DNA of 64,000 nucleotides from Gammaproteobacteria bacterium (GTDB lineage: Bacteria > Pseudomonadota > Gammaproteobacteria > Xanthomonadales > Wenzhouxiangellaceae): assembly GCA_021772985.1 (NCBI GenBank), contig JAJFKX010000055.1, forward strand, positions 1-64,000, written 5' to 3'. This document shows positions 1 to 64,000 of the stretch, one piece after another. The notes under the pieces are model-generated. The model was not told where the DNA came from, made no database searches, and worked only from the letters and a program-made list of their open reading frames with translations. A program made the position numbers and the translations under genes. Within the stretch, counting starts at the first letter, position 1, and the number at the start of each line of letters is the position of its first letter.

Positions 1-556
1 GCCCAATCGGTTAAGGCAACAATTTACTATTACCAGACCCAATCGATGCTGGGTTAGCGATGTTACCGCGATTGCAACCCGTACAGGCTGGTTATATCTG
101 GCCACCGTCATGGAACTGTATTCGCGGATGATTATTGGCTGGTCGATGGCAGCACGCAATACCACCCAATTAATTACCCAGGCATTGCAGATGGCCATTG
201 CCCGTCGCCAGCCTAAGCCAGGGCTGCTCGTGCATTCTGATCAAGGTGTGCAATATGCAGCCAAACCTTATCAGGCATTACTAAATGAACATGGGATGGT
301 TTGCAGTATGAGCCGACGAGGTAATTGTTATGACAATGCAGTGATGGAAAGCTTTTATCATTCACTGAAAGCTGAACTGATTATGTTTGAAGATTACCGG
401 ACACATGCCCAGGCTAGAGGCAGTATTTTTGAATATATTGAGGTTTTTTATAACCGGCAACGTATTCACTCCAGCTTGGCTTATCAAACACCGTATGATT
501 ATGATGTGGCAGCTACTGCCACTTAACTACTGTGTCCATTATTTTGAGGAGATCCA
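1..556 (+). mobile_element. IS3-family insertion sequence, right end only
   Basis: The right part of an IS3-type element: the 3' two thirds of its DDE transposase gene, then a short non-coding tail. The tail near 531-556 reads TGTCCATTATTTTGAGGAGA and ends in CCA. It resembles IS3-family terminal inverted repeats and ends with the expected CA dinucleotide. The left end and orfA lie outside the window, so the matching inverted repeat and target duplication cannot be checked. The exact right boundary is an estimate. Confidence 0.8.
2..526 (+). CDS. IS3-family transposase OrfB (integrase core), 5' end off window
   Basis: DDE transposase that cuts and joins the ends of the insertion sequence. 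The frame is open from the first bases of the window, well before the internal ATG at 110, so the real start is outside. The rve catalytic triad is visible: Asp in the SDVT segment, Asp in HSDQG, and Glu in NAVMESFYHSLK. The C-terminal FYNRQRIHSSL motif is typical of the IS3 group, where it reads YN..R.HS.L. The visible part has no frameshift or stop, so this copy may be active if the left end is intact. IS3 elements usually make the full enzyme by frameshifting from orfA, which is not in view. Confident on family, not on subgroup. Confidence 0.93.
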   Translation, partial: PNRLRQQFTITRPNRCWVSDVTAIATRTGWLYLATVMELYSRMIIGWSMAARNTTQLITQALQMAIARRQPKPGLLVHSDQGVQYAAKPYQALLNEHGMVCSMSRRGNCYDNAVMESFYHSLKAELIMFEDYRTHAQARGSIFEYIEVFYNRQRIHSSLAYQTPYDYDVAATAT

Positions 557-618
557 CCCATACCTTCCATTCAATAAAATCAATTGTTTAGCCAGTTCGA
601 TAATATCAAGTGATCATT

Positions 619-638
619 GCGTACGTATTTCTGTACAG
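619..638. promoter_or_regulatory. Putative YefM-YoeB operator
   Basis: Two short palindromes precede the antitoxin start: CGTACG at 620-625 and CTGTACAG at 631-638. The E. coli yefM-yoeB operator is built from palindromes with a TGTACA core bound by YefM alone or with YoeB. The position 15-33 bases before the ATG at 653 fits autoregulation. Identification is by pattern and position only. Confidence 0.6.
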
Positions 639-652
639 ATACAATAATACCC

Positions 653-904
653 ATGAAAACCATCACCTATACCAATCTGCGCAAACATCTTGCCGATGCG
701 ATCAATCAGGTCAATGAAGACCGGGCGCCGATGTTGGTTACCCGGCAAAAAGGCAAGGGTGCTGTGTTGTTGTCTGCGGAAGAATGGTCTTCAATTGAAG
801 AAACCCTGTATTTGATGCAAAGTCCACGGAATGCCGAGCGCTTGCAGAATGCTGTTGATGAGTTGCGTGATGGCAAGGGTCAGCAGCGGCAACTTGCTGA
901 GTGA
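653..904 (+). CDS. yefM: Antitoxin YefM (Phd/YefM family)
   Basis: Labile antitoxin that neutralises the adjacent RNase toxin and represses the operon through its N-terminal Phd/YefM DNA-binding fold. The protein is 83 residues, the usual size. It begins MKTITYTNLRKHLADAINQV and contains the conserved VTRQKGKGAVLLSAEEW segment (residues about 40-56), with an acidic C-terminal tail that in this family wraps the toxin. The ATG at 653 is chosen over upstream alternative starts because it gives the canonical family N-terminus and lies just after the palindromic operator. The stop overlaps the toxin start in GTGA (901-904), so translation is probably coupled. An IS element ends about 100 bases upstream. 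Confidence 0.92.
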   Translation: MKTITYTNLRKHLADAINQVNEDRAPMLVTRQKGKGAVLLSAEEWSSIEETLYLMQSPRNAERLQNAVDELRDGKGQQRQLAE

Positions 905-1155
905 AGATCGTTTTTGCCGATCAGGCATGGGAAGACTACCCTCACTGGCAGCAGACTGATAAAAAGCGTTTGCGGCGTATCAATGAGCTGATCAAGGCAA
1001 TTCAGCGTAAACCCTTTAAAGGCATTGGCAAACCAGAACCCTTACGTGGTAACTGGAGTGGATTTTGGTCACGCCGGATGGATCGTGAACATCGTCTGGT
1101 CTACTCGATCAAGGATGACACTTTATTGATTGCACAATGCCGCTATCATTATTGA
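901..1155 (+). CDS. yoeB: Toxin YoeB (ribosome-dependent mRNA interferase, RelE fold)
   Basis: Type II toxin that cleaves mRNA in the ribosomal A site. It has 84 residues like E. coli YoeB, and the key residues fall at the same numbers: Glu46, Arg65, His83 and C-terminal Tyr84 (ending CRYHY). Start is GTG at 901 overlapping the yefM stop by four bases, the standard arrangement that keeps antitoxin in excess. No lesions are seen, so the module looks functional. Family assignment is secure from the EPLRG, REHRLVY and CRYHY segments. Confidence 0.95.
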   Translation: MKIVFADQAWEDYPHWQQTDKKRLRRINELIKAIQRKPFKGIGKPEPLRGNWSGFWSRRMDREHRLVYSIKDDTLLIAQCRYHY

Positions 1156-1209
1156 GCCGTTACGTCTTTCAGCCGGACGTTATAATCAAAAATAAATCGG
1201 AGAGTCGGA

Positions 1210-1542
1210 ATGAAAAAATATTTAATGCTGCCATTGCTGTTGTTTGTCTCGGCAAGTGTATTGGCCTTGGAAATCACTGAAGCAGACCTAGCTGGTCAAT
1301 GGCTAATAGTGAAAATGGGTGATATGGACGTCAGTGGGGATGAGGATACGGATATCTGGCAATTTGAAGATGGCGAATGGACTGCAATATCAGGTGGTAG
1401 AGCATTGCCGTCCGATAGTTTTCAAATAATAGACGGGGACACCATTGATCTGGGGTACAGTAAAATAAAAGTAGTTGAGTTTAATGGCTCAATCATGAAA
1501 ACAGATCAAATGGGTTTTGAATATACGCTGGAAAAGCAATGA
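1210..1542 (+). CDS. Small secreted protein of unknown function
   Basis: 110 residues. The N-terminus MKKYLMLPLLLFVSASVLA is a clear Sec signal peptide with likely cleavage near residue 19-20. The mature part (about 90 residues) is acidic, with a DVSGDEDTDIWQFEDGEW stretch and short alternating hydrophobic segments consistent with a small beta-rich periplasmic or outer membrane associated protein. The start has an upstream GGAGAGTCGG ribosome site. Not recognised as a named family; the LAGQWLIVKMG opening resembles lipocalin-like small secreted proteins (weak). It stands alone between the toxin-antitoxin pair and the GrpB gene. Confidence 0.7.
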   Translation: MKKYLMLPLLLFVSASVLALEITEADLAGQWLIVKMGDMDVSGDEDTDIWQFEDGEWTAISGGRALPSDSFQIIDGDTIDLGYSKIKVVEFNGSIMKTDQMGFEYTLEKQ

Positions 1543-1754
1543 GCATAGCAACGCAATAAGTCAGTTGCTGTCATGTTAGAGAATGCATGCAGGTGTCCAT
1601 ATTGCATTTTACATGTAATCAATGAGTTACCGTCATCAATAGCCAACATGCTCAATGCTGAAAATTCTGTGCTAACTCTAGGTTTTGATGTGTATTGCAG
1701 AATCATGGCTCATCAATGATGAGTCATGAATAGCTGATGGGGAAATAGTAGCGC

Positions 1755-2258
1755 ATGAAACGATCATTGGTAATTTTGGAAGAATATGACGCTTCCTGGC
1801 CATTGAAATTTGAACAAGAAAAGGACCATTTACTGGCCATTGCAAAGCAATGGCAGCACGGTAGCATTGAGCATATTGGTAGCACTGCTGTTCCAGGGAT
1901 GGTCGCAAAACCTGTTATCGATGTGATGTTCGGTGTCAAATCACTGAAAGAGTCAAAACCGGCAATTAATGTGCTGGTAGAATATGGTTATGAATACTGG
2001 CCTTACAAAGCAGAAGTCATGCATTGGTTTTGTAAACCTTCAGATGCTTTCCGCACTCACCATCTTCATTTGATTCCTTTTGAAAGCCCATTATGGAAAG
2101 AGCGCATTAAATTTCGTGACTTACTCTGCTCAAATGAGAAACTTGCAAACCAATATGCAAATTTAAAACGAGAGTTGGCAGCTTCTTACAAAGAAGATCG
2201 TGAAATGTATACAGAGAAGAAGTGGCCTTTTATCCATCAGGCGTTGTTGGATGCATAA
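1755..2258 (+). CDS. GrpB family protein (UPF0157, nucleotidyltransferase fold)
   Basis: 167 residues. Matches the GrpB/UPF0157 family: the N-terminal EEYDASWPLKFEQEKDHL motif, the central HIGSTAVPGMVAKPVIDVMFGV motif (residues about 40-62) and the histidine-rich HHLHLIPFES segment. Family members have a nucleotidyltransferase-like fold; some are fused to dephospho-CoA kinase, but the reaction of stand-alone members is poorly established. Cytoplasmic, with no signal or membrane segment. The stop (2256-2258) directly abuts the ATG of the next gene, so the two may be co-transcribed. Confidence 0.9.
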   Translation: MKRSLVILEEYDASWPLKFEQEKDHLLAIAKQWQHGSIEHIGSTAVPGMVAKPVIDVMFGVKSLKESKPAINVLVEYGYEYWPYKAEVMHWFCKPSDAFRTHHLHLIPFESPLWKERIKFRDLLCSNEKLANQYANLKRELAASYKEDREMYTEKKWPFIHQALLDA

Positions 2259-2810
2259 ATGCTTACATGGCTATTTAAAAGCGTGAACATTCATGTTGTC
2301 ATCCTGCTGTTTATTGCTGGTTCTGCATTCGCTGGAGAGCATCTGGATCTTCCGGACTATTCCAAAGAATATAATGCTGAACGCGATCCAATCGGCGATA
2401 TATCAGTTGCCAGGGTTAAGGCCATAGAAAAAGATAAGTTGTTATTGCTGATCGCCGGTGGCGATTGGTGTAGCTGGTGCCTTGTATTGGACAAAGATAT
2501 TAAAAGGAACAAAAAGTTTCGCGATATTTTTGAAATTGTGAAAGTTTACATCGGCCCTGAGAACCAAAATAACGAGCTCTTTTCAAAGTTCCCAAAGGTC
2601 ATCGCTTTTCCTCATTTTTTTATATTAAACACCAGGCTGGAATTAGTAGGCTCACAAAGTGTTAGCAGCTTTGAGGGAAGCGATCAGTTTTCATCAAGAA
2701 GACGTTATAACCGGCATTATATGAATGAGTTTTTGGATCAGTGGGCAGACTATCTTAAAGGTCCAGTTGATCACCAGATGCAGCCGGTTGCAAAGACTTT
2801 GCCTCATTAA
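2259..2810 (+). CDS. Exported thioredoxin-fold protein with WCSWC active site
   Basis: 183 residues. A hydrophobic N-terminal segment (about residues 10-25, ending GSAFA) looks like a signal peptide or anchor. The mature part has a Trp-Cys-Ser-Trp-Cys motif in GGDWCSWC (about residues 67-74), a CxxC redox centre like that of thioredoxin_7/DsbD-gamma type domains. A later AFPHFFIL segment carries a cis-proline-like position. A role in periplasmic thiol-disulfide chemistry is likely; the substrate is unknown. The ATG follows the previous stop with no spacer, so expression may depend on translational coupling to the GrpB gene. Confidence 0.8.
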   Translation: MLTWLFKSVNIHVVILLFIAGSAFAGEHLDLPDYSKEYNAERDPIGDISVARVKAIEKDKLLLLIAGGDWCSWCLVLDKDIKRNKKFRDIFEIVKVYIGPENQNNELFSKFPKVIAFPHFFILNTRLELVGSQSVSSFEGSDQFSSRRRYNRHYMNEFLDQWADYLKGPVDHQMQPVAKTLPH

Positions 2811-2870
2811 GTTCCATCAAAACAGGTCAGGATTTGGATGACCTTTAACCGCAATTTGATTCAGTGTAGC

Positions 2871-2889
2871 CCGGGACATGATGTCCCGG
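2871..2889. terminator. Palindromic hairpin between convergent genes
   Basis: CCGGGACATGATGTCCCGG is a perfect 9-base inverted repeat around a single G. It sits between the ends of two converging genes (2810 and 2915), where a bidirectional terminator is expected. It lacks a strong T-run on either side, so it may instead be a dispersed palindromic repeat. Confidence 0.5.
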
Positions 2890-2914
2890 ACTTGATATGG
2901 ATTCATCTGAATCG

Positions 2915-5900
2915 CTATTTAATACCGCCGCTGACAACAACTGAATCTGCTGCGGTGCCATTGGCCAGCACTTCGGTAAACGGCGTGTTGTTGATGCCGG
3001 TAAAGCTGATGTTGTCGACAAACCAGCCATCCGTGTAAAACTCGGCAAAGGTTTCCCGGAAGTCGGCAAAGAACCGGAATTGAACGGTTAACCCGGCCAG
3101 GTCAGTACCAAAGTCGAGGCTCTCGCCAATTAATTGAGGATAGCCTGCAGAGGTGCCGATGAAGTCATTCTGGGTTGCGATCAAGGTGTTAACGTTGTTC
3201 CAGGTCAGACCGTCATCTATGCTGAATTCGATGCTTCCCTGGCCTTTGAACGTACCAAAAATCGGATCAGGTTCTTTGTCCAGTTTATAAGCGTGATCAA
3301 AACTCATTATCAGCGCATCGGTATCGCTTACCTGCAATTCCGGTGAGGTAAGGTAGCTCTGGTAACCGGCAAAGCCTTCTTTGGTCTGGTAGACAAAGTT
3401 GTTGTTAAATTGCGCCCGTTTCCATTTCGGATCGGCCGGATGGAATGCAGTAAAAGCACCCTGGGTAACGGCCCAATTGCCAAAGCTGGGCAGTGTTTCC
3501 ACCGAATCCATGGTGCCGGTATCAGCCAGGTCATAATGTGTACGCAAGTTGAAAACAGGGTCCTGCTGTCCTTGGCCCAGGCCCAATACACGCAACGTGA
3601 ACGGGGTGTCTGCGAAGGTTGTGTCATCCAACAGGCGAATCGGAATACTTGCCGTCATATCTTCCCCGGGCGACCCGCCGGACCAGAAAATCATAAAACC
3701 ACCAAAGTAGGTCTGATAAGCGGAATTCGGTTGCAACCGGGCGATCACTATCGGCAGATTCCGAAAGCCCGTATTGCGCAGAGTAATGTTCAGTTGGCCA
3801 CGCTCGCCCGCATCCAGCAGCCCATCGTTATCATCAGAATCAATGGAATCGTCCAATTGAGCACTGATAAAGCTGACTGCCCGATCTGCGTCGCTGAAGC
3901 TCTCTCTAACTTCAACCATATCGCGTGAGTCCCTGGGTGGTGAAACAGCACCGGCGCCAAGACCGCGTTTGGCCATGGCTTGTTTGCAAATACGAAAATC
4001 CTGGTGATCGTTGGCTTTAATCACCGACAGTAATGCATTTCTGGCTTCAGTATAAGTGGGATCAAAAGGGGTCACCTTCATGCTGGCGACCAGATACTCA
4101 GCCATACGGCTGCGTTTTTGCTGGAATGTGATGGGAGATGGTCGGTTGAGTAAACCGTTGTAACATTCCCACAAGGCATTCGCCCAGACTTCACCAGCAG
4201 CATGGACTTCGGTGTTGTAGCGAGAGCGACCGCGCCAGTCGAATACCGGGATGTTTGCGGGCAAGGCTGCGCCATCTGCGATATGCCCTAGTGTCAGCGG
4301 ATTGCGTTGCATGTCCACACTGTAGGGATAGCGCCTCACACCATGATAGTAGGTGTCAAAATCAGCGGTGCCGGTGACCACCGGAGTAAAGAACTGAAAA
4401 TCGCGATTAACGTAGGCTCCGGAGGCAAAGGTGCGATTCCAGCCTGGTGCTGACACGGGCAGACTGTCTGTTTCATCAACCTGTATGAACACCCCGATAA
4501 AATCGGCCCAGCCTTCATTCAGTGCGCCACCTTGTTTGTTGGTCAGAAAGCCGGTGCTGCCGCCAACCAAACGGCGGACAATGTAATGCCCCCATTCATG
4601 GCCGATAACAGCAAAGTCCATGGTAGCGTCACGGTTACTGAGGCTGAACGGGTTGATGCCCTGGAATACCTGTGGTGATTCGCCGTCGCCCAGAGAAACG
4701 ATGAAAATCCCAAAAGGGAAGCTGGTCATCAGCACAATCGGATCACCCTCTATGCCGCCGCGTCCAAAGTTATCCTGTTGTGCATTACCGGCTGCTTCGT
4801 CGAAGCCGGCATCATAGAATAAATCGTGCAGGTAATTGATCACATAAAACCCATTAACGATTTTGGCATTCAACTGCGGATCGTCAACCGGTACCGGCAG
4901 GCTGGGGTCGGTGGGTGGTAATTGCAGGTAATCGGATGGGGCGGATAGCTCATCATAGCTGTGGTCAAAGTTACCCGGGGAGGTGATTCGGGCACGAAAA
5001 TCACCGTCCTGAGGGCGAAATTCAGCACTGGAGGCCGGATCCGTAAAGGTAAAATCGAACTCACCGTTCTCAGTGATAATTGAGTTGAAAAACGCATCGA
5101 CATTGTTGCCGACAGTTTCCTCGGCATTGTCCGGCAGCCATGGATCATCCACCAGCGTGGATTGTTCAGCAGTGGTGATAAGCTGCTGCGGAGCAGGTAT
5201 GTCGGGTAAAAAGCCATCAGGCATGCCGGTTGGGTGCGCTTGGTTTCTGCCATACGGGTCATCAAATGGCTCACCTTGCGGGTCGGTGAATACCCGGTAA
5301 CTGAATGCCTGATAATCATCAACGCGGTTGTCGCTAGCCAGCACTGAACCATCCCTTGCTGATAACACATAGACCAGTGCCTGTGGTTCACCCTGGGCAG
5401 AAAGAGATAGTCCGGTTTCCACATAGTATGCCGGTGTTAAGCCATCAGCAGATGGCATATAAACAGGCTTGACCCGAATACGTCGGGATTGATCCTGATT
5501 GCTGAATACATGGTAATCAGCCTGCATTGTTGAAAACTGCCAATCACCTGTGTGATTGTTTAAGTCCAAAGCTTCGGATACTGCCTGCTCAGGCTGCAGG
5601 CGCCACTGTTGCTCCGGAGATACGGAGCTGCGGCTTAAGCGGGTATCGGGTAGCTGACCAGATACCGCAACCAACTGCCCACTACGTTCCATGATCATAT
5701 GGGTGCTACGGCCGAATACTGGCAAATTATCGTAATAGGCTTGAAAGCTTGTAATCACCGGACCGTTGCCGGTGTCGTGCAGATGCTCAAAGCGCATGGA
5801 ATCGGCTTGCTCAGGAAACAACTGCTGGAGTTGTGCCTGGGCGTGGGCGGAATAACCATCGGTTGTTCGCTCAGCGGTTGTGGCAAGTGTTTCATCGGCC

Positions 5901-6001
5901 CACATAAAACGCGGCGCCTGATTGATCGAATCGCCGGCGTTTATGGTCACGCTGATTAACAGCAGCGGTAGTGGAAAAAGTTTTGGTATGAATCGTCTCA
6001 T
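2915..6001 (-). CDS. Secreted M36 (fungalysin-like) zinc metallopeptidase
   Basis: 1028 residues. The ATG at 6001 gives a signal peptide (MRRFIPKLFPLPLLLISVTINA) and has GAGG about 8 bases upstream; longer starts do not. Order: signal, FTP-type propeptide (about residues 40-200), M36 catalytic domain with HEWGH at 468-472 and the third zinc-ligand Glu at about 496 in LNEGWAD, then a C-terminal half. That half contains a DNDGLLDAGERGQL segment (about 745, CARDB-like) and a jelly-roll domain with FSIDDGLTWN. Family members are extracellular proteases that cleave off their own propeptide. Typical bacterial M36 proteins of this length carry such secretion or attachment domains. It ends without the GFE motif seen elsewhere in the window. 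Monocistronic, converging with the thioredoxin-fold gene. Confidence 0.93.
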   Translation of the reverse strand: MRRFIPKLFPLPLLLISVTINAGDSINQAPRFMWADETLATTAERTTDGYSAHAQAQLQQLFPEQADSMRFEHLHDTGNGPVITSFQAYYDNLPVFGRSTHMIMERSGQLVAVSGQLPDTRLSRSSVSPEQQWRLQPEQAVSEALDLNNHTGDWQFSTMQADYHVFSNQDQSRRIRVKPVYMPSADGLTPAYYVETGLSLSAQGEPQALVYVLSARDGSVLASDNRVDDYQAFSYRVFTDPQGEPFDDPYGRNQAHPTGMPDGFLPDIPAPQQLITTAEQSTLVDDPWLPDNAEETVGNNVDAFFNSIITENGEFDFTFTDPASSAEFRPQDGDFRARITSPGNFDHSYDELSAPSDYLQLPPTDPSLPVPVDDPQLNAKIVNGFYVINYLHDLFYDAGFDEAAGNAQQDNFGRGGIEGDPIVLMTSFPFGIFIVSLGDGESPQVFQGINPFSLSNRDATMDFAVIGHEWGHYIVRRLVGGSTGFLTNKQGGALNEGWADFIGVFIQVDETDSLPVSAPGWNRTFASGAYVNRDFQFFTPVVTGTADFDTYYHGVRRYPYSVDMQRNPLTLGHIADGAALPANIPVFDWRGRSRYNTEVHAAGEVWANALWECYNGLLNRPSPITFQQKRSRMAEYLVASMKVTPFDPTYTEARNALLSVIKANDHQDFRICKQAMAKRGLGAGAVSPPRDSRDMVEVRESFSDADRAVSFISAQLDDSIDSDDNDGLLDAGERGQLNITLRNTGFRNLPIVIARLQPNSAYQTYFGGFMIFWSGGSPGEDMTASIPIRLLDDTTFADTPFTLRVLGLGQGQQDPVFNLRTHYDLADTGTMDSVETLPSFGNWAVTQGAFTAFHPADPKWKRAQFNNNFVYQTKEGFAGYQSYLTSPELQVSDTDALIMSFDHAYKLDKEPDPIFGTFKGQGSIEFSIDDGLTWNNVNTLIATQNDFIGTSAGYPQLIGESLDFGTDLAGLTVQFRFFADFRETFAEFYTDGWFVDNISFTGINNTPFTEVLANGTAADSVVVSGGIK

Positions 6002-6061
6002 GACTGTAACCTCGTTTCGTAGGTGAATTGCTGAGCGATATATATAAATCGCCAGCATGGT

Positions 6062-6370
6062 GGATAACTGAGGAATCCCAGCGGGGAATGGATAAGTGAT
6101 TGAGGGTAATTAACCAATGATTATCATCCATGAATAGTTGAGCCTTACACACGACCGCACATGGTCTGACTCGAAATTTAATTGAGCGTTATTGTAATCC
6201 TTGGCTTTAGTATTAATTATTACGTACGAAATTACAACTATATTAATATTCAGCATTAATATGAACTGTTGGCCATGCTTGATTCAAGACTTGGGGTGGT
6301 TGAGGCCAGTGGCTTTCAACATCGTCTATGGGTTGGTTAACCAGGTTGGTTTAAGTGAAAGCTAAAGAGA
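6062..6370. other. Intergenic region, no gene seen
   Basis: AT-rich spacer between the divergent start of the M36 peptidase gene and the terminator of the sigma-factor operon. It probably holds the peptidase promoter. No convincing coding frame or RNA gene is visible. Confidence 0.5.
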
Positions 6371-6397
6371 CGGTCTCAAACGCCTGTTTTGAGACCG
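6371..6397 (-). terminator. Hairpin terminator of the sigma-factor operon
   Basis: CGGTCTCAAA and TTTGAGACCG form a perfect 10-base stem with a 7-base loop, just beyond the 3' end of the minus-strand membrane protein gene. Read on the minus strand it is followed by a T-rich stretch (TCTCTTTAGCTTT), consistent with intrinsic termination. Confidence 0.7.
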
Positions 6398-6438
6398 CCT
6401 GAAGGCAACAGGTTACTGCTGGTTGGCAGGCTGAAAAG

Positions 6439-7104
6439 TCATTGGTCCTGTTCAAACTGTTCAATCTCAGCAAGCAGCTGTCGAGCATTTTTCAGGCTGG
6501 TTCCAGCCATGGCCTGTTTGATGCGTGTGGCGCGTTCCGCTCTGCCGGGGTGTTGTGCCCACCGGTACCACAGCCAGGTCAAAAGCATGCCCAGAATGCC
6601 TGTGGCCACACTCCAGATTAACCATCCGCTGCTGCTGGCCTGAGCATACAGGTCAATACCAGCCAGGCCTGCGAATCCCAATGAATATGGAATCCACAAC
6701 AACCACCAGGGCAGCCCTACCAGCCACCCGGCATTGACATATGCCCGTTCAATACCCAGCAGTTGTTTTTGGATTTCAATCACCGGTGCACTGTAGTCCA
6801 GTTTTTTAATTCGCTGCATAATCTGTGCAGCGGTGATGATAAGTATGATGCCGTAAATATGTGCAATTAAACCGCTGGTCAGTAGGGGAGTGCTATCCAT
6901 GTTTTTGCTCCATACCGCCACACCGAAAATGATTGATATCACACCCAGTAGAATCTGAGTGGTGTGTCCCCAAAACAAAGGCCGCAGGCTCTTGCGGGTT
7001 TTATCCATTTTTTTATCCCGCAGCATATGCAGGTTAATTTGATTTTGTTGCTGCAGCTGTCGATCCAGGCGCTGCCAGGCAGTTTTCAGTTCATCTAGTT
7101 CCAT
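6439..7104 (-). CDS. Membrane protein coupled to ECF sigma factor, possible anti-sigma factor
   Basis: 221 residues. The ATG at 7104 is preceded by AGGAG at good spacing and gives the N-terminus MELDELKTAWQRLDRQLQQQ, a charged amphipathic start common in proteins encoded after ECF sigma genes. Two hydrophobic hairpins follow (about residues 45-100 and 125-185), so about four membrane segments, then a charged C-terminal tail. The gene begins 14 bases before the sigma stop, indicating translational coupling. A regulatory partner of the sigma factor is inferred from context; the sequence does not show a standard zinc-type anti-sigma domain. A hairpin at 6371-6397 ends the operon. Confidence 0.75.
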   Translation of the reverse strand: MELDELKTAWQRLDRQLQQQNQINLHMLRDKKMDKTRKSLRPLFWGHTTQILLGVISIIFGVAVWSKNMDSTPLLTSGLIAHIYGIILIITAAQIMQRIKKLDYSAPVIEIQKQLLGIERAYVNAGWLVGLPWWLLWIPYSLGFAGLAGIDLYAQASSSGWLIWSVATGILGMLLTWLWYRWAQHPGRAERATRIKQAMAGTSLKNARQLLAEIEQFEQDQ

Positions 7105-7660
7105 GGTGGCTGCTCCTATCATTACTTTCGCTCCTGTTGTTATCTGTTGATGTTTCACTTGCCCGTCGCAGGCGTTGTTTTAGACGGCTGATCTTGGTGG
7201 CTACATTGCTTTCGGAAATACCCAATATTTCAGCTATTTCACGCTGGTTGCGGTCCTCCAGATAAAGCAATAACAACGCCCTGTTGAGGGAATCCAGCTG
7301 GTTGATAAAACCATTCAAAAATTCAATGCCGTCATCGTTTTGCCCGGTATCAACAGCGGTATCGTGGACGCGTTCGTCAAATGCGACTAAATGCTGCTGC
7401 CGCAGGTGGTGTTTGCGGACATAAGAAATGGCGACATTGAGCCCAATCCGGTACATCCAGGTGGAGAATCGTCGGGTATCGTCATAGCCGGGGAATGCTC
7501 GCCATAATTGAGTAGCGATCTCCTGGGTAAGTTCGTCCCGGTCATCCTGGTGCCAGCAGTAGGTATGGGCAACTTTGAAAACAATCGCCTGATGCTGCTG
7601 TAATAATTCAGCAAACTGCAGTTGTTTGTTGGTCGCCGGATTCATGTCATTTGTACTCAT
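7091..7660 (-). CDS. ECF-type RNA polymerase sigma factor
   Basis: 189 residues. Sigma region 2 is visible in QHQAIVFKVAHTYCWHQDDRDELTQEI and FSTWMYRIGLNVAISYVRKH (about residues 20-90). Region 4 is in LLYLEDRNQREIAEILGISESNVATKISRLKQRLR (about 135-172), with the helix-turn-helix that reads the -35 element. It directs transcription of an unknown regulon, probably including itself. The likely partner is the overlapping membrane protein gene downstream. The ATG at 7660 has no strong Shine-Dalgarno; an alternative Met lies 5 codons in. Confidence 0.95.
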   Translation of the reverse strand: MSTNDMNPATNKQLQFAELLQQHQAIVFKVAHTYCWHQDDRDELTQEIATQLWRAFPGYDDTRRFSTWMYRIGLNVAISYVRKHHLRQQHLVAFDERVHDTAVDTGQNDDGIEFLNGFINQLDSLNRALLLLYLEDRNQREIAEILGISESNVATKISRLKQRLRRASETSTDNNRSESNDRSSHHGTR

Positions 7661-7916
7661 TAAAGCTTGTTACTTAATTATGTCCGTATTGCTCATGATT
7701 CGCAGCAACTGGAGAAAAATCACATTCTGAGTAAAATTTATGTAGAAGTAATCAACGATAGCCCTAGTGACAGAAGTTTTATGCTGTTGCATAGTTTGCA
7801 AAAGCAGTGTGCCGATATAGGATTTAGCTGTGTGCGGAACCTAATGATTTTATCTGCAATAGGGAATAATTTAAGGATTATTACGCTGCAAGCGCAGCAA
7901 TTACAGCAGGGTAAAA

Positions 7917-8353
7917 ATGTCCAAGCTAAAATCTGTCTTATTTTTGGCACTAGGGAGCTGTATAGGAATCAGCACTGTTTTGTTTGCAATCGATAATGAG
8001 TCTGGAAATGATGGCTCATAGAGAATGCCGTGCTCAGGTTTTAACGGTACTCCCAGTTATTCGGTGAGGTTGATTGCGGCACGAAATGTGCGTGTGACTC
8101 TCGGCAATTCGTCGGCGCCGGTCGAGGTCAACCGTATGACAACCTGGAGGTAACCTTGCAACCAGGCAATATACGGACCTTTGGTGGTGGTTCCGGCGAT
8201 CAGTTTAACTTTAACGCCACCAATGAAAATGGGATTGTAGGTGAGATTTGCAGTTTCTAATTGGGCTTGACCAGCCCGAACTCACTGACCGATCTATTCA
8301 TCAGCGTTAATAATATACTGGTGGCCTATGCTGTCGGGATACCTTTGAGGTAA
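7917..8353 (+). pseudogene. Decayed gene for a secreted protein
   Basis: An ATG at 7917 opens a signal peptide (MSKLKSVLFLALGSCIGIST, then VLFA) but the frame stops at TAG 8019-8021. The same frame resumes with protein-like sequence (GFNGTPSYSVRLIAARNVRV) up to about 8130. There the sensible reading shifts to frame +2 (PYDNLEVTLQPGNIRTFGGG), which is interrupted by TAA at 8258-8260. It then continues as NSLTDLFISVNNILVAYAVG to a final TAA at 8351-8353. One signal peptide followed by protein-like segments in two frames with two in-frame stops fits an inactivated exported protein of about 140 residues. The family is not recognised. Sequencing error could mimic one lesion but hardly all three. 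Confidence 0.65.
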
Positions 8354-8414
8354 CCTGGCCTGTCTGACAATGACAGGGTATTCACTGGTGAATATCAGAA
8401 CTATTGGAGTTCAT

Positions 8415-8771
8415 ATGAAGATCAGCGAACTGATTCAGTGGCAGTGGGGCAGCTATAACAAATATCATCGATCAAGTACTAATCTGGTCGTGCATATTGT
8501 TGCGGTGCCGATATTCATGGTTGGGACAATATTGTTGGTTTTGGCAATACTGAACCTCAAGCTTTGGTCAGCGTTACTGGCTGTTGCCCTGATGGTTGCG
8601 GCAATGGCGGCTCAAGGTGTTGCTCATGCACGGGAGGATTACCCACCGGAACCCTTTAAAACCCTCCAGGAAGCATTGACACGAATATTCCTGGAACAAT
8701 GGTTTACCTTCCCCAGGTTTGTCTTGTCAGGGCGTTGGTATGCAGCTTTGCGTAAAACACTGGACGCATAG
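8415..8771 (+). CDS. Mpo1/DUF962-like small membrane protein
   Basis: 118 residues. The ATG at 8415 has GGAG 7 bases upstream and yields MKISELIQWQWGSYNKYH. The YNKYHRSSTNLVVHIVAVPIF segment keeps the spaced His-Asn-His-Pro pattern (HxxxxNxxxHxxxxP) of the Mpo1-like/DUF962 family. Two hydrophobic helices follow (about residues 32-75), then a conserved REDYPPEPF and FITFPRF-like FTFPRFVLSGRWYAAL tail. Yeast Mpo1 is an iron-dependent dioxygenase of 2-hydroxy fatty acids; whether this bacterial subgroup has that activity is not known. Homologues are sometimes mislabelled terminase, which I consider wrong. Confidence 0.75.
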   Translation: MKISELIQWQWGSYNKYHRSSTNLVVHIVAVPIFMVGTILLVLAILNLKLWSALLAVALMVAAMAAQGVAHAREDYPPEPFKTLQEALTRIFLEQWFTFPRFVLSGRWYAALRKTLDA

Positions 8772-8850
8772 CAAGCAACATTCCGAGCCGGGTTGTAAGC
8801 AAAGCAGTTGACCCCATTGCTCTTGTGGTAATAACAACTGAAGACCGGTT

Positions 8851-9210
8851 ATGAAGCTTGATCATATCGTAATATTGCTATCCAACCTGGAAACAGGCCT
8901 GCCGTTTTATACCACGTTGTTGCCATTGATAGGTTTCCATAAAGACCGTGAGCACGTTTTTGTAAATGCTGAGGAAATTTATATAGATATCAGGCAGGCG
9001 ATGGAACCCGAGCATGGTTACCACCGCTATGCTCCAGGGTTGAATCACCTTGGTTTCAGCATAGCCAGTCTTGCTGAGATTGTTGCTATTCAAAATAGCA
9101 TGCGGCAAGCCGGGTTTCAGGTGGCTGAAATTCAGGTGTTTGAAGATAGCCGTGCGCTGTTTTTGAAAGATATGGATGGTATGCGGATAGAGCTTGCCTG
9201 TTATCAATGA
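8851..9210 (+). CDS. VOC family (glyoxalase/bleomycin-resistance fold) protein
   Basis: 119 residues. Opens MKLDHIVILLSNLETGLPFYTTLL and has the paired beta-alpha-beta-beta-beta pattern of the vicinal oxygen chelate fold. Candidate metal ligands are His5, a His in GLNHLGF (about residue 70) and Glu near the C-terminus in MRIELACYQ. These positions correspond to the usual metal site, so it may be an active metalloenzyme such as a small glyoxalase-like or dioxygenase-like protein; the substrate cannot be read from sequence. Apparently monocistronic. Confidence 0.85.
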   Translation: MKLDHIVILLSNLETGLPFYTTLLPLIGFHKDREHVFVNAEEIYIDIRQAMEPEHGYHRYAPGLNHLGFSIASLAEIVAIQNSMRQAGFQVAEIQVFEDSRALFLKDMDGMRIELACYQ

Positions 9211-9435
9211 AAGCTGTAATTGAAGGCAACATAAAAAGCTTAACAGCTTGAATGAATAAGGTTTTAAGACAAATAGACAGCTGGATTATTTGACTGCTAT
9301 GGTGGTTAGCTGAGCCGCAGTTGTGTTAGAGCTTTGTCAGTATTTCAGTTAATGTCTGGACTCTCATGGAAAAACCAAGATACTCAATGGAGTATATTGC
9401 GGTGGTTGAGTCTGCTTTGTATTGAGACACAAAAT

Positions 9436-11598
9436 ATGCGAACCAAAACCTTATTTGTTTTGTTGATTCTGGTTTTTCTAACAGCATGCAACCGGTCGGG
9501 TAATCAGCAGGCAGGCATACAAGCGGAAAATGGTGAAGCCATTGTATTGCTGCCGCAGATCAATGATTCCGAGCCGGTAGTCCGGATGCTGGAAAATAAA
9601 CTGATAGTCGAACATAACCTGTCAGGTGGGTTTAACAACCGGCAGGCCGAAGTATCGGTCGCGGTTAATCGAAACGACCCGGCGAATGCGGTAGCAGCAA
9701 TGATGAACACCAGCGCGGGCTCAACCAATGGCAATCTGCTGGTGGCCACCACCAAAGATGCCGGTGATACCTGGCTCACCCAGATCATCAGTTCGGCTGC
9801 CTCGGGTCCGCTTACCGCTGATCCGATGCTGGCTTTTGACGGTGAAGGCCGGGTTTTCCTGGTGTATCTGCCGGTGGTCAACGGTAATACCCCGCTGAGT
9901 GTTGATCTGCAAAGGTCACTGGATGGTGGTATAACCTGGGAAGCGCCGGTAAGGCTTTCTTCAGCTCGCGGGCAGGATGACAAGGTGGCGATCGCTGCTG
10001 ATGATCAGCCCGACAGTCCATATTTCGGCAATGTTTATGTGGCCTGGAAATGGCCGGGCGGTCCGGTGTGGATTTCCCGGTCAACTGATCACGGCCAGAC
10101 GTTTTCTGCCCCGCTACAAATTGATGGCCGTGGCGTCAGCGGTCTGGATCTGACTGTAGCCAAAGACGGTACGGTGATAGTGGCCTATAACGCCGGCTCG
10201 CTGCCTGAATCAAGTCGCGGAATTTATACGCAGCGATCCGTCAACGGCGGTCAGACGTTTGAGTTCTCGCGTAAAGCGGGTGCGACCAATACCCGGTTTG
10301 AGGTTTTCCCCATTGCCCATTGCAATAACCCGGGCGCTTTTATCAATGCTTCAATTGATGCCGACAGATCCAATCATGAAGATACGCAAAATGTTTTCCT
10401 GACCTGGGTGGATTATGAATCTTCGCAGTGTGTCACGCCATGCAGCAGCGATTGTCCAACACGGGTGTATTATTCAGTTTCGAATGACTTGGGGTTGAAC
10501 TGGTCGGCAGTGCAAACCCTGCCGTTTGCCGGCGGGTCCCAGTTTTTTCAGTGGTCCGATATCGACCAGGCGACCGGTGACTGGCATGTGGCGTATAAGG
10601 ATACCAGCGCCGACCCAGCTCAACGCAGCACCCGCACCCTGATGGTGCAGTCGTCCGATCATGGTGAAAGCTGGTCAGTTCCGATTGAAATGAGTTCAGG
10701 TTCAGGCGTTGCCAATGGTTGGCCGGGCCATTATCAGGGGATGGCGGCGCAGGCAGGGACAGTTTATGCCGGTTGGTCCGATTACCGCTCCAACAACCGT
10801 GGGGATTTTTACGTCGGAACATTGCGCGAGGCATTGGTGATCAATAAGGATATGTCCGGCCCCTGGTTTAACACCCAGCAATCCGGCCACGGCTGGACCT
10901 TGGAAGTGCTGGATGGGCTTAACCCGGAATCCCCTGATCGTTTGGGTGCCTATTGGTACGTGTTCAGCAACGGTAAACCGGTATGGATGTATGCTCTGGG
11001 ACCAATCACTGGACAAACCGCACAATTGCAAACTTTTATTTCTGCCAATGGCCAGTTCCCCCCTGATACCAATGGTGCAGACCTGATCAGTTGGGGAACA
11101 ACAAGCTTTAATTTTGAATCGGACTCACAGGCCAGCATGGTTTGGGAATCTGATTTGGAAGAATTTGGTTCCGGTTCCATTGATATCCGCAAGCTGGCAT
11201 CCATCACAGCTAGCAGCAACGCCTGCCGTTCCGGTGTGTATATCGCACCTGGTCAACTGGGGCATGGAGTGACGGTTGAAATAGTACAAACCAATGATGG
11301 CGACCTGGCATTAATTGCCTGGACCACTCATATTGAAGGTGAACAGATCTGGTTGTCAGGTCGTGGCACATTTACCAATGACACCATTAATGCCCAGGTC
11401 ACTACCTTTGCTGGTGCGCAGTTCCCACCAAACTTCAATTCTGATGATGTAGTAGCCGTTCCCTGGGGTGGCTTGATGATGCAATTTACTTCGCCTGATA
11501 CTGCAGTGATCAGCTGGCAACCGGTTGATGAGCGTTTTATGTCGGGTAGTCTAAATCTTGTCAGATTAACCAAATTGAAGGGGTATGTTTGTGATTGA
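9436..11598 (+). CDS. BNR/sialidase-like repeat lipoprotein
   Basis: 720 residues from the ATG at 9436, which places a lipoprotein signal (MRTKTLFVLLILVFLTAC) at the N-terminus with lipobox LTAC. Residues about 70-460 carry repeated Asp-box motifs (S.D.G.TW type: KDAGDTW, LDGGITW, TDHGQTF, VNGGQTF, NDLGLNW, SDHGESW), the signature of a six-bladed sialidase-type beta propeller. Sialidase catalytic residues are not obvious. The last 230 residues contain two related copies of a W/Y-rich domain, each with a (S/L)GHG(W/V)T motif (QQSGHGWTLEVLDG; GQLGHGVTVEIVQ). Probably displayed on the outer membrane or cell surface; glycan binding is possible. The upstream start at 9334 would hide the lipobox and is rejected. 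Confidence 0.85.
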   Translation: MRTKTLFVLLILVFLTACNRSGNQQAGIQAENGEAIVLLPQINDSEPVVRMLENKLIVEHNLSGGFNNRQAEVSVAVNRNDPANAVAAMMNTSAGSTNGNLLVATTKDAGDTWLTQIISSAASGPLTADPMLAFDGEGRVFLVYLPVVNGNTPLSVDLQRSLDGGITWEAPVRLSSARGQDDKVAIAADDQPDSPYFGNVYVAWKWPGGPVWISRSTDHGQTFSAPLQIDGRGVSGLDLTVAKDGTVIVAYNAGSLPESSRGIYTQRSVNGGQTFEFSRKAGATNTRFEVFPIAHCNNPGAFINASIDADRSNHEDTQNVFLTWVDYESSQCVTPCSSDCPTRVYYSVSNDLGLNWSAVQTLPFAGGSQFFQWSDIDQATGDWHVAYKDTSADPAQRSTRTLMVQSSDHGESWSVPIEMSSGSGVANGWPGHYQGMAAQAGTVYAGWSDYRSNNRGDFYVGTLREALVINKDMSGPWFNTQQSGHGWTLEVLDGLNPESPDRLGAYWYVFSNGKPVWMYALGPITGQTAQLQTFISANGQFPPDTNGADLISWGTTSFNFESDSQASMVWESDLEEFGSGSIDIRKLASITASSNACRSGVYIAPGQLGHGVTVEIVQTNDGDLALIAWTTHIEGEQIWLSGRGTFTNDTINAQVTTFAGAQFPPNFNSDDVVAVPWGGLMMQFTSPDTAVISWQPVDERFMSGSLNLVRLTKLKGYVCD

Positions 11599-11690
11599 TG
11601 CCGAATACTGTCGATAGAATAAGAAAATAGCTTAATCTGTACATTTGGTCGTGCCTGCAGTCATAGCTTAATAGCAACAGGAGCAAACAG

Positions 11691-12428
11691 ATGAAGACAA
11701 TTGGAATCGCTGCACACAGTGCGGAGGGTGGTTCACTGTGCTTTATCACTGCCTGCCGGGAAGGCAGCAGGCAGCTTGGAGCATTCATGCATCCAAATAT
11801 TGTGGTCAGTGCCATACCAATGGCATTAAGCATGCCCGGCTGGGAATCTAATAATTATGCTGACGTTGCAAAACATCTATCTCATGGCATTCAGATGGTC
11901 GCCGATGCCGGCGCGGATTTCTATGTCTGCCCGGACAATACGGCGCATATCATCCTGGAACAGATCGCCGCAGATTTACCGTTGCCGGGTTTGCATATTG
12001 CGGATGTGGTCACTCAAGAGATCATAACCAAAGGCTGGAAAAATGTTGGCCTACTGGGCACCCGCTGGACCATGACCGGACCCGTCTATGCAAAAGCATT
12101 AGAAAGACAGGGTTTGAATCGCCTGGTTCCTGATCAGCCAATGCGTGAACAACTGAATACTGCGATATTTGATGAGCTTTGTCAGGGGGTTTTCAGCATG
12201 CAAACCACCTCGCTGTTCCTGCGGGCAATTGCCGATCTGCAGGAACAGGGCGCCGAGTGTGTGATTCTTGGCTGTACTGAAATTCCGTTGATCATATCGG
12301 TTGAAAACTCACCGTTGCCGGTACTCGATTCAACCAGGTTATTGGCACAATACGCAGTGCGTGAAGCAATTGCTGAACACCCAGTCAATATCAAAACAGG
12401 TTGGCTGGACGTCAACCCGAGGGAGTAA
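11691..12428 (+). CDS. Aspartate/glutamate racemase family protein
   Basis: 245 residues. Two-domain Asp/Glu racemase fold with the paired catalytic cysteines visible: Cys80 in VCPDNTAH and Cys195 in ILGCTEIPL. Members interconvert L- and D-aspartate or related amino acids without cofactor; substrate choice cannot be assigned here. A good ribosome site (CAGGAG) precedes the ATG. Cytoplasmic. The methyltransferase gene begins 32 bases downstream, so the pair may be co-transcribed. Confidence 0.9.
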   Translation: MKTIGIAAHSAEGGSLCFITACREGSRQLGAFMHPNIVVSAIPMALSMPGWESNNYADVAKHLSHGIQMVADAGADFYVCPDNTAHIILEQIAADLPLPGLHIADVVTQEIITKGWKNVGLLGTRWTMTGPVYAKALERQGLNRLVPDQPMREQLNTAIFDELCQGVFSMQTTSLFLRAIADLQEQGAECVILGCTEIPLIISVENSPLPVLDSTRLLAQYAVREAIAEHPVNIKTGWLDVNPRE

Positions 12429-12460
12429 AATCGTTTAGATATGGACAGCACACAATAGCA

Positions 12461-13117
12461 ATGAAAGTAACTGATCAACAGGTTGAAGCTGGACAGTCTG
12501 TCTATAGCAGGCGGACATTGAATGTCTATGATTTTGTTGTTCTGGGTATATCCAACCGTCTGATCTGGCGGTGCCCAACACCACAGCTGGTCAAGCATTA
12601 CAATCAAAATATAACTGCCAATCACCTGGATGTCGGCGTTGGAACAGGTTATTTTCTGGACAATTGTCAATTGCCGACACCACCACGAATTGCATTAATG
12701 GATCTTAATCAAAATTCGCTGGTTTATGCGGCACAGCGTATTGCACGCTATCACCCGGAGCTGTATCAAGTGAATGTTCTGGAACCGATATTGATTGCTG
12801 CTGATAAGTTTGATTCGGTGGGAGTCAACTATTTGCTGCATTGTGTTCCGGGGACTATCGAAACCAAGAGCGTGCTGTTTGATCACCTGCAGGCATTGAT
12901 GAACCCAGGTGCGGTAATATTTGGTTCCACCCTATTACACGCAGGTATTTCGCGGAACTGGTTTGCTCGTCGATTAATGCGGTTTTATAACAGCAAAGGA
13001 ATTTTTTCCAACCGGCAGGACAGCCTGGAAGGCTTAACGCGGGCACTGGATCAGCGATTCACTGATATATCCATTCAAGCCATCGGCAGTGCGGCGGTAT
13101 TTTCTGCGCGAGTTTGA
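12461..13117 (+). CDS. Class I SAM-dependent methyltransferase
   Basis: 218 residues from the ATG at 12461. The SAM-binding motif I is LDVGVGTGYFLDN (about residues 50-62), followed by the acidic motif II loop LMDLNQNSL. The N-terminus has YSRRTLNVYDFVVLGISNRLIWRCP, a pattern seen in a group of bacterial methyltransferases of unknown substrate. It could act on a small molecule or lipid. The longer reading from 12401 overlaps the racemase gene and has no better ribosome site, so the shorter form is preferred. Confidence 0.88.
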   Translation: MKVTDQQVEAGQSVYSRRTLNVYDFVVLGISNRLIWRCPTPQLVKHYNQNITANHLDVGVGTGYFLDNCQLPTPPRIALMDLNQNSLVYAAQRIARYHPELYQVNVLEPILIAADKFDSVGVNYLLHCVPGTIETKSVLFDHLQALMNPGAVIFGSTLLHAGISRNWFARRLMRFYNSKGIFSNRQDSLEGLTRALDQRFTDISIQAIGSAAVFSARV

Positions 13118-13169
13118 ATTGCGTGTTTATTGGTATGATTGAGCAATCCGTATTGCATGGAGTTTATTG

Positions 13170-13580
13170 ATGGTTGAGCAAACCCAGGTTCATGGTTCTT
13201 GTCTGTGCCAGATTGTCCGCTTTCATTTCACTTTACCGACCTTGTGGTGTGGTCATTGTCACTGCAGTATGTGCCGTAAAGCCCATGGCGCAGGTTATGT
13301 AACCTGGACAGGTGTTGCTGCAGATAAGTTTGTTATCGACCAGGGCCGGCAACAATTGAAATGGTATGCAACCTCGGCTAAAGGTCAGCGTGGTGGCTGT
13401 AGCAGTTGCGGGAGCATCATGCTGTTTCAGTCAGAGCAATGGCCGGGTGAGATGCATGTGGCATTGGGCGCGCTGGATGATGAAATCGACCGGAAGCCGC
13501 AGATCAATTCGTTTTTTGATACCCACGTGGACTGGATGCCGATCGATAATAGTATTGCATCAAAGCCTGCTCCTGATTAG
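13170..13580 (+). CDS. GFA family protein (Mss4-like zinc-binding fold)
   Basis: 136 residues from the ATG at 13170, which has GGAG 8 bases upstream. Zinc-binding cysteine motifs in order: GSCLCQ (about residues 10-15), CGHCHCSMCRKAHG (about 30-43) and GGCSSCGS (about 75-82). This is the glutathione-dependent formaldehyde-activating enzyme (GFA/CENP-V) family. Most bacterial members are of unknown substrate and the formaldehyde role is established for only a few. Cytoplasmic, single gene. Confidence 0.92.
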   Translation: MVEQTQVHGSCLCQIVRFHFTLPTLWCGHCHCSMCRKAHGAGYVTWTGVAADKFVIDQGRQQLKWYATSAKGQRGGCSSCGSIMLFQSEQWPGEMHVALGALDDEIDRKPQINSFFDTHVDWMPIDNSIASKPAPD

Positions 13581-13623
13581 CTGATGAGATCTAGTGTTTG
13601 CCGACTGCCCTTTTTTCGAATTG

Positions 13624-13697
13624 TGTAGGAGCGGATTCCATCCGCGATAGACCCGAGGGTTATCTCATGTTTATCGCGGATGGAATCCGCTCCTACA
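13624..13697. repeat. Long inverted repeat of the TGTAGGAGCGG dispersed family
   Basis: Two perfect 26-base arms (13624-13649 and 13672-13697) separated by 22 bases. The outer ends read TGTAGGAGCGGATTCCATC and its complement. Elements beginning TGTAGGAGCGG are dispersed palindromic repeats in several gammaproteobacteria. It lies just after the GFA stop and before a minus-strand gene remnant, so it could also end transcription from both sides. A degenerate relative occurs at 59505-59564. Confidence 0.85.
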
Positions 13698-13724
13698 GTT
13701 AAACAATAAGAAGCCAGGTGCGGT

Positions 13725-13928
13725 TTATTCCAACAGCTCAAAACCATCCGTAAACAGTCCCTCATCATCAATCAGCACCACATCGTTACCATCCCCGCCG
13801 GTGTAAGTAATCGTCAAAGGGCCATTTAGGTTGATTGTTGCTCCTTCCGGCAGGTCGTCGAAGGTGCCGGCAATGGGGTCAAGGCCATCATTGTTGATGG
13901 TCACAATGTTACGGTATACGTCCTGCAT
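13725..13928 (-). pseudogene. C-terminal remnant of a large surface protein with GFE tail
   Basis: 67 codons from a weak Met at 13928, with no ribosome site and no signal peptide. The sequence GTFDDLPEGATINLNGPLTI followed by TYTGGDGNDVVLI is the usual end of long autotransporter-like or beta-helix passenger proteins, which here would be followed by a GLFTDGFELLE tail. Such a piece makes sense only as the last part of a much larger exported protein. The upstream frame runs directly into the DUF3052 gene, so the body has been deleted. The GFE motif links it to three other exported proteins in this window. Confidence 0.7.
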
Positions 13929-13962
13929 TCTGTGGGCGCATTGTAAAATGCAAAAGATAGGA

Positions 13963-14385
13963 TTAATTGTTTCGTAGCTCTTTCCGAATCACCAGTTTCA
14001 AACCAGACCAAATCTGGTCTACAGCACAGACTTTTACATCCACAAGACCTAATGGCAAAATCACCTCCCGAATCACATCTTCGGTAATATCAGTTGGCAC
14101 TTTGGAAGCTTTTTTTGGCCAGGAAACCCAGATCATGGCATCCGGGTGAATACGTTGCATGCAAGCTTGGATTCTGATGGTCAATTCACGGCGGCTTTTG
14201 CTGAAAAAATGGATCATGTCCAGGTCATTGCCAATGCGCTTGAGAAAGGTGACATCCTCAGGGACCGGATGGATCAAATCCAGGTAATCAGCAGGTGGGT
14301 TGATCACATACAGCCGGAAGCCGGGTTTGATACCCAGTTTCTTTACTAACGGCGTGCCGGAATAGCCTGCAGTGTTGCTTGTCAT
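13963..14385 (-). CDS. DUF3052 family protein
   Basis: 140 residues. Opens GYSGTPLVKKLGIKPGFRLY and has the strongly conserved MIWVSWPKKASKVPTDITED and VKVCAVDQIWSGLKLVIRK segments of the DUF3052 family. The function is not established. The protein is cytoplasmic, with no signal or membrane segment. The ATG at 14385 has AAGGAG upstream at ideal spacing. Divergent from the thiolase gene, sharing a 211-base intergenic region. Confidence 0.9.
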   Translation of the reverse strand: MTSNTAGYSGTPLVKKLGIKPGFRLYVINPPADYLDLIHPVPEDVTFLKRIGNDLDMIHFFSKSRRELTIRIQACMQRIHPDAMIWVSWPKKASKVPTDITEDVIREVILPLGLVDVKVCAVDQIWSGLKLVIRKELRNN

Positions 14386-14596
14386 TTAGTACTCCTTCAA
14401 TGTAATAATACCGGGTTCAGTTAGTTTATCAGTGCGCGTGGACTGTGTTACGCCTGCTGCAAAGGGCATGTTATTTCCGGCGAGGCGCAGCTTGTCATCT
14501 GACTTAAGAACCTCAATCTAAGGAATGTTAAAATCTACACATCTTTGCTCATCAGCTCAACCAGGCTGGTGAAGTAGCCAAATCAGGAGTTTATAT

Positions 14597-15775
14597 ATGA
14601 GCGATGCCTCTATCGTTATTGTGGGTGCCAAGCGTACACCGATTGGGTCATTTCAAGGCCAGTTTGACGGAATGCCGGCACCGGATTTGGGTGCGGCAGC
14701 CATTCAGGCAGCAATGCAGCAAAGTGGTATCCCGGCTGATGATGTATCTGAAGTGATCATGGGTTGCGTATTGCCTGCAGGTTTGGGACAGGCTCCAGCT
14801 CGGCAGGCATCTTTGGCTGCGGGTTTACCTCTAGGCACCGGCTGTACCACCATCAACAAGGTCTGCGGCTCTGGAATGAAAGCCGCGATGCTGGCACACG
14901 ATTTGCTTAAAGTGGGTTCAGCGGATGTGGTCGTGGCTGGTGGTATGGAATCGATGACCAATGCGCCATATCTGTTACCCAAGGCTCGTGGTGGTTATCG
15001 CATGGGTCATGGTCAAACCCTGGATCACATGTTTCTTGATGGACTGCAAAACCCATATGACCAAAAAATGATGGGTCAGTTTGGTGATGCCTGTGCAAAC
15101 AAGTACAACTTCAGCCGTGAGCAGCAGGATACATTTTCGATTGAGTCCATCCAGCGCGCTATGACAGCAATGGAAGGTGATTTCATAGATGAAATCACCC
15201 CGGTTACAGTCAAAACACGTAAGGGCGAAATAGTGGTTGAGAAAGATCAGGAGCCGCCGTCCTGTAACATCGAGAAAATCCCTCATTTGCGTGCAGCCTT
15301 TGCAAAAGACGGGACCATCACTGCAGCAACTTCATCAAAAATTTCAGATGGCGCGGCGGCGTTGGTGATCACCACAGCAGATAATGCTGCCCGGCACAAT
15401 GCGACCCCATTGGCCACCATTATCGGACATGCCACCCATGCCCAGGAACCTGAATGGTTTACCACCGCACCGGTTGGAGCAATCAGTAAATTACTGGATA
15501 AAGTGGGTTGGCAGGTCGCTGATGTGGATTTATTTGAAGTCAACGAGGCTTTTGCAGTGGTCACCATGGCGGCGATGCACGAATTGAATATTGATCATGC
15601 CAAGGTTAATGTGAATGGTGGTGCTTGTGCATTGGGTCACCCGATTGGCGCCAGTGGCGCACGCATCATTGTCACATTGATCAATGCTTTGCGTCAGCGT
15701 GGATTGAAACGCGGGGTGGCATCGTTATGCATCGGTGGTGGGGAGGCAACTGCGATTGCAATTGAAGTCAACTGA
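14597..15775 (+). CDS. Acetyl-CoA C-acetyltransferase (thiolase)
   Basis: 392 residues, the standard size. Catalyses thiolytic cleavage of 3-ketoacyl-CoA, or the reverse condensation. Active-site Cys90 lies in NKVCGSGMKA, with the NEAFA, GGACALGHPIGASG and CIGGGE motifs carrying the His and the second Cys. First gene of the leucine/isoleucine cluster. It could cleave acetoacetyl-CoA formed from leucine, or 2-methylacetoacetyl-CoA from isoleucine together with the SDR at the end of the cluster. ATG has AGGAG 8 bases upstream. The next gene starts 15 bases after the stop. Confidence 0.95.
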   Translation: MSDASIVIVGAKRTPIGSFQGQFDGMPAPDLGAAAIQAAMQQSGIPADDVSEVIMGCVLPAGLGQAPARQASLAAGLPLGTGCTTINKVCGSGMKAAMLAHDLLKVGSADVVVAGGMESMTNAPYLLPKARGGYRMGHGQTLDHMFLDGLQNPYDQKMMGQFGDACANKYNFSREQQDTFSIESIQRAMTAMEGDFIDEITPVTVKTRKGEIVVEKDQEPPSCNIEKIPHLRAAFAKDGTITAATSSKISDGAAALVITTADNAARHNATPLATIIGHATHAQEPEWFTTAPVGAISKLLDKVGWQVADVDLFEVNEAFAVVTMAAMHELNIDHAKVNVNGGACALGHPIGASGARIIVTLINALRQRGLKRGVASLCIGGGEATAIAIEVN

Positions 15776-15790
15776 AATAGAGATTAATTG

Positions 15791-17398
15791 ATGCCGCAAA
15801 TTCACAGTCAAATCAGCCCCGGCGATACTGAGTTCCAAAGCAATGCTGAGGCGATGCAGGAATTGGTGGACGAATTACACCAGCGTCAGCAACAGGTGCG
15901 TCTGGGCGGGCCGGAAAGAAGCCGGCAAAAGCACCAGGATCGGGGCAAGCTGCTGGTTCGGGAACGGATTCGCACATTGCTGGATGATGGCAGTCCGTTA
16001 CTTGAACTATCCGGCCTGGCCGCATGGGGCTTATACGACGATGCAGCGCCGGCAGCAGGTGTGGTTGCAGGAATTGGCAGGGTACATGGCCGGGAAGTAA
16101 TGGTAGTGGCCAATGATGCCACTGTTAAAGGCGGCACGTATTATCCGATCACAGTGAAAAAACATCTGCGGGCACAGGAAATTGCACTGGAAAATCACTT
16201 GCCGTGTATTTATCTGGTCGATTCAGGCGGCGCGTTTTTGCCGCTGCAGGATCAAGTGTTCCCGGATCGTGATCATTTTGGCCGGATTTTTTATAACCAG
16301 GCCAGACTGTCCGCAAAAAATATTCCACAGATAGCGGTGGTCATGGGCTCCTGCACTGCTGGTGGCGCTTATGTGCCGGCGATGTGTGACGAATCTATTA
16401 TTGTAAAAGAACAAGGCACCATATTTTTGGGTGGCCCGCCATTGGTTAAGGCTGCCACTGGGGAGATAGTTGATGCAGAATCACTGGGTGGCGCTGAGGT
16501 GCATACCAGCACTTCCGGAGTGGCCGATCATTTTGCCGAAGATGACACCCATGCACTGTCGATTGCCAGGGATATTGTCAAGCACCTGAACCGCAGCAAG
16601 CAGACCGAACTGCAATGTCGTGAACCGGTTGAGCCGGTACTTAAAGCCAATGAACTATATGGTGTTATTCCCAAAGACACCCGTCACCCAATGGATGTCC
16701 ATGAAGTCATCGGACGGATTACCGATGGCAGTGAGCTGCATGAATTCAAACCCCGCTACGGCAAAACGCTGATTACCGGGTTTGCACATATCTGGGGCTA
16801 TCCGGTTGGCATTATTGCCAATAACGGCATTTTGTTTGCTGAAAGTGCGCTCAAAGGGGCACATTTCATTCAGCTGTGTAATCAGCGAAATATCCCATTG
16901 GTGTTTTTGCAGAATATCAGTGGTTTTATGGTTGGCAAGCAATATGAAAATGCCGGTATCGCCAAAGATGGTGCAAAAATGGTCACCGCAGTAGCTTGCT
17001 CGCATGTGCCTAAATATACGGTGGTGATCGGTGGCTCATTCGGAGCAGGTAATTACGCGATGTGTGGGCGTGCCTATCAACCGCGGTTTATGTGGACCTG
17101 GCCGAACGCCCGAATTTCGGTGATGGGCGGTGAACAGGCGGCGATGGTGCTGGCAACAGTTAAGCGCGATGGCATGGAAGCGGCAGGCAAGCACTGGCAG
17201 GATGCCGAAGAGCAGGCGTTCAAGGACAAAATCAGCGAACAATATGAAACCCAGGGCAACCCTTATTACGCTACTTCCAGGCTATGGGATGATGGCATCA
17301 TTGATCCGAAAGACACCCGGCGGGTACTCGGGCTGGCATTGTCCGCCGGCTTAAACGCGCCGGTTGAACAGGGTCGTTTTGGCATATTCAGAATGTAG
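15791..17398 (+). CDS. liuB: Methylcrotonoyl-CoA carboxylase, carboxyltransferase (beta) subunit
   Basis: 535 residues, typical of MCC beta. Transfers CO2 from carboxybiotin to 3-methylcrotonyl-CoA in leucine degradation. The N-terminal segment [18 protein letters not shown], the acyl-CoA site ([20 protein letters not shown]), the oxyanion glycine region ([13 protein letters not shown]) and the C-terminal [21 protein letters not shown] are characteristic of MCC rather than propionyl-CoA carboxylase. ATG at 15791 is preferred over an adjacent TTG. It partners the biotin subunit encoded at 18192. The stop is 2 bases from the next ATG. Confidence 0.96.
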
Positions 17399-17400
17399 TT

Positions 17401-18189
17401 ATGTCACAGCAGCTGAACCTGAACATTATTGATGAGGTGGCGACGGTAACGCTGAATCGTCCTGATATACATAATGCGTTTAATACCGAATTGATCGCTG
17501 AGTTAACCACTGCTTTCATTCATTTGAATGACAACGCCAATGTGCGGGTAGTGGTATTGACCGGCACCGGAAAAAGTTTTTCGGCCGGTGCGGATTTGAA
17601 TTGGATGCGTTCCATGGCAGATGCCGGTGAAACGGAAAACCGGGAAGATTCGATTCGCCTGGCAGCCATGTTCCGGGCCATCAATAATGTCAATAAACCG
17701 GTTATTGCCAGCGTTAACGGACATGCTTTTGGTGGTGGTGTCGGGATGCTGGCGTGCGCGGATATGGTGATTTCTGTCGATAGCGCTAAATTTGGCTTGA
17801 CCGAGGTTAAGCTGGGTTTGATTCCGGCAACCATTGCACCGCTGGTACAGGCAAAAATTGGCCAAAGCCAGATGCGCCGTTATGCCATCAGCGGGGAAGT
17901 ATTTGATGCCGTCCAGGCGATGCGTATTGGTTTGGTGCACGAAGTGGTTACAGCAGCGGCTTTGGATGCCACAGTGCAACGGCATATCAACTTATATCAA
18001 CAGGCCGGCCCGATAGCAGCGGCTGAATGCAAACAACTGGTGCAAACAGTGGCGGCCTTTGCTCACCAGGATGCAACCCAGCAAGATGCTGTGACTTCTG
18101 CCTGGATCGCACGATTGCGGGTTTCGCCAGAAGGCCAGCAAGGTTTGCAGGCGTTTCTCAATAAAACCCAGCCAGGTTGGAAAAAGTGA
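17401..18189 (+). CDS. liuC: Enoyl-CoA hydratase family, probable methylglutaconyl-CoA hydratase
   Basis: 262 residues with the crotonase fold. Oxyanion-hole segments are FSAGADLNWMRSM (about residues 60-72) and GHAFGGGVGML (about 105-115), with the acid Glu in LTEVKLGLIPATI. The SAGADLNWM and EVKLGLIPATIAP signatures fit liuC-type methylglutaconyl-CoA hydratases, which hydrate 3-methylglutaconyl-CoA to HMG-CoA. Position between the two MCC subunit genes supports this. The stop is 2 bases from the liuD start. Confidence 0.92.
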   Translation: MSQQLNLNIIDEVATVTLNRPDIHNAFNTELIAELTTAFIHLNDNANVRVVVLTGTGKSFSAGADLNWMRSMADAGETENREDSIRLAAMFRAINNVNKPVIASVNGHAFGGGVGMLACADMVISVDSAKFGLTEVKLGLIPATIAPLVQAKIGQSQMRRYAISGEVFDAVQAMRIGLVHEVVTAAALDATVQRHINLYQQAGPIAAAECKQLVQTVAAFAHQDATQQDAVTSAWIARLRVSPEGQQGLQAFLNKTQPGWKK

Positions 18190-18191
18190 CC

Positions 18192-20198
18192 ATGTTTAAG
18201 CGTATTCTGATAGCCAACCGTGGTGAAATTGCATGCCGGATTATCCGTACTTGCCGCCGACTGGGGGTGGAGGCCGTGGCGGTATATTCTGATGCTGACC
18301 GTCATGCTCAACACGTCAGACAGGCTGATGATGCTTATCATATCGGTGCTGCCGCACCGGCGGAGTCTTATCTTGATGCGGACAAGATAATTGCAGTAGC
18401 AAAACAATCCGGTGCTGAAGCGGTGCATCCCGGTTATGGGTTTTTATCTGAAAATGCTGAATTTGCACGTCGTCTGGATGCTGCCGGTATTGTATTAATT
18501 GGCCCGTCCCCGCAAACCATGGAACAAATGGGTTCCAAGGCCCAGGCTAAACAGGCCATGCGTGCTGCCGGGGTGCCGGTGGTGCCGGGGTATGATGATG
18601 AAGATCAGACGGATCAACATTTGCAGCAACAGGCGAATAGCATCGGTTACCCGTTAATGCTGAAAGCCGCCGCCGGTGGTGGCGGCAAAGGCATGCGGAT
18701 TGTCAACAATGCCGGTGAGTTTGCCGATGCGTTGGCGTCAGCCCGCAGAGAAGCACAGGGTGCATTCGGCGATGCGCGCATGATTATGGAGCGTTATCTG
18801 GAAAACCCTCGACATATTGAGGTACAGGTTTTCGGTGACGCGCATGGGCATACAGTGCATTTGTTCGAGCGGGACTGTTCCAGTCAACGTCGTTATCAAA
18901 AGGTAATCGAGGAAGCACCTGCACCGACACTGGATCGCACTGTAGCGGTTGCGATGCATACCGCAGCTGTACAGGCCGCACAGGCGGTTAATTATCAGGG
19001 GGCCGGCACGGTAGAGTTTATCGTTTCCGATAATGACTTTTACTTCATGGAAATGAATACCCGTTTGCAGGTAGAGCACCCGGTGACGGAAATGATTACC
19101 GGTGTCGACCTGGTCGAGTGGCAACTGCGGGTGGCAGCAGGCGAAATGCTACCGGCAACCCAGGATCAAATTGCCCAACATGGCCACGCCCTGGAAGCTC
19201 GGCTATATGCGGAAGATCCTCAGTCTGGATTTCTGCCCAGTTCAGGTGTGTTGGCACATCTGACTTTTCCACCAGTCAACCAACACTTGCGAGTGGAAAC
19301 CGGTGTACAGCAGGGTGATGCTGTGACCATCCATTATGACCCGATGATTGCCAAATTGGTGGTTTGGGGCGCCGATCGTGATATTGCACTGCAACATTTG
19401 CAGCAAGCTCTGGCCAGCACCTCAATTGGAGGGTTGCAATCGAATGTCGACTTTTTGATGCAGCTGGCGGCACACCCGGTGTTGCTCAGCAATCAAATTC
19501 ATACCGCCTGGCTGGATAACAATCTGGATCAGTTGCTGGCAGAACGGCCGGAACAGCCTGACCGGGAATTGATTTGTCTGGCCGCAGCTTTGTTTTTGAT
19601 TTGCAATTGTGAAACCGATAACAGTTGCAGTGATAAACACTCACCCTGGTCAATCACAGATGGCTGGCGGAATGGCTATGCAGGTCGTCAGGATGTATTG
19701 ATACAGTCTGCGCAACAGACATACACCGTGCATGCCTGGCAACAGCTTAATGGTTACCGCCTGCAACTGGCCGGCAATGATGAAGAGATCAACATCGAAC
19801 GCCCATGGATGCAGGGTGATGGGGATATCGGTTATGCCGGGATGCAATTAAACGGCAAGCAAATCAAGGCTCAGGTGCATTGCCTGCCTGACGCTTTGGA
19901 GTTGATTGCCGGTGGTCATCGCTGGCGGTTTCAGCGGACCTCGCCATTTGCCGGACTGGGCGTGTCGCGGCAACAGGATGATCACATTGCCGCGCCGATG
20001 CCAGGGCGTATTATTGCTGTCAATGTGCAACCGGGTGATCACGTCGATGCAGGCCAGACACTGGTTGTGATGGAAGCCATGAAAATGGAAATTTCTTTGA
20101 AAGCACCGATTGCCGGAGTAGTGGCTACTGTGGCTGTTGCCAGTGGTGATTTTGTTGAATCCGGGGCGGATGTGGTTGAACTGGAAAGTACTGAATAA
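18192..20198 (+). CDS. liuD: Methylcrotonoyl-CoA carboxylase, biotin carboxylase/BCCP (alpha) subunit
   Basis: 668 residues from the ATG at 18192 (FKRILIANRGEIACRIIRT). Biotin carboxylase domain in residues about 1-450, with the glycine-rich KAAAGGGGKGM ATP loop and the EMNTRLQVEHPVTE motif. A less conserved middle region follows, then a biotinyl domain with VMEAMKMEI, biotin on about Lys631. It carboxylates its own biotin with ATP and bicarbonate and hands CO2 to the liuB product. Immediate juxtaposition with liuC indicates one transcript. Confidence 0.96.
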   Translation: MFKRILIANRGEIACRIIRTCRRLGVEAVAVYSDADRHAQHVRQADDAYHIGAAAPAESYLDADKIIAVAKQSGAEAVHPGYGFLSENAEFARRLDAAGIVLIGPSPQTMEQMGSKAQAKQAMRAAGVPVVPGYDDEDQTDQHLQQQANSIGYPLMLKAAAGGGGKGMRIVNNAGEFADALASARREAQGAFGDARMIMERYLENPRHIEVQVFGDAHGHTVHLFERDCSSQRRYQKVIEEAPAPTLDRTVAVAMHTAAVQAAQAVNYQGAGTVEFIVSDNDFYFMEMNTRLQVEHPVTEMITGVDLVEWQLRVAAGEMLPATQDQIAQHGHALEARLYAEDPQSGFLPSSGVLAHLTFPPVNQHLRVETGVQQGDAVTIHYDPMIAKLVVWGADRDIALQHLQQALASTSIGGLQSNVDFLMQLAAHPVLLSNQIHTAWLDNNLDQLLAERPEQPDRELICLAAALFLICNCETDNSCSDKHSPWSITDGWRNGYAGRQDVLIQSAQQTYTVHAWQQLNGYRLQLAGNDEEINIERPWMQGDGDIGYAGMQLNGKQIKAQVHCLPDALELIAGGHRWRFQRTSPFAGLGVSRQQDDHIAAPMPGRIIAVNVQPGDHVDAGQTLVVMEAMKMEISLKAPIAGVVATVAVASGDFVESGADVVELESTE

Positions 20199-20209
20199 AT
20201 ATTGAAGCA

Positions 20210-21130
20210 ATGAACGAACAAGTGAAAATTGTTGAAGTCGGTGCCCGCGATGGCCTGCAAAACGAACGCTCGATTGTGCCGGTATTCGTCAAGCAGGAAT
20301 TGATTCGCCGGCTCGGCCGAACCGGCTTGAAAGTGGTTGAAACAACCAGCTTTGTGCACCCCGACTGGGTGCCGCAACTGGCAGATGCAGAGGAGGTCAT
20401 GGCCGGTTTGAAGCGCCAGCCGGGAGTGATGTACCCAGTGCTGGTGCCGAACCTGAAAGGTATGCAACGGGCGGTGTCGGCCGGAGCCAGGGAAATTGCG
20501 GTATTTGCAGCAGCTTCAGAAGCTTTTAGCCAAAAAAATACCAATTGCAGCATCGAAGAATCAATCGAACGTTTTCGTCCGGTTATAGAGATGGCGCGTG
20601 AGCATGATATTTGGGTGCGCGGTTATATTTCCTGTGTGTTGGGTTGTCCTTATCAGGGTGCAGTTGAACTGGGTGATGTGGTGCGGGTGGCAGAGTCACT
20701 GGTGGAATTGGGTTGTGCGGAAATTTCCCTGGGTGACACCATTGGAACTGGTACCCCACACAAGGCGGCAGAGATGTTGCAGGCAGTAGCGCAGGCGGTG
20801 CCGATGGAGCGCCTGGCGGTGCATTTTCATGATACCTATGGCCAGGCACTGGCGAATATTCTCGCGTGTGTTGAACAAGGCGTACGGATCGTTGATTGCA
20901 GCGTGGCCGGCCTTGGTGGTTGTCCTTATGCACGAGGTGCAACCGGCAATGTGGCTACCGAAGATGTGGTGTATATGCTGGAAGGTATGGGTTACGCAAC
21001 CGGCATTGAACTGGACCGACTGGCCGAAGTCGGGGCCTGGATTACCAACCAGTTACAGAAGCCGAATTACAGCCGGGCGGGAACGGCGCGGTTAGCATCG
21101 ATGCCGGTCAATCCGGTGATGTTTACCTGA
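20210..21130 (+). CDS. liuE: Hydroxymethylglutaryl-CoA lyase
   Basis: 306 residues. Splits HMG-CoA into acetoacetate and acetyl-CoA, the last leucine-specific step. The DRE-TIM signature is at the N-terminus (VGARDGLQNE), His ligands lie in VHFHDTYGQALAN, and the catalytic Cys is in GGCPYARGATGNVATEDV. The length is normal. The gene starts 12 bases after liuD. Its product feeds the thiolase pathway once acetoacetate is activated. Confidence 0.96.
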   Translation: MNEQVKIVEVGARDGLQNERSIVPVFVKQELIRRLGRTGLKVVETTSFVHPDWVPQLADAEEVMAGLKRQPGVMYPVLVPNLKGMQRAVSAGAREIAVFAAASEAFSQKNTNCSIEESIERFRPVIEMAREHDIWVRGYISCVLGCPYQGAVELGDVVRVAESLVELGCAEISLGDTIGTGTPHKAAEMLQAVAQAVPMERLAVHFHDTYGQALANILACVEQGVRIVDCSVAGLGGCPYARGATGNVATEDVVYMLEGMGYATGIELDRLAEVGAWITNQLQKPNYSRAGTARLASMPVNPVMFT

Positions 21131-21218
21131 TATTTTCAGTCGATATTAAATCTACGGTTGCAGCAGTGAGGGGGCACCCCCACCTAGCTAGCAAACAAGC
21201 CATCATCAAGGACACACT

Positions 21219-21986
21219 ATGCAGATTGTACAAAGCAAAGCAGTAATCTCGGGAGGTTTATCGGGGTTGGGTCTGGCGGTTGCAAAGCACATTGTTAATG
21301 CCGGCGGCCAGGCAGCTTTATTGGACATCAACGATAGCGCCTCAGCAGCTGTACTGGCTGAACTGGGTGATAACGTCCGCTTTATTCAGGCTGATGTCAG
21401 TAACGAAGCCCAGATTGAAGCGGCCGTGGCCGAAGCCACAGCCTGGATGGGCAGTGTGAATGTTGCGGTCAGCTGCGCCGGTATTTTGGGTGCAGGGCGG
21501 GTACTGGGCCGGGAAGCGCCGATGCGGCTGGACAATTTCAGCCGTACTATTCAGGTCAACCTGATCGGCACATTCAATCTGGCTAAAAGTGCCGCAGCGC
21601 AGATGCAGCAAAATGAACCGGGAGAGGATGGCGAACGGGGTGTGATTATCAATACCGCGAGTGTGGCCGCCTATGAAGGCCAGATTGGGCAGGCTGCCTA
21701 TTCGGCTTCCAAAGGAGGTGTGGTTGGTATGACATTGCCGATGGCGCGTGAATTTACCCGCTTTGGGATCCGGGTGATGACCATTGCCCCGGGTGTGTTC
21801 CATACCCCGATGGTGGATGGCATGCCGGCAGACGTGCAGGCGGCGCTGGGTGCAAAAATACCTTTTCCATCACGTTTGGGCCAACCGGCTGAATTTGCCT
21901 CTCTGGCCGGGCACATTATTGAAAACCGCTATTTAAACGGCACCACAATACGACTGGATGGCGGAACCCGTCTGGAACCCAAATAA
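21219..21986 (+). CDS. SDR dehydrogenase, probable 3-hydroxyacyl-CoA / 2-methyl-3-hydroxybutyryl-CoA dehydrogenase
   Basis: 255 residues. Short-chain dehydrogenase with NAD-binding GGLSGLG (about residues 12-18), an Asp at the end of strand 2 (LLDIND) favouring NAD, and the catalytic Ser148, Tyr161, Lys165 triad (NTASVAAYEG, AAYSASKGG). The overall pattern, with QADVSNEAQ and MTIAPGVFHTPM, is that of type-2 hydroxyacyl-CoA dehydrogenases (HSD10-like), which act in isoleucine degradation and beta-oxidation. The 88-base gap after liuE leaves room for its own promoter or readthrough. It has a strong ribosome site (AAGGAC). Confidence 0.88.
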   Translation: MQIVQSKAVISGGLSGLGLAVAKHIVNAGGQAALLDINDSASAAVLAELGDNVRFIQADVSNEAQIEAAVAEATAWMGSVNVAVSCAGILGAGRVLGREAPMRLDNFSRTIQVNLIGTFNLAKSAAAQMQQNEPGEDGERGVIINTASVAAYEGQIGQAAYSASKGGVVGMTLPMAREFTRFGIRVMTIAPGVFHTPMVDGMPADVQAALGAKIPFPSRLGQPAEFASLAGHIIENRYLNGTTIRLDGGTRLEPK

Positions 21987-22007
21987 GCACCTTTCAGGAG
22001 ACAACCC

Positions 22008-22415
22008 ATGGATACATTCAGCGCGATCCGCGACAGCGTAGCCCAACAGCATGAAATTATTATTGATGAACCGTTTTTAGTCGGCATCGAAGTCCCGATT
22101 CCTAGCCAGGGGCGTCGGCAAAGTGTATTTCTGGCGGAAATAGAAGACCGCGAGGGTAAACGATTCTTGCGTATCGAGACCATCATTGCCCCGCTGCACA
22201 ATTTTGATGCCGAAAAATGCCTTCGGCTTAACTTGATGCTGCGTGCCGGCTATCTGGCGGTAGGTGATCTGGATGGTACCGCCTATATCAAGATGTGTGA
22301 AAACATCAGTTATCAGATTCTGGACAACAGCAGCATGCATGACATGATTGTCCGCATCGCCCGTAAGGCAGATGAAATTGAGAATGTGCTGTCGGAAGGT
22401 GCCGACTTATCCTGA
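22008..22415 (+). CDS. YbjN-like / secretion-chaperone-fold hypothetical protein
   Basis: 135 residues. Alternating strands and helices with VFLAEIEDREGKRFLRIET and a C-terminal helical MIVRIARKADEIENVLSEG tail resemble the YbjN and type III chaperone-like fold. This is a weak pattern match and the function is not recognised. Cytoplasmic. The ATG has AGGAGA at good spacing and lies 22 bases after the SDR gene, so it may be the last gene of the acyl-CoA transcript. Confidence 0.6.
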   Translation: MDTFSAIRDSVAQQHEIIIDEPFLVGIEVPIPSQGRRQSVFLAEIEDREGKRFLRIETIIAPLHNFDAEKCLRLNLMLRAGYLAVGDLDGTAYIKMCENISYQILDNSSMHDMIVRIARKADEIENVLSEGADLS

Positions 22416-22463
22416 TGTCTAAGCACATTACATATTCCTCAAAAAACATAAGAACCGAGAACA

Positions 22464-23297
22464 ATGCAAGATTGGATTAACAGTATCGATTGGAATCAGT
22501 GGCTGCAGGTCGGCCTGCAATTCAGTGGCCGGATTCTGCTGGCAATACTGATTTTTATCATCGGCCGTAAGTTGATCAAGGGGTTGATGAAGGCAGTGGA
22601 TCGGATATTAACCAGCAACGGCTATGACAATGTGTTTGTCAATTTCCTGGAGAATGTTGGTTCTGCATTATTAACTGTAATTCTGGCAGTATTTGCGTTG
22701 CAGCAGTTGGGGTTTCAGACCACCTCACTGGTGGCGATGTTGGGTGCTGCTGGCCTGGCGGTTGGTTTGGCATTGCAGGGTTCTTTGAGTAATTTTGCTT
22801 CAGGATTGATGATTCTGGCTTTGAAGCCATTTGAAGAAGGTGATTATGTGTCTGTTGCAGGTGGGGTTGATGGGACTGTGCAGATGGTACGCATTTTCAG
22901 TACTGTATTAACCACACCGGATAACCGTCGGATCATTGTGCCCAATTCGATGATTACCACCGATACCATGACCAATTTCACCACCATGAACAGGCGCCGG
23001 ATCGATTTGGTGATCGGTGTGAGTTACGCTGATGACCTGAAAGTGGCACGCGCTGTGCTGGAAAAAATCATCCAGTCACATGAAAATGTTTTGAGTGATC
23101 CTGAACCGGTGATCATGCTGATGGATTTGGCTGACAGCAGCGTAAATTTTGCTGTTCGACCCTGGGTTAATACAGAAGATTACTGGAGTACCCGCAGTGA
23201 CCTGCTGGAAAGTATCAAGCTGGATCTGGAAGCTGCCGGTTGTTCAATTCCTTACCCACAACAGGACCTGCATCTGTTTCAGGAAAAAACTGGTTGA
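22464..23297 (+). CDS. mscS: Small-conductance mechanosensitive channel (MscS family)
   Basis: 277 residues, close to the 286 of E. coli MscS. Three membrane helices: about residues 15-40, 55-80, and the glycine/alanine-rich pore helix 85-115 (MLGAAGLAVGLALQGSLSNFASG), followed by the LALKPFEEGDYV beta domain and a mixed alpha/beta cytoplasmic cage. Opens under membrane tension to release solutes on hypo-osmotic shock. Inner membrane homoheptamer in the family. Confidence 0.95.
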   Translation: MQDWINSIDWNQWLQVGLQFSGRILLAILIFIIGRKLIKGLMKAVDRILTSNGYDNVFVNFLENVGSALLTVILAVFALQQLGFQTTSLVAMLGAAGLAVGLALQGSLSNFASGLMILALKPFEEGDYVSVAGGVDGTVQMVRIFSTVLTTPDNRRIIVPNSMITTDTMTNFTTMNRRRIDLVIGVSYADDLKVARAVLEKIIQSHENVLSDPEPVIMLMDLADSSVNFAVRPWVNTEDYWSTRSDLLESIKLDLEAAGCSIPYPQQDLHLFQEKTG

Positions 23298-23358
23298 ATT
23301 CAATAGGCCAGGGTAGCTATCTTGGCCTGTTGGTTCGGCAGTCGCGAGTGATGAATTA

Positions 23359-24528
23359 ATGGCCGGTGTCCCGTATTGGAGGCTGGCTTCATTTTATGGA
23401 TTTTACTACGCGGTTCTGGGGGCGTTTTCTCCCTACTTCAGCCTCTATTTAGAACACCGTGGGCTAAGTCCATGGTGGATCAGTGTACTGATGTCATTAT
23501 GGTACGTTACCCGGGTATTTGTACCCAGCTTATGGGGCGCAGGCAGTGAACAGGCCAATCGCCCGGTAATCTGGCTGCGGGCAGGCAGCCTGCTGGTGGG
23601 CTTGTTCCTGTTGATTTTTCTAATGCCTACCGGGTTAGGCTGGATGCTGGTTGCAATGCTCGGCTTCAGCATCTTGATGAATGGTATTTTGCCGCAGTTT
23701 GAAGCATTGACACTCAGTCATCTGGGCAAAAATCCAAGCGGATATGGGCGGATACGACTGTGGGGCTCAGTTGGGTTTTTACTGGTAGTAATAGTTTATG
23801 GATTTATTTTCCAGCAGCTCGATTGGTATTGGTTGATACCGTTGATGTTGCCGTTGGTATTGTTGGTGTGGGTATCAGCGCAGAACAACGATTTTGCCGA
23901 AGATTATCACTCTCAGGAAAAACCGGGCTGGGATGCGGTGCGGGCTATTCTGCAGCGCAAGCAGGTCAAGGTATTTTTTCTCAGTGTATTGCTGATGCAA
24001 TTATCATTTGGCCCGTTTTATGTGTTTTATTCTCTGTATTTAGAGCGGCACGGTTATCAACCGGCAGTAATAGGTGCCTATTGGGCATTGGGGGTATTGG
24101 CAGAAATTATTGTCTTATATTACTCACGTTATTGGCTGACACGTTTCAGTGCTACCAGGGTAGTGCAATTTGCATTGTTGCTGGGCTCGATCCGCTGGCT
24201 GCTGGTGGCCTTGTATCCGGAGCAGCCGGTGTTGATGGCCTTGGTGCAGATTATCCATGCGATTAATTTTGGCGCTTTTTTTGCAGCCTGTATGGTGTTG
24301 GTGCAGCGGTTTTTCCCGGGCCGGTTAAGTGTCCACGGGCAGGGCATTTTATATGGATTCAGCTCAGGCGTGGGTGGCGTGCTGGGGGCATTATTAGCAG
24401 GGTTAATTTGGGAAACTTACGGGGGTAACGCCACCTTTGTGATGGGGGCCGCAGCCAGTTTGCTCGGATTTTTATTATCGGTATGGTTTATCAGGCCCCG
24501 CAAAAGACAACTGCACAAGCCAATCTAG
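23359..24528 (+). CDS. MFS transporter, PPP (phenylpropionate permease-like) group
   Basis: 389 residues with about twelve hydrophobic helices. The FYGFYYAVLGAFSPYFSLYLEHRGLSPWWISVL start and the central GYGRIRLWGSVGFLLVV motif are hallmarks of the MFS_1-like/PPP group that includes HcaT. The substrate cannot be told. The stop codon (24526-24528) is one base away from the end of the converging prfA gene, leaving no room for a terminator between them. Confidence 0.85.
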   Translation: MAGVPYWRLASFYGFYYAVLGAFSPYFSLYLEHRGLSPWWISVLMSLWYVTRVFVPSLWGAGSEQANRPVIWLRAGSLLVGLFLLIFLMPTGLGWMLVAMLGFSILMNGILPQFEALTLSHLGKNPSGYGRIRLWGSVGFLLVVIVYGFIFQQLDWYWLIPLMLPLVLLVWVSAQNNDFAEDYHSQEKPGWDAVRAILQRKQVKVFFLSVLLMQLSFGPFYVFYSLYLERHGYQPAVIGAYWALGVLAEIIVLYYSRYWLTRFSATRVVQFALLLGSIRWLLVALYPEQPVLMALVQIIHAINFGAFFAACMVLVQRFFPGRLSVHGQGILYGFSSGVGGVLGALLAGLIWETYGGNATFVMGAAASLLGFLLSVWFIRPRKRQLHKPI

Positions 24529-24529
24529 G

Positions 24530-25612
24530 TTATTTGGCCAACTCTGCCAGCAACTCAGTTTGATGCTCCTGCTGCAAGGGTTGAATGAACTGTTCCAGAT
24601 TGCCGGCCAGAATTTCATCCAGCTTATACAAGGTCAAATTAATCCGGTGGTCGGTGACCCGGCCCTGGGGGTAATTATAAGTGCGAATTCGTTGTGAACG
24701 ATCACCACTGCCGACCTGCAACTTACGATCCTGAGCTTGGGCGCTGCGTTGCTGTTCCTGTTCGATTTCCAACATTCTGGCGGATAACAGGCCCATGGCC
24801 TTGGCGCGGTTTTTATGTTGCGAGCGCTCATCCTGGCATTCGACCACAATGTTGGTGGGTAGATGGGTGATGCGTACTGCCGAGTCGGTTTTATTGACAT
24901 GCTGGCCGCCGGCGCCGGATGCCCGATAGGTATCGATCCGTAAATCGGCGGTATTGATGTCAATTTCGTCGATGGCTTCAACTTCAGGAAGAATGGCGAC
25001 CGTACAGGCGGAAGTATGAATGCGGCCCTGTGATTCGGTTTCCGGTACCCGTTGAACTCGATGAGTGCCGGATTCAAACTTTAATTGGGAATAAGCTGCC
25101 TGACCTTTCACCAGTGCGATCACTTCCTTAAATCCACCATGTTCACCATCGTTCTGGCTGATTAAATCAACTTGCCACCCATTGGTTTCGGCATAACGCA
25201 GGTACATTCGGAACAGGTCGCCGGCAAAAATCGCTGCTTCGTCACCGCCGGTGCCGGCACGCACTTCCAAAAACACGTTACGGTCATCATTTGGATCCTT
25301 GGGCAATAACAACACTTGTAACTGGTGTTCAAGCTGTTCAATACGTTGCTGGCTTTGCTGGATTTCGTCTTCAGCAAGTGTTTTCATTTCCAGGTCATCG
25401 GTGTCCAGCATTTCCTTGGCGGTGTGCAGATCGTCACTGGCTTGTTGCCATTGCCGGTAGACTGTGACCACAGGCTCCAGCTGGCCATATTCACGTGACA
25501 ATGATTGAAACTGTTGGCTGTCATTGGCTGAGTCCGGTTCAGCCATTAGCATGGTGACTTCCTGTAATCGCTCCTGGACCTGATCCAGGCGGGCTTGGAT
25601 ACTGTTTAGCAT
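24530..25612 (-). CDS. prfA: Peptide chain release factor 1
   Basis: 360 residues, the same as E. coli RF1. Recognises UAA and UAG stop codons and triggers peptide release. The GGQ motif is at residues 235-237 in [16 protein letters not shown]. The codon-reading tripeptide region is [19 protein letters not shown], with Pro-Glu-Thr in place of the commoner Pro-Ala-Thr or Pro-Val-Thr. Start is one base after the hemA stop, the classic hemA-prfA operon. prmC, the methylase of the GGQ glutamine and often next, is not present downstream. Confidence 0.98.
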
Positions 25613-25613
25613 G

Positions 25614-26999
25614 TCACTGGTTATCCGATATTGAGGAAGTTTGCTTGCTCACCTTGTCGTCGCCGGCTAATGGTTCTGAATCTGCATCATGTTCAGTAAA
25701 TAAATCCTGCAATTGACGTGCCTGTTCCAACTCGCCCTGCATAATCGCCTGGCGCAGTTTGGTGGTAGGCAGGTGCAACAATCTGCGACTTAACTGATGC
25801 GCCAATTGTTCAATTACATTTTCCGGTGGCTGTCCTTTAGCCAGTTGCTGCCTGGCTTGTGCGAGCACCTGCTGGGTATGCACGTCAGCCTGTTGCCGGA
25901 AACGTTGCAGCATGGATGATGCCTGACGCAAGTTCAACCACTGGTCAAATGCATTCACTTCTCGGGTGATGATTTGCTCAGCTTCGACGGCCGCGGCGGC
26001 GCGCTGTTGACGGTTGCTATCCAGTACAGTGGTTAAATCATCAATGCTGTATAGATAAACATCGCGTAACTGGCTGACTTTAGGATCAATGTCGCGTGGT
26101 ACTGCAATATCAACCATCAGCATGGGTTGCTGGCGGCGTATTTTCAGTGCCTGTTTGACCATCGCCTGGTCAATCAGAGCATGCTGGCTGGCAGTACTGG
26201 TGATGACAATATCGGCCAGATGCAGGTATTCCGGTAATTGTTCCAGTGATATGGCATCTATCGAGGTTGGCTGATCACCGGTTTGCTGCAGGATGCCATC
26301 AGCTAACCGTTGTGCGCCTGCCAGGCTGCGATTGGCAATCAGTAACTGTTGTACCGGATAACTGGAAAAATGCTGGGCACATAATTCAATCATCTCGCCG
26401 GCGCCAACCAGCAGTACCCGGCACGATTGCAAATCACTGAATATCTGGCGCGCCAGATTTAACACTGCAAACGGAACAGTTACGGGATGCTGGCCAAGCT
26501 TGGTTTCGGTCCGGATGGCTTTAGCACAGGCGAATGCCTGCTGAAACAGTCGATCAAGAACCGGGCCCAGCACTACGCGTACACCGGATATCGAAATTCC
26601 GGATGCAGTTGCATGTGCGCGCTTCACTTGTCCGCCAATTTGGGGCTCACCCAGCACCAGAGAATCCAATCCGGCACTGACCCGCATCAATTGATTGACT
26701 GCATGCAGGCCTGGGTAACGTTGAAACCGGTCTGCATGTGAATCACGTAATTGATGCCATTGGTGTAGCCATTCCAACAGTTGTTCGGTATGGTCAATTG
26801 CAGGTGACGGTTCTGTTGTAGCGCTGCCGGCATAGATTTCTACCCGGTTACAGGTATTAATGATGACAGCTTCATCCACGCCGGGCAGCTCACAGATGGA
26901 CGTTAATGCCTGGGGCAACTCCTGTTCCTGGAACGCAAACTGCTCGCGAATGTCTACTGGGGCATGGTGGTGGCTGATGCCAACAGCAAAGATGGCCAT
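25614..26999 (-). CDS. hemA: Glutamyl-tRNA reductase
   Basis: 461 residues. Reduces glutamyl-tRNA to glutamate-1-semialdehyde, the first step of the C5 route to heme. Catalytic Cys50 is in [11 protein letters not shown]. The NADPH domain has [16 protein letters not shown], and the C-terminal dimerisation helix is rich in Gln and Arg. A tail of about 35 residues after LQDLFTEHD is longer than usual. Shares a divergent 153-base region with the TPR lipoprotein-lolB operon, the normal gammaproteobacterial arrangement. Confidence 0.98.
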
Positions 27000-27152
27000 A
27001 ATATATAGGTATACCTGGGCAGCTAACGCGGAATGACCGCGCTATTTTGTGAGTGATCTTTGTTGGTAATATTGATCATATTTTGTAATTTGGCCAGGTA
27101 CGCCTAATAATTCAGTGTATACCGGTTCTCAGAATCAAACATGTAGGATTCC

Positions 27153-29039
27153 ATGAAGATTTCCAATTATCCAATAAATCGTATTATCGATCTATCCCCA
27201 GGCCACTATTGGTGGTTAACATTAACTATAGTTTTGTGTCTTGGATTGTCAGGTTGTGCGGTTAACGACCAGCATGACGGTCAGCCCGAAAGCAATGCAG
27301 ATTCATTAGCTGCAGCCGAGGTACAGCAGCTGCTGGAGCAAATTCCACCACAAGTGGCAGAAAACATCGGATTACAGGATGCGCAAACCGACCCTGATGT
27401 GATCGAGCATGTGCTCGCCGGTGAGTTTCTGGGAAGCCAGGGTGACCTGGTCGGTGCAGCACAAGAGTATGCGCTGGCCGCTGCAATTTCTGATGAGGTT
27501 CAGATTGCCGACCGCGCTACTCGGGTAGCATTGCAGGCTCAGGCATGGGATTCCGTGCAACAGAGTGCACAGCGTTGGCTGGAATTGAGTGGTAGCGATC
27601 ATGAAGCTTTGCAGGCACTGGCAATTGCCCAGCTTGAGCTGGGTGACCCGGATGGTGTGATTGAATCCTTGAGTCAATTGATTAATGACAGCGAACCGCG
27701 CTCACGGGGGTGGCAACAAGCCGGTTCGGTGTTGGCCAACAGCGGCGATGATCAACTGGCTGATGAGATCTTGCTGGCGCTGGTCAATCGTGATGATCTG
27801 GGTGACAGCTCTGATGGCTTATATGGACAAAGCGTATTGGCCTGGCGGCTGGGTGACATGGAGCGCGCCAAAGCACTGGCATTAGCGGCTGCGGAAGAAA
27901 CCCGTCGCCTGGATATTCTGGAATGGGCCGCGCAGATAGCCTATGCCACAGATGATGCTGAAGCCGCTGTTAATGCCTACCAGAAAGCTTTGGGAATTGC
28001 GCCTGGTGATCGGGATTTAACCCTGGCATTGGCTGAAGTATTAAAACGCGACGGGCAGTTGGATGCTGCTTTGGAAAGTTTGCGTGGACTTGGGAACAAT
28101 ACCGAAGCCTTGTACACCAGAGCTGCCTACCAGTTGGAAGGCGGTAACCGGGAAGCGGCAGAAGACTTATATCAGCAGTTAGCTGCTCTGACTGTAATAC
28201 CAGTCGGCCAGATAGCACTCAACCAGGACGTTGATCCCAGCATTACAGATGCTGTCGAAGCGCCCCGCAATCCAGCAGTGGTACATGCCTTTTACACTGG
28301 GCAACTGGCTGAGCAGCTGGACTATAAACAACAGGCCCTTGATTGGTACTTGCAGGCAGACGGCGGAGAATATGCAACCCCTGCGATAATTCGTGCAGCT
28401 GCATTGACGGCTGAACTGGGTCGAATGGAAGACGCACAGGCGCTGTTGCAGCCGTTGCAAAACAGTGACGATGAAGACACTGTGGTCAATGCCTTTATTA
28501 ACGAAAGTGGATTACTGCAGAATGCCGGTATGGCCGATCAGGCGGTGCAGCGCTTGACGGTTGCATTGGGGCGGCTCTCAAGCAATGTGGACTTGCTCTA
28601 CGCGCGCTCTTTGGCTGCTGCCGCTAATAAAGATGTGGATCTTGCCGAGCAGGATTTGCGCCGTGTCATTCGTGAAAACCCCAATAATGCGGCGGCACTC
28701 AATGCATTGGGCTATACCTTGACTGATTTGACCGACCGGCATGATGAAGCTTTATCTTTGATTGAAAAAGCGCTCAAACTAAATCCTACCGATGCAGCCA
28801 CATTGGATAGCATGGGTTGGGTGAAATACCGTCTGGGTGATTTGAACGAAGCGGAAGAGTTTCTGCGGCGCGCATTTGCGCTTGATGATAATCCCGAAAT
28901 AGGCGCGCATCTGGGTGAGGTATTGTGGCAACTGGGTTCACAACAGGAAGCGCGTGACATTTGGCAACACGCAGCCACCCAGGATCCGGAGCACCTTGTG
29001 TTGCAAACAACCCTGCAGCGCCTGGAAGTTATATTGTAA
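27153..29039 (+). CDS. TPR-repeat lipoprotein upstream of lolB
   Basis: 628 residues. An N-terminal membrane segment (about 20-34) ends in lipobox LSGC, so it is a lipoprotein. The rest is helical TPR repeats, clearest in the C-terminal third (NPNNAAALNALGYTLTD, NPTDAATLDSMGWVKYRLGD). Such TPR lipoproteins commonly precede lolB. A role in envelope assembly is inferred from context only. AGGA precedes the ATG. The TAA overlaps the lolB ATG by one base (TAATG), giving coupled translation. Confidence 0.88.
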   Translation: MKISNYPINRIIDLSPGHYWWLTLTIVLCLGLSGCAVNDQHDGQPESNADSLAAAEVQQLLEQIPPQVAENIGLQDAQTDPDVIEHVLAGEFLGSQGDLVGAAQEYALAAAISDEVQIADRATRVALQAQAWDSVQQSAQRWLELSGSDHEALQALAIAQLELGDPDGVIESLSQLINDSEPRSRGWQQAGSVLANSGDDQLADEILLALVNRDDLGDSSDGLYGQSVLAWRLGDMERAKALALAAAEETRRLDILEWAAQIAYATDDAEAAVNAYQKALGIAPGDRDLTLALAEVLKRDGQLDAALESLRGLGNNTEALYTRAAYQLEGGNREAAEDLYQQLAALTVIPVGQIALNQDVDPSITDAVEAPRNPAVVHAFYTGQLAEQLDYKQQALDWYLQADGGEYATPAIIRAAALTAELGRMEDAQALLQPLQNSDDEDTVVNAFINESGLLQNAGMADQAVQRLTVALGRLSSNVDLLYARSLAAAANKDVDLAEQDLRRVIRENPNNAAALNALGYTLTDLTDRHDEALSLIEKALKLNPTDAATLDSMGWVKYRLGDLNEAEEFLRRAFALDDNPEIGAHLGEVLWQLGSQQEARDIWQHAATQDPEHLVLQTTLQRLEVIL

Positions 29040-29647
29040 TGCTGCATTATCCTGCAATCAGGTATTCAGCAGTTTGTCTGCTGGTGACTTTGAGCGCCTG
29101 CCGGGGAGTGCCGGAGCGGGCCGATACCGAGTCGAGCTGGTTGAGCGAGCGGCAGACATTTTTCAGTGATCATCCTTCCTGGCAGGCTTCAGGCCGGATG
29201 GCGATTCGTGAGGGCAATAAGGGTATTAGTGTTAACTTTGATTGGATTAATAATAATCAGAATTTTGAATTGCGCTTACGCAGCTCCGGTGGCCGTTGGG
29301 TGATGCAGGCACAACCTGGTTATGCTGAACTCGAAGGAACCCGCATTGGTTTGCTGCAAGGCGATGCGCCGGAGCCGTTGGCGGAGCAGGCACTGGGTTG
29401 GTCAGTGCCGGTTACTTATTTACAGGATTGGTTGCGTGCATTACCGGCGCCGGCCGGTGCCAGGTTGAAATATGCCAGTGATGGCAGTGTGTTGGAAATC
29501 AATCATCAGGAGTGGCAAATTGGATATCAGAAATATACCAGTATTGACTCTCCAACCGGTACATCGACTGTATTGCTGCCCAGCAGAATGGATGCCAGCA
29601 AAGGGCAATATGTCATCAAAGTGCTGATTTCTGACTGGCAATTATAG
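29039..29647 (+). CDS. lolB: Outer membrane lipoprotein receptor LolB
   Basis: 202 residues from the ATG at 29039. The signal ends in lipobox LSAC (about residue 20). The mature part has WQASGRMAIREGNKGISVNFDW, the conserved LolB beta-barrel opening, and a YLQDWLRALPAPAG segment. LolB accepts lipoproteins from periplasmic LolA and inserts them in the outer membrane. Longer readings from 28961 run inside the TPR gene and bury the signal peptide. ispE, normally next, is missing: a tRNA gene follows. Confidence 0.94.
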   Translation: MLHYPAIRYSAVCLLVTLSACRGVPERADTESSWLSERQTFFSDHPSWQASGRMAIREGNKGISVNFDWINNNQNFELRLRSSGGRWVMQAQPGYAELEGTRIGLLQGDAPEPLAEQALGWSVPVTYLQDWLRALPAPAGARLKYASDGSVLEINHQEWQIGYQKYTSIDSPTGTSTVLLPSRMDASKGQYVIKVLISDWQL

Positions 29648-29698
29648 ATTTGTCACCATTCAGTCTAAATACGGGGTGCAAATCATTGCCTGAATGCC

Positions 29699-29704
29699 TA
29701 TAAT
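29699..29704 (+). promoter_or_regulatory. Possible -10 element upstream of tRNA-Gln/prs
   Basis: TATAAT followed by GCGCCTCG, the GC-rich discriminator type seen at stable-RNA promoters. A -35 box is weak. It is about 90 bases before the tRNA. Confidence 0.35.
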
Positions 29705-29760
29705 GCGCCTCGCGCTGATTATACAACCTGGACGGGTATTTAGCCTGATGGGTTACACGC

Positions 29761-29766
29761 TATAAT
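29761..29766 (+). promoter_or_regulatory. Probable -10 element of tRNA-Gln
   Basis: Perfect TATAAT 25 bases before the mature tRNA 5' end, about the distance expected for a short 5' leader. The -35 region (about 29739-29744, TTTAGC) is a poor match. Confidence 0.5.
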
Positions 29767-29790
29767 ATTAAGCAGATAACGATCAGCTAC

Positions 29791-29866
29791 TGGGACGTAG
29801 CCAAGTGGTTAAGGCACGGGGTTTTGATCCCCGCATGCGTAGGTTCGAATCCTACCGTCCCAGCCA
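29791..29866 (+). tRNA. tRNA-Gln (anticodon UUG)
   Basis: 76 bases including an encoded CCA (29864-29866). The acceptor arm TGGGACG pairs with CGTCCCA and carries discriminator G. The anticodon stem CGGGG/CCCCG encloses loop TTTTGAT with anticodon TTG at 29824-29826. The T arm has GGTTCGAATCC. It is located between lolB and prs, where a glutamine tRNA is common in gammaproteobacteria. Confidence 0.97.
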
Positions 29867-29908
29867 TTTTCCTGCATAGCGAAACACTAAACAACAAGGT
29901 AACGCGAT

Positions 29909-30862
29909 ATGGCTAGCAGCGGCATCATGTGCTTCACCGGTTCGGCTAACCCCAAGTTGGCCCAGGATATCACTGCAGCACTGGGTATTCGCATGGGCAG
30001 GGCCAATGTGGGCCGGTTCAGTGATGGTGAAGTAGCCATCGAAATAACCGAAAATGTTCGCGGCCGGGATGTGTATATCATCCAGCCCACCTGTGCGCCG
30101 GCCGCCGAGAATCTAATGGAGTTGCTGGTGATGACCGACGCGATCAAGCGTGCTTCAGCTTCGCGTGTTACCGCCATGATTCCATATTTTGGTTACGCCC
30201 GTCAGGATCGCCGCCCACGTTCATCCCGCGTACCCATTACTGCCAAAGTGGCAGCCAATATGATCAACGCAGCAGGTGTAGACAGGCTGGTCACGGTTGA
30301 CCTGCATGCTGATCAGATTCAGGGTTTTTTTGATATTCCGGTAGACAACGTGTATGCCTCGCCATTAACTTTGGCTGATATCTGGCAACGGCAAATGCGT
30401 CATGATTTGATCGTGGTGGCACCGGATGTTGGTGGTGTTTTGCGTGCCCGTGCAATCGCCAAGCGCATAAGTTCGGATTTGGCCATCATCGATAAACGCC
30501 GGCCACGCGCCAATGAAGCCACCGTTATGAATCTTATCGGTGATGTGGAAGGTAAATGCTGCGTGCTGGTTGATGACATGGTGGATACCGCCGGAACATT
30601 GTGCGCTGCTGCCGGCGCGCTGAAAGACCATGGCGCCGTTAAGGTGGTGGCGTATTGTGTGCACCCAGTGCTCTCCGGCAAAGCGATTGACAACATCACC
30701 GGTTCACGCATTGATGAATTGGTGGTCACGGATACTATTCCATTGTCCGAAGCTGCCCAGGCCTGTGATCGCATCCGGCAACTGAGTGTTGCCGAATTGC
30801 TGGCGGAAACCATCCGGCGCATGTCGGAAGGCGAGTCAGTCAGTTCTCTTTATGTGGACTGA
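29909..30862 (+). CDS. prs: Ribose-phosphate pyrophosphokinase
   Basis: 317 residues, class I PRPP synthetase. Makes PRPP from ribose-5-phosphate and ATP for nucleotide, histidine, tryptophan and NAD synthesis. Visible: the [12 protein letters not shown] start, [10 protein letters not shown], the flexible [10 protein letters not shown] loop (ATP site), the [14 protein letters not shown] metal site, and the PRPP loop [18 protein letters not shown] precedes the ATG. The usual downstream genes rplY and pth are not here. Confidence 0.98.
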
Positions 30863-30912
30863 ACAATACCGTATTTTTGCTGAGTAAAATTTCCGATATT
30901 TATCGTTGAGCA

Positions 30913-31905
30913 TTACCTGCTTGGCTTTATGAATAACCTGCTGCCGGCAACATCAATAATACTGTTATTTTCAATTAGCACGTCTTGTCCGATCACCCCA
31001 TCAATATCAATACCAAGTGAATCCTGGAACTGCTTGGTAACAGTTCCAAGATCAGCAATATCGATATATGATTTAGCCAGTAGTTGTTGATCCAAAACCA
31101 GGGACTCAATCGCATATCGTTGATAGCCGAACGCACCTCCTGCACCGGCCGATGATCCAGTACCAATTTGACTGGATTCAGTGAGCCCGAATTTCTCGGC
31201 TTGCTGATTGTGAATAATGCTGCGTCCAGCACCTGAATCCAAAACAAACAAACCGCGGACACCATTTATACTGGCGGGAACAGTTTCATGACCACTGGCC
31301 AGTTTCTGTAGTGGAATTTCCAGGTAATTCTGTTCTAGTAGAAACTCTGAGACTAGTGTGGAAAGTGTTTTATTATCGCTTGATTCAAAACCAGGCATTA
31401 ATAACAATTGTTGTTGGGCAACATCAATTAACCCCTGATATTTGGTCAGCACATCCTGTCCGATAATGCCATCCAACAAGATCCCGCTGGACGAGCTCAG
31501 TGCACCAAATATCACTCCCAGGTCAAGCACTGCCAGGCGTTCAATGTTGAATGTCTGACCACTGATTTCCAGGCTGTCCAGACGGTATTGTGATAATTGA
31601 CCGACCCCACCGGCTGCAAAGCTTTGTTCAACATCAGTCAATTCAGTGTTATCAATATGGTATTTTCTTAAACGTGCCTGGTGAAGTACAGTCACTTGTG
31701 CGCCGGAATCAATGATGAACACGCCTTCGGTATCGTTGATAGTTACCCGAATACTGTCATGCCCAGTGGGCAGTTTAGTGATATTGAATACTTGGTAGCC
31801 ATATTGTTGCAAATGTGAATTTAAGCCAACATTTGACGAATTGGCCATCAGCAACGTCAACGGCAACAGGGTGAGTAACAGCAACCATTTAATTGGTAAA
31901 TTCAT
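30913..31905 (-). CDS. Exported tandem retropepsin-like aspartic protease
   Basis: 330 residues from the ATG at 31905, giving a signal peptide or anchor in residues 1-21. Two retropepsin-like halves repeat within one chain. The first has the active-site FIIDSGA (Asp66) and ILLDGIIGQDVL (about 142-153). The second has FVLDSGA (Asp223) and IDIDGVIGQDVL (about 298-309). Both Asp-Ser-Gly motifs are intact, so the chain could fold as an internal two-lobe active site instead of a homodimer. Acts in the periplasm or at the surface; the substrate is unknown. The next gene upstream on the same strand (31978) is 73 bases away, so the three minus-strand genes could share a transcript. Confidence 0.8.
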   Translation of the reverse strand: MNLPIKWLLLLTLLPLTLLMANSSNVGLNSHLQQYGYQVFNITKLPTGHDSIRVTINDTEGVFIIDSGAQVTVLHQARLRKYHIDNTELTDVEQSFAAGGVGQLSQYRLDSLEISGQTFNIERLAVLDLGVIFGALSSSSGILLDGIIGQDVLTKYQGLIDVAQQQLLLMPGFESSDNKTLSTLVSEFLLEQNYLEIPLQKLASGHETVPASINGVRGLFVLDSGAGRSIIHNQQAEKFGLTESSQIGTGSSAGAGGAFGYQRYAIESLVLDQQLLAKSYIDIADLGTVTKQFQDSLGIDIDGVIGQDVLIENNSIIDVAGSRLFIKPSR

Positions 31906-31977
31906 AGTCTTGTATAGTTTCCTGATCAACGCTTCAAACGGTGCCGTCCCTGGCGCAATAGATAGGTTTCGATCTGA

Positions 31978-32823
31978 TTATTCGGTGGTCATAGGCCCGC
32001 TATAAATCTCAGCATTATCCGGCTTGGCTGATTTGCTGTATGCGAAAGGCTGGCTTATATCAATATTTAAAATCACATGGTTGCCAACAACCCTGGCGTC
32101 CGGTTCTGGAGAGGTCCGAAAAGCTGATGGAAATGTTAAACCATCAACTTCTTCATAGCGGGTGATGGTGCGCCATAAAGGCCCGAATACTTCTTTTCCG
32201 GGTGGCATGTTCATAATATCCAGCAACGGGCCAAAACCATTGGCATATTGATAGCCACGTAGCAGATAAGATTCTGGGTCGATATACAAAACAAAATAAT
32301 CTTTACCCGATTTGCCAATGCTTGGTGCCTCGGTAAATGTCATTTTAATCTCATAATAATCGAGTTCCTGGCCAGGCCATTTAAAGCGGGTGGGAGCAGA
32401 TAGCATCACACCGTCCTGCTGCGTGATCCATGGCAAGTTCACAAAATAATAGAAAAAATGAACCATAAACGCGGTAGGATTGGCGCGCTTCCAGTTTTCC
32501 GACCAGACTGTCTCACCATCAAAGCCGATGTTGGCATCATCCATTGGCCAGTGTTGCCAAACCTGATTGCTTTTCTGGTCGATGGACTCGTGTGCCACCC
32601 ACCAGGCAAATTCATTTTTACCATGAAAGTTATTGTGCATCACATTATCGAATTGAATCGAAGGAGCATCCAGCCAGCGCTGCATCCCACCATGCGCATC
32701 AACCATAGCTTCAATAACTTCACGGCTCTGCTGATTTTCATACTCTGGTTTTGCCGTTAATGAAAGGCTGGTGATGCAGCTGACCAGCAGGCATAGAAAA
32801 TTAAGGGTAAAAAATTTATTCAT
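31978..32823 (-). CDS. Secreted LolA-like beta-sheet protein, paralogue A
   Basis: 281 residues with a signal peptide (MNKFFTLNFLCLLVSCITSLSLTA). The mature protein begins with a helix EVIEAMVDAHGGMQRWLDAP, then many amphipathic strands (YEIKMTF, YFVLYIDPESYLLRGYQY, VDGLTFPSAFR) typical of the LolA/RseB half-barrel fold that binds lipid or lipoprotein. The paralogue is encoded 36 bases upstream, and a third relative lies at 51084. Lipid or lipoprotein binding is an inference from fold pattern. Co-transcribed with paralogue B. Confidence 0.65.
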   Translation of the reverse strand: MNKFFTLNFLCLLVSCITSLSLTAKPEYENQQSREVIEAMVDAHGGMQRWLDAPSIQFDNVMHNNFHGKNEFAWWVAHESIDQKSNQVWQHWPMDDANIGFDGETVWSENWKRANPTAFMVHFFYYFVNLPWITQQDGVMLSAPTRFKWPGQELDYYEIKMTFTEAPSIGKSGKDYFVLYIDPESYLLRGYQYANGFGPLLDIMNMPPGKEVFGPLWRTITRYEEVDGLTFPSAFRTSPEPDARVVGNHVILNIDISQPFAYSKSAKPDNAEIYSGPMTTE

Positions 32824-32858
32824 AGTTAAATCTCAAGCGTTTGAAGTATCAAACAGGT

Positions 32859-33698
32859 TTATTGGCCAGTAGGCTTGGAAGACCACCACTGCATGGATAG
32901 CTCATCTATAATTGATCCTTCTGGTGCGATCAGGCGATCATTATCAAAACTTTGATCAAGACGAATATTCCAGACAAAGTGATAAGCATTGTTTGGACCA
33001 GAGCCGCCACCTCTGCCGTAGGTTTTATAAAATGTTGGAAAAATCAGGCCATCGACGTTGCTGTATTCGCCGAAAATATGCACATTTGGACCTAGCACCT
33101 GGTTTGGATTGGCGGCCATCCCAGGGTGGTTGATATCAAATCGTATGGCTTTCATGACCCGATGCTCAGGCTCGACAAACAGTTCATAAAATGTTCCAGG
33201 AATACTGGGGCTTCGATTATCAAATGTGATTCTCAAGACCTCATATTCGGTGTCATCATCAGGTAGTCGTCCAGTTGAGACTGGACCGATGTTGGCGTTA
33301 TCGGCAAACATTAGCCAGGGTAAGGTGAGGAAACTGCCGGTCAGGCGTACAAAAAAACCTGCAGGTAATGGAACCGGCCAGTGATGAGACCATGCAGTTT
33401 CCTGATCCCAGGCCATGCTGGCATCAAAAAATGGCCATTCAATATAGGCAGAACCATTTTTAAGGTTGATCGACTCATTGGAATAAAAGGGTGCAGGGTT
33501 ACCTATGGATTTGGTAAAAAAATTAAATTGCAGGCTTGGTGCTGCAACCATGGTATCCATCCCGCCATGAGCGGTGATAATCTCATTGGCCAGTTTTTGA
33601 CTGGCATTATCGGTAAATTCCGGAGAACCGTTAAACCATGGAGTTGCTGATACGCTCAGTGATATCAACAGTACCAGTGGTGTGAATTGTTTTAACAT
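32859..33698 (-). CDS. Secreted LolA-like beta-sheet protein, paralogue B
   Basis: 279 residues. The ATG at 33698 has AGGA upstream and gives signal peptide MLKQFTPLVLLISLSVSA; the longer reading to 33815 has no signal and would cross the divergent promoter region. The layout matches paralogue A: EIITAHGGMDTMVAAPSLQF helix, AYIEWPFFDASMAWDQETAW, LPWLMFADN, FYELFVEPEHRVMKAIRFD, VDGLIFPTFYKTYG. First gene of a minus-strand transcript. It is divergent from a membrane-bound transcriptional regulator 98 bases away, which is the natural candidate to control it. Confidence 0.65.
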   Translation of the reverse strand: MLKQFTPLVLLISLSVSATPWFNGSPEFTDNASQKLANEIITAHGGMDTMVAAPSLQFNFFTKSIGNPAPFYSNESINLKNGSAYIEWPFFDASMAWDQETAWSHHWPVPLPAGFFVRLTGSFLTLPWLMFADNANIGPVSTGRLPDDDTEYEVLRITFDNRSPSIPGTFYELFVEPEHRVMKAIRFDINHPGMAANPNQVLGPNVHIFGEYSNVDGLIFPTFYKTYGRGGGSGPNNAYHFVWNIRLDQSFDNDRLIAPEGSIIDELSMQWWSSKPTGQ

Positions 33699-33796
33699 AG
33701 TCGGAGTCCTTTGATTGACGAATTCAAATCGTGTCGCAAGGATGTGCGTTGATGGTGTTGATGTCTTGAGAAAAACCTGCGAAAAACTTCCTAAAA

Positions 33797-35944
33797 ATGA
33801 CTGAAACAAGCTCACCAGCGAATGTATTCGATATGCGCCGAAAAACCGGTATTACCGGCATCGGTGAATGGCAGCTGTATCCAGACCTGGCTGTGTTGAA
33901 ACGTGGAGCAGATGAGGTCAGGCTGAATGCCAAGACTTTGCATGTGTTACTGGTCTTGATTGAGTCTGTTGGTCAGGGTGTTTCCCGGTCTTCATTGCTG
34001 GATCAGGTATGGGGTTCAAGTTACCCAACCGATACAGTGGTATCACGGGCCATCGCTGATTTGCGCAGTGCTTTTGGAGAAAAAGCAGGTGAACAACGTT
34101 ACATCCGTACATTGCCCAAATACGGATATCAACTGGTGGCCACGGTGTTTGCGGGTATTGATAATGCTGATTCTCAGCGCCCCGGTTTCGGAAATACAGG
34201 CAATACAATCGAAGAAACCCGGCCTTGGTCGAAATATCAACAGTTGCGTTCATATATGGGGTTGCTGGCATTGTTGCTGATGGGGTTGTTTATTTGGTGG
34301 TTGATTGATCAGCCTCTGGTTGTGAATCAGCAATGGTCACAAGCTTTGCCAACCGCCAGGCCATTAACCTCAGCGCCTGGTGTGGAGCATCAACCAAGAA
34401 TTGCACCGGATGGTGACTGGGTAATTTATGCGGCATTGCGCCCTGGCCGGACAGATTGGGATTTGTTCAGGGCATTTACCGATGATGCCAGCTCACAACC
34501 GGTGGCAGTCAGTATTGACGTGCATGAGCATGGCCCAGCCATTTCACCGGCTGGCGATCAGGTTGCTTATGTGCGAATGGATGAGGATGCATGTGCAGTA
34601 GTTGTCCAGGCGGTTACTTTGGGTGTTCCGGAAGTTGTCACCGCCTGTACCACGCGGTTCCCCACATTGGTTGATTGGTCGCCGGATGGAGTGCAATTGG
34701 CGTATACAGTTGATGAGTCATTGGATAGTCAGCAAAAACGGCGGTTGTATCTGGTTAACCGGTTCACCGGAGAAAGTCAGCGGTTAACCGATGCAGTATC
34801 ACCTACCGGCAGTGATTTTTATCCACGCTATTCACCATCCGGAAAACAGCTGGCATTTCTCCGGGGGGAGCCGCAACCGGATCATCGCACTAGCTTATGG
34901 TTGATTAATATCGAAACCAGGGAAGAGCGCCGGCTTACCATTCAAGCGAAACAAATTGGCGGTATGACCTGGTTGGATGATGACAACCTGGTTTACAGCG
35001 TCGAGGATGCAGGTCAGTTTAAAAACCTACGTATCAATCTGAAATCCGGGGCCGAATACCCATTCGCTGGAACTGAATTGATTCACCCCGACTACAATCC
35101 TGCCAGTTCCAGCCTGGTGGCTTCACAATTAAGCAATGAGTTGGGTTTGTTGTTACGCCGACCTGATGGTGAAATTATTACCGTAGCGCAGTCTACCAGC
35201 GACGATTATTTTGGCGTGTTGTCACCGGATGAGCAACGCCTGGTATTTGTTTCCAGACGCAGCGGTTTTGATGAGCTGTGGATCGCAGAACTTAATGCCA
35301 CACAGGCCAGGCAGCTGACACGATTTGAAGGGGCCACTGTACGCTATCCCGATTGGCACCCTGATGGGGAGCGCTTATTGTTTACCGCGCAGGGTGATCA
35401 AGGTGAACGACTTTACCAGGTCGATGTTGTCAGTGGCGTGGTCAAAACATTAGGTCCAGCTGATATGGATGTGACCACACCGAAATGGATGCCCGATGGT
35501 GAACAATGGGTGTTTGGTTGTCAGCAACAGCGGCTGGGGCTCTGCCTGGGCAATCCGACCGGATATCGTCAATTTGTTCCAGGGCTGTTTCGTCCAAATC
35601 CGGTAGATGACAATAATATATATGCTGTCAATGATGCCGGGGTGTTGCATCGTTATCAGATTGAAACCAATTCCAGTGACCCAGTCTGGACCGGCTTGCC
35701 GGGTAATGGTCGTTTTGGTTGGGCTGTTTCCGGCAATCAGTTGTACTACCTGGGTGGGAGCGGTAAGACCAGTGCTCGTTTAATGCAGCGAGATCTTTTA
35801 TCCGGGGAGCAAATTTTGTTGTATGCGGGTAATTTATCCCTGGTCGATACAACTTTGCATATAGGCAAGCTGACAGGTGCGATGCTAATGACCGAAATGC
35901 AGTCAGAAAATGACGACATATTAATTTTCCGTGGGGTTAACTAA
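33797..35944 (+). CDS. Membrane regulator: winged helix, TM, TolB-like propeller (CadC/ToxR-type)
   Basis: 715 residues. Residues about 15-115 form an OmpR/PhoB-type winged helix (AKTLHVLLVLIESVGQGVSR, TDTVVSRAIADLRSAFG, YIRTLPKYGYQLVA), with a single membrane helix at about 153-172. The periplasmic part (about 190-715) carries repeated WD40-like/TolB strands (APDGDWVIYAA, SPDGVQLAYT, SPSGKQLAFLRGE, SPDEQRLVFVSRRSG, HPDGERLLFTAQGDQ). It probably senses a periplasmic ligand and binds DNA directly from the membrane. Divergent from the LolA-like pair. Confidence 0.88.
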   Translation: MTETSSPANVFDMRRKTGITGIGEWQLYPDLAVLKRGADEVRLNAKTLHVLLVLIESVGQGVSRSSLLDQVWGSSYPTDTVVSRAIADLRSAFGEKAGEQRYIRTLPKYGYQLVATVFAGIDNADSQRPGFGNTGNTIEETRPWSKYQQLRSYMGLLALLLMGLFIWWLIDQPLVVNQQWSQALPTARPLTSAPGVEHQPRIAPDGDWVIYAALRPGRTDWDLFRAFTDDASSQPVAVSIDVHEHGPAISPAGDQVAYVRMDEDACAVVVQAVTLGVPEVVTACTTRFPTLVDWSPDGVQLAYTVDESLDSQQKRRLYLVNRFTGESQRLTDAVSPTGSDFYPRYSPSGKQLAFLRGEPQPDHRTSLWLINIETREERRLTIQAKQIGGMTWLDDDNLVYSVEDAGQFKNLRINLKSGAEYPFAGTELIHPDYNPASSSLVASQLSNELGLLLRRPDGEIITVAQSTSDDYFGVLSPDEQRLVFVSRRSGFDELWIAELNATQARQLTRFEGATVRYPDWHPDGERLLFTAQGDQGERLYQVDVVSGVVKTLGPADMDVTTPKWMPDGEQWVFGCQQQRLGLCLGNPTGYRQFVPGLFRPNPVDDNNIYAVNDAGVLHRYQIETNSSDPVWTGLPGNGRFGWAVSGNQLYYLGGSGKTSARLMQRDLLSGEQILLYAGNLSLVDTTLHIGKLTGAMLMTEMQSENDDILIFRGVN

Positions 35945-36141
35945 GCATTTAATTGCTGTGATGTTATCCGTTTGTGTTGTCTTATCCAGGTTATTCCCTG
36001 GTTGAGATCACAACCATCAACAAAGTATTTGCCCAGTGTTGACTAATCAGCGACACCAGCTTTTGCTGCCTCTTGCATATTCGCCTTTTTAAAGTCACTG
36101 AACCTTTTCCGCTTCAGTCCTCACTCACCAAACGATAAATC

Positions 36142-36165
36142 CGTGTATAGCCCGGCTATAGCACG
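36142..36165. repeat. Imperfect inverted repeat upstream of the S74 protein gene
   Basis: TATAGCC-C-GGCTATA (36146-36160) flanked by CGTG and CACG with one bulged base. It lies 42 bases before the start codon and could be an operator or a leader hairpin. No factor is known. Confidence 0.45.
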
Positions 36166-36206
36166 TGATACGACGTTTAATCATTATCCAGGAGTAGGTG
36201 AGTTTC

Positions 36207-37913
36207 ATGAAAAAGCAATTACATCGTTTAAAGTTTCTAATAAGTGCAGTACTGGCCGTGGGCAGTATATCTTTACTGGCACAGGATTTTGATTTTGCCA
36301 ACGATGGGCGTTTGACTGCGCCGATTTATCGTTATGGCGATACTGCCGGCAATGGCCAGTTTTGGGATGGACAGGAGTTAGGCAATAACAACCTGCAGTT
36401 TCAGTACACCGGTGCAGGCCAGGCGGGGACCTATGTTTTTGGTATTGACGGCACTTTTACCACGCCATCTATCAATGTATTAAACGGCTCGACCTTCGGC
36501 AATATTATTTTTGGTGATACCGGCGGCAACAGCCAGTTCTGGAATGCAGCTGAGTTGGTTAACAACAATCTACAGGTTCAATACAGTGGTAATGGTCAGG
36601 CTGGAACTTTTCTGTTTGGTCTTGATGGTCGTTTTACATCACCGATTTATCGGTTTGGTGATACTGCCGGTAATGGTCAATTTTGGGATGCACAGGAGCT
36701 GGGCGATAACAATCTGCGCTTCCAGTACAGCGGCTCAGGTCAGGCAGGTACCTATGCATTTGGTATCAATGGCAGCTTTACCTCGCCGACTATCGAATGG
36801 GCCGACAATACCACCAATCCTAACGGGCAAACCTGGGCATCATTGGAATTGGCAGACCAGGATCTGCAGGTTCAATATTCCGGCCTGGCCCAGGCGGGTA
36901 CTTATAACTTCGGTGTGGATGGCACATTTACTTCGCCGGTAGTGCAACTGGGTGATACCGGTGGCAACAACCAGTTCTGGGATTTGGAAGAATTGGCCAA
37001 TAACGCTTTTCAGGTTCAATACAGCGGTAATGCTCAAGCCGGAACCTACAATTTTGGAGTGGATGGCACATTTACTTCACCGATAGTGCAACTGGGTGAT
37101 ACCGGTGGCAACAACCAGTTCTGGGATCTTGAAGAACTGGCCAATAATACTTTCCAGGTTCAGTACAGCGGCAATGGCCAGGCAGGTACTTATAACTTTG
37201 GTGTGGATGGCAGATTTACTGCGCCGATAGTACGTTTGGGTGATACCGGTGGTAACAGCCAATTCTGGGATATGGAAGAGTTGGGTGACAACACTTTGCA
37301 AGTCCAATACACCGGTAATGGTCAGGCCGGCACTTTTCTGTTCGGTGTAGATGGTGTGCTTGCGGCACCCGTTTTTCAAGCTGCTGACACCGGCGGCAAC
37401 GGCCAGGTGTGGACGATTGAGGAATTAGCCGACAATAACCTGGAAATTTTCTATTCCGGTAACCCCGGCCCGGAAGTGCCGACTTATGTATTTGGTGTAA
37501 ACGGTACCTTGAGCGTGCCAACGTTGGTGCAGACTTCTGATGCAAAATACAAAGAAAACATCGCGCCGTTAAGCCATGCACTGGACACGATTAATGCTTT
37601 GGAAGGCATCAGCTTTACCTGGAAAGATTCAGGCCGTGAATCAATTGGTTTTGTTGCCCAGGATATTGAACAGGTGGTACCGCAGCTGGTGCACACAGGT
37701 TCCGATGGGTCCAAAGCGGTGGAATACAGCAAAGTGGTAGCGATTTTGGTTGAAGCGCTGAAAGAGCAGCAAATTCTGATTAATGATCAGGCACATGAGC
37801 TGAAAGTCATCCGAGACGACATGGTAACTATCCGCGAGTTGAAGGCCAACCTGGAATGGCTGGAACAGGCACTGATGCCGGAAACTTTGCTACTGCTTCA
37901 GGCTAGCCGGTAA
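36207..37913 (+). CDS. Secreted repeat protein with C-terminal S74 (endosialidase-type) chaperone domain
   Basis: 568 residues from the ATG at 36207, with signal peptide MKKQLHRLKFLISAVLAVGS and onward to LLAQ. Residues about 40-435 are eight copies of a roughly 48-residue unit with the pattern DTGGNxQFWDxEEL...QVQYSGNGQAGTYxFGVDG. The last 130 residues are a Peptidase_S74 domain (SDAKYKENIAPLSHALDTI, SIGFVAQDIEQVVPQLV, KAVEYSKVVAILVEALKEQQ), which in phage tail spikes assists trimerisation and then cuts itself off before the Ser. A coiled-coil tail follows. The product is probably a trimeric fibrous surface or extracellular protein. No phage genes are nearby. Its stop overlaps the next possible ATG. 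Confidence 0.88.
   Translation: MKKQLHRLKFLISAVLAVGSISLLAQDFDFANDGRLTAPIYRYGDTAGNGQFWDGQELGNNNLQFQYTGAGQAGTYVFGIDGTFTTPSINVLNGSTFGNIIFGDTGGNSQFWNAAELVNNNLQVQYSGNGQAGTFLFGLDGRFTSPIYRFGDTAGNGQFWDAQELGDNNLRFQYSGSGQAGTYAFGINGSFTSPTIEWADNTTNPNGQTWASLELADQDLQVQYSGLAQAGTYNFGVDGTFTSPVVQLGDTGGNNQFWDLEELANNAFQVQYSGNAQAGTYNFGVDGTFTSPIVQLGDTGGNNQFWDLEELANNTFQVQYSGNGQAGTYNFGVDGRFTAPIVRLGDTGGNSQFWDMEELGDNTLQVQYTGNGQAGTFLFGVDGVLAAPVFQAADTGGNGQVWTIEELADNNLEIFYSGNPGPEVPTYVFGVNGTLSVPTLVQTSDAKYKENIAPLSHALDTINALEGISFTWKDSGRESIGFVAQDIEQVVPQLVHTGSDGSKAVEYSKVVAILVEALKEQQILINDQAHELKVIRDDMVTIRELKANLEWLEQALMPETLLLLQASR
36336..37526 (+). repeat. Eight tandem ~144-bp coding repeats
   Basis: Repeat units begin at 36336, 36513, 36657, 36801, 36951, 37095, 37239 and 37383. 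Spacings are 177, 144, 144, 150, 144, 144 and 144 bases. The units at 36951 and 37095 are the most alike at DNA level, suggesting recent duplication. All lie within the S74 protein gene and keep its frame. Confidence 0.85.
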
Positions 37914-37924
37914 TGGGGACTGTC

Positions 37925-39337
37925 ATGATTAGCAAATACCGGCATAGTTTATGTTGGCTGCTGCTATTGCTGTTGACTGTGACCGGTTGGGCACAGTCAA
38001 ATGTGATCAATAGCGGTTCATCAATCAGTATTGCAAGCGGCGTTAATGTATCAGTTGCAGGTAATCTAACCAATGGTGTGGGTGGCCTGTTTGATAATGC
38101 CGGCACCCTGAGTATTGACGGTGACTTCACCAATAATGGTGGTAATCCCGGCTTTACGGTTGGTACAGGCACGGTGGATCTGAGTGGTGCAGTTGCTCAA
38201 ACTATTGGTGGCAACAGTATCACTGGCTTTAACATACTTAACTTTTCAGGTGCCGGAAATAAGTTACTGGCTGCTGATACAAATGTTACTGACTCTTTGA
38301 ACCTTACCAGTGCCAGCCTGATCCTGCAGAGCAATACGGTTTCGATCCAGTCTGCGGACACAGCAGCTATCACCACCAATGGCGGTTTGATTGTTAGTGA
38401 AACCTCAGATGCTGCTGGGATAGTCAGCTGGGCAATCGGTACAGCGACTGGTATTTTCAATCTGCCGTTTGGAACATCGGCAGGCACTCCGGTGCCGGTG
38501 GTGGCCAATATCAATGCACCTGGAATCGGTGCGGGCAGTCTCAATTTTGCCACTTACCCAACAGCCACGAATAATTTACCGTTGCCGCCAGGTGCAACAG
38601 ATTTGGATATTCTGGATGCTGTTAGTGATGATGCCGATGTGGCGGTTAACCGCTTTTGGCTGGCCAATAGCGCAGGCTTTGGTACACCGCCTGCTTATAC
38701 GCTGACATTGACGCCCGATCCGTTGAATGATCTGGCCTTCAGTGAAGGCAATCTGGACGGCAATCTAACCGGGGTGCAATTTGCTGCCGGTGATTGGCTG
38801 GATGGCAACGGTGGAGCTGTGCCGGCCGGGTCCAGTGCCGATGTGGTGATTACTGCTGCAGGTATTATTCCGTTAGCGATTACCGGTATTAACGATCAAC
38901 CTTCATTTGTGCTAAATGCTGAAGAAGGTGTATTCGTAGGTGATTCAACCGAAGCACAAACCTTACCGGGTTTTGCAATTGATATTGACCTTGGCGCAGT
39001 GGATGACATTGAGCAGCAAGCCAACTTTTTGGTGGTAGTGGATAACCCTGCATTGTTCGCCGTGCAACCCAGTATCAATAGTGCAGGTACTTTGGACTTT
39101 GTAGCCAACTCTGATGCAGCTGGAAGTAATCCTGTAGAGGTAACGGTCACCTTGACTGACGGTGGTGGTACAGAGTTTGGCGGTGTTGACAGCTCTGATG
39201 AGCAGACATTCTTTATTTTGTTTGATGTCATCGAAGTGCCGACATTATCACCAGTTGGTCTTGGTATTTTGTTGTTGCTAGTGCTGGCTCTGACTGTTGT
39301 TACGTCAACCGGAAGGTTCAAAGCGCAGCACAATTAG
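37925..39337 (+). CDS. Exported beta-rich protein with IPTL-like C-terminal anchor
   Basis: 470 residues from the ATG at 37925 (GGGGA upstream). An alternative ATG at 37913 overlaps the previous stop as TAATG and adds four residues. Signal peptide in MISKYRHSLCWLLLLLLTVT. The body is Asn/Gly/Thr-rich with repeated beta segments (SISIASGVNVSVAGNL, TLSIDGDFTNNGGN). The C-terminus EVPTLSPVGLGILLLLVLAL then a short basic tail (TGRFKAQHN) has the plan of IPTL-CTERM sorting signals: PTLS motif, membrane helix, basic end. The usual Trp after the motif is absent. Likely processed and displayed at the surface, perhaps together with the S74 protein. Confidence 0.75.
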   Translation: MISKYRHSLCWLLLLLLTVTGWAQSNVINSGSSISIASGVNVSVAGNLTNGVGGLFDNAGTLSIDGDFTNNGGNPGFTVGTGTVDLSGAVAQTIGGNSITGFNILNFSGAGNKLLAADTNVTDSLNLTSASLILQSNTVSIQSADTAAITTNGGLIVSETSDAAGIVSWAIGTATGIFNLPFGTSAGTPVPVVANINAPGIGAGSLNFATYPTATNNLPLPPGATDLDILDAVSDDADVAVNRFWLANSAGFGTPPAYTLTLTPDPLNDLAFSEGNLDGNLTGVQFAAGDWLDGNGGAVPAGSSADVVITAAGIIPLAITGINDQPSFVLNAEEGVFVGDSTEAQTLPGFAIDIDLGAVDDIEQQANFLVVVDNPALFAVQPSINSAGTLDFVANSDAAGSNPVEVTVTLTDGGGTEFGGVDSSDEQTFFILFDVIEVPTLSPVGLGILLLLVLALTVVTSTGRFKAQHN

Positions 39338-39364
39338 ATCTTTCCCACAGTTTACGCTGACGCA

Positions 39365-39389
39365 ACACCGGTGGAACTTCCACCGGTGT
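39365..39389. terminator. Hairpin terminator between convergent genes
   Basis: A perfect 12-base inverted repeat around one C (arm ACACCGGTGGAA), 28 bases after the stop of the IPTL-like protein gene. The opposing solute-binding gene ends at 39652. No long T-run follows, so termination efficiency is uncertain. Confidence 0.55.
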
Positions 39390-39651
39390 ATTGATACAGC
39401 TAGTACTGATGTTGCCGGGGTAATCAGGGCAACTGTAGAACCCTATTGCCGGGTGCCATATTCAGCTGCTATCAGTTATTGGTGTAAGCCTGGTTTGTCG
39501 GCTTCAGTTCATTATCAACAGGCTGATAATTAGGGTGGGACCATGAATATGTTGATTATCTAATCCTCAATTGGGCAGATCGTAGCCCACCCAACCGTGT
39601 TCGGTGCTTCACCACCTGTCAAATGCATGGTCCATGTATTTGGATCACCAA

Positions 39652-40803
39652 TTAAAGAAGCGCCGGAAGAGGCGGCTGATTGTTACCAGTGGTGACTGGT
39701 TCACGAACCCAGAACTGGTCTAGAAGGGCAGCATTGGCAGCCGAATTGGTGATTTCGAAGAAGAAATTATCGCGATTGCTTTCCTGTTGTAAAGTCCAAC
39801 CTCCGGCGATACGGATCGCTTGCATGGTGGCTACCCGATTGCCCAGCAAAGGTTGCGGGTCATCCTGCGTCCCTCCTAATGGAACAATCTCGAATATCCC
39901 GGGGTTTGCTTCCATCGCTGTTCTCGCCAAATGATAGAAAATCGGCCCTACATCGGCCTCTCCGTTAGCCAGTGCCTGAGGCACGTCGCGGTGATGAATA
40001 CGATCGCCTACCAACCACTTTTTTCTTGCTTGATTTTGGCTTGGATTGAATACTCGATTGAACAGCCTGCCGGCTCTTCTTGCGGCCACAGTAATGTTAC
40101 CGGTTTCAGCTTCCACTTGACGGAATGCGATGTGGAAAATGCTTGAGCTGTAGTTGTTAAAACTGCCTTGTTCAGTCACCGGATTGGAAGTTACGACTCG
40201 AATATTTGGTCTGGCAAGATCCCAAATGTCGCGAATATTACGTGGGTTACCAGCTCGAACCAGTAGAACATTACCAAAATTGCTGAGAATCTTGGCTCTA
40301 TCACCATCGTTGTAACCACCATTTACTACTGAATTCATGATGCCGTTCGGACCCATAACAACCATCGGATTACCACGAATTTCCATGTTGCCAAAGGTCA
40401 GCCGCCCGCCATTTTCCAATTGTTGGATTGAGATTGGTGGTGAGGTTGAATAACCCCATTGTCCGGCGGCTACAAGGGGATTGGCCGGCAGGTAAACCTG
40501 ACGATGAAAGGCATTAAGAAAACGGTGAAAGTTGCCTGCTGTGGAGACCAGTAAATCCCAATCATCAGGGCTTGATTGCATGTGCCAGTCATCCAGAACG
40601 TTGGCTTGCCCGGTAAGGTCAGGATAATCAAAAGGGCGCTTTGGAATGGTGTCACTATCACCTTCGCGAAGCCAGATCAGGGTCTGCTGCCCTAATACAA
40701 TTGGCTCAGTGGTAATTTCCGGTATCGTGACCAACTCTGATCCTGTGAACCCCGGTATTGAAAGTAGGCAGGTGGTAACTAGTACAGTCAAACGTAACTT
40801 CAT
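39652..40803 (-). CDS. Exported solute-binding protein, orphan
   Basis: 383 residues. The ATG at 40803 has GGAGG at ideal spacing and gives signal peptide MKLRLTVLVTTCLLSIPGFT. The body looks like a type-2 periplasmic binding protein of the molybdate/sulfate group (substrate-binding domain): DWDLLVSTAGNFHRFLNAF, NIRDIWDLARPNIRVVTSNP, a QALANGEADVGPIFYHLA segment and a C-terminal lobe. No permease or ATPase gene is adjacent, so it may serve a distant transporter or act as a sensor. The ligand is not predictable. Confidence 0.7.
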   Translation of the reverse strand: MKLRLTVLVTTCLLSIPGFTGSELVTIPEITTEPIVLGQQTLIWLREGDSDTIPKRPFDYPDLTGQANVLDDWHMQSSPDDWDLLVSTAGNFHRFLNAFHRQVYLPANPLVAAGQWGYSTSPPISIQQLENGGRLTFGNMEIRGNPMVVMGPNGIMNSVVNGGYNDGDRAKILSNFGNVLLVRAGNPRNIRDIWDLARPNIRVVTSNPVTEQGSFNNYSSSIFHIAFRQVEAETGNITVAARRAGRLFNRVFNPSQNQARKKWLVGDRIHHRDVPQALANGEADVGPIFYHLARTAMEANPGIFEIVPLGGTQDDPQPLLGNRVATMQAIRIAGGWTLQQESNRDNFFFEITNSAANAALLDQFWVREPVTTGNNQPPLPALL

Positions 40804-41269
40804 TATTGGAACCTCCTCTGTTCGCATCTTACTTCTATATCCATATCCCTGAGGTGTTACGCGATAGGCTGATGCGAGCTTGAGCTATGTGGTTTTCCAT
40901 ATGCCGATGAAGTAGATGTTTACTTGTTACAGCTTAGCTCGCTTACCCATGTTGCCCTGCTTGATACAGTGTTGGCTTGAGTATGGAAAACTTAACAAAA
41001 AGAGTAACAGTCGAGTTCCCTGAAGTCCAAGGCTGTTCAATAACCGTCACATCGTTAGTGCTCTAATTACCATGAAGTCTTAAGTTAAGCTAAGCGAGGT
41101 AGAGAAATGCCCGAATTATTTGATGAATATGGATTGCTGCGGCTTTGTATCCGCCGGCTGCCGCACAGATTTTGATATGGCTTGATGTTTCGGGGCAGGG
41201 GATGTACAACTGTATTCATGCACTATCCGGCATGTTGCATTTGGATTAGTCACAATATTGGGGATTATC
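40804..41269. other. Intergenic region between divergent genes
   Basis: Divergent promoter region of the solute-binding and phosphoesterase genes. The only possible gene is a 22-codon frame at 41107-41175 (MPELFDEYGLLRLCIRRLPH, then RF) with GAGG upstream. It has an acidic-to-basic profile and no recognisable domain, and could be a leader peptide or chance. No RNA gene seen. Confidence 0.4.
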
Positions 41270-42778
41270 ATGGATAACGCTTTGGGTTCCATCAAACACA
41301 TTGTGGTTTTGATGTTGGAAAATCGTTCGTTTGACAATATTTTGGGGTCGACTTTTGAGCCGAATGTTAAGCGTGTTAATGATTTTTATCCTCCCGGCGA
41401 TAATAATATCCCGATTCCTATAGAAGCTTTTAATATCGGTGGGCGTAACGTCTTGTCGGCTTCGATTCCATCTCCCGATCCGGGTGAGTTTTTTCAGTAC
41501 ATGAATCAGCAGATTTTCGGTTTAAAAGAACCATTGCCGGTGAATACTGATCCACCCACGGCATTCGGTCCGTTGGGCCCTATGGGCGGCTTTGTCCAGA
41601 ATTATTATCAGGCAGTAACGGACTATGGATACCCCGAGTGGTTGTTTCCATCGATTATGAACCAGTATTCAGCAGAGCAATTGCCCGTAACCACTGCATT
41701 GGGCAAGGCATTTGCAGTTGTGGATACATACCATGCTTCAGCACCATGTCAGACTTTGCCGAACCGCTGTTTCGCTGAAATGGGTACCGCATTGGGCTTT
41801 GTGAACAACGATACTTATACCGGCAGCTACAACGATGGGCATAGCAATTCGCTTTATCATGGGCCGACAATTTTCAACCACATTGACGCTACCGACGGGG
41901 TGGATTGGCGGGTTTATTTTGGTGACTTTCCCTTAACCCTGACCATGTTCGATAGCTGGGTTGGGCTGCTGGAAGATAAATTCCATTTTTTTGATCAATT
42001 TCAAAAAGATGTCGACAATAACTGCCTGCCTGCATACTCCTGGATTGAACCGGCCTATCAGCTGTTCCCTACCGACAACCATCCACCGCACGACATCAAC
42101 CTTGGCGAGTATTTGCTGCAACAGGTCTATAACACCTTGCGCAGCAATCCGGAAATCTGGGAAAGCACTTTGCTGGTGGTCACTTATGATGAACATGGTG
42201 GCTGTTATGACCATGTTTTACCGCCGCCCGCTGTACCGGATGGTAACAACCCACAGTTCGCATTTGACCGTTACGGTGTCAGGGTGCCTACCTTGCTGAT
42301 TTCCCCCTATATTCAAGCAGGCACAGTAGGTACGCCCGGGGCAATGCCAGATAAGCCGCCCATCTATGATCACACGTCAATCCTTAGTACTGTGCGCAAC
42401 TGTTTCAAATTGAGCAAGCCGCCATTGAGTGAAAGGGAAGCCAAAGCAAATGACTTTAGTGCTTTTTTGACATTGTGCGACAGCAATTTGAACCAGGGGC
42501 CTGAATCCGTTTCTGTTGGGTTGTCGTTAGCTGAACTGAAACGTCAGGCAGTGGTTGAAACGCTTTCCAGCCTTGGGCAACTGTGGTGGGATGCACAGCA
42601 TAAAATACCAACGGATAAGCAATTGATTGAGACAGCATTAAATGCAGGGACCATTGACGATTTGGAATTGCCAAACATAGATGCCAATGCCAGCGATGCT
42701 CAAAAAATTGCTGACATTAAAGTCTGGATTAAGGCATTGTTTGGACGTTTGCCGGTGGGTTTAATGGAATATGAATAA
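41270..42778 (+). CDS. Phosphoesterase of the phospholipase C / acid phosphatase (PF04185) family
   Basis: 502 residues from the ATG at 41270, with GGGG upstream. The N-terminal IKHIVVLMLENRSFDNILG is the family signature, with the nucleophile region in ENRSFDN. Later motifs include CQTLPNRCFAEMGTALG, SWIEPAYQ, NHPPHDINLGEYLLQQVY, and VTYDEHGGCYDHVLPP, which supplies metal and catalytic His/Asp/Glu. No signal peptide is visible, unusual since most members are exported, so secretion by another route or a cytoplasmic role should be considered. Hydrolyses phospholipid or other phosphoester bonds. Confidence 0.88.
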   Translation: MDNALGSIKHIVVLMLENRSFDNILGSTFEPNVKRVNDFYPPGDNNIPIPIEAFNIGGRNVLSASIPSPDPGEFFQYMNQQIFGLKEPLPVNTDPPTAFGPLGPMGGFVQNYYQAVTDYGYPEWLFPSIMNQYSAEQLPVTTALGKAFAVVDTYHASAPCQTLPNRCFAEMGTALGFVNNDTYTGSYNDGHSNSLYHGPTIFNHIDATDGVDWRVYFGDFPLTLTMFDSWVGLLEDKFHFFDQFQKDVDNNCLPAYSWIEPAYQLFPTDNHPPHDINLGEYLLQQVYNTLRSNPEIWESTLLVVTYDEHGGCYDHVLPPPAVPDGNNPQFAFDRYGVRVPTLLISPYIQAGTVGTPGAMPDKPPIYDHTSILSTVRNCFKLSKPPLSEREAKANDFSAFLTLCDSNLNQGPESVSVGLSLAELKRQAVVETLSSLGQLWWDAQHKIPTDKQLIETALNAGTIDDLELPNIDANASDAQKIADIKVWIKALFGRLPVGLMEYE

Positions 42779-43017
42779 ATTGTAACTTGAAAGTATTTGT
42801 CGGATTAAAATTTGAATAAAACAAAGTAACGTGGCCAAGCTATAGCTTGAATAGCTAGCTCTGATGAAGTCTGGCAATGGCTCTTGTATACTCATCAGGG
42901 ACAGTTGGTTATTTGCAAAGCTTTATGAAAAACACGGATAACAGTCATTCAAATGGTAGGTATTTTTTGGCCTAGAATGAGTGCTTTTTGCCCAATAACC
43001 CCGCCAATTTAAACGAA

Positions 43018-44025
43018 CTACAAACAATCTTCGCTTAGTATCCTTGTAAACGGTGTTACGCCCTCTGTAATGAGTTCAATGTTACCAGAGAGAAAGAGGA
43101 TGAACCCGATTTCCTCTACATAGGAATTTGCACCTATCGAATCATCGAGGACATCACGCAAACCGTCTTGTCCACCACTATGACAATCATCACCTGATTC
43201 GCCTTGAAGTAAATCGATACCCCCTCCCCCAAAGAGAGTGTCGTCGTCAGCCCCTCCCAAAAGTGTATCGTCCCCTGGCCCACCTGATAAAAGGTCATCG
43301 CCACCCTTAGCCCTAACATAGTCGTTGCCACCTCGGGTTCTTATGATATCGTCGAGGTTCGATCCATGGACGCAATCCGGAGCGTCCCCTCCTTGAAAGC
43401 CAGAGACACCCGAGCTAAGGTTTGTAAAAAATCCGGTTGCAGACATCGGTACTCTTGAGTCGTTAATAATTGCGGTTGGAGTAGAAGCACCACCCAGGTA
43501 TTCTATTTTCTGCACAAAGAGATCTCTCCCAGTATTTTCTGTTGTAAGCCCACCGAGACCTACAGATGCTTCGTACAGAGGTAAAACCTCTGTATTTGTA
43601 TCGTCACCGATACCATCACTCTCGACTGTGATTGTGATTTCTAACTCGTCGTCACGCCAGTCTGTTGTACCTTTATTTAGTTCTGAAATTTGAACAAGCG
43701 TTTCTAACTCATCAGACCCGCCGCGAATAGCTACCAAACGATCTTGGAACTGAAGGTCTATTGTGCCGTCTTCGATATGGCTCCAGTTCGCTCGAAGGGT
43801 ACATAAGCCCAAAGGCCCAAAATGAATGTAATATGAGGCCCCTACGTTAGACGTTAGAGAACCAGAGATAGGATGAGAGCTAATTAACCTAGTGGGGGAA
43901 CAGCCTACCGTAATCACCCCGCATAAGAAGATACAGAGTATATGTAAGTGAGATTTTATGTTAAACATCCGAATTACAATTCCTAAAAAATATGATAAAA
44001 AAATCACTATGGAAGATTTATACAT
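43018..44025 (-). CDS. Envelope protein with RTX-type calcium-binding repeats
   Basis: 335 residues from the ATG at 44025, which has AAGGAG at perfect spacing. This adds a first hydrophobic segment (SSIVIFLSYFLGIVI) before the lipoprotein-like signal starting at the internal Met (43968), FNIKSHLHILCIFLCGVITV then GC. The true start is therefore debatable. The middle domain (about residues 60-220) is beta-rich and unrecognised. Residues about 235-300 hold about six RTX nonapeptides (GGNDYVRAKGGDD, GGPGDDTLLGGADDDTLFGG, GESGDDCHSGGQD). It probably binds calcium at the cell surface. Codon use is more AT-rich than the neighbours. Confidence 0.72.
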   Translation of the reverse strand: MYKSSIVIFLSYFLGIVIRMFNIKSHLHILCIFLCGVITVGCSPTRLISSHPISGSLTSNVGASYYIHFGPLGLCTLRANWSHIEDGTIDLQFQDRLVAIRGGSDELETLVQISELNKGTTDWRDDELEITITVESDGIGDDTNTEVLPLYEASVGLGGLTTENTGRDLFVQKIEYLGGASTPTAIINDSRVPMSATGFFTNLSSGVSGFQGGDAPDCVHGSNLDDIIRTRGGNDYVRAKGGDDLLSGGPGDDTLLGGADDDTLFGGGGIDLLQGESGDDCHSGGQDGLRDVLDDSIGANSYVEEIGFILFLSGNIELITEGVTPFTRILSEDCL

Positions 44026-44476
44026 AAAAAAACTCCTTATATTGTTGTGGGAGCCCTTTGAAAATGGCAATTATCTTCCAAGATTTTGATAGGCTTAAAA
44101 CTGGCCTGATTGTTGTCTAACTTTCGATAGGCAATTCAATAGGCGACGGCCACAGCATTATTACTACACTGTTGTGTGTAATTGAGTAAATCGAACTAGG
44201 CCAATTTGTGAAGCGCAGTTTTGAGAATTGGTGGCCGCTACTCCAATGTCTGCTTTTTCTCGTTCCCAAGCTGGAGCGTGGAAACGAGGTAAAAAGGTGT
44301 TGCATCAAGTGCAATCAGCGAAGAGCGTGGCGTTGGCATAGTAATTATTCGATAAAAGGTAAACTTATCTTATGCAATACCAAACAGCTGAACCATCAGC
44401 TGGTTCTGAAAATATTGTAAGATTGTGACTATGAGTAATGGGTGTCTGAATAACCAATCGAACTATTCACGGAAAC
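44026..44476. other. Intergenic region with a dispersed palindrome
   Basis: Divergent region between the RTX gene and the amidohydrolase gene, carrying the palindromic repeat at 44259-44288. Small frames here (such as 44208-44420) have no protein-like character. Confidence 0.5.
44259..44288. repeat. Dispersed palindrome, CGTTCCCA-type, copy 1
   Basis: CTCGTTCCCAAGCTGGAGCG then TGGAAACGAG: near-complementary ends around a CTGGAGCG centre. A second member lies at 59448-59475 with GTACCCA/TGGGTAC arms and the same GCTGGAGC core. Such short mobile-looking palindromes occur in many gammaproteobacterial genomes. Confidence 0.7.
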
Positions 44477-45925
44477 ATGTATATGCGGTCAATAGTAAGA
44501 ATATTCGGCATTTCACTTGTGTCGTTGGCTGCAATCAGCTGTACAACACAGCAAGCGACAATCGAAGCCGACTATATTTTCGAGAACGTCTATATAGTTC
44601 CACTAACTAAGGAAGTTGTTCTCGCCAATAAGGCGGTCGCAGTTCGCAACGGTGAGATCGTCGCCATTCTGGATCAATCATCAGCCGTCGATATTGAGGC
44701 GCACACACGCATAGATGCCGCCGGGAAGTATCTCATGCCGGGACTGACTGACATGCATATTCACATGCGCATGGATCCGCAGGCTGCTTTTAACCTGTTC
44801 CTTGCCAACGGCGTGACCACAGTTTTTAATATGGGACTTGCGGATCGCAATGGGGACGTTGAGGTCGACCACCTTCAGCTGCGCGCCGATGTGGCGGCTG
44901 GACGCATTGATGGCCCGCGATACTTGGTTAGCGGGCCGCAATTACATGCGGAAGAACTCCCCACACTGGCCGAAGTTGAACCGATGCTCGATCATCATGT
45001 TGAGCAGGGATATGATGTTATTAAGGTTCATGGACCGCTCGGCAATGACGTCTACGATAGTCTTATTAGCGGCGCGCGGGCGCGCGGGCTTCGCATCACG
45101 GGACACACTCAGCACCTTAGGCCGCTTTCCGATTCGCTCCACGTTGACGCAATCGAACACATGGAAGAGTTTGTGTATGTATCGCGCGATTCAGCGCACG
45201 GGGAAGCGGCGGCAGGGTCTTTAGATAATTATTTGAAAGCCTATTTCCCCCACGCTGAACGGATGAGCGATCCTGCATACCGGGATCCCGTTGTGCGGGA
45301 TGTGGCTGAGTCCGGCATATATGTTGATCCAACTTTGATTATCTACAAATATATTCTCAACTACATTTCAGATGATCGGTTTGCTGATTTGCAGTCGGAT
45401 GAGCGCCTTGCCTACCTGCCCAAGCGCACGCGCGACGAATATATGAATCCGGAAACCAACGAATACCGGACAGGATTTGCCACGGTCTTGGGCGAGTATT
45501 TGGGTGGCCAAGACGCGGTCGTTGCTCACACCGAACGCAATATCGAAACGTTTTCCGCGCTATTGTTTGAAATGCATGAGGCCGGTGTTCCTCTGCTTCT
45601 TGGAACGGACTTATTTGGCGCAGTCGTTCCTGGTTTTTCCGCTCATCAAGAGCTGGAGCTGATGGTCGATGCAGGGCTGACTCCTTACCAGGCGTTACTT
45701 ACAGGTACCGTGAATGTGGCAGCCTATTTGGGTGAATCAGACAGCGCCGGCACCGTGGAGGTCGGAAAACGCGCGGACTTCATTCTAATCTCGGATAACC
45801 CATTGGCCGATATCGGGAATGCGAGTGATGTCAGCGGAGTCTTCTCCCATGGCAAATGGCGTCCGGCGTCTGATCTAGCGAAGATGCTCTCGGAAGCGAA
45901 GGACTTGGCGGCTGCCACCGAATAG
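44477..45925 (+). CDS. Amidohydrolase-family lipoprotein
   Basis: 482 residues. Lipobox near residue 22 in SLVSLAAISC. Amidohydrolase features: small beta domain (YIFENVYIVPL, AVAVRNGEIVAIL), metal site MPGLTDMHIHM, VIKVHG (candidate bridging Lys), GHTQH, and late GTDLFG Asp, then the C-terminal sandwich VEVGKRADFILISDNPL. Possibly a metal-dependent hydrolase for peptides or cyclic amides; some relatives are imidazolonepropionase- or prolidase-like. Base composition is clearly higher in GC (such as GGCGCGCGGGCGCGCGGG near 45070) than in flanking genes, suggesting acquisition by transfer. Confidence 0.85.
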   Translation: MYMRSIVRIFGISLVSLAAISCTTQQATIEADYIFENVYIVPLTKEVVLANKAVAVRNGEIVAILDQSSAVDIEAHTRIDAAGKYLMPGLTDMHIHMRMDPQAAFNLFLANGVTTVFNMGLADRNGDVEVDHLQLRADVAAGRIDGPRYLVSGPQLHAEELPTLAEVEPMLDHHVEQGYDVIKVHGPLGNDVYDSLISGARARGLRITGHTQHLRPLSDSLHVDAIEHMEEFVYVSRDSAHGEAAAGSLDNYLKAYFPHAERMSDPAYRDPVVRDVAESGIYVDPTLIIYKYILNYISDDRFADLQSDERLAYLPKRTRDEYMNPETNEYRTGFATVLGEYLGGQDAVVAHTERNIETFSALLFEMHEAGVPLLLGTDLFGAVVPGFSAHQELELMVDAGLTPYQALLTGTVNVAAYLGESDSAGTVEVGKRADFILISDNPLADIGNASDVSGVFSHGKWRPASDLAKMLSEAKDLAAATE

Positions 45926-46330
45926 TTGACTGGTGCCACCTGACCGCGCTACTCAGCTCATTACCAAAACAGCGCATTGTAAAGGACCGCTTCTGGCCGA
46001 GTGGAGCCTCCATTGTTTACTTTGGTGAATGGCCATGCAGGACAAGTAGCTGCCAATCAATATCACCGGCAAGTTGGGACAGTCACTGCTCGCGTCATGA
46101 AACACTCCACAGAGCCAAGAGTTGCTCCATCGATCATTCGAACGGAATACGATTGAGGCCGCTATTTCGCTGTACTGCATCTATGCTTAGCGAAACCGGT
46201 GTAATACATGAAATTTCCAGTGTGCATCCCCATTACGGTAAACTAAGGCTACGCAGGACGTGGTCGGCGATATTGACCAGCGGCCCGATGCCTGCATGTT
46301 GTTATCCTGCTGTCATGACAAGGAGGAACG
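45926..46330. other. Intergenic region, nothing convincing
   Basis: About 400 bases without a protein-like frame or RNA structure. A strong ribosome site (AAGGAGGA) for the next gene begins at its end. Confidence 0.5.
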
Positions 46331-46990
46331 ATGCGTTTACACATTCCGCTCTTTATAGTTGCTGCTGTTGTTGCCGGCCAGTCCGGTGGTCAGTCCTTGA
46401 ACGTCGATTTTGGTCAGCCGGGTGATGGGCCCACAGCAACTTACAGTGCCGCTGGGCTTGCCGGGCACTGGAACAGTATTCTGGGCTCGCACGGAACCAC
46501 TACCAATGACCTGATGGGTCTGGATGGTATAGCAACCTCGGTCAGTGTTACCCAAATCGGCGGTTTGGATACTGTCAGCGGTAGCGACCCTGCGACAGGT
46601 GGGGATGACGCTCTGTTAATGGACGACTACCTCGTGACATTCAACAGCGTGCTTGAGTCATGCCTGTTCTTCGACAACCTGGTGCAGGGCGACTATGAGA
46701 TCTTGGTCTATGCCCGGATGCCGATGCAGCCCAGCGTGTTTGGATTCACATCGGTCGATCAAGAGCCGGGATTTCCCCACTATGAGGTTGGGGGTATATG
46801 GCCTGGTGGTCATCAAGAACTGATCACTTATTCCCGGCATTTCGCCACTGTCGGCCCCGATGGTGGTCTGGATATGCACTCAGGCATTGTGCCCGCAGCC
46901 AACCCGGCATTGGGAGCTGCTCTGAATGGTGTTCAACTGCGGTTGTTGAACGAGGATATTTCGGCTGACGGCTTCGAGAGCGACACCTAA
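46331..46990 (+). CDS. Small secreted protein with C-terminal GFE motif
   Basis: 219 residues, with a perfect AAGGAGGAACG ribosome site. Signal peptide MRLHIPLFIVAAVVAGQSG. The mature protein is beta-rich and Gly/Asp-rich (LNVDFGQPGDGPTATYSAAG, DYEILVYARMPMQPSVFGFT), reminiscent of a lectin- or jelly-roll-type fold; not assigned. The C-terminus NEDISADGFESDT carries the (D/E)xxxxxGFE tail shared with the giant protein (58024-52055), the gene at the right edge, and the remnant at 13725. Monocistronic. Confidence 0.72.
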   Translation: MRLHIPLFIVAAVVAGQSGGQSLNVDFGQPGDGPTATYSAAGLAGHWNSILGSHGTTTNDLMGLDGIATSVSVTQIGGLDTVSGSDPATGGDDALLMDDYLVTFNSVLESCLFFDNLVQGDYEILVYARMPMQPSVFGFTSVDQEPGFPHYEVGGIWPGGHQELITYSRHFATVGPDGGLDMHSGIVPAANPALGAALNGVQLRLLNEDISADGFESDT

Positions 46991-47212
46991 TTAACTTGTA
47001 GGACAGGCACCTTTCTGGAAACGCATTACTTTAAATGAGAAAACGGGTATAAATACCCAAATCACCTGATAAATGTCTACTTATGGTTGGGAACTGATTT
47101 CTAACCATCGCGCTCGAATAGCGGCTTTGGGCATTTTTGTTAGTGTTAATGAATGTATGTTCCAGAATGTCGCCTGAGAATGGTTTAGTGAAAATAATGG
47201 CAGAAAACGACA

Positions 47213-48808
47213 ATGCGTTATTTACTTGATGATTTAACCATCGACACAAGCAGCCAGAAAGTCTGGCAGTGCCAACAGCTGTTGAATATCAGTAATCTGA
47301 GTTTTCGGTTTTTGTCTTTCTTGCTAACAAAAGGTACTGATATTGTAACATTCGATGAGCTGATCGAAGGTGTTTGGACGCCAGCCATTGTCAACGAGGA
47401 TACAGTTACTCAACGGGTGCGGTTATTGCGTGCTGCACTAAGTGACGATGGTCGTAATCCGCGTTATATCCGGTCGGTACGCGGACAAGGTTATCAGTTA
47501 GTCGTATCGCCAAGGGTTTTGAAGGATTCTGCCAAATCACAGCCCTGGTGGGGCAGGCATAGACGGCATGCCTTATTACTGGCTGCTGGTGCAACTGCGA
47601 TCAGTTTGATCATCACATTGAGCTTCAACTGGCAAAATCTTCCTGATCCTCCCCTGGAGATAAACAAGCAAAACTCTGCAGCTAAGCTTCTTGAACGGGC
47701 AAAATATTACGCCTCAATTGGCCAGCATGGCAACAACGATCGAGCGATCGAATTGTTTGAGCTGGTTTTGATCAAAGACCCTGACAACATTGATGCAATG
47801 TTGGGTTTAAGCCGGAGCTATACCCGGGATATGTGCCGTTTCAATGCTGGTTTGCAACAGGCGGAAAGGGCAGAGGATATGGCTCGAGCTGTGCTCGAAC
47901 TTGAACCGGATAACTCTCGGGCATTCAGAACACTGGGTTATTCTCAGGATTGTCGCGGACAAGTTCAAGCGGCTGAGGCATCCTATTTGCGTGCAATTGA
48001 ACTAGATCCTGATGGCGATCTCAATAGTCAGTTTGCGCTGGCTTATCTGTTAGGTGAGCAAGGACATCTTGCCGAAGCTCTGGCCTTAAATATTACTGTC
48101 AGTCAGCAAGACCCAGAGCAAACATACAGTTTGATCCAGATAGCTCGAGTGTATGAATTACTTGGTCTGTATCCGATTGCTGAGCGTTTGTATAAAGAAA
48201 GTTTTGAGCTTTATCCAGACAATATTTTTTCTAATTTCAGCTATCCTCGCAATCTTTTCTACCAGCAGCGTTTTTCTGAAGCGCGGGATATATTGACCAA
48301 GGCCAAACAAAGACCTAAACACCCGGAACTGTACGTGCTATCTGCGGAGCTTGCTTTACTGAACAATAATATGAGCCTGGCTAAAGAAGAATTAGCACAT
48401 GCAGCACAGATGCGGCCATGGTCAGATTACTACGATGCACTCGTCAAGCTCTATCACTCACCACAAAACCAGCAACAATGGGCAGCTGATAAACTTGAGT
48501 ATCTTCAGCAAAAAGCAGATACCAGCGATGCAAGTGGCTGGATTAAGCGGGCCATGCTCCATCAGGCTCAGGGTGACCTAGTCAGTGGTATCAATGCTCT
48601 GTCAACTGCTGTTGAACTGGGCTTTCGGAACAGCGCTTATCTACAGTTATCTCCTTTGTTTAAAGGGCTTCGATCAGCATCAGGTTTCGAGCAAGTGATT
48701 ACGCGTATCAATTTGGCAGTTCAGCTCGAATTGGATAAGGTGTACTCTGAGGGTTTATCCACTGGGCTGTTCGCCAGGCAGGTGTCTGTAACAGCACTGC
48801 CTAAATGA
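47213..48808 (+). CDS. Membrane regulator: winged helix, TM, TPR (CadC-like)
   Basis: 531 residues. Residues about 1-100 form an OmpR-type winged helix (FRFLSFLLTKGTDIVTFDEL, NEDTVTQRVRLLRAALSDDG, YIRSVRGQGYQLVV). A membrane helix lies at about 121-140 (HALLLAAGATAISLIITLSF). The periplasmic part is TPR repeats (AIELFELVLIKDPDNIDAML, AEASYLRAIELDPDGDLNSQ, AERLYKESFELYPDN). This is a direct membrane-to-DNA regulator of the CadC/ToxR type with an unknown signal. Its target may be one of the neighbouring envelope genes. Confidence 0.88.
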   Translation: MRYLLDDLTIDTSSQKVWQCQQLLNISNLSFRFLSFLLTKGTDIVTFDELIEGVWTPAIVNEDTVTQRVRLLRAALSDDGRNPRYIRSVRGQGYQLVVSPRVLKDSAKSQPWWGRHRRHALLLAAGATAISLIITLSFNWQNLPDPPLEINKQNSAAKLLERAKYYASIGQHGNNDRAIELFELVLIKDPDNIDAMLGLSRSYTRDMCRFNAGLQQAERAEDMARAVLELEPDNSRAFRTLGYSQDCRGQVQAAEASYLRAIELDPDGDLNSQFALAYLLGEQGHLAEALALNITVSQQDPEQTYSLIQIARVYELLGLYPIAERLYKESFELYPDNIFSNFSYPRNLFYQQRFSEARDILTKAKQRPKHPELYVLSAELALLNNNMSLAKEELAHAAQMRPWSDYYDALVKLYHSPQNQQQWAADKLEYLQQKADTSDASGWIKRAMLHQAQGDLVSGINALSTAVELGFRNSAYLQLSPLFKGLRSASGFEQVITRINLAVQLELDKVYSEGLSTGLFARQVSVTALPK

Positions 48809-48897
48809 AACACATGTCTTATGAGTGAGCCTGTTGAGTCCAAAATGCCCCAAGCTTAGCTGGACTGTGCCGCCTGCAATGCCCAGGTGTTTTTGAG

Positions 48898-50649
48898 TTA
48901 CTCCAGCGCCGGCAGAATATACTGAGGCACAAACTCCTCCTGAATCCGAAACAGGGTAGGGTGGCTATAATTTCCCGCATAGAATGTAATCAGTAAATCC
49001 AGCTCTGGGATACCCATAACTATCTGACCACCATTACCACCAGCAAAAAAAGCAGTGACATGGCTATCCTTATATGGGTATTGGATGGACCACCAGCCAT
49101 AACCATAGCCTTTGTCTCTCATCTGATAGATTGCTGAGATGGATTTTTTTGCATAGGCTTTGCTGATGATACGCTGACCATTCCAGGTTCCACCATTTAA
49201 CATTAATTGCCCAAGTTTCATAAAATCTCTTGGCTGCCAGTAAATACCCCCACCCATATATGGTTGACCTGTCGGTGATAGGTTCAAGTAGTAATGATCG
49301 ATCTGCATCGGCTCAGCAATCAGTTCCTGGAGCAAATCTGCAAGGCTGCGCTCGCTGGCGGCTTCCAGCACAGCACCCACCAGGTTCATGCCAGCAGAAC
49401 AGTACACTGCTTTTTCACCAGGTTTGCGCACCATATCCAGGCTCAAAGTATATTGATACCAATCCGGTTGGAGTTCCTGAGATTGCATGGTATTTTCGTT
49501 GCCTTTGGAGGATGAGTTTCCGTCATCACAGTCTAGACCTGATGACATGCTGAGCAAATGAGCCAAGGTCATTTGTTGGCGACGGGAATCAGAGCTGTCT
49601 ACCGAATTGGCATTGATGGTTTGATATACCGGGCTCGACTCATTCAGAGGCAGGCCAGACTGAATTACAGCTCCGGCAAGCACTGTGGCTAGACTTTTAC
49701 TGGCTGAGCGGGTGTCATGCGCCTTTCCTCGATGGAAGCCATGAAAATATTCCTCTAGTACCAGCTTGCCGGAACGGGCGATTAAAAAACCATGAATATA
49801 AGGGTCATCAATTGAGTCGGCCGGCTTCAATATCACTTCATCGATAAACCGGGCGATGGCCTTATCATCGATATGGGCATCTGTTAATGTGCCCACCTCC
49901 CAGCCATCATCGTTTGAGGGTGGTGGCGTATAACGGTAAGGTTCGGGATATTTGCCACGGGCGTAAAAATGGCTGTGGCTATCATCAGCCAATAAGCGCA
50001 TATCGTATAGATTGCCACGAACATTAACGGCCATTGCTCCCGGTTGATAGTCAGCCTCAGCTAGTACTCTTTCTTCAGTATTGCGAAAGTATCGACCGAT
50101 CCAATGTATTTTATTATCTACCTGCTCAAGCCTGTCAATATCGTAAAAGGCACCGAAACCTCGATCGGGGTTGCGCAAAAATGCACCGAATGTGCCGTCA
50201 TCCCGTTTTGATACAGGCAGAAAAAGTGAAAACTCGTCCTTAAGCGGTACAATTTGTCCGCGCCATTGCTTATCCCCGGCAGTATTGAGTATCACTGGAG
50301 AAGCATGGGGCATACCGTTGTTGATAATGCCGGGTTGAGTCCAGTGGCCCTTGATTTGATTCTTTGCAGAGTCATATTTGCCAGTGAAAGAACCGCGGTC
50401 ACCGGGTAGGCTGAAATACAGTTTATTGGCTTGAACAGATATGGTCAGATAGTAACCTGCAATATCTGCGGACCACAGATCATCATCACGACTGATCAAT
50501 AAATCGCCCTGGACTTCCGGCCCGGCAATACGTTTTCCTTCCCACATGCCGACCAGGTCATTGTTGCCTGTTTGACTGTAAACATAGATTGGCTGAAAAG
50601 TGAGGCAGAACATCAAGCAGATAAACAAACAGCGCAAATACATATTCAT
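48898..50649 (-). CDS. Exported beta-lactamase-fold serine hydrolase
   Basis: 583 residues with signal peptide (MNMYLRCLFICLMFCLTF). The first 250 residues are a beta-rich domain not typical of plain beta-lactamases (NDLVGMWEGKRIAGPEVQGD). The catalytic domain carries SxxK in RSASKSLAT, the Tyr motif in KAVYCSAGMNLVG, and a third motif in FFAGGNGGQIVMG. Class C beta-lactamase/esterase/D-aminopeptidase-like; the true substrate may be a peptide or ester rather than a beta-lactam. Converges with the TPR regulator gene. Confidence 0.87.
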   Translation of the reverse strand: MNMYLRCLFICLMFCLTFQPIYVYSQTGNNDLVGMWEGKRIAGPEVQGDLLISRDDDLWSADIAGYYLTISVQANKLYFSLPGDRGSFTGKYDSAKNQIKGHWTQPGIINNGMPHASPVILNTAGDKQWRGQIVPLKDEFSLFLPVSKRDDGTFGAFLRNPDRGFGAFYDIDRLEQVDNKIHWIGRYFRNTEERVLAEADYQPGAMAVNVRGNLYDMRLLADDSHSHFYARGKYPEPYRYTPPPSNDDGWEVGTLTDAHIDDKAIARFIDEVILKPADSIDDPYIHGFLIARSGKLVLEEYFHGFHRGKAHDTRSASKSLATVLAGAVIQSGLPLNESSPVYQTINANSVDSSDSRRQQMTLAHLLSMSSGLDCDDGNSSSKGNENTMQSQELQPDWYQYTLSLDMVRKPGEKAVYCSAGMNLVGAVLEAASERSLADLLQELIAEPMQIDHYYLNLSPTGQPYMGGGIYWQPRDFMKLGQLMLNGGTWNGQRIISKAYAKKSISAIYQMRDKGYGYGWWSIQYPYKDSHVTAFFAGGNGGQIVMGIPELDLLITFYAGNYSHPTLFRIQEEFVPQYILPALE

Positions 50650-51083
50650 AACGACAAATCTCCAGATTGGTTTATCATCGCAAAATTGATTTTAATCACC
50701 TTAGCTCGATATCACGCCGTTCGATATTGAGTTCATTGACGATCAGTTTTGCAAACTCTGCTGACACTGAAACATGTCTCTAAATGAAGCACATGAAATT
50801 AAAATGAAGAATTCTGAAGCCTGCTCATAGGATGCTCAATTGCTGATGACATAGATGGTTTTATTCATGCAGGTGTTACCCGCCAAGTAAACCAATCAGG
50901 CCATGATTGTCCTTTGGTCAAGTCTAATCAATCGCTGGCCAGCAGATAAAGGCGGCGTTTCTCATTTAACACAAAAGCCTGTTAGGTCGTCTCATCTGAG
51001 CAAATTAGCGGAATGGTTCTGGTTAGACTGATTATTGTACCGCTGCATTTTTCGACTGTAGCTAGTTAACAGGAGTAGAGGAA
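50650..51083. other. Intergenic region, nothing convincing
   Basis: About 430 bases between divergent genes, AT-rich, holding both promoters. No gene, RNA or strong repeat seen. Confidence 0.5.
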
Positions 51084-51830
51084 ATGAAAAAAGCTGTTGC
51101 ATTGATATTTGGCGTATGGTTGTCAGCGACAATTGCGTCGGCTCAAACAGTCGGGCAAATGACCGGTATCCGTGGTGAACCTGAAGCTATCAAAATGGCC
51201 CGGCTGATGGTAGAGAGTATGGGCGGTCAGGAAATCTGGTCGCAACTTAAAAGCCTGCATTTTGTACATGAATGGTACCCTTCAAATAGGGTCGATGCAT
51301 ATATTGAAGATGAAATTCTGGACCTGACCGGCCCCAGATCCTGGGTGAAGATGAAAAGCGAAATTTATCATCGGGTCAGAGCATATAGTCCCGAACACAG
51401 ATATTGGTCATTGCTGAACGGGGAATTCAGCTACGGTAGTCAGGACCGGCTGGCTGCAGCGATGGAAAGAGCTCCATTTAGTATTTATCGCATCGCTCGG
51501 GCAGTGGCCCTGGATGATATGGATTATGAGGTCCGCATAGGCGAGAGTACAGTACCCGGTGCCCAGCAGCTGGATTTTTATGCCCGGGATGGTGAACGGC
51601 GTGGTTGGATAGTTCTGAACGCCGCTATGGAACCGTTGGTATGGGCAACAACACAATACCACTATACCTTCGGGCCGATGCAGCGCTATGGGAATTTACG
51701 GGTGCCGGCATGGGCGGTCTATGGAAATGGGTCGTTCCGTTATCAGATGATCAGTTTGGTTGGTGATAATCAGCCGCCGGATGTGGCGTTGTTCCAGCCA
51801 CCGGAAGAGTATGGTGAATCTGCCGGTTAA
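51084..51830 (+). CDS. Secreted LolA-like beta-sheet protein, paralogue C
   Basis: 248 residues with signal peptide (MKKAVALIFGVWLSATIASA). It shares the layout of the proteins at 31978 and 32859: an N-terminal helix with a GG turn (AIKMARLMVESMGGQEIWSQ) and then antiparallel strands with Trp and Tyr (HRYWSLLNGEFSYG, MDYEVRIGESTVPGAQQLDF). The C-terminus is LRVPAWAVYGNGSFRYQM followed by a DVALFQPPEEY end. Lipid or lipoprotein binding is inferred from the pattern. Good ribosome site (GTAGAGGAA). Converges with the giant surface-protein gene. Confidence 0.62.
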   Translation: MKKAVALIFGVWLSATIASAQTVGQMTGIRGEPEAIKMARLMVESMGGQEIWSQLKSLHFVHEWYPSNRVDAYIEDEILDLTGPRSWVKMKSEIYHRVRAYSPEHRYWSLLNGEFSYGSQDRLAAAMERAPFSIYRIARAVALDDMDYEVRIGESTVPGAQQLDFYARDGERRGWIVLNAAMEPLVWATTQYHYTFGPMQRYGNLRVPAWAVYGNGSFRYQMISLVGDNQPPDVALFQPPEEYGESAG

Positions 51831-51983
51831 TAATCTAAAGGTTGGAATGGCAAGAATGATTCATGCAGCTGCAAGAGCCGATCGGCCAAATATAATTTGA
51901 ATCCCTTACCATCGGTGCCTGAATTGCAGCAGTTGTTGCGGATTAACGTGGCTTGGCGTTATTTCAAAAGGGCTGCATTTGAG

Positions 51984-52009
51984 CCTGGATTTAAATATTT
52001 AAATCCAGG
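51984..52009. terminator. Perfect 26-base palindrome, probable bidirectional terminator
   Basis: CCTGGATTTAAAT followed directly by its complement, no loop, placed between the converging ends of genes at 51830 and 52055. The AT-rich centre may let it form a hairpin on either strand. A binding site is an alternative. Confidence 0.55.
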
Positions 52010-52054
52010 TAAATAAAAGTACCCAGGCTCGGCGCAGTATGCAGCCTTGGTGCC

Positions 52055-55000
52055 TTACTCAAACCCACTGACAAATATATCTTCTGACAAGGCGATCAGT
52101 GCTTCTGCAATCAAGATGGCATTTGACTCAGGATCGTCATAGCGGGTGACCAAAGCTGCGCCTAACGGTGCCAGTAATCGATCAGTGAGATCATCACTGG
52201 AATTTGGATCGAAGGTTACTGAACCGATGAATACGCCGGTATTGGCGCCGGTTTCAGTCAGCAATACTTCAATGCCGGTGGTGTCCAGGTTGCTCCAGAC
52301 CCGTACGCTGACATTATCGGTAATGGCTGGATTGATATTGGCTGAAGCAAACTCAAGAATAATATTGCCGATACTGCCAGGGGTGTAACGCTGTTGGTCA
52401 AATCGCAATGGTGAGGGCTCAAAATCTGTTGCCATTAAGGCACTGGTAGTGCAGGCGTCAGCTAAGACGTCGGTAACCAATAATGCCGGTTGTTCGGTTA
52501 GCAAGGTTAGGTTGCGAAGATTGTAGGGTCCATTGCTGCCGCTGTTGGCAATATCAGCACTTAAGAACATCAGGTTTAAGCTGCGTGTGCCGGTGGCCAG
52601 TGCCACTGTTTGGGTTTGCGCGTGGGCGATAAATTGCCCGTTGATATCAAATAAATCACCGGCGATAGCATAGTTACCGGAACTTGCAATGGTTGCCGTT
52701 ATGCTTAGGTCCAGTCTGTCGATCAAGCCATCAAAATCACTGTCAATGGTGTTTTCAGTACAACCCGGTAGCAATGTGGATGCGTTATCCAGGGTATTGG
52801 CAATACCGATGTTGGCGTTGGTTTTATCGAACCAGGCCAACCGGGTTTGGTTACCGGAAAGGGCCGAGACCGGGAATAGCTGTACGTTGTCATCATCGGT
52901 TAATGCTTGCGCTGCCGGTGGCCCGTTAAATGGGGTTCTGGATGTTGGCAGGGCCAAGGTTTGCGAGAATAAATTGCCTGTATAACCGTTGCCGTCTCCA
53001 GCTTCCTCATCAAAACTGCGATAAACAACAGTGGCCACATTAAAATCATCTACGGAAACGCTTGGTTCTTCGATGAACTGCTCGGATTCGGCCAACAATA
53101 TCTCCGTACCCCAGGCACCACTTTCATACAGTGCATAGTAAAGCTGGTCGGTGGTGGCTTGTTTGTCGATCCAAACGGCAATAAAGCGCTCGGTATCATA
53201 GCCACTGATATCAGCCATCTGTGTATAAGCCGTATTCGAGGCACTGGAATAAAGCGTTTGTTTGGCCGACCAACTGCTACCGTTAAAGGTGGAAAATACC
53301 AGGCGTGCGTCAGTGTTGGTGGCATCAAGGTTTGAGCCTCCATCAATGGTGCCATCATCACCGATGGGCAAACCAGGGTCTACAAACAACTCACCGTCCG
53401 TATCCTCGCTCCACACCGCAATGGTGGTGCCGTTGAGGCTGGCAACAGCAGGCATATAATCGGCTGCACTATCATTGCTTACTGGAATAGTTGCGGACCA
53501 GGTACTGCTGGATTCGCTGAATACTGCGCTATGAATTTCCCAGTCAGTTCGGGTTAACGGGTCATTGCTTGAGTTATTGTCGTGTACCCAAACAGCAATC
53601 GCTTCATTGTTGTTGGCGTCGTAGCCAATGTCTGCTGAACCATCACCCTGGCTATCAGCGGTTAAATCGGTGGGCGCGGTCCACAACTCGGAATTGCTGT
53701 CCCACGCTGACCAGGCAATTTCCTGTTCATTAATAATATCGCCAAGTTGAGACAGGCTGGGTGAGCCACCATTGCTGGTCCAAATTGCAACTGCATTACC
53801 ACCATTTAAGAAGGTCACGGCCGGGTCCATTTCCCAACGGTTGTCAGGTGTTGGTGTAGCTCTTAGGGGGGCTGGTGCATCCAGGCCGGTGCCATCATCG
53901 TATTGAAATAAGAGCTCCGGATTGGGTGAAGCCACACCGACATTTTCAGTAAATATCAGCATTGCCCGGCCGCTGGCGTCGCCGGCTAATGCATGGGTAC
54001 TGATGAAGGTTGACTCAGGGTCTTGTAAGCCCTGGCGTGCCTGCATCATGGCAAAGTTCTCATCGATACGCGGTTCGATAAAATCACCCCAGGTGTAAGG
54101 TCCCAGCATGGCGGTGCCGACTTCGGCTGATGCCAGCCCAAAAAATACGGATGCCTCAACCATAAAATCGACCGTCAAACGGCCGCCAAAACGGGGGGAT
54201 TCCAAGCCATTGGCGGTGCTGTAAGGTAAATGGATCTGTCCTGCAGCCGTTGGGCTGGCAGTGGCTACTGCTTTGGCCAGACCGAACAAGGCACTGATAG
54301 ATGCCGCAGCGCTAAGCTGGATAGTGGGTTCGGGACTGAGCAACAGTTGGCTGAATTCTAAATTTTCATTCAAGTAAACCCGGCCAACTGCACTAACCTG
54401 CAGTACACCGCCGAGATCAATGGCAACTGTAACCGGCACACCGTATACCAACACCGTGCGCCCAAAGCTTTTTTCGCCTAATGAAACAGCGGTAGACGCG
54501 CCAATGGTGCCAACTGGTTCATCAGGTGAATTGAATTCAAAATTTTGATCGAAACCGGCAGATACCGATCCAAACAGGGTTACCGGCCGGTTAAACAGCG
54601 TGATGTCACGCTCAATTCCACCACTCAATGAAGAGTTGGAATCGATATCGTAACCCGCTTCCAGCATTAACCTGAAGCCGGGTCCGCCTAAGTCATTTTG
54701 CGCACCACCCAACAATGCAACAACATTTTCCACCGCTTCGGTCCAGACAAAGTCGGTAGGGTATTCAAAGCTGATTTTATATTCACGCTCGCTATCATCA
54801 AATTCTGATGTAATGCCTTCGGCGATAAATTCCACGGCATTAAACCAGGCTGGAATGCCGATAGCCTGTACTGGGTAATCGACGCTGACGGATGAAGGCA
54901 TGCCTCTGATGGTGGTACGCTGCTGTTGGCCCGATGGCAAGGTGACGGTGATGGTGATATCCAATTGATCGGTTTCCATAACATCCTGCATATCCAGGGT

Positions 55001-58000
55001 GGCCTGGAAAGGGGAGGTGAGATCCATTTCACTTTGGCCGGCGAGCGCAAAACTGACTTCATCCAGGGTAAAGTCCATTAAGTCCTCAGGTGCCAGCTCT
55101 ACAGTGAATTCGTTTTGTGCTTCGATGGTTTGTACAAATGTCCGCAGTTGATTTTCTGCCGGGCGAAATGACATCAGTGAATCAGTCAGGCTAATACCTG
55201 CAGCGGTCTGGTTGAAATCGGCAAAGTCATTAATCACCGAACAACCGGCTGGTTGAGTATCAAATTGCGCCCGCAGGGCATAAGTGCCCCCGGTTTCACC
55301 AAAGGTAAACCCGGTGCTGGCCTGGCTGGAAGCATCAAGTGGTATGGTGATCTCGTTCATCCCGTTGGGATACATGCCTTGATTGACTGTATCGGGTAGA
55401 TCGCGAATGGAATACTCAACGCCCCCGCATACTGGGAACTGATTTTCTGCCATCACCAGCATATCAACGGGTAGGTCGTTTTCTATCAACCCGCCCTGAT
55501 TATTACCGCTGGCTACAGTTAAACTTCCACCCGCAATTTCAATCACTCGCCCGTTGACCGAGCCGGCTGGTGTAACCGGTGCACCACCTTGAATTCTGGC
55601 AACAACATTGGCGCTATCCAAAGCTGGCCGGTAGTCTTCGCATAAGCAGGCTGATTCACCCAAATCAATAGTCACAATCCAGAATTCGGTTTGGCCTGCC
55701 GGGATCGGCCTGTCAATTGCATTGAACAGTAAAGTACCGTTATCAGCGGTAAAAAAACGTGCCGTGCTCAACATTGGATCACCGGCATCAACCATGCCGT
55801 TGCCGTTTACGTCGCGAATTAAATTGACTTCTTCCAGATCAAATTCATCATCGCCATCACCACTGATGGTTAAGGTAATGTCCTCAACCACTATGGTGTC
55901 TTCAGCAGAAGCGGTAAAGCTGAAATGCAAAGCGACAATATCGGTGGTGGCAGCAAACTGGACGGGCAGGGTGGAATTACCCGGGCCTTCTGCCAGCACC
56001 AATGCAGCAGGGTCAAAGCCGAAATCTGCATCGTTGAAATCCTGACCTGCACCCAGGTTGACCACATCAGGATTGCTGCCTGCGGTTAGCTGAGCGCCGA
56101 TCAAAACAGTAACGCCATCAACTGGGATACTTACCAGATAATTAGCAGCGCTCAGATTCTGGAAGTCATACTCCCCCATCGCACCGGTGTTTTGGGTTTG
56201 TATGAAGGTGTCGCTTTCATCCAGAACATTGGGGATGGCGCCATCATCACGAAATAGCTCGACGGCAATACCGGCGAAACCGATATCATTGCCGTCCATT
56301 ACACCATTACCATTAAAATCCTGGAACACCAGGTCACCAATCGAGCCATTATCCGACGGTAGCAATGGGCTTTCGAAGGCACCGCTATCGACGATACCAT
56401 TTTGAATTCTTGCCTGGCCGCGCTGATCGGTAGGCAGTCCGCTGGCCAAAGTATTGCTGCCGGCGTTGATCGCCTGGCTTTGTGCGCCTAATGCATGTGT
56501 CATGGTAGGGCCGCCGTTGCTGCTTAGCGGCATCAAATCTGCGTTGGCGCTAATCAGATCGCTGGACAATGATGGGAAACCCAACAATACCTCACCAATC
56601 AGATTGAAGCCGCCGGTGTAAACGCCGCTGACCAGATCGGTGGATGGATTGCCGGCAAAAGTTGTGTCTATGAAAATATTGTTGCTCAGTTCAATGTTCG
56701 ACCCTTCCATTCTGGCGCCGGTTACACCATTGGTTGCGGCAACCGTGTTGTTTCGGAAGGTGAGGTCGGTTGCTCTAAGGTTTACCCCGATGTTTCCGTT
56801 TGTTGAGAATGTTGAGTTTTCAACGGTCACTGATGGGTTTAGAAAAGTGCTGACTCTAATGGTTTGCAGCCCACCGCCGTTATTGCTGATTTCCGAGCGT
56901 TTAACCGTTGCACTGGAGCCGGTGCCGATGGCAATACCGCTTCCGGTATTGCCTGAAACGGTTGAATCTTCAATAGTTAAAGCGACCCCGTTGTTGACCA
57001 TGCTGGTGGTTCCCCCAACGGATATGCCGCCGCCGCTGTTGCCACTGACAGTACTGCTCAGAATTGAAACATTCATACTGTCAATATCCACAGCACGGAC
57101 ATTGATGCCATCGCTGGTACCGCCGCTGATAGTAGAGTTTTGAATGCTGATCGTATAGTCATCTATCGGTGACCCGAATGGGACATCAACGCGCAGGCTG
57201 GCTGCGTTTGGGAAGCTTGCGCCGCTCATCATTAAGCTGGAATTGGTCATCATCAGGTTGGAGCTTAAAACCTGCAAAATGGCATCCGGGCCTTCAAACT
57301 GGCTGATATCAACCGTGACCATGGAATAATTTCTCAGGCTTACACTGCCACTTCGGAAAGTTGAGTTGACTATGCTGGCAGTGGGTAGCGGCATAGCTGG
57401 ATCAGCGGTCAATTGCAGGCCGCCTAGATCACTGTTCGAGATGATCAGGTTTTTGGCAAAAGCGCCGGTTAAATGGGTAATACTGGCTGTGACGTTACTG
57501 TTCAGAATGCTGAGTGAGCCTCTGCCTGTCGCCACGGTGCCGGTTGTGTCAGTGTTGTTAAGGGTAAAATCCGCGCTGACGTTAGAAGCAAAGCTTACCG
57601 CAGCATTGACACCGTCTTCGGCATCAATAATGATGTTTTCAAATGTTATCTGTTGATTGGAAAACCCTTCAATTCTAAAAATGCTGTGATCATTTGCGCC
57701 GGTATTATTGGATTTGACTGTGATTTGATTGGCGCCATCGATAATCAAATCTTCGGTCACGGTGTTGTGTACAAACGGTTGCGACAGCAGGCTATGGGTA
57801 ATTGTGCCGGATACGGAAAACTCAATTCTGTCCAGGCCAATGGAACCGGCAGCGCAGCTATCTCTGGCCGAGTTGAGGTTGGCTGCCGCGACAGCTTCCA
57901 CCAGGGTGCAGTTGCCGTTATCGGTAAAGTCGTCGGCTAAAGTAGTGACGGTAATGGTAGCGGCAGAGGCTGCTGTACAACACCCGCCAATTAGCAGCAA

Positions 58001-58024
58001 AGCCACTCGCAAATAAATATTCAT
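52055..58024 (-). CDS. Giant secreted beta-helix surface protein with C-terminal GFE motif
   Basis: 1989 residues. Signal peptide MNIYLRVALLLIGGCCTAASA. A CSLREA-like domain follows (residues about 22-75: VTTLADDFTDNGNCTLVEAV), then a right-handed parallel beta-helix with many Asn/Ser/Thr (about 80-480). A choice-of-anchor Q type segment (NGGPTMTHALGAQSQAINAG) lies at about 495-555 and an SdrD B-like domain (IGDLVFQDFNGNGVMDGND) at about 565-680. The rest comprises a long beta-rich middle, a propeller-like region (about 1380-1790: GNAVAIWTSNGG, TTIAVWSEDTDGE) and an ending IALSEDIFVSGFE. Probably an adhesin or surface matrix protein. It is the last gene of an operon behind a sigma factor and a TM protein. 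Confidence 0.85.
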   Translation of the reverse strand: MNIYLRVALLLIGGCCTAASAATITVTTLADDFTDNGNCTLVEAVAAANLNSARDSCAAGSIGLDRIEFSVSGTITHSLLSQPFVHNTVTEDLIIDGANQITVKSNNTGANDHSIFRIEGFSNQQITFENIIIDAEDGVNAAVSFASNVSADFTLNNTDTTGTVATGRGSLSILNSNVTASITHLTGAFAKNLIISNSDLGGLQLTADPAMPLPTASIVNSTFRSGSVSLRNYSMVTVDISQFEGPDAILQVLSSNLMMTNSSLMMSGASFPNAASLRVDVPFGSPIDDYTISIQNSTISGGTSDGINVRAVDIDSMNVSILSSTVSGNSGGGISVGGTTSMVNNGVALTIEDSTVSGNTGSGIAIGTGSSATVKRSEISNNGGGLQTIRVSTFLNPSVTVENSTFSTNGNIGVNLRATDLTFRNNTVAATNGVTGARMEGSNIELSNNIFIDTTFAGNPSTDLVSGVYTGGFNLIGEVLLGFPSLSSDLISANADLMPLSSNGGPTMTHALGAQSQAINAGSNTLASGLPTDQRGQARIQNGIVDSGAFESPLLPSDNGSIGDLVFQDFNGNGVMDGNDIGFAGIAVELFRDDGAIPNVLDESDTFIQTQNTGAMGEYDFQNLSAANYLVSIPVDGVTVLIGAQLTAGSNPDVVNLGAGQDFNDADFGFDPAALVLAEGPGNSTLPVQFAATTDIVALHFSFTASAEDTIVVEDITLTISGDGDDEFDLEEVNLIRDVNGNGMVDAGDPMLSTARFFTADNGTLLFNAIDRPIPAGQTEFWIVTIDLGESACLCEDYRPALDSANVVARIQGGAPVTPAGSVNGRVIEIAGGSLTVASGNNQGGLIENDLPVDMLVMAENQFPVCGGVEYSIRDLPDTVNQGMYPNGMNEITIPLDASSQASTGFTFGETGGTYALRAQFDTQPAGCSVINDFADFNQTAAGISLTDSLMSFRPAENQLRTFVQTIEAQNEFTVELAPEDLMDFTLDEVSFALAGQSEMDLTSPFQATLDMQDVMETDQLDITITVTLPSGQQQRTTIRGMPSSVSVDYPVQAIGIPAWFNAVEFIAEGITSEFDDSEREYKISFEYPTDFVWTEAVENVVALLGGAQNDLGGPGFRLMLEAGYDIDSNSSLSGGIERDITLFNRPVTLFGSVSAGFDQNFEFNSPDEPVGTIGASTAVSLGEKSFGRTVLVYGVPVTVAIDLGGVLQVSAVGRVYLNENLEFSQLLLSPEPTIQLSAAASISALFGLAKAVATASPTAAGQIHLPYSTANGLESPRFGGRLTVDFMVEASVFFGLASAEVGTAMLGPYTWGDFIEPRIDENFAMMQARQGLQDPESTFISTHALAGDASGRAMLIFTENVGVASPNPELLFQYDDGTGLDAPAPLRATPTPDNRWEMDPAVTFLNGGNAVAIWTSNGGSPSLSQLGDIINEQEIAWSAWDSNSELWTAPTDLTADSQGDGSADIGYDANNNEAIAVWVHDNNSSNDPLTRTDWEIHSAVFSESSSTWSATIPVSNDSAADYMPAVASLNGTTIAVWSEDTDGELFVDPGLPIGDDGTIDGGSNLDATNTDARLVFSTFNGSSWSAKQTLYSSASNTAYTQMADISGYDTERFIAVWIDKQATTDQLYYALYESGAWGTEILLAESEQFIEEPSVSVDDFNVATVVYRSFDEEAGDGNGYTGNLFSQTLALPTSRTPFNGPPAAQALTDDDNVQLFPVSALSGNQTRLAWFDKTNANIGIANTLDNASTLLPGCTENTIDSDFDGLIDRLDLSITATIASSGNYAIAGDLFDINGQFIAHAQTQTVALATGTRSLNLMFLSADIANSGSNGPYNLRNLTLLTEQPALLVTDVLADACTTSALMATDFEPSPLRFDQQRYTPGSIGNIILEFASANINPAITDNVSVRVWSNLDTTGIEVLLTETGANTGVFIGSVTFDPNSSDDLTDRLLAPLGAALVTRYDDPESNAILIAEALIALSEDIFVSGFE

Positions 58025-58112
58025 ACTGCACCGATTTACTCAACTGGTTTCCCTATATGTCAAAACAGTTGATTCCGTTACAGTTATATTGATTGGCTGG
58101 TCGCTGGTGACG

Positions 58113-58646
58113 TTATTCGTCGATTTTATCCGCTGCTCTTTCCAGATCGCTATACAACAATTGTAAGCGTGCCAGGGCTTGCTCAGTTTGCCGTTGTTTA
58201 TCCAGCATAGCTGCCTGGTTTTTTTCGAATTCCAATATCTGCACGTTTTGCTGTTCAATCTGCTGCTGCTGGCTCACCAGCAGATAGCCCAACAAAGACA
58301 GGATGGCTGCTGCTATTGTCATAGCAATGCCCCAAAACCACCGTTTGTGATCGGATGGTGCTTCCCGGTTACTGACCCATTGATTGATTGTTTCGGAGAA
58401 CACTGCTTTGTCCTGCAGGTTACTGGAAAGACTGATCATATGGCTGATGGACTGTTCCTGATCAGAGCTGAAATCACCGCCGGTGTAACCATCAATCAAT
58501 TCTGTTTCCGCAGCCAACAGCTGCTCGTAGTAAGCATCATCATTTAGCAACCGCTGTTCAACCAGGGTACGCTCGGCTTCATCCAGGCTGTCATCCAGCA
58601 ACTGGGTTAACACCTGTGCCTGCTTGCTGAGTGGGTTACTGCTCAT
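58113..58646 (-). CDS. Anti-sigma-like single-TM protein
   Basis: 177 residues from the ATG at 58646, with GGAG 8 bases upstream. The cytoplasmic N-terminal helical part (about residues 1-85) is rich in charged residues (LDDSLDEAERTLVEQRLLND, as in anti-sigma factors), a single membrane helix lies at about 101-121 (FWGIAMTIAAAILSLLGYLL), and the periplasmic or cytoplasmic tail is a long Gln-rich coiled coil (QQQQIEQQNVQILEFEKNQA). It overlaps the end of the sigma gene by 11 bases, indicating coupled synthesis. No zinc-binding anti-sigma motif is seen. Confidence 0.75.
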   Translation of the reverse strand: MSSNPLSKQAQVLTQLLDDSLDEAERTLVEQRLLNDDAYYEQLLAAETELIDGYTGGDFSSDQEQSISHMISLSSNLQDKAVFSETINQWVSNREAPSDHKRWFWGIAMTIAAAILSLLGYLLVSQQQQIEQQNVQILEFEKNQAAMLDKQRQTEQALARLQLLYSDLERAADKIDE

Positions 58647-59259
58647 CTTTACACTCCACTGTTGGTGGTGGCTCGAGTTCCAGCATGCGTTGTTCCAGTC
58701 GGTTACGAATCCTGAATACTTTGATGCGTAAATTACTGTCAGAGAGCGCAAACTTTTGCTTAAGCTTTTGCCTGCTGGTAATTCGGTTACCGGATGGGTG
58801 ACGGTAATAAGCTAATATCAGCTCACGGTCATTTTCCGGTAATTCCATGATGCACTGCTCCAGACGAATCAGTTTTGGGCTGGTCATCTCACGCTCAAAC
58901 AGATCAGCAGGACGTGCTTTAATTTCGCTGACCGCATGGTTGTGCTTACGGTGGCTGCGCAATACCTCCAGGTATATCTTATGAGCAACACCAATAACAA
59001 ATTGCTCGATTTTTCCACCTAGCTGATGATCACATGTAACTCTTTTCGCCACCCGGTTCATGGTTTCATCAGCAAGCTCGGGAGCATCGGCACAACCACG
59101 CCAGGTGAACAGGCGAATTAGCTTGTTGCGCAGTTTTTCGTAACGAAGCGCAGCCTGATGAGAGTCATCATCAAGGCATAGCAATAGCGCCGCAAACGAG
59201 TTGGCGCTTAAGCCGTTGGTCGTTTGTTCCAAGCCTTTTTTAATGGCTGAGTCGGTCAT
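58636..59259 (-). CDS. ECF-type sigma factor (possibly kinase-associated group)
   Basis: 207 residues. Region 2 is in RNKLIRLFTWRGCADAPELADETMNRVAKRV and VIGVAHKIYLEVLRSHRKH (about residues 42-100). Region 4 is in LEQCIMELPENDRELILAYYRHPSGNR and SDSNLRIKVFRIRNRLEQRM (about 128-195). A kinase gene is divergently encoded 590 bases away, reminiscent of ECF groups activated by Ser/Thr phosphorylation; assignment to such a group is inference. Probably controls the adjacent giant-protein gene and itself. Confidence 0.85.
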   Translation of the reverse strand: MTDSAIKKGLEQTTNGLSANSFAALLLCLDDDSHQAALRYEKLRNKLIRLFTWRGCADAPELADETMNRVAKRVTCDHQLGGKIEQFVIGVAHKIYLEVLRSHRKHNHAVSEIKARPADLFEREMTSPKLIRLEQCIMELPENDRELILAYYRHPSGNRITSRQKLKQKFALSDSNLRIKVFRIRNRLEQRMLELEPPPTVECKDEQ

Positions 59260-59447
59260 AGACGAATTACATCGGTGCTTATTATTGATGTATTTTTATG
59301 CGAATCTGTTACACAAGTAAACTATAGCAGTTTAAATTTTAAGGTTTTGATGCTTTAAGCAGAAGGGTCTATCAGGCTGGTAACCCTGCCCAAGTAAACG
59401 GTAATTAATGTATGGGTCGTGCCCAGGTGTGCGACCTGTTAAAAACC

Positions 59448-59475
59448 CGTACCCACGCTGGAGCATGGGTACGAG
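59448..59475. repeat. Dispersed palindrome, CGTACCCA-type, copy 2
   Basis: CGTACCCACGCTGGAGCATG then GGTACGAG: inverted GTACCCA/TGGGTAC ends around GCTGGAGC. Same design as the repeat at 44259-44288. Confidence 0.7.
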
Positions 59476-59504
59476 AAAAAGAATATACGAGTAAACCACT
59501 GATA

Positions 59505-59564
59505 GTAGGAGCGGACCAGGTCGCGACCGTGGTTAACTGGGTCGCTCCCGGCTGCGTCTCTACA
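59505..59564. repeat. Degenerate GTAGGAGCGG-type inverted repeat
   Basis: Starts GTAGGAGCGG and ends CGTCTCTACA with internal GGTCGCGACC and GGTCGCTCCC segments; arms are imperfect. Related in design to the perfect element at 13624-13697. Confidence 0.6.
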
Positions 59565-59850
59565 GGTCAATATGAATATACAAGGTAATCATAGATTGTA
59601 GAAATAAAAAACTGGCTCATATTATCAATGTTATGGTATTGAAGCTTAGCAATAGTTCCGCAGAGACCAGCTATATCCGGGTTAAGATAGTTAATACCCA
59701 CGATGGGAGTTTTTGTAATCAATAACATTTCACCAATACCAATGCATATTTCTTGTCAATCGTTCTATTCTGGTACGTGCATGTTCTGTTTTGGTGAGTT
59801 AAAGCTAAGCTTTGGTGATATGAGGCAAAGCTGTAGGCCCGGTCAGTTTG

Positions 59851-62800
59851 ATGAATAACCAAGCTCAAAAATTAAAACTGTTGCCCGATGGCACAGTCAT
59901 CGCTGAACGCTATCAAATTGAAGGGTTTATTGCTGCCGGCACACATGGCCAGGTGTACCGGGCGTTGGATCTGGAACTTGAGCAGGTTATTGCATTGAAA
60001 CTGCTACATCCCGGTCTGGCTAAAAGCTCAAAAATGGTAGCGCGTTTTAAAAAAGAATTGCTGATTGCGCGGAAAGTAACCCACAAGAATGTCTGCCGTG
60101 TTTTTGATGTCTGCAAGAGTAGCGTTTTACTCGGCCCAGAGCCTACGGAAATCCTTTTTATCACGATGGAATTGATCCAGGGAAAAACGCTGGCAGATTA
60201 CCTGGAACGCAAAACAAAGCCTTTTGATCAGTATCAGTCGATTGATATTATTCAGCAAGTGATCGCCGGGCTGGATGAAGCGCATCAGCATCAATTTATT
60301 CATGGCGATGTAAAGGCCAGCAATATCATTCTCAGCGAACAACCTGGCGGGTCTTTACGAGCAGTAATTACGGACTTCGGTTTATCCCATGCCAGCCACC
60401 CCGGCGAGTCAGTAACAGCAGCTGCAAAAATGCAAGGCACGCCATTGTATATGGCACCCGAGCAGGTTTCCGGTGAGCCGTTATCGCCGGCTACCGATGT
60501 TTTTTCGTTAGGTGTGCTGATCTATAGAATGTTGATGGGGCAGTGGCCTTTTCATGAACAAACCGCGCTGCTGACAGCGCTTAAACGACTATATACATCA
60601 CCAACTGATGTTGGCCGGTTAAGCAAAACTGTTGGTAAACAAACCGCCAAGGCCATTCTTCGATGTTTGGAGCGTGAGCCACAAAAACGTTTCCAGAGTC
60701 TGAAACCGTTAAACCATATTCTCACCGGGGAAAAACCCAGGCGCGTTAAAACAACCAGATTGTGGTTAGCTGCGACGACGTTGGTTGTGCTTGCAGGTTC
60801 GGGTATCTGGTATTTATACAATCAGACTGCGGCAATACAAACCCCGATAGCAACTGGTGTACAGCACCGTCCAACGGTTGCGATACTACCGTTGCTTAAT
60901 CAAACCGGCAATGTAGAGCTGGACTGGTTGGGTACCAGCGTACAAAAATCCGCTATCAGCAGATTGCAGACAATAGATGTATTAAGATCGATTAGTGCAG
61001 AAAACATCAGTCAGTTATTACTTCAGGCTCCACCGGCAGATGATCTAACCCGGCAGCACTGGGTGGCAACTACCAGTGGTGCTGATTGGTTTGTAATCGG
61101 CAACTATCAATTGGATAAAGCAGCAGATACCAACTGGCATATCAGATTAGTAGCCGTCACTGATGGTAGGACGCTGTTTGAAACCAGTTACAACATGCAG
61201 CAGGCTGAACTAAATCAGACTGGTATTGAATTGACGGATCAACTGTTGGATCACCTGCAAATAAAGACTAACCAGACCAAGGTGTTAGGCGCAGATCAAC
61301 CCATTAGTATCTTGGCGTTATCTAATTACTCGCAAGGTTTGGATTTGTTATACCAGTTCAAACCTGATCAGGCACTGGATTATTTTTACCAGGCGCTGGA
61401 GCTGGCACCTGATAACCCGGTTATTGAATCGGCCCTGGCTGAAGCGCTGTCAAAACTAGGCAAGTTGGTTGAATCTAAACAGACATTAATAAATGCACAA
61501 CGGCATTCGGAAAACTTAAACCGTCGTGAGCGTTTAAGTATAGAAGCTCGATTGCATCTGGCGGAAAGAAATTTTGAGCGTGCAGCAGAAATATACACCG
61601 CTTTACGGGAGTTTTTTCCTGATGAATTGGAGTTCGGGCTGTCTTTGGCAACAGCATTGGCAAGTGGCGGCAAACTAGTAACGGCTTTTGCAACCTTAAA
61701 CGAGTTACGCGACCTTCCGGCTGAACTTGGCAATGATGTGCGTATTGATCTGTTGGAGGCGGAACTGGCAGCTATTCATAGTGAGTTTGAGGTGGCCCGT
61801 TTAGCAACAACCAGGGCCCTGGAGAAAGGACGAAACAGTCATACTCCGCTGGTGATTGCCAATGCTTTGCGCTGGCAGGCCAGGGTGCTTTATTACGCCG
61901 ATTCAGAATCGCTAAAGGCGATTGAAGCTTTACGCAATGCACGAGAGATTTATATGGCTCTGGGTATTACCCGTTCGGTAGCTGATGTTGCTACCGAGCT
62001 GGCTGACTTGTCACGACATCAGGCTGACGCCGAATTGTCGGCGCAGCTTTATGATGAAGCGTTACAAGCCAGTGAAACCATTGGTGATACTGAACTACGT
62101 GGCAGAATAATGAATGGCCGGGCGGATTTAATATCAGGTTTAGGGCAATACGCAGATGCACTGGCAATATACCAACAAATACTACAGGAGCAACAAGATG
62201 TTAAGGGTTCCAGTCTGTTGGGTTTAATGCATCACAATATCGGTACAACAGCAGTCAAACTGGGTGATCTCGACTTGGGCTGGCAACACCTTTCGCAAGC
62301 AAACCAAATTTACCAACAGGCCAATGACCGCTACGGCATGATGCTGGTTAACTATGCAATGGGCAGCTTTTGGAAAACCAAAGGCGAGTTAAAACCGGCA
62401 TCTATCAGCTTCAAACAAGCGTTGTCGCTGGCAGAAGCAATAGACAGTCAATCATGGGCCGCATACGCCAGATTGGAAATCGGTGATATCGCCAGAAGGC
62501 AAGGTGATTATGCTACTGCAGTGGCAACAGCCACCGTGGTGTTCAATACCTTTTTGCAAAGGGGTGAAGAAGTTCGTGCAGCGCGAGTCGGTATCAGCCT
62601 GGGTGGGTTTTTGATTTACGCCGGCGACTATAAAACTGCAGGTGAAGTGGCAAATCAATCGCTGGTATTGATAGAAAAACATCAGATCAAACAATCAATC
62701 GGCCAGGTTCACAGTGTTTTGGCGCATGTGCATGCACATTTTGGTGAAAACGATAAGCTGAAAACCCACCTGCAAAAAGCGACTGATGCGTTACCTTTGA

Positions 62801-63111
62801 TGGGACAGATAGAACACCGCTTGTTGTTGCAAGATAGCCTGGCAATGATTGGTTATGACGCTGGGGTTTTTGAGAGAGCTTATGTTAAGACACAGTTGCA
62901 GCAGGTTCATCGTGCGGCACAACCAGATGGCTTAATGTTACCGCTGCTCAGGTCGAAATATAACCTGGCAAAAATCAGCAATGACGAAGGCGGCTCGGAG
63001 CAATCTGACCTGGCATTGCAACAAGTCTATGCTCAAGCTCAGGAATTAGGTTTCACCCGGCTGGCTGATAAAGCCAATACGCTGATGGAAAATACCAGTC
63101 GTAACAACTGA
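59851..63111 (+). CDS. Membrane Ser/Thr protein kinase with TolB-like and TPR domains
   Basis: 1086 residues from the ATG at 59851. Kinase domain about 20-285: glycine loop IAAGTHGQVYRA, catalytic Lys50 in VIALKLL, catalytic loop HGDVKASN (HGD in place of HRD, so a non-RD kinase with Asp153, Lys155 and Asn158 kept), DFG at 175-177, and a GTPLYMAPEQ activation segment. One membrane helix at about 303-323. The outer part starts with a TolB-like segment (VAILPLLNQTGNVELDWLGT) and continues with about a dozen TPR-type helices. The adjacent sigma factor is a plausible substrate. Confidence 0.92.
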   Translation: MNNQAQKLKLLPDGTVIAERYQIEGFIAAGTHGQVYRALDLELEQVIALKLLHPGLAKSSKMVARFKKELLIARKVTHKNVCRVFDVCKSSVLLGPEPTEILFITMELIQGKTLADYLERKTKPFDQYQSIDIIQQVIAGLDEAHQHQFIHGDVKASNIILSEQPGGSLRAVITDFGLSHASHPGESVTAAAKMQGTPLYMAPEQVSGEPLSPATDVFSLGVLIYRMLMGQWPFHEQTALLTALKRLYTSPTDVGRLSKTVGKQTAKAILRCLEREPQKRFQSLKPLNHILTGEKPRRVKTTRLWLAATTLVVLAGSGIWYLYNQTAAIQTPIATGVQHRPTVAILPLLNQTGNVELDWLGTSVQKSAISRLQTIDVLRSISAENISQLLLQAPPADDLTRQHWVATTSGADWFVIGNYQLDKAADTNWHIRLVAVTDGRTLFETSYNMQQAELNQTGIELTDQLLDHLQIKTNQTKVLGADQPISILALSNYSQGLDLLYQFKPDQALDYFYQALELAPDNPVIESALAEALSKLGKLVESKQTLINAQRHSENLNRRERLSIEARLHLAERNFERAAEIYTALREFFPDELEFGLSLATALASGGKLVTAFATLNELRDLPAELGNDVRIDLLEAELAAIHSEFEVARLATTRALEKGRNSHTPLVIANALRWQARVLYYADSESLKAIEALRNAREIYMALGITRSVADVATELADLSRHQADAELSAQLYDEALQASETIGDTELRGRIMNGRADLISGLGQYADALAIYQQILQEQQDVKGSSLLGLMHHNIGTTAVKLGDLDLGWQHLSQANQIYQQANDRYGMMLVNYAMGSFWKTKGELKPASISFKQALSLAEAIDSQSWAAYARLEIGDIARRQGDYATAVATATVVFNTFLQRGEEVRAARVGISLGGFLIYAGDYKTAGEVANQSLVLIEKHQIKQSIGQVHSVLAHVHAHFGENDKLKTHLQKATDALPLMGQIEHRLLLQDSLAMIGYDAGVFERAYVKTQLQQVHRAAQPDGLMLPLLRSKYNLAKISNDEGGSEQSDLALQQVYAQAQELGFTRLADKANTLMENTSRNN

Positions 63112-63177
63112 GCTTGTGTTTATGCAGCTTGAAACAGTCCACTGCGCTGATTACCCCTGACTTAATATCCCTATAGA

Positions 63178-64000
63178 TTATTCAAACCCCGTGGCAAAGA
63201 AGGATTCTGCTCCTAAGGTGGAAAACCGTTGGTTAACCCGGGTAATATTGCCTTGGTTATCTGCTATTTCCACATATACAAGACCAGTCGCTATTGAAGG
63301 TATTGGGTTATTCAAACTGATCACGAATATTCCGTCTCCGGTGGTATTAGCCAGATCAGCAAGTTCAGCTCCCGGCGGGCGCCCCTGTACCGTAAAGTCT
63401 GTGGTTACTGACAAAGTATCCATATTCAGCCCCTTGTAGGCATCTGTCATGCCGAACCTAAGGCTGTTAACCGGTGCGCTATTGAATCCAGGTCTGGGTG
63501 AACTGACAGTTACCGTTGGTCTTAGATCATCCAGAAACCAGCCCCATGGGCCATCATCACTGTTACCTGCGCCCTGGTTGATCGGCGCGCCTAAATCGAC
63601 CCAGCGTGCAAACAGCATTTTTTGATCTTCGGTTAAGGCTGCGGTGGTTCCAGGTGGTGGCATGATGGTGCCGATGTAATCAATGTCGGCATCATTGGGA
63701 TTGGCTCCGACGGGCAAAGTGCTCTGATCACCGGGTATGGTTTCAGTGGGGTGATCAGCATTGCTCCAGCCGTCCAGACGGCGACCGAATATTTTCCAGA
63801 TCAACAGGCTGCGGCGGCTTTGGAACATCCGAATATAACGACTGGCATTGGTCTGCCGCCAGATACCGTTATTGATCACCGGTGGATAACCCCAGTCGGC
63901 ATCCTGGTCGTCTGCCAGCCGTTTATAGTCACCAGGTAAACCGCTGTACAGGCTTAAATCATCCAGAACCAGATTGCCGTCAGGGTTTGGATTATTAACT
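63178..64000 (-). CDS. Partial large exported protein with GFE motif, cytochrome-c-like region
   Basis: The C-terminal 274 codons; the frame stays open to the window edge, so the start is outside. The region HPTETIPGDQSTLPVGANPN, IDYIGTIMPPPGTTAALTED and FARWVDLGAPINQG resembles the ending of planctomycete-type cytochrome/heme-binding domains (MPPP then D..RWIDLGAP), as in HzsA-like large proteins. The ending is TLGAESFFATGFE, the fourth GFE tail in the window. Probably exported; a redox or surface role is uncertain. A GTG within it at 63879 is not a true start. Confidence 0.65.
   Translation of the reverse strand, partial: VNNPNPDGNLVLDDLSLYSGLPGDYKRLADDQDADWGYPPVINNGIWRQTNASRYIRMFQSRRSLLIWKIFGRRLDGWSNADHPTETIPGDQSTLPVGANPNDADIDYIGTIMPPPGTTAALTEDQKMLFARWVDLGAPINQGAGNSDDGPWGWFLDDLRPTVTVSSPRPGFNSAPVNSLRFGMTDAYKGLNMDTLSVTTDFTVQGRPPGAELADLANTTGDGIFVISLNNPIPSIATGLVYVEIADNQGNITRVNQRFSTLGAESFFATGFE

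Follow-up and report, generated by a model that had tools for sequence, protein, structure and literature searches.

In a gammaproteobacterium, a gene for an ECF sigma factor overlaps a gene for a transmembrane (TM) protein, is followed by a gene encoding a giant secreted protein, and faces a TM Ser/Thr kinase gene across a divergent intergenic region. Here, we asked whether these genes form one regulatory module and, if so, by which step the sigma factor would be switched on. We analyzed the 64,000-nucleotide stretch of contig that carries them, which we call the window. The features of the locus are as follows.

52055–58024, minus strand: giant secreted protein gene, 1989 aa
52055–52075, minus strand: C-terminal FxxGFE-stop tag of the giant protein (FVSGFE)
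58113–58646, minus strand: anti-sigma-like TM protein gene, 177 aa, best start ATG 58646
58636–59259, minus strand: ECF sigma factor gene, 207 aa
59260–59850: divergent intergenic region between the sigma and kinase genes, 588–591 bases
59446–59475, minus strand: 13-pair palindrome, terminator-like or repeat-like, in the intergenic region
59505–59551: REP-like imperfect palindrome, GTAGGAGCGGACCAGGTCGCGACC...GGTCGCTCCCG, in the intergenic region
59851–63111, plus strand: TM Ser/Thr kinase gene, 1086 aa, better start ATG 59851 (TTG 59848 as alternative)

A preliminary description of the locus had reported most of this arrangement. The overlap of the sigma and TM-protein genes was borne out and amounts to 11 bp with ATG 58646, or more with the upstream TTG 58751. 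The spacing before the giant gene is also real, but it is 88 bases (58025–58112) and not the 89 first given. The 1989-residue secreted protein is present, with a signal-like N-terminal segment, and the membrane kinase with TPRs was confirmed, with one TM-like segment and the TPRs after it. The kinase gene is divergent from the sigma operon and not co-operonic with it. The stretch between them had been called a 590-base control region. Its length holds, but the regulatory role finds no support, as it contains two palindromic elements and no sigma-70-like site above chance. Since both elements are repeat-like, the length of the region says little about regulation. A partial copy of one of the palindrome motifs was seen at 44262.

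The sigma factor and its membrane partner

Judged by its sequence, the window sigma is an ECF sigma factor of about 200 aa, with sigma2 and sigma4 and without sigma3, and is a member of an ECF family abundant in Acidobacteriota. We built profiles of the sigma factor and of the TM protein from six acidobacterial pairs, leaving the window out. The window sigma scored 137 bits (E 7.7e-41) against its profile, and the next unrelated ECF sigma scored about 40 bits. TIGR02937 covers residues 38–192 at 33.8 bits, below its cut-off of 42.9. A close homologue in the acidobacterial locus L170 passes PF08281, and the profile of the family matches the solved ECF sigma SigL (6dv9) with an E value of 5.4e-6. 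In the sigma alignment, sigma2.2 of the window sigma reads DAPELADET. The Pfam search gave no PF07638 match in the window sigma, compared with 16 matches elsewhere in the genome. One of these genome-mates (L077) is a genuine PF07638 sigma followed by a kinase on the same strand, which is the usual ECF43 layout.

The neighboring TM protein has a helical N-domain with an E47-T-E-L-I-D motif, one hydrophobic segment (residues 103–126), and then a coiled coil. It scored 40 bits (E 4.5e-11) against the acidobacterial-homologue profile. Its anti-sigma domain family has no Pfam model and no NCBIfam model above cut-off, the match to NF052375 (E 7.6e-6) lying below the cut-off of that model. Comparison of the window anti-sigma profile with solved mycobacterial anti-sigmas gave no significant similarity (3hug_B, E 0.84), and a two-sequence AlphaFold model was all-helical at low confidence (pLDDT 56.5, pTM 0.29). 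Of 66 homologous loci, 65 have a same-strand anti-sigma-like gene adjoining the sigma gene, the lone exception being at a contig end, and the partners are one-helix membrane proteins of this kind. The profile match and this adjacency back the original view of an anti-sigma-like TM partner, and the TM protein is almost certainly the anti-sigma of the window sigma. The anti-sigmas of the window and of two acidobacterial loci, L170 and L176, are all short with a coiled coil (177, 177, and 200 aa). Short forms are otherwise confined to three reading frames of 109–119 aa, which may be truncated.

The kinase and the origin of the trio

The kinase matches Pkinase in Pfam (E 7.8e-45), has TPRs in its C-terminal region, and carries its TM-like segment at residues 304–322, numbered from ATG 59851. 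The catalytic residues K51, D154, K156, N159, and D176–G178 (numbered from TTG 59848) are kept; the catalytic Asp is thus 154 from the TTG and 153 from the ATG. The protein is a Hanks-type Ser/Thr kinase with predicted catalytic activity. In it, HGD replaces the HRD of its acidobacterial relatives, which makes it a non-RD kinase. With a single TM-like segment in the kinase and another in the anti-sigma, the TPR region of the former and the coiled coil of the latter are expected in the periplasm, and the N-domain of the anti-sigma in the cytoplasm.

The best kinase matches within the organism's own family have FHA, histidine kinase, or response regulator neighbors and no sigma, and on this basis the kinase at first appeared to be a chance neighbor. 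That view was made unlikely by L170 and L176. In both, a TPR Ser/Thr kinase gene lies directly upstream of, and on the same strand as, the sigma gene and a short anti-sigma gene, in a tight cluster. Their full-length kinases scored 363 and 292 bits against the window kinase, compared with 216 for the best own-family match, and were the top two among the sequences gathered up to that stage. These were the only trios found besides the window. In a survey of this kinase subfamily covering 199 acidobacterial genomes, many kinases stood alone, and 28 of 30 loci had no sigma next door.

We then compared separate trees of the two proteins. In the full-length kinase tree, the window, L170, and L176 form one clade with support of 94/96. 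The domain-only kinase tree places the window in a 17-row clade (100/99) that is otherwise all acidobacterial and lies apart from every kinase of its own order; this tree is poorly resolved and does not make L170 + L176 the sister group of the window. In the sigma tree (73 rows), the window is sister to L170 + L176 with moderate support (88/18) and a long window branch, inside a wider nine-row clade supported at 98/97. The kinase–sigma link claimed at the outset is supported by the L170/L176 neighborhood and by both trees. A lack of this neighborhood in relatives had been named as grounds for refuting the link, and the outcome does not refute it: the neighborhood is absent from the 60 nearest genomes but present as a tight operon in L170 and L176. 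Since the separate kinase and sigma trees pick the same two loci, and these have the short coiled-coil anti-sigma as well, the best reading is joint inheritance of kinase, sigma, and anti-sigma. The three are probably one module, with the kinase a true part of it. Given joint inheritance, the divergent kinase of the window, which contrasts with the same-strand kinases of L170 and L176, would be a rearrangement.

The distribution of the sigma family indicates where the module came from. No sigma relative was found in the 60 nearest genomes, or in 338 other Pseudomonadota genomes at E 1e-15. Clear relatives occur in only two of the 397 other genomes of the order (L160 and L161), both belonging to another family, while 47 of 396 Acidobacteriota genomes carry the family in up to seven copies each. 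A single plasmid match was obtained, a weak one from Granulicella, an acidobacterium. Given its absence from the nearest and the other Pseudomonadota genomes, the module was almost certainly acquired by lateral transfer from the distant Acidobacteriota.

Most members of the family have a different neighbor. A TPR-CHAT protease gene lies next to the sigma/anti-sigma pair in 45 of the 66 labeled loci, and CHAT is sometimes fused to the anti-sigma. Neither L170 nor L176 has a CHAT neighbor, and a phmmer search of the window and of the remainder of its contig (L011) found no CHAT gene. Acidobacterial loci combining TPR-CHAT, ECF sigma, and membrane anti-sigma are numerous (L010, L162–L168, L210–L249), and the sigma and anti-sigma of such loci (L010, L162, L164, and others) are homologous to those of the window.

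The giant protein and its C-terminal tail

The giant protein contains right-handed beta-helix and SdrD_B domains (Pfam) behind a CSLREA-like N-terminus. It matches the choice-of-anchor Q model NF041518 at 65.7 bits (cut-off 25), and the CSLREA model at 22.6 bits, just under the cut-off of 25. Its relatives match fragments only, namely the N-terminus, the beta-helix/anchor part, the SdrD domain, or a short C-terminal stretch. The preliminary description had made this protein a matrix-like effector for surface display within the module; that claim is not supported, since the protein does not accompany the module in other genomes and has matches to fragments only. It is lineage-specific, and at most a plausible target of the sigma factor. 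Because the gap before its gene is only 88 bases and has no terminator above chance, the gene may be co-transcribed with the sigma and anti-sigma genes. By a crude test, 18 of 66 distinct loci, window included, have a secreted-like protein encoded after the anti-sigma; in L161, for example, it is a 1336-residue peptidase with Ig-like domains.

The giant protein ends in FVSGFE, and the next large protein past the kinase (63178–66129) ends in FATGFE, its tag lying at 63178–63198. The latter protein, given in contig numbering as the window ends at 64000, is secreted, 983 aa long, and has a CGGCH haem-like motif; it is encoded convergently with the kinase gene. Across 41 genomes of the order, the FxxGFE-stop DNA pattern matched 270 times, with a maximum of 50 per genome, compared with 11 times for a reversed control. 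Most of the matching proteins whose start is visible carry a signal peptide, and the tail follows proteins of varied kinds. Some relatives end in variants such as FADDFED or FSDRFEG, just past an apparent choice-of-anchor Q domain. No described counterpart of the signal was found in NCBIfam or the literature, and the tail looks like an undescribed C-terminal tag that is enriched order-wide on secreted proteins. Elsewhere in the window, a secreted protein at 46331–46990 ends in ..EDISADGFESDT, a variant of the GFE tail, and another at 37913–39337 has a C-terminus resembling the IPTL-CTERM anchor (VPTLSPVGLGILLLL..). The window also contains a second ECF sigma gene (7091–7660, minus strand), overlapped by a membrane-protein gene (6439–7158).

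Control of the sigma factor

We propose a three-gene switch in which the membrane anti-sigma holds the sigma and the TPR kinase releases or activates it by phosphorylation, and we consider the chances of this proposal being right to be about even. The single-pass anti-sigma would tether the ECF sigma at the membrane. When the TPR region, the coiled coil, or both sense a signal in the periplasm, the cytoplasmic kinase would be turned on and would phosphorylate the sigma in its sigma2–sigma4 linker (T126) and/or the anti-sigma in its N-domain (position 48). The sigma would thereby be released or activated, and would transcribe its own operon and probably the downstream exported-protein gene. The sequences show the anatomy of the genes, their homology, the conservation of the trio, and an origin outside the lineage of the host; we infer the kinase activity, the phosphorylated partner, the topology, and the output of the switch.

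Both proposed positions are leads from three related sequences, chosen after inspection: T126 (codon 58882–58884) in the linker is, across the whole sigma alignment, the only all-S/T column of the window, L170, and L176 sigmas (S/T in 8 of 64 other sigmas), and anti-sigma position 48 is S/T in the same three loci and mostly D/N/E elsewhere (S/T in 9 of 63 others). T126 is our candidate phospho-acceptor in the window sigma. The sequence suggests that this sigma could bind core polymerase once freed and may need no phosphorylation for that. As the acidic sigma2.2 is kept, control more likely acts at the release of the sigma from its anti-sigma.

The proposed switch has precedents. In EcfK/PknS of Xanthomonas citri and EcfP/PknT of Vibrio parahaemolyticus, both ECF43 systems, the sigma adjoins a TM Ser/Thr kinase as in the window. 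In PknS, as predicted for the window kinase, the kinase domain is N-terminal and cytoplasmic and the TPRs are periplasmic; PknS phosphorylates EcfK at T104/T106/S108/S110 in the sigma2–sigma4 linker, where the window sigma has T126; T106 matters for activity (PMC13147305). The SigE/RseA, SigL/RslA, and SigH/RshA pairs of Mycobacterium tuberculosis, together with PknB, likewise combine an ECF sigma, an anti-sigma, and a TM Ser/Thr kinase. PknB phosphorylates the anti-sigma RseA (PMC10027907), and it phosphorylates SigH in the same sigma2–sigma4 loop along with its anti-sigma RshA (PMC13147305). PknB, however, has many target proteins and PASTA sensors, whereas the window kinase has TPRs and a gene adjacent to the pair.

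We weighed three other explanations. One is an ordinary sigma/anti-sigma pair in which the anti-sigma itself senses the signal and lets the sigma go, the kinase beside it having some other substrate; this seems unlikely to us, if far from fanciful. Kinases of this type mostly stand alone, that of the window is divergent, and most relatives of the pair (45 of 66) neighbor a TPR-CHAT protease instead; nevertheless, the window kinase and sigma each group, in separate trees, with the same two kinase-linked loci, and those loci and the window have the short anti-sigma in common.

We regard as distinctly improbable a proteolytic switch, in which control lies in cleavage of the anti-sigma by a CHAT protease whose gene is elsewhere or by site-1/site-2 proteases, with the kinase only tuning the response. 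This would fit the TPR-CHAT genes that adjoin or fuse with the anti-sigma in most homologues, and a weak match of the L170 sigma to NF041236, the type III-E CRISPR-associated sigma model (24.6 bits, below cut-off, region 4 only). In the type III-E CASP-sigma/Csx30/Csx29 set, an inhibitor-held ECF sigma likewise adjoins a TPR-CHAT protease, and Csx29 cuts Csx30, relieving CASP-sigma inhibition (PMC10028731). The logic is like that of the acidobacterial CHAT loci. In the window module, on the other hand, a kinase takes the place of CHAT, CRISPR is absent, and no CHAT gene lies nearby; both kinase-linked relatives also do without CHAT neighbors, and the window anti-sigma is short, with no output domain past the coiled coil. 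Homology to CASP-sigma is at best weak, as the sigma family matched nothing of it among solved structures up to E 10, and homology to Csx30 was undetected.

ECF43 factors usually come without an anti-sigma. Direct activation of the ECF43 type would have the kinase supply the negative charge that sigma2.2 lacks, and the TM protein would not be an anti-sigma. We find this very hard to credit: the neighborhood resembles EcfK/PknS and EcfP/PknT, and the genome has a PF07638 sigma–kinase pair of its own (L077), but the window sigma has no PF07638 match, retains DAPE where ECF43 replaces DAED by the non-acidic STTA with its phosphorylatable Thr (PMC8999054), and belongs to a family with an anti-sigma-like gene adjacent in 65 of 66 relatives. 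Of the early analogy to EcfP/PknT and EcfK/PknS, the kinase–sigma link stands and ECF43 membership was rejected on these grounds; the window sigma is of another ECF family, with an acidic sigma2.2 and a dedicated putative membrane anti-sigma.

Returning to the three-gene switch, a broader and somewhat doubtful proposal is that one ECF/anti-sigma core takes exchangeable inputs, mostly TPR-CHAT and rarely a TPR kinase hitting T126 or the anti-sigma, and that the kinase form moved laterally into this gammaproteobacterium. If true, the form with CHAT would correspond, on the chromosome, to the output stage of the type III-E CRISPR Craspase. As the anti-sigma domain has no family model, such sigma/anti-sigma pairs are probably missed in annotation. 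ECF sigmas are usually described with either an anti-sigma or a neighboring kinase, the main exception being mycobacterial PknB with its many substrates. A dedicated, inherited trio of kinase, sigma, and anti-sigma would unite two of the main routes of bacterial signaling in a single unit, and offers a direct test at a single conserved Thr. The wider family would be a natural experiment, in which the same sigma/anti-sigma core is joined to protease or kinase inputs.
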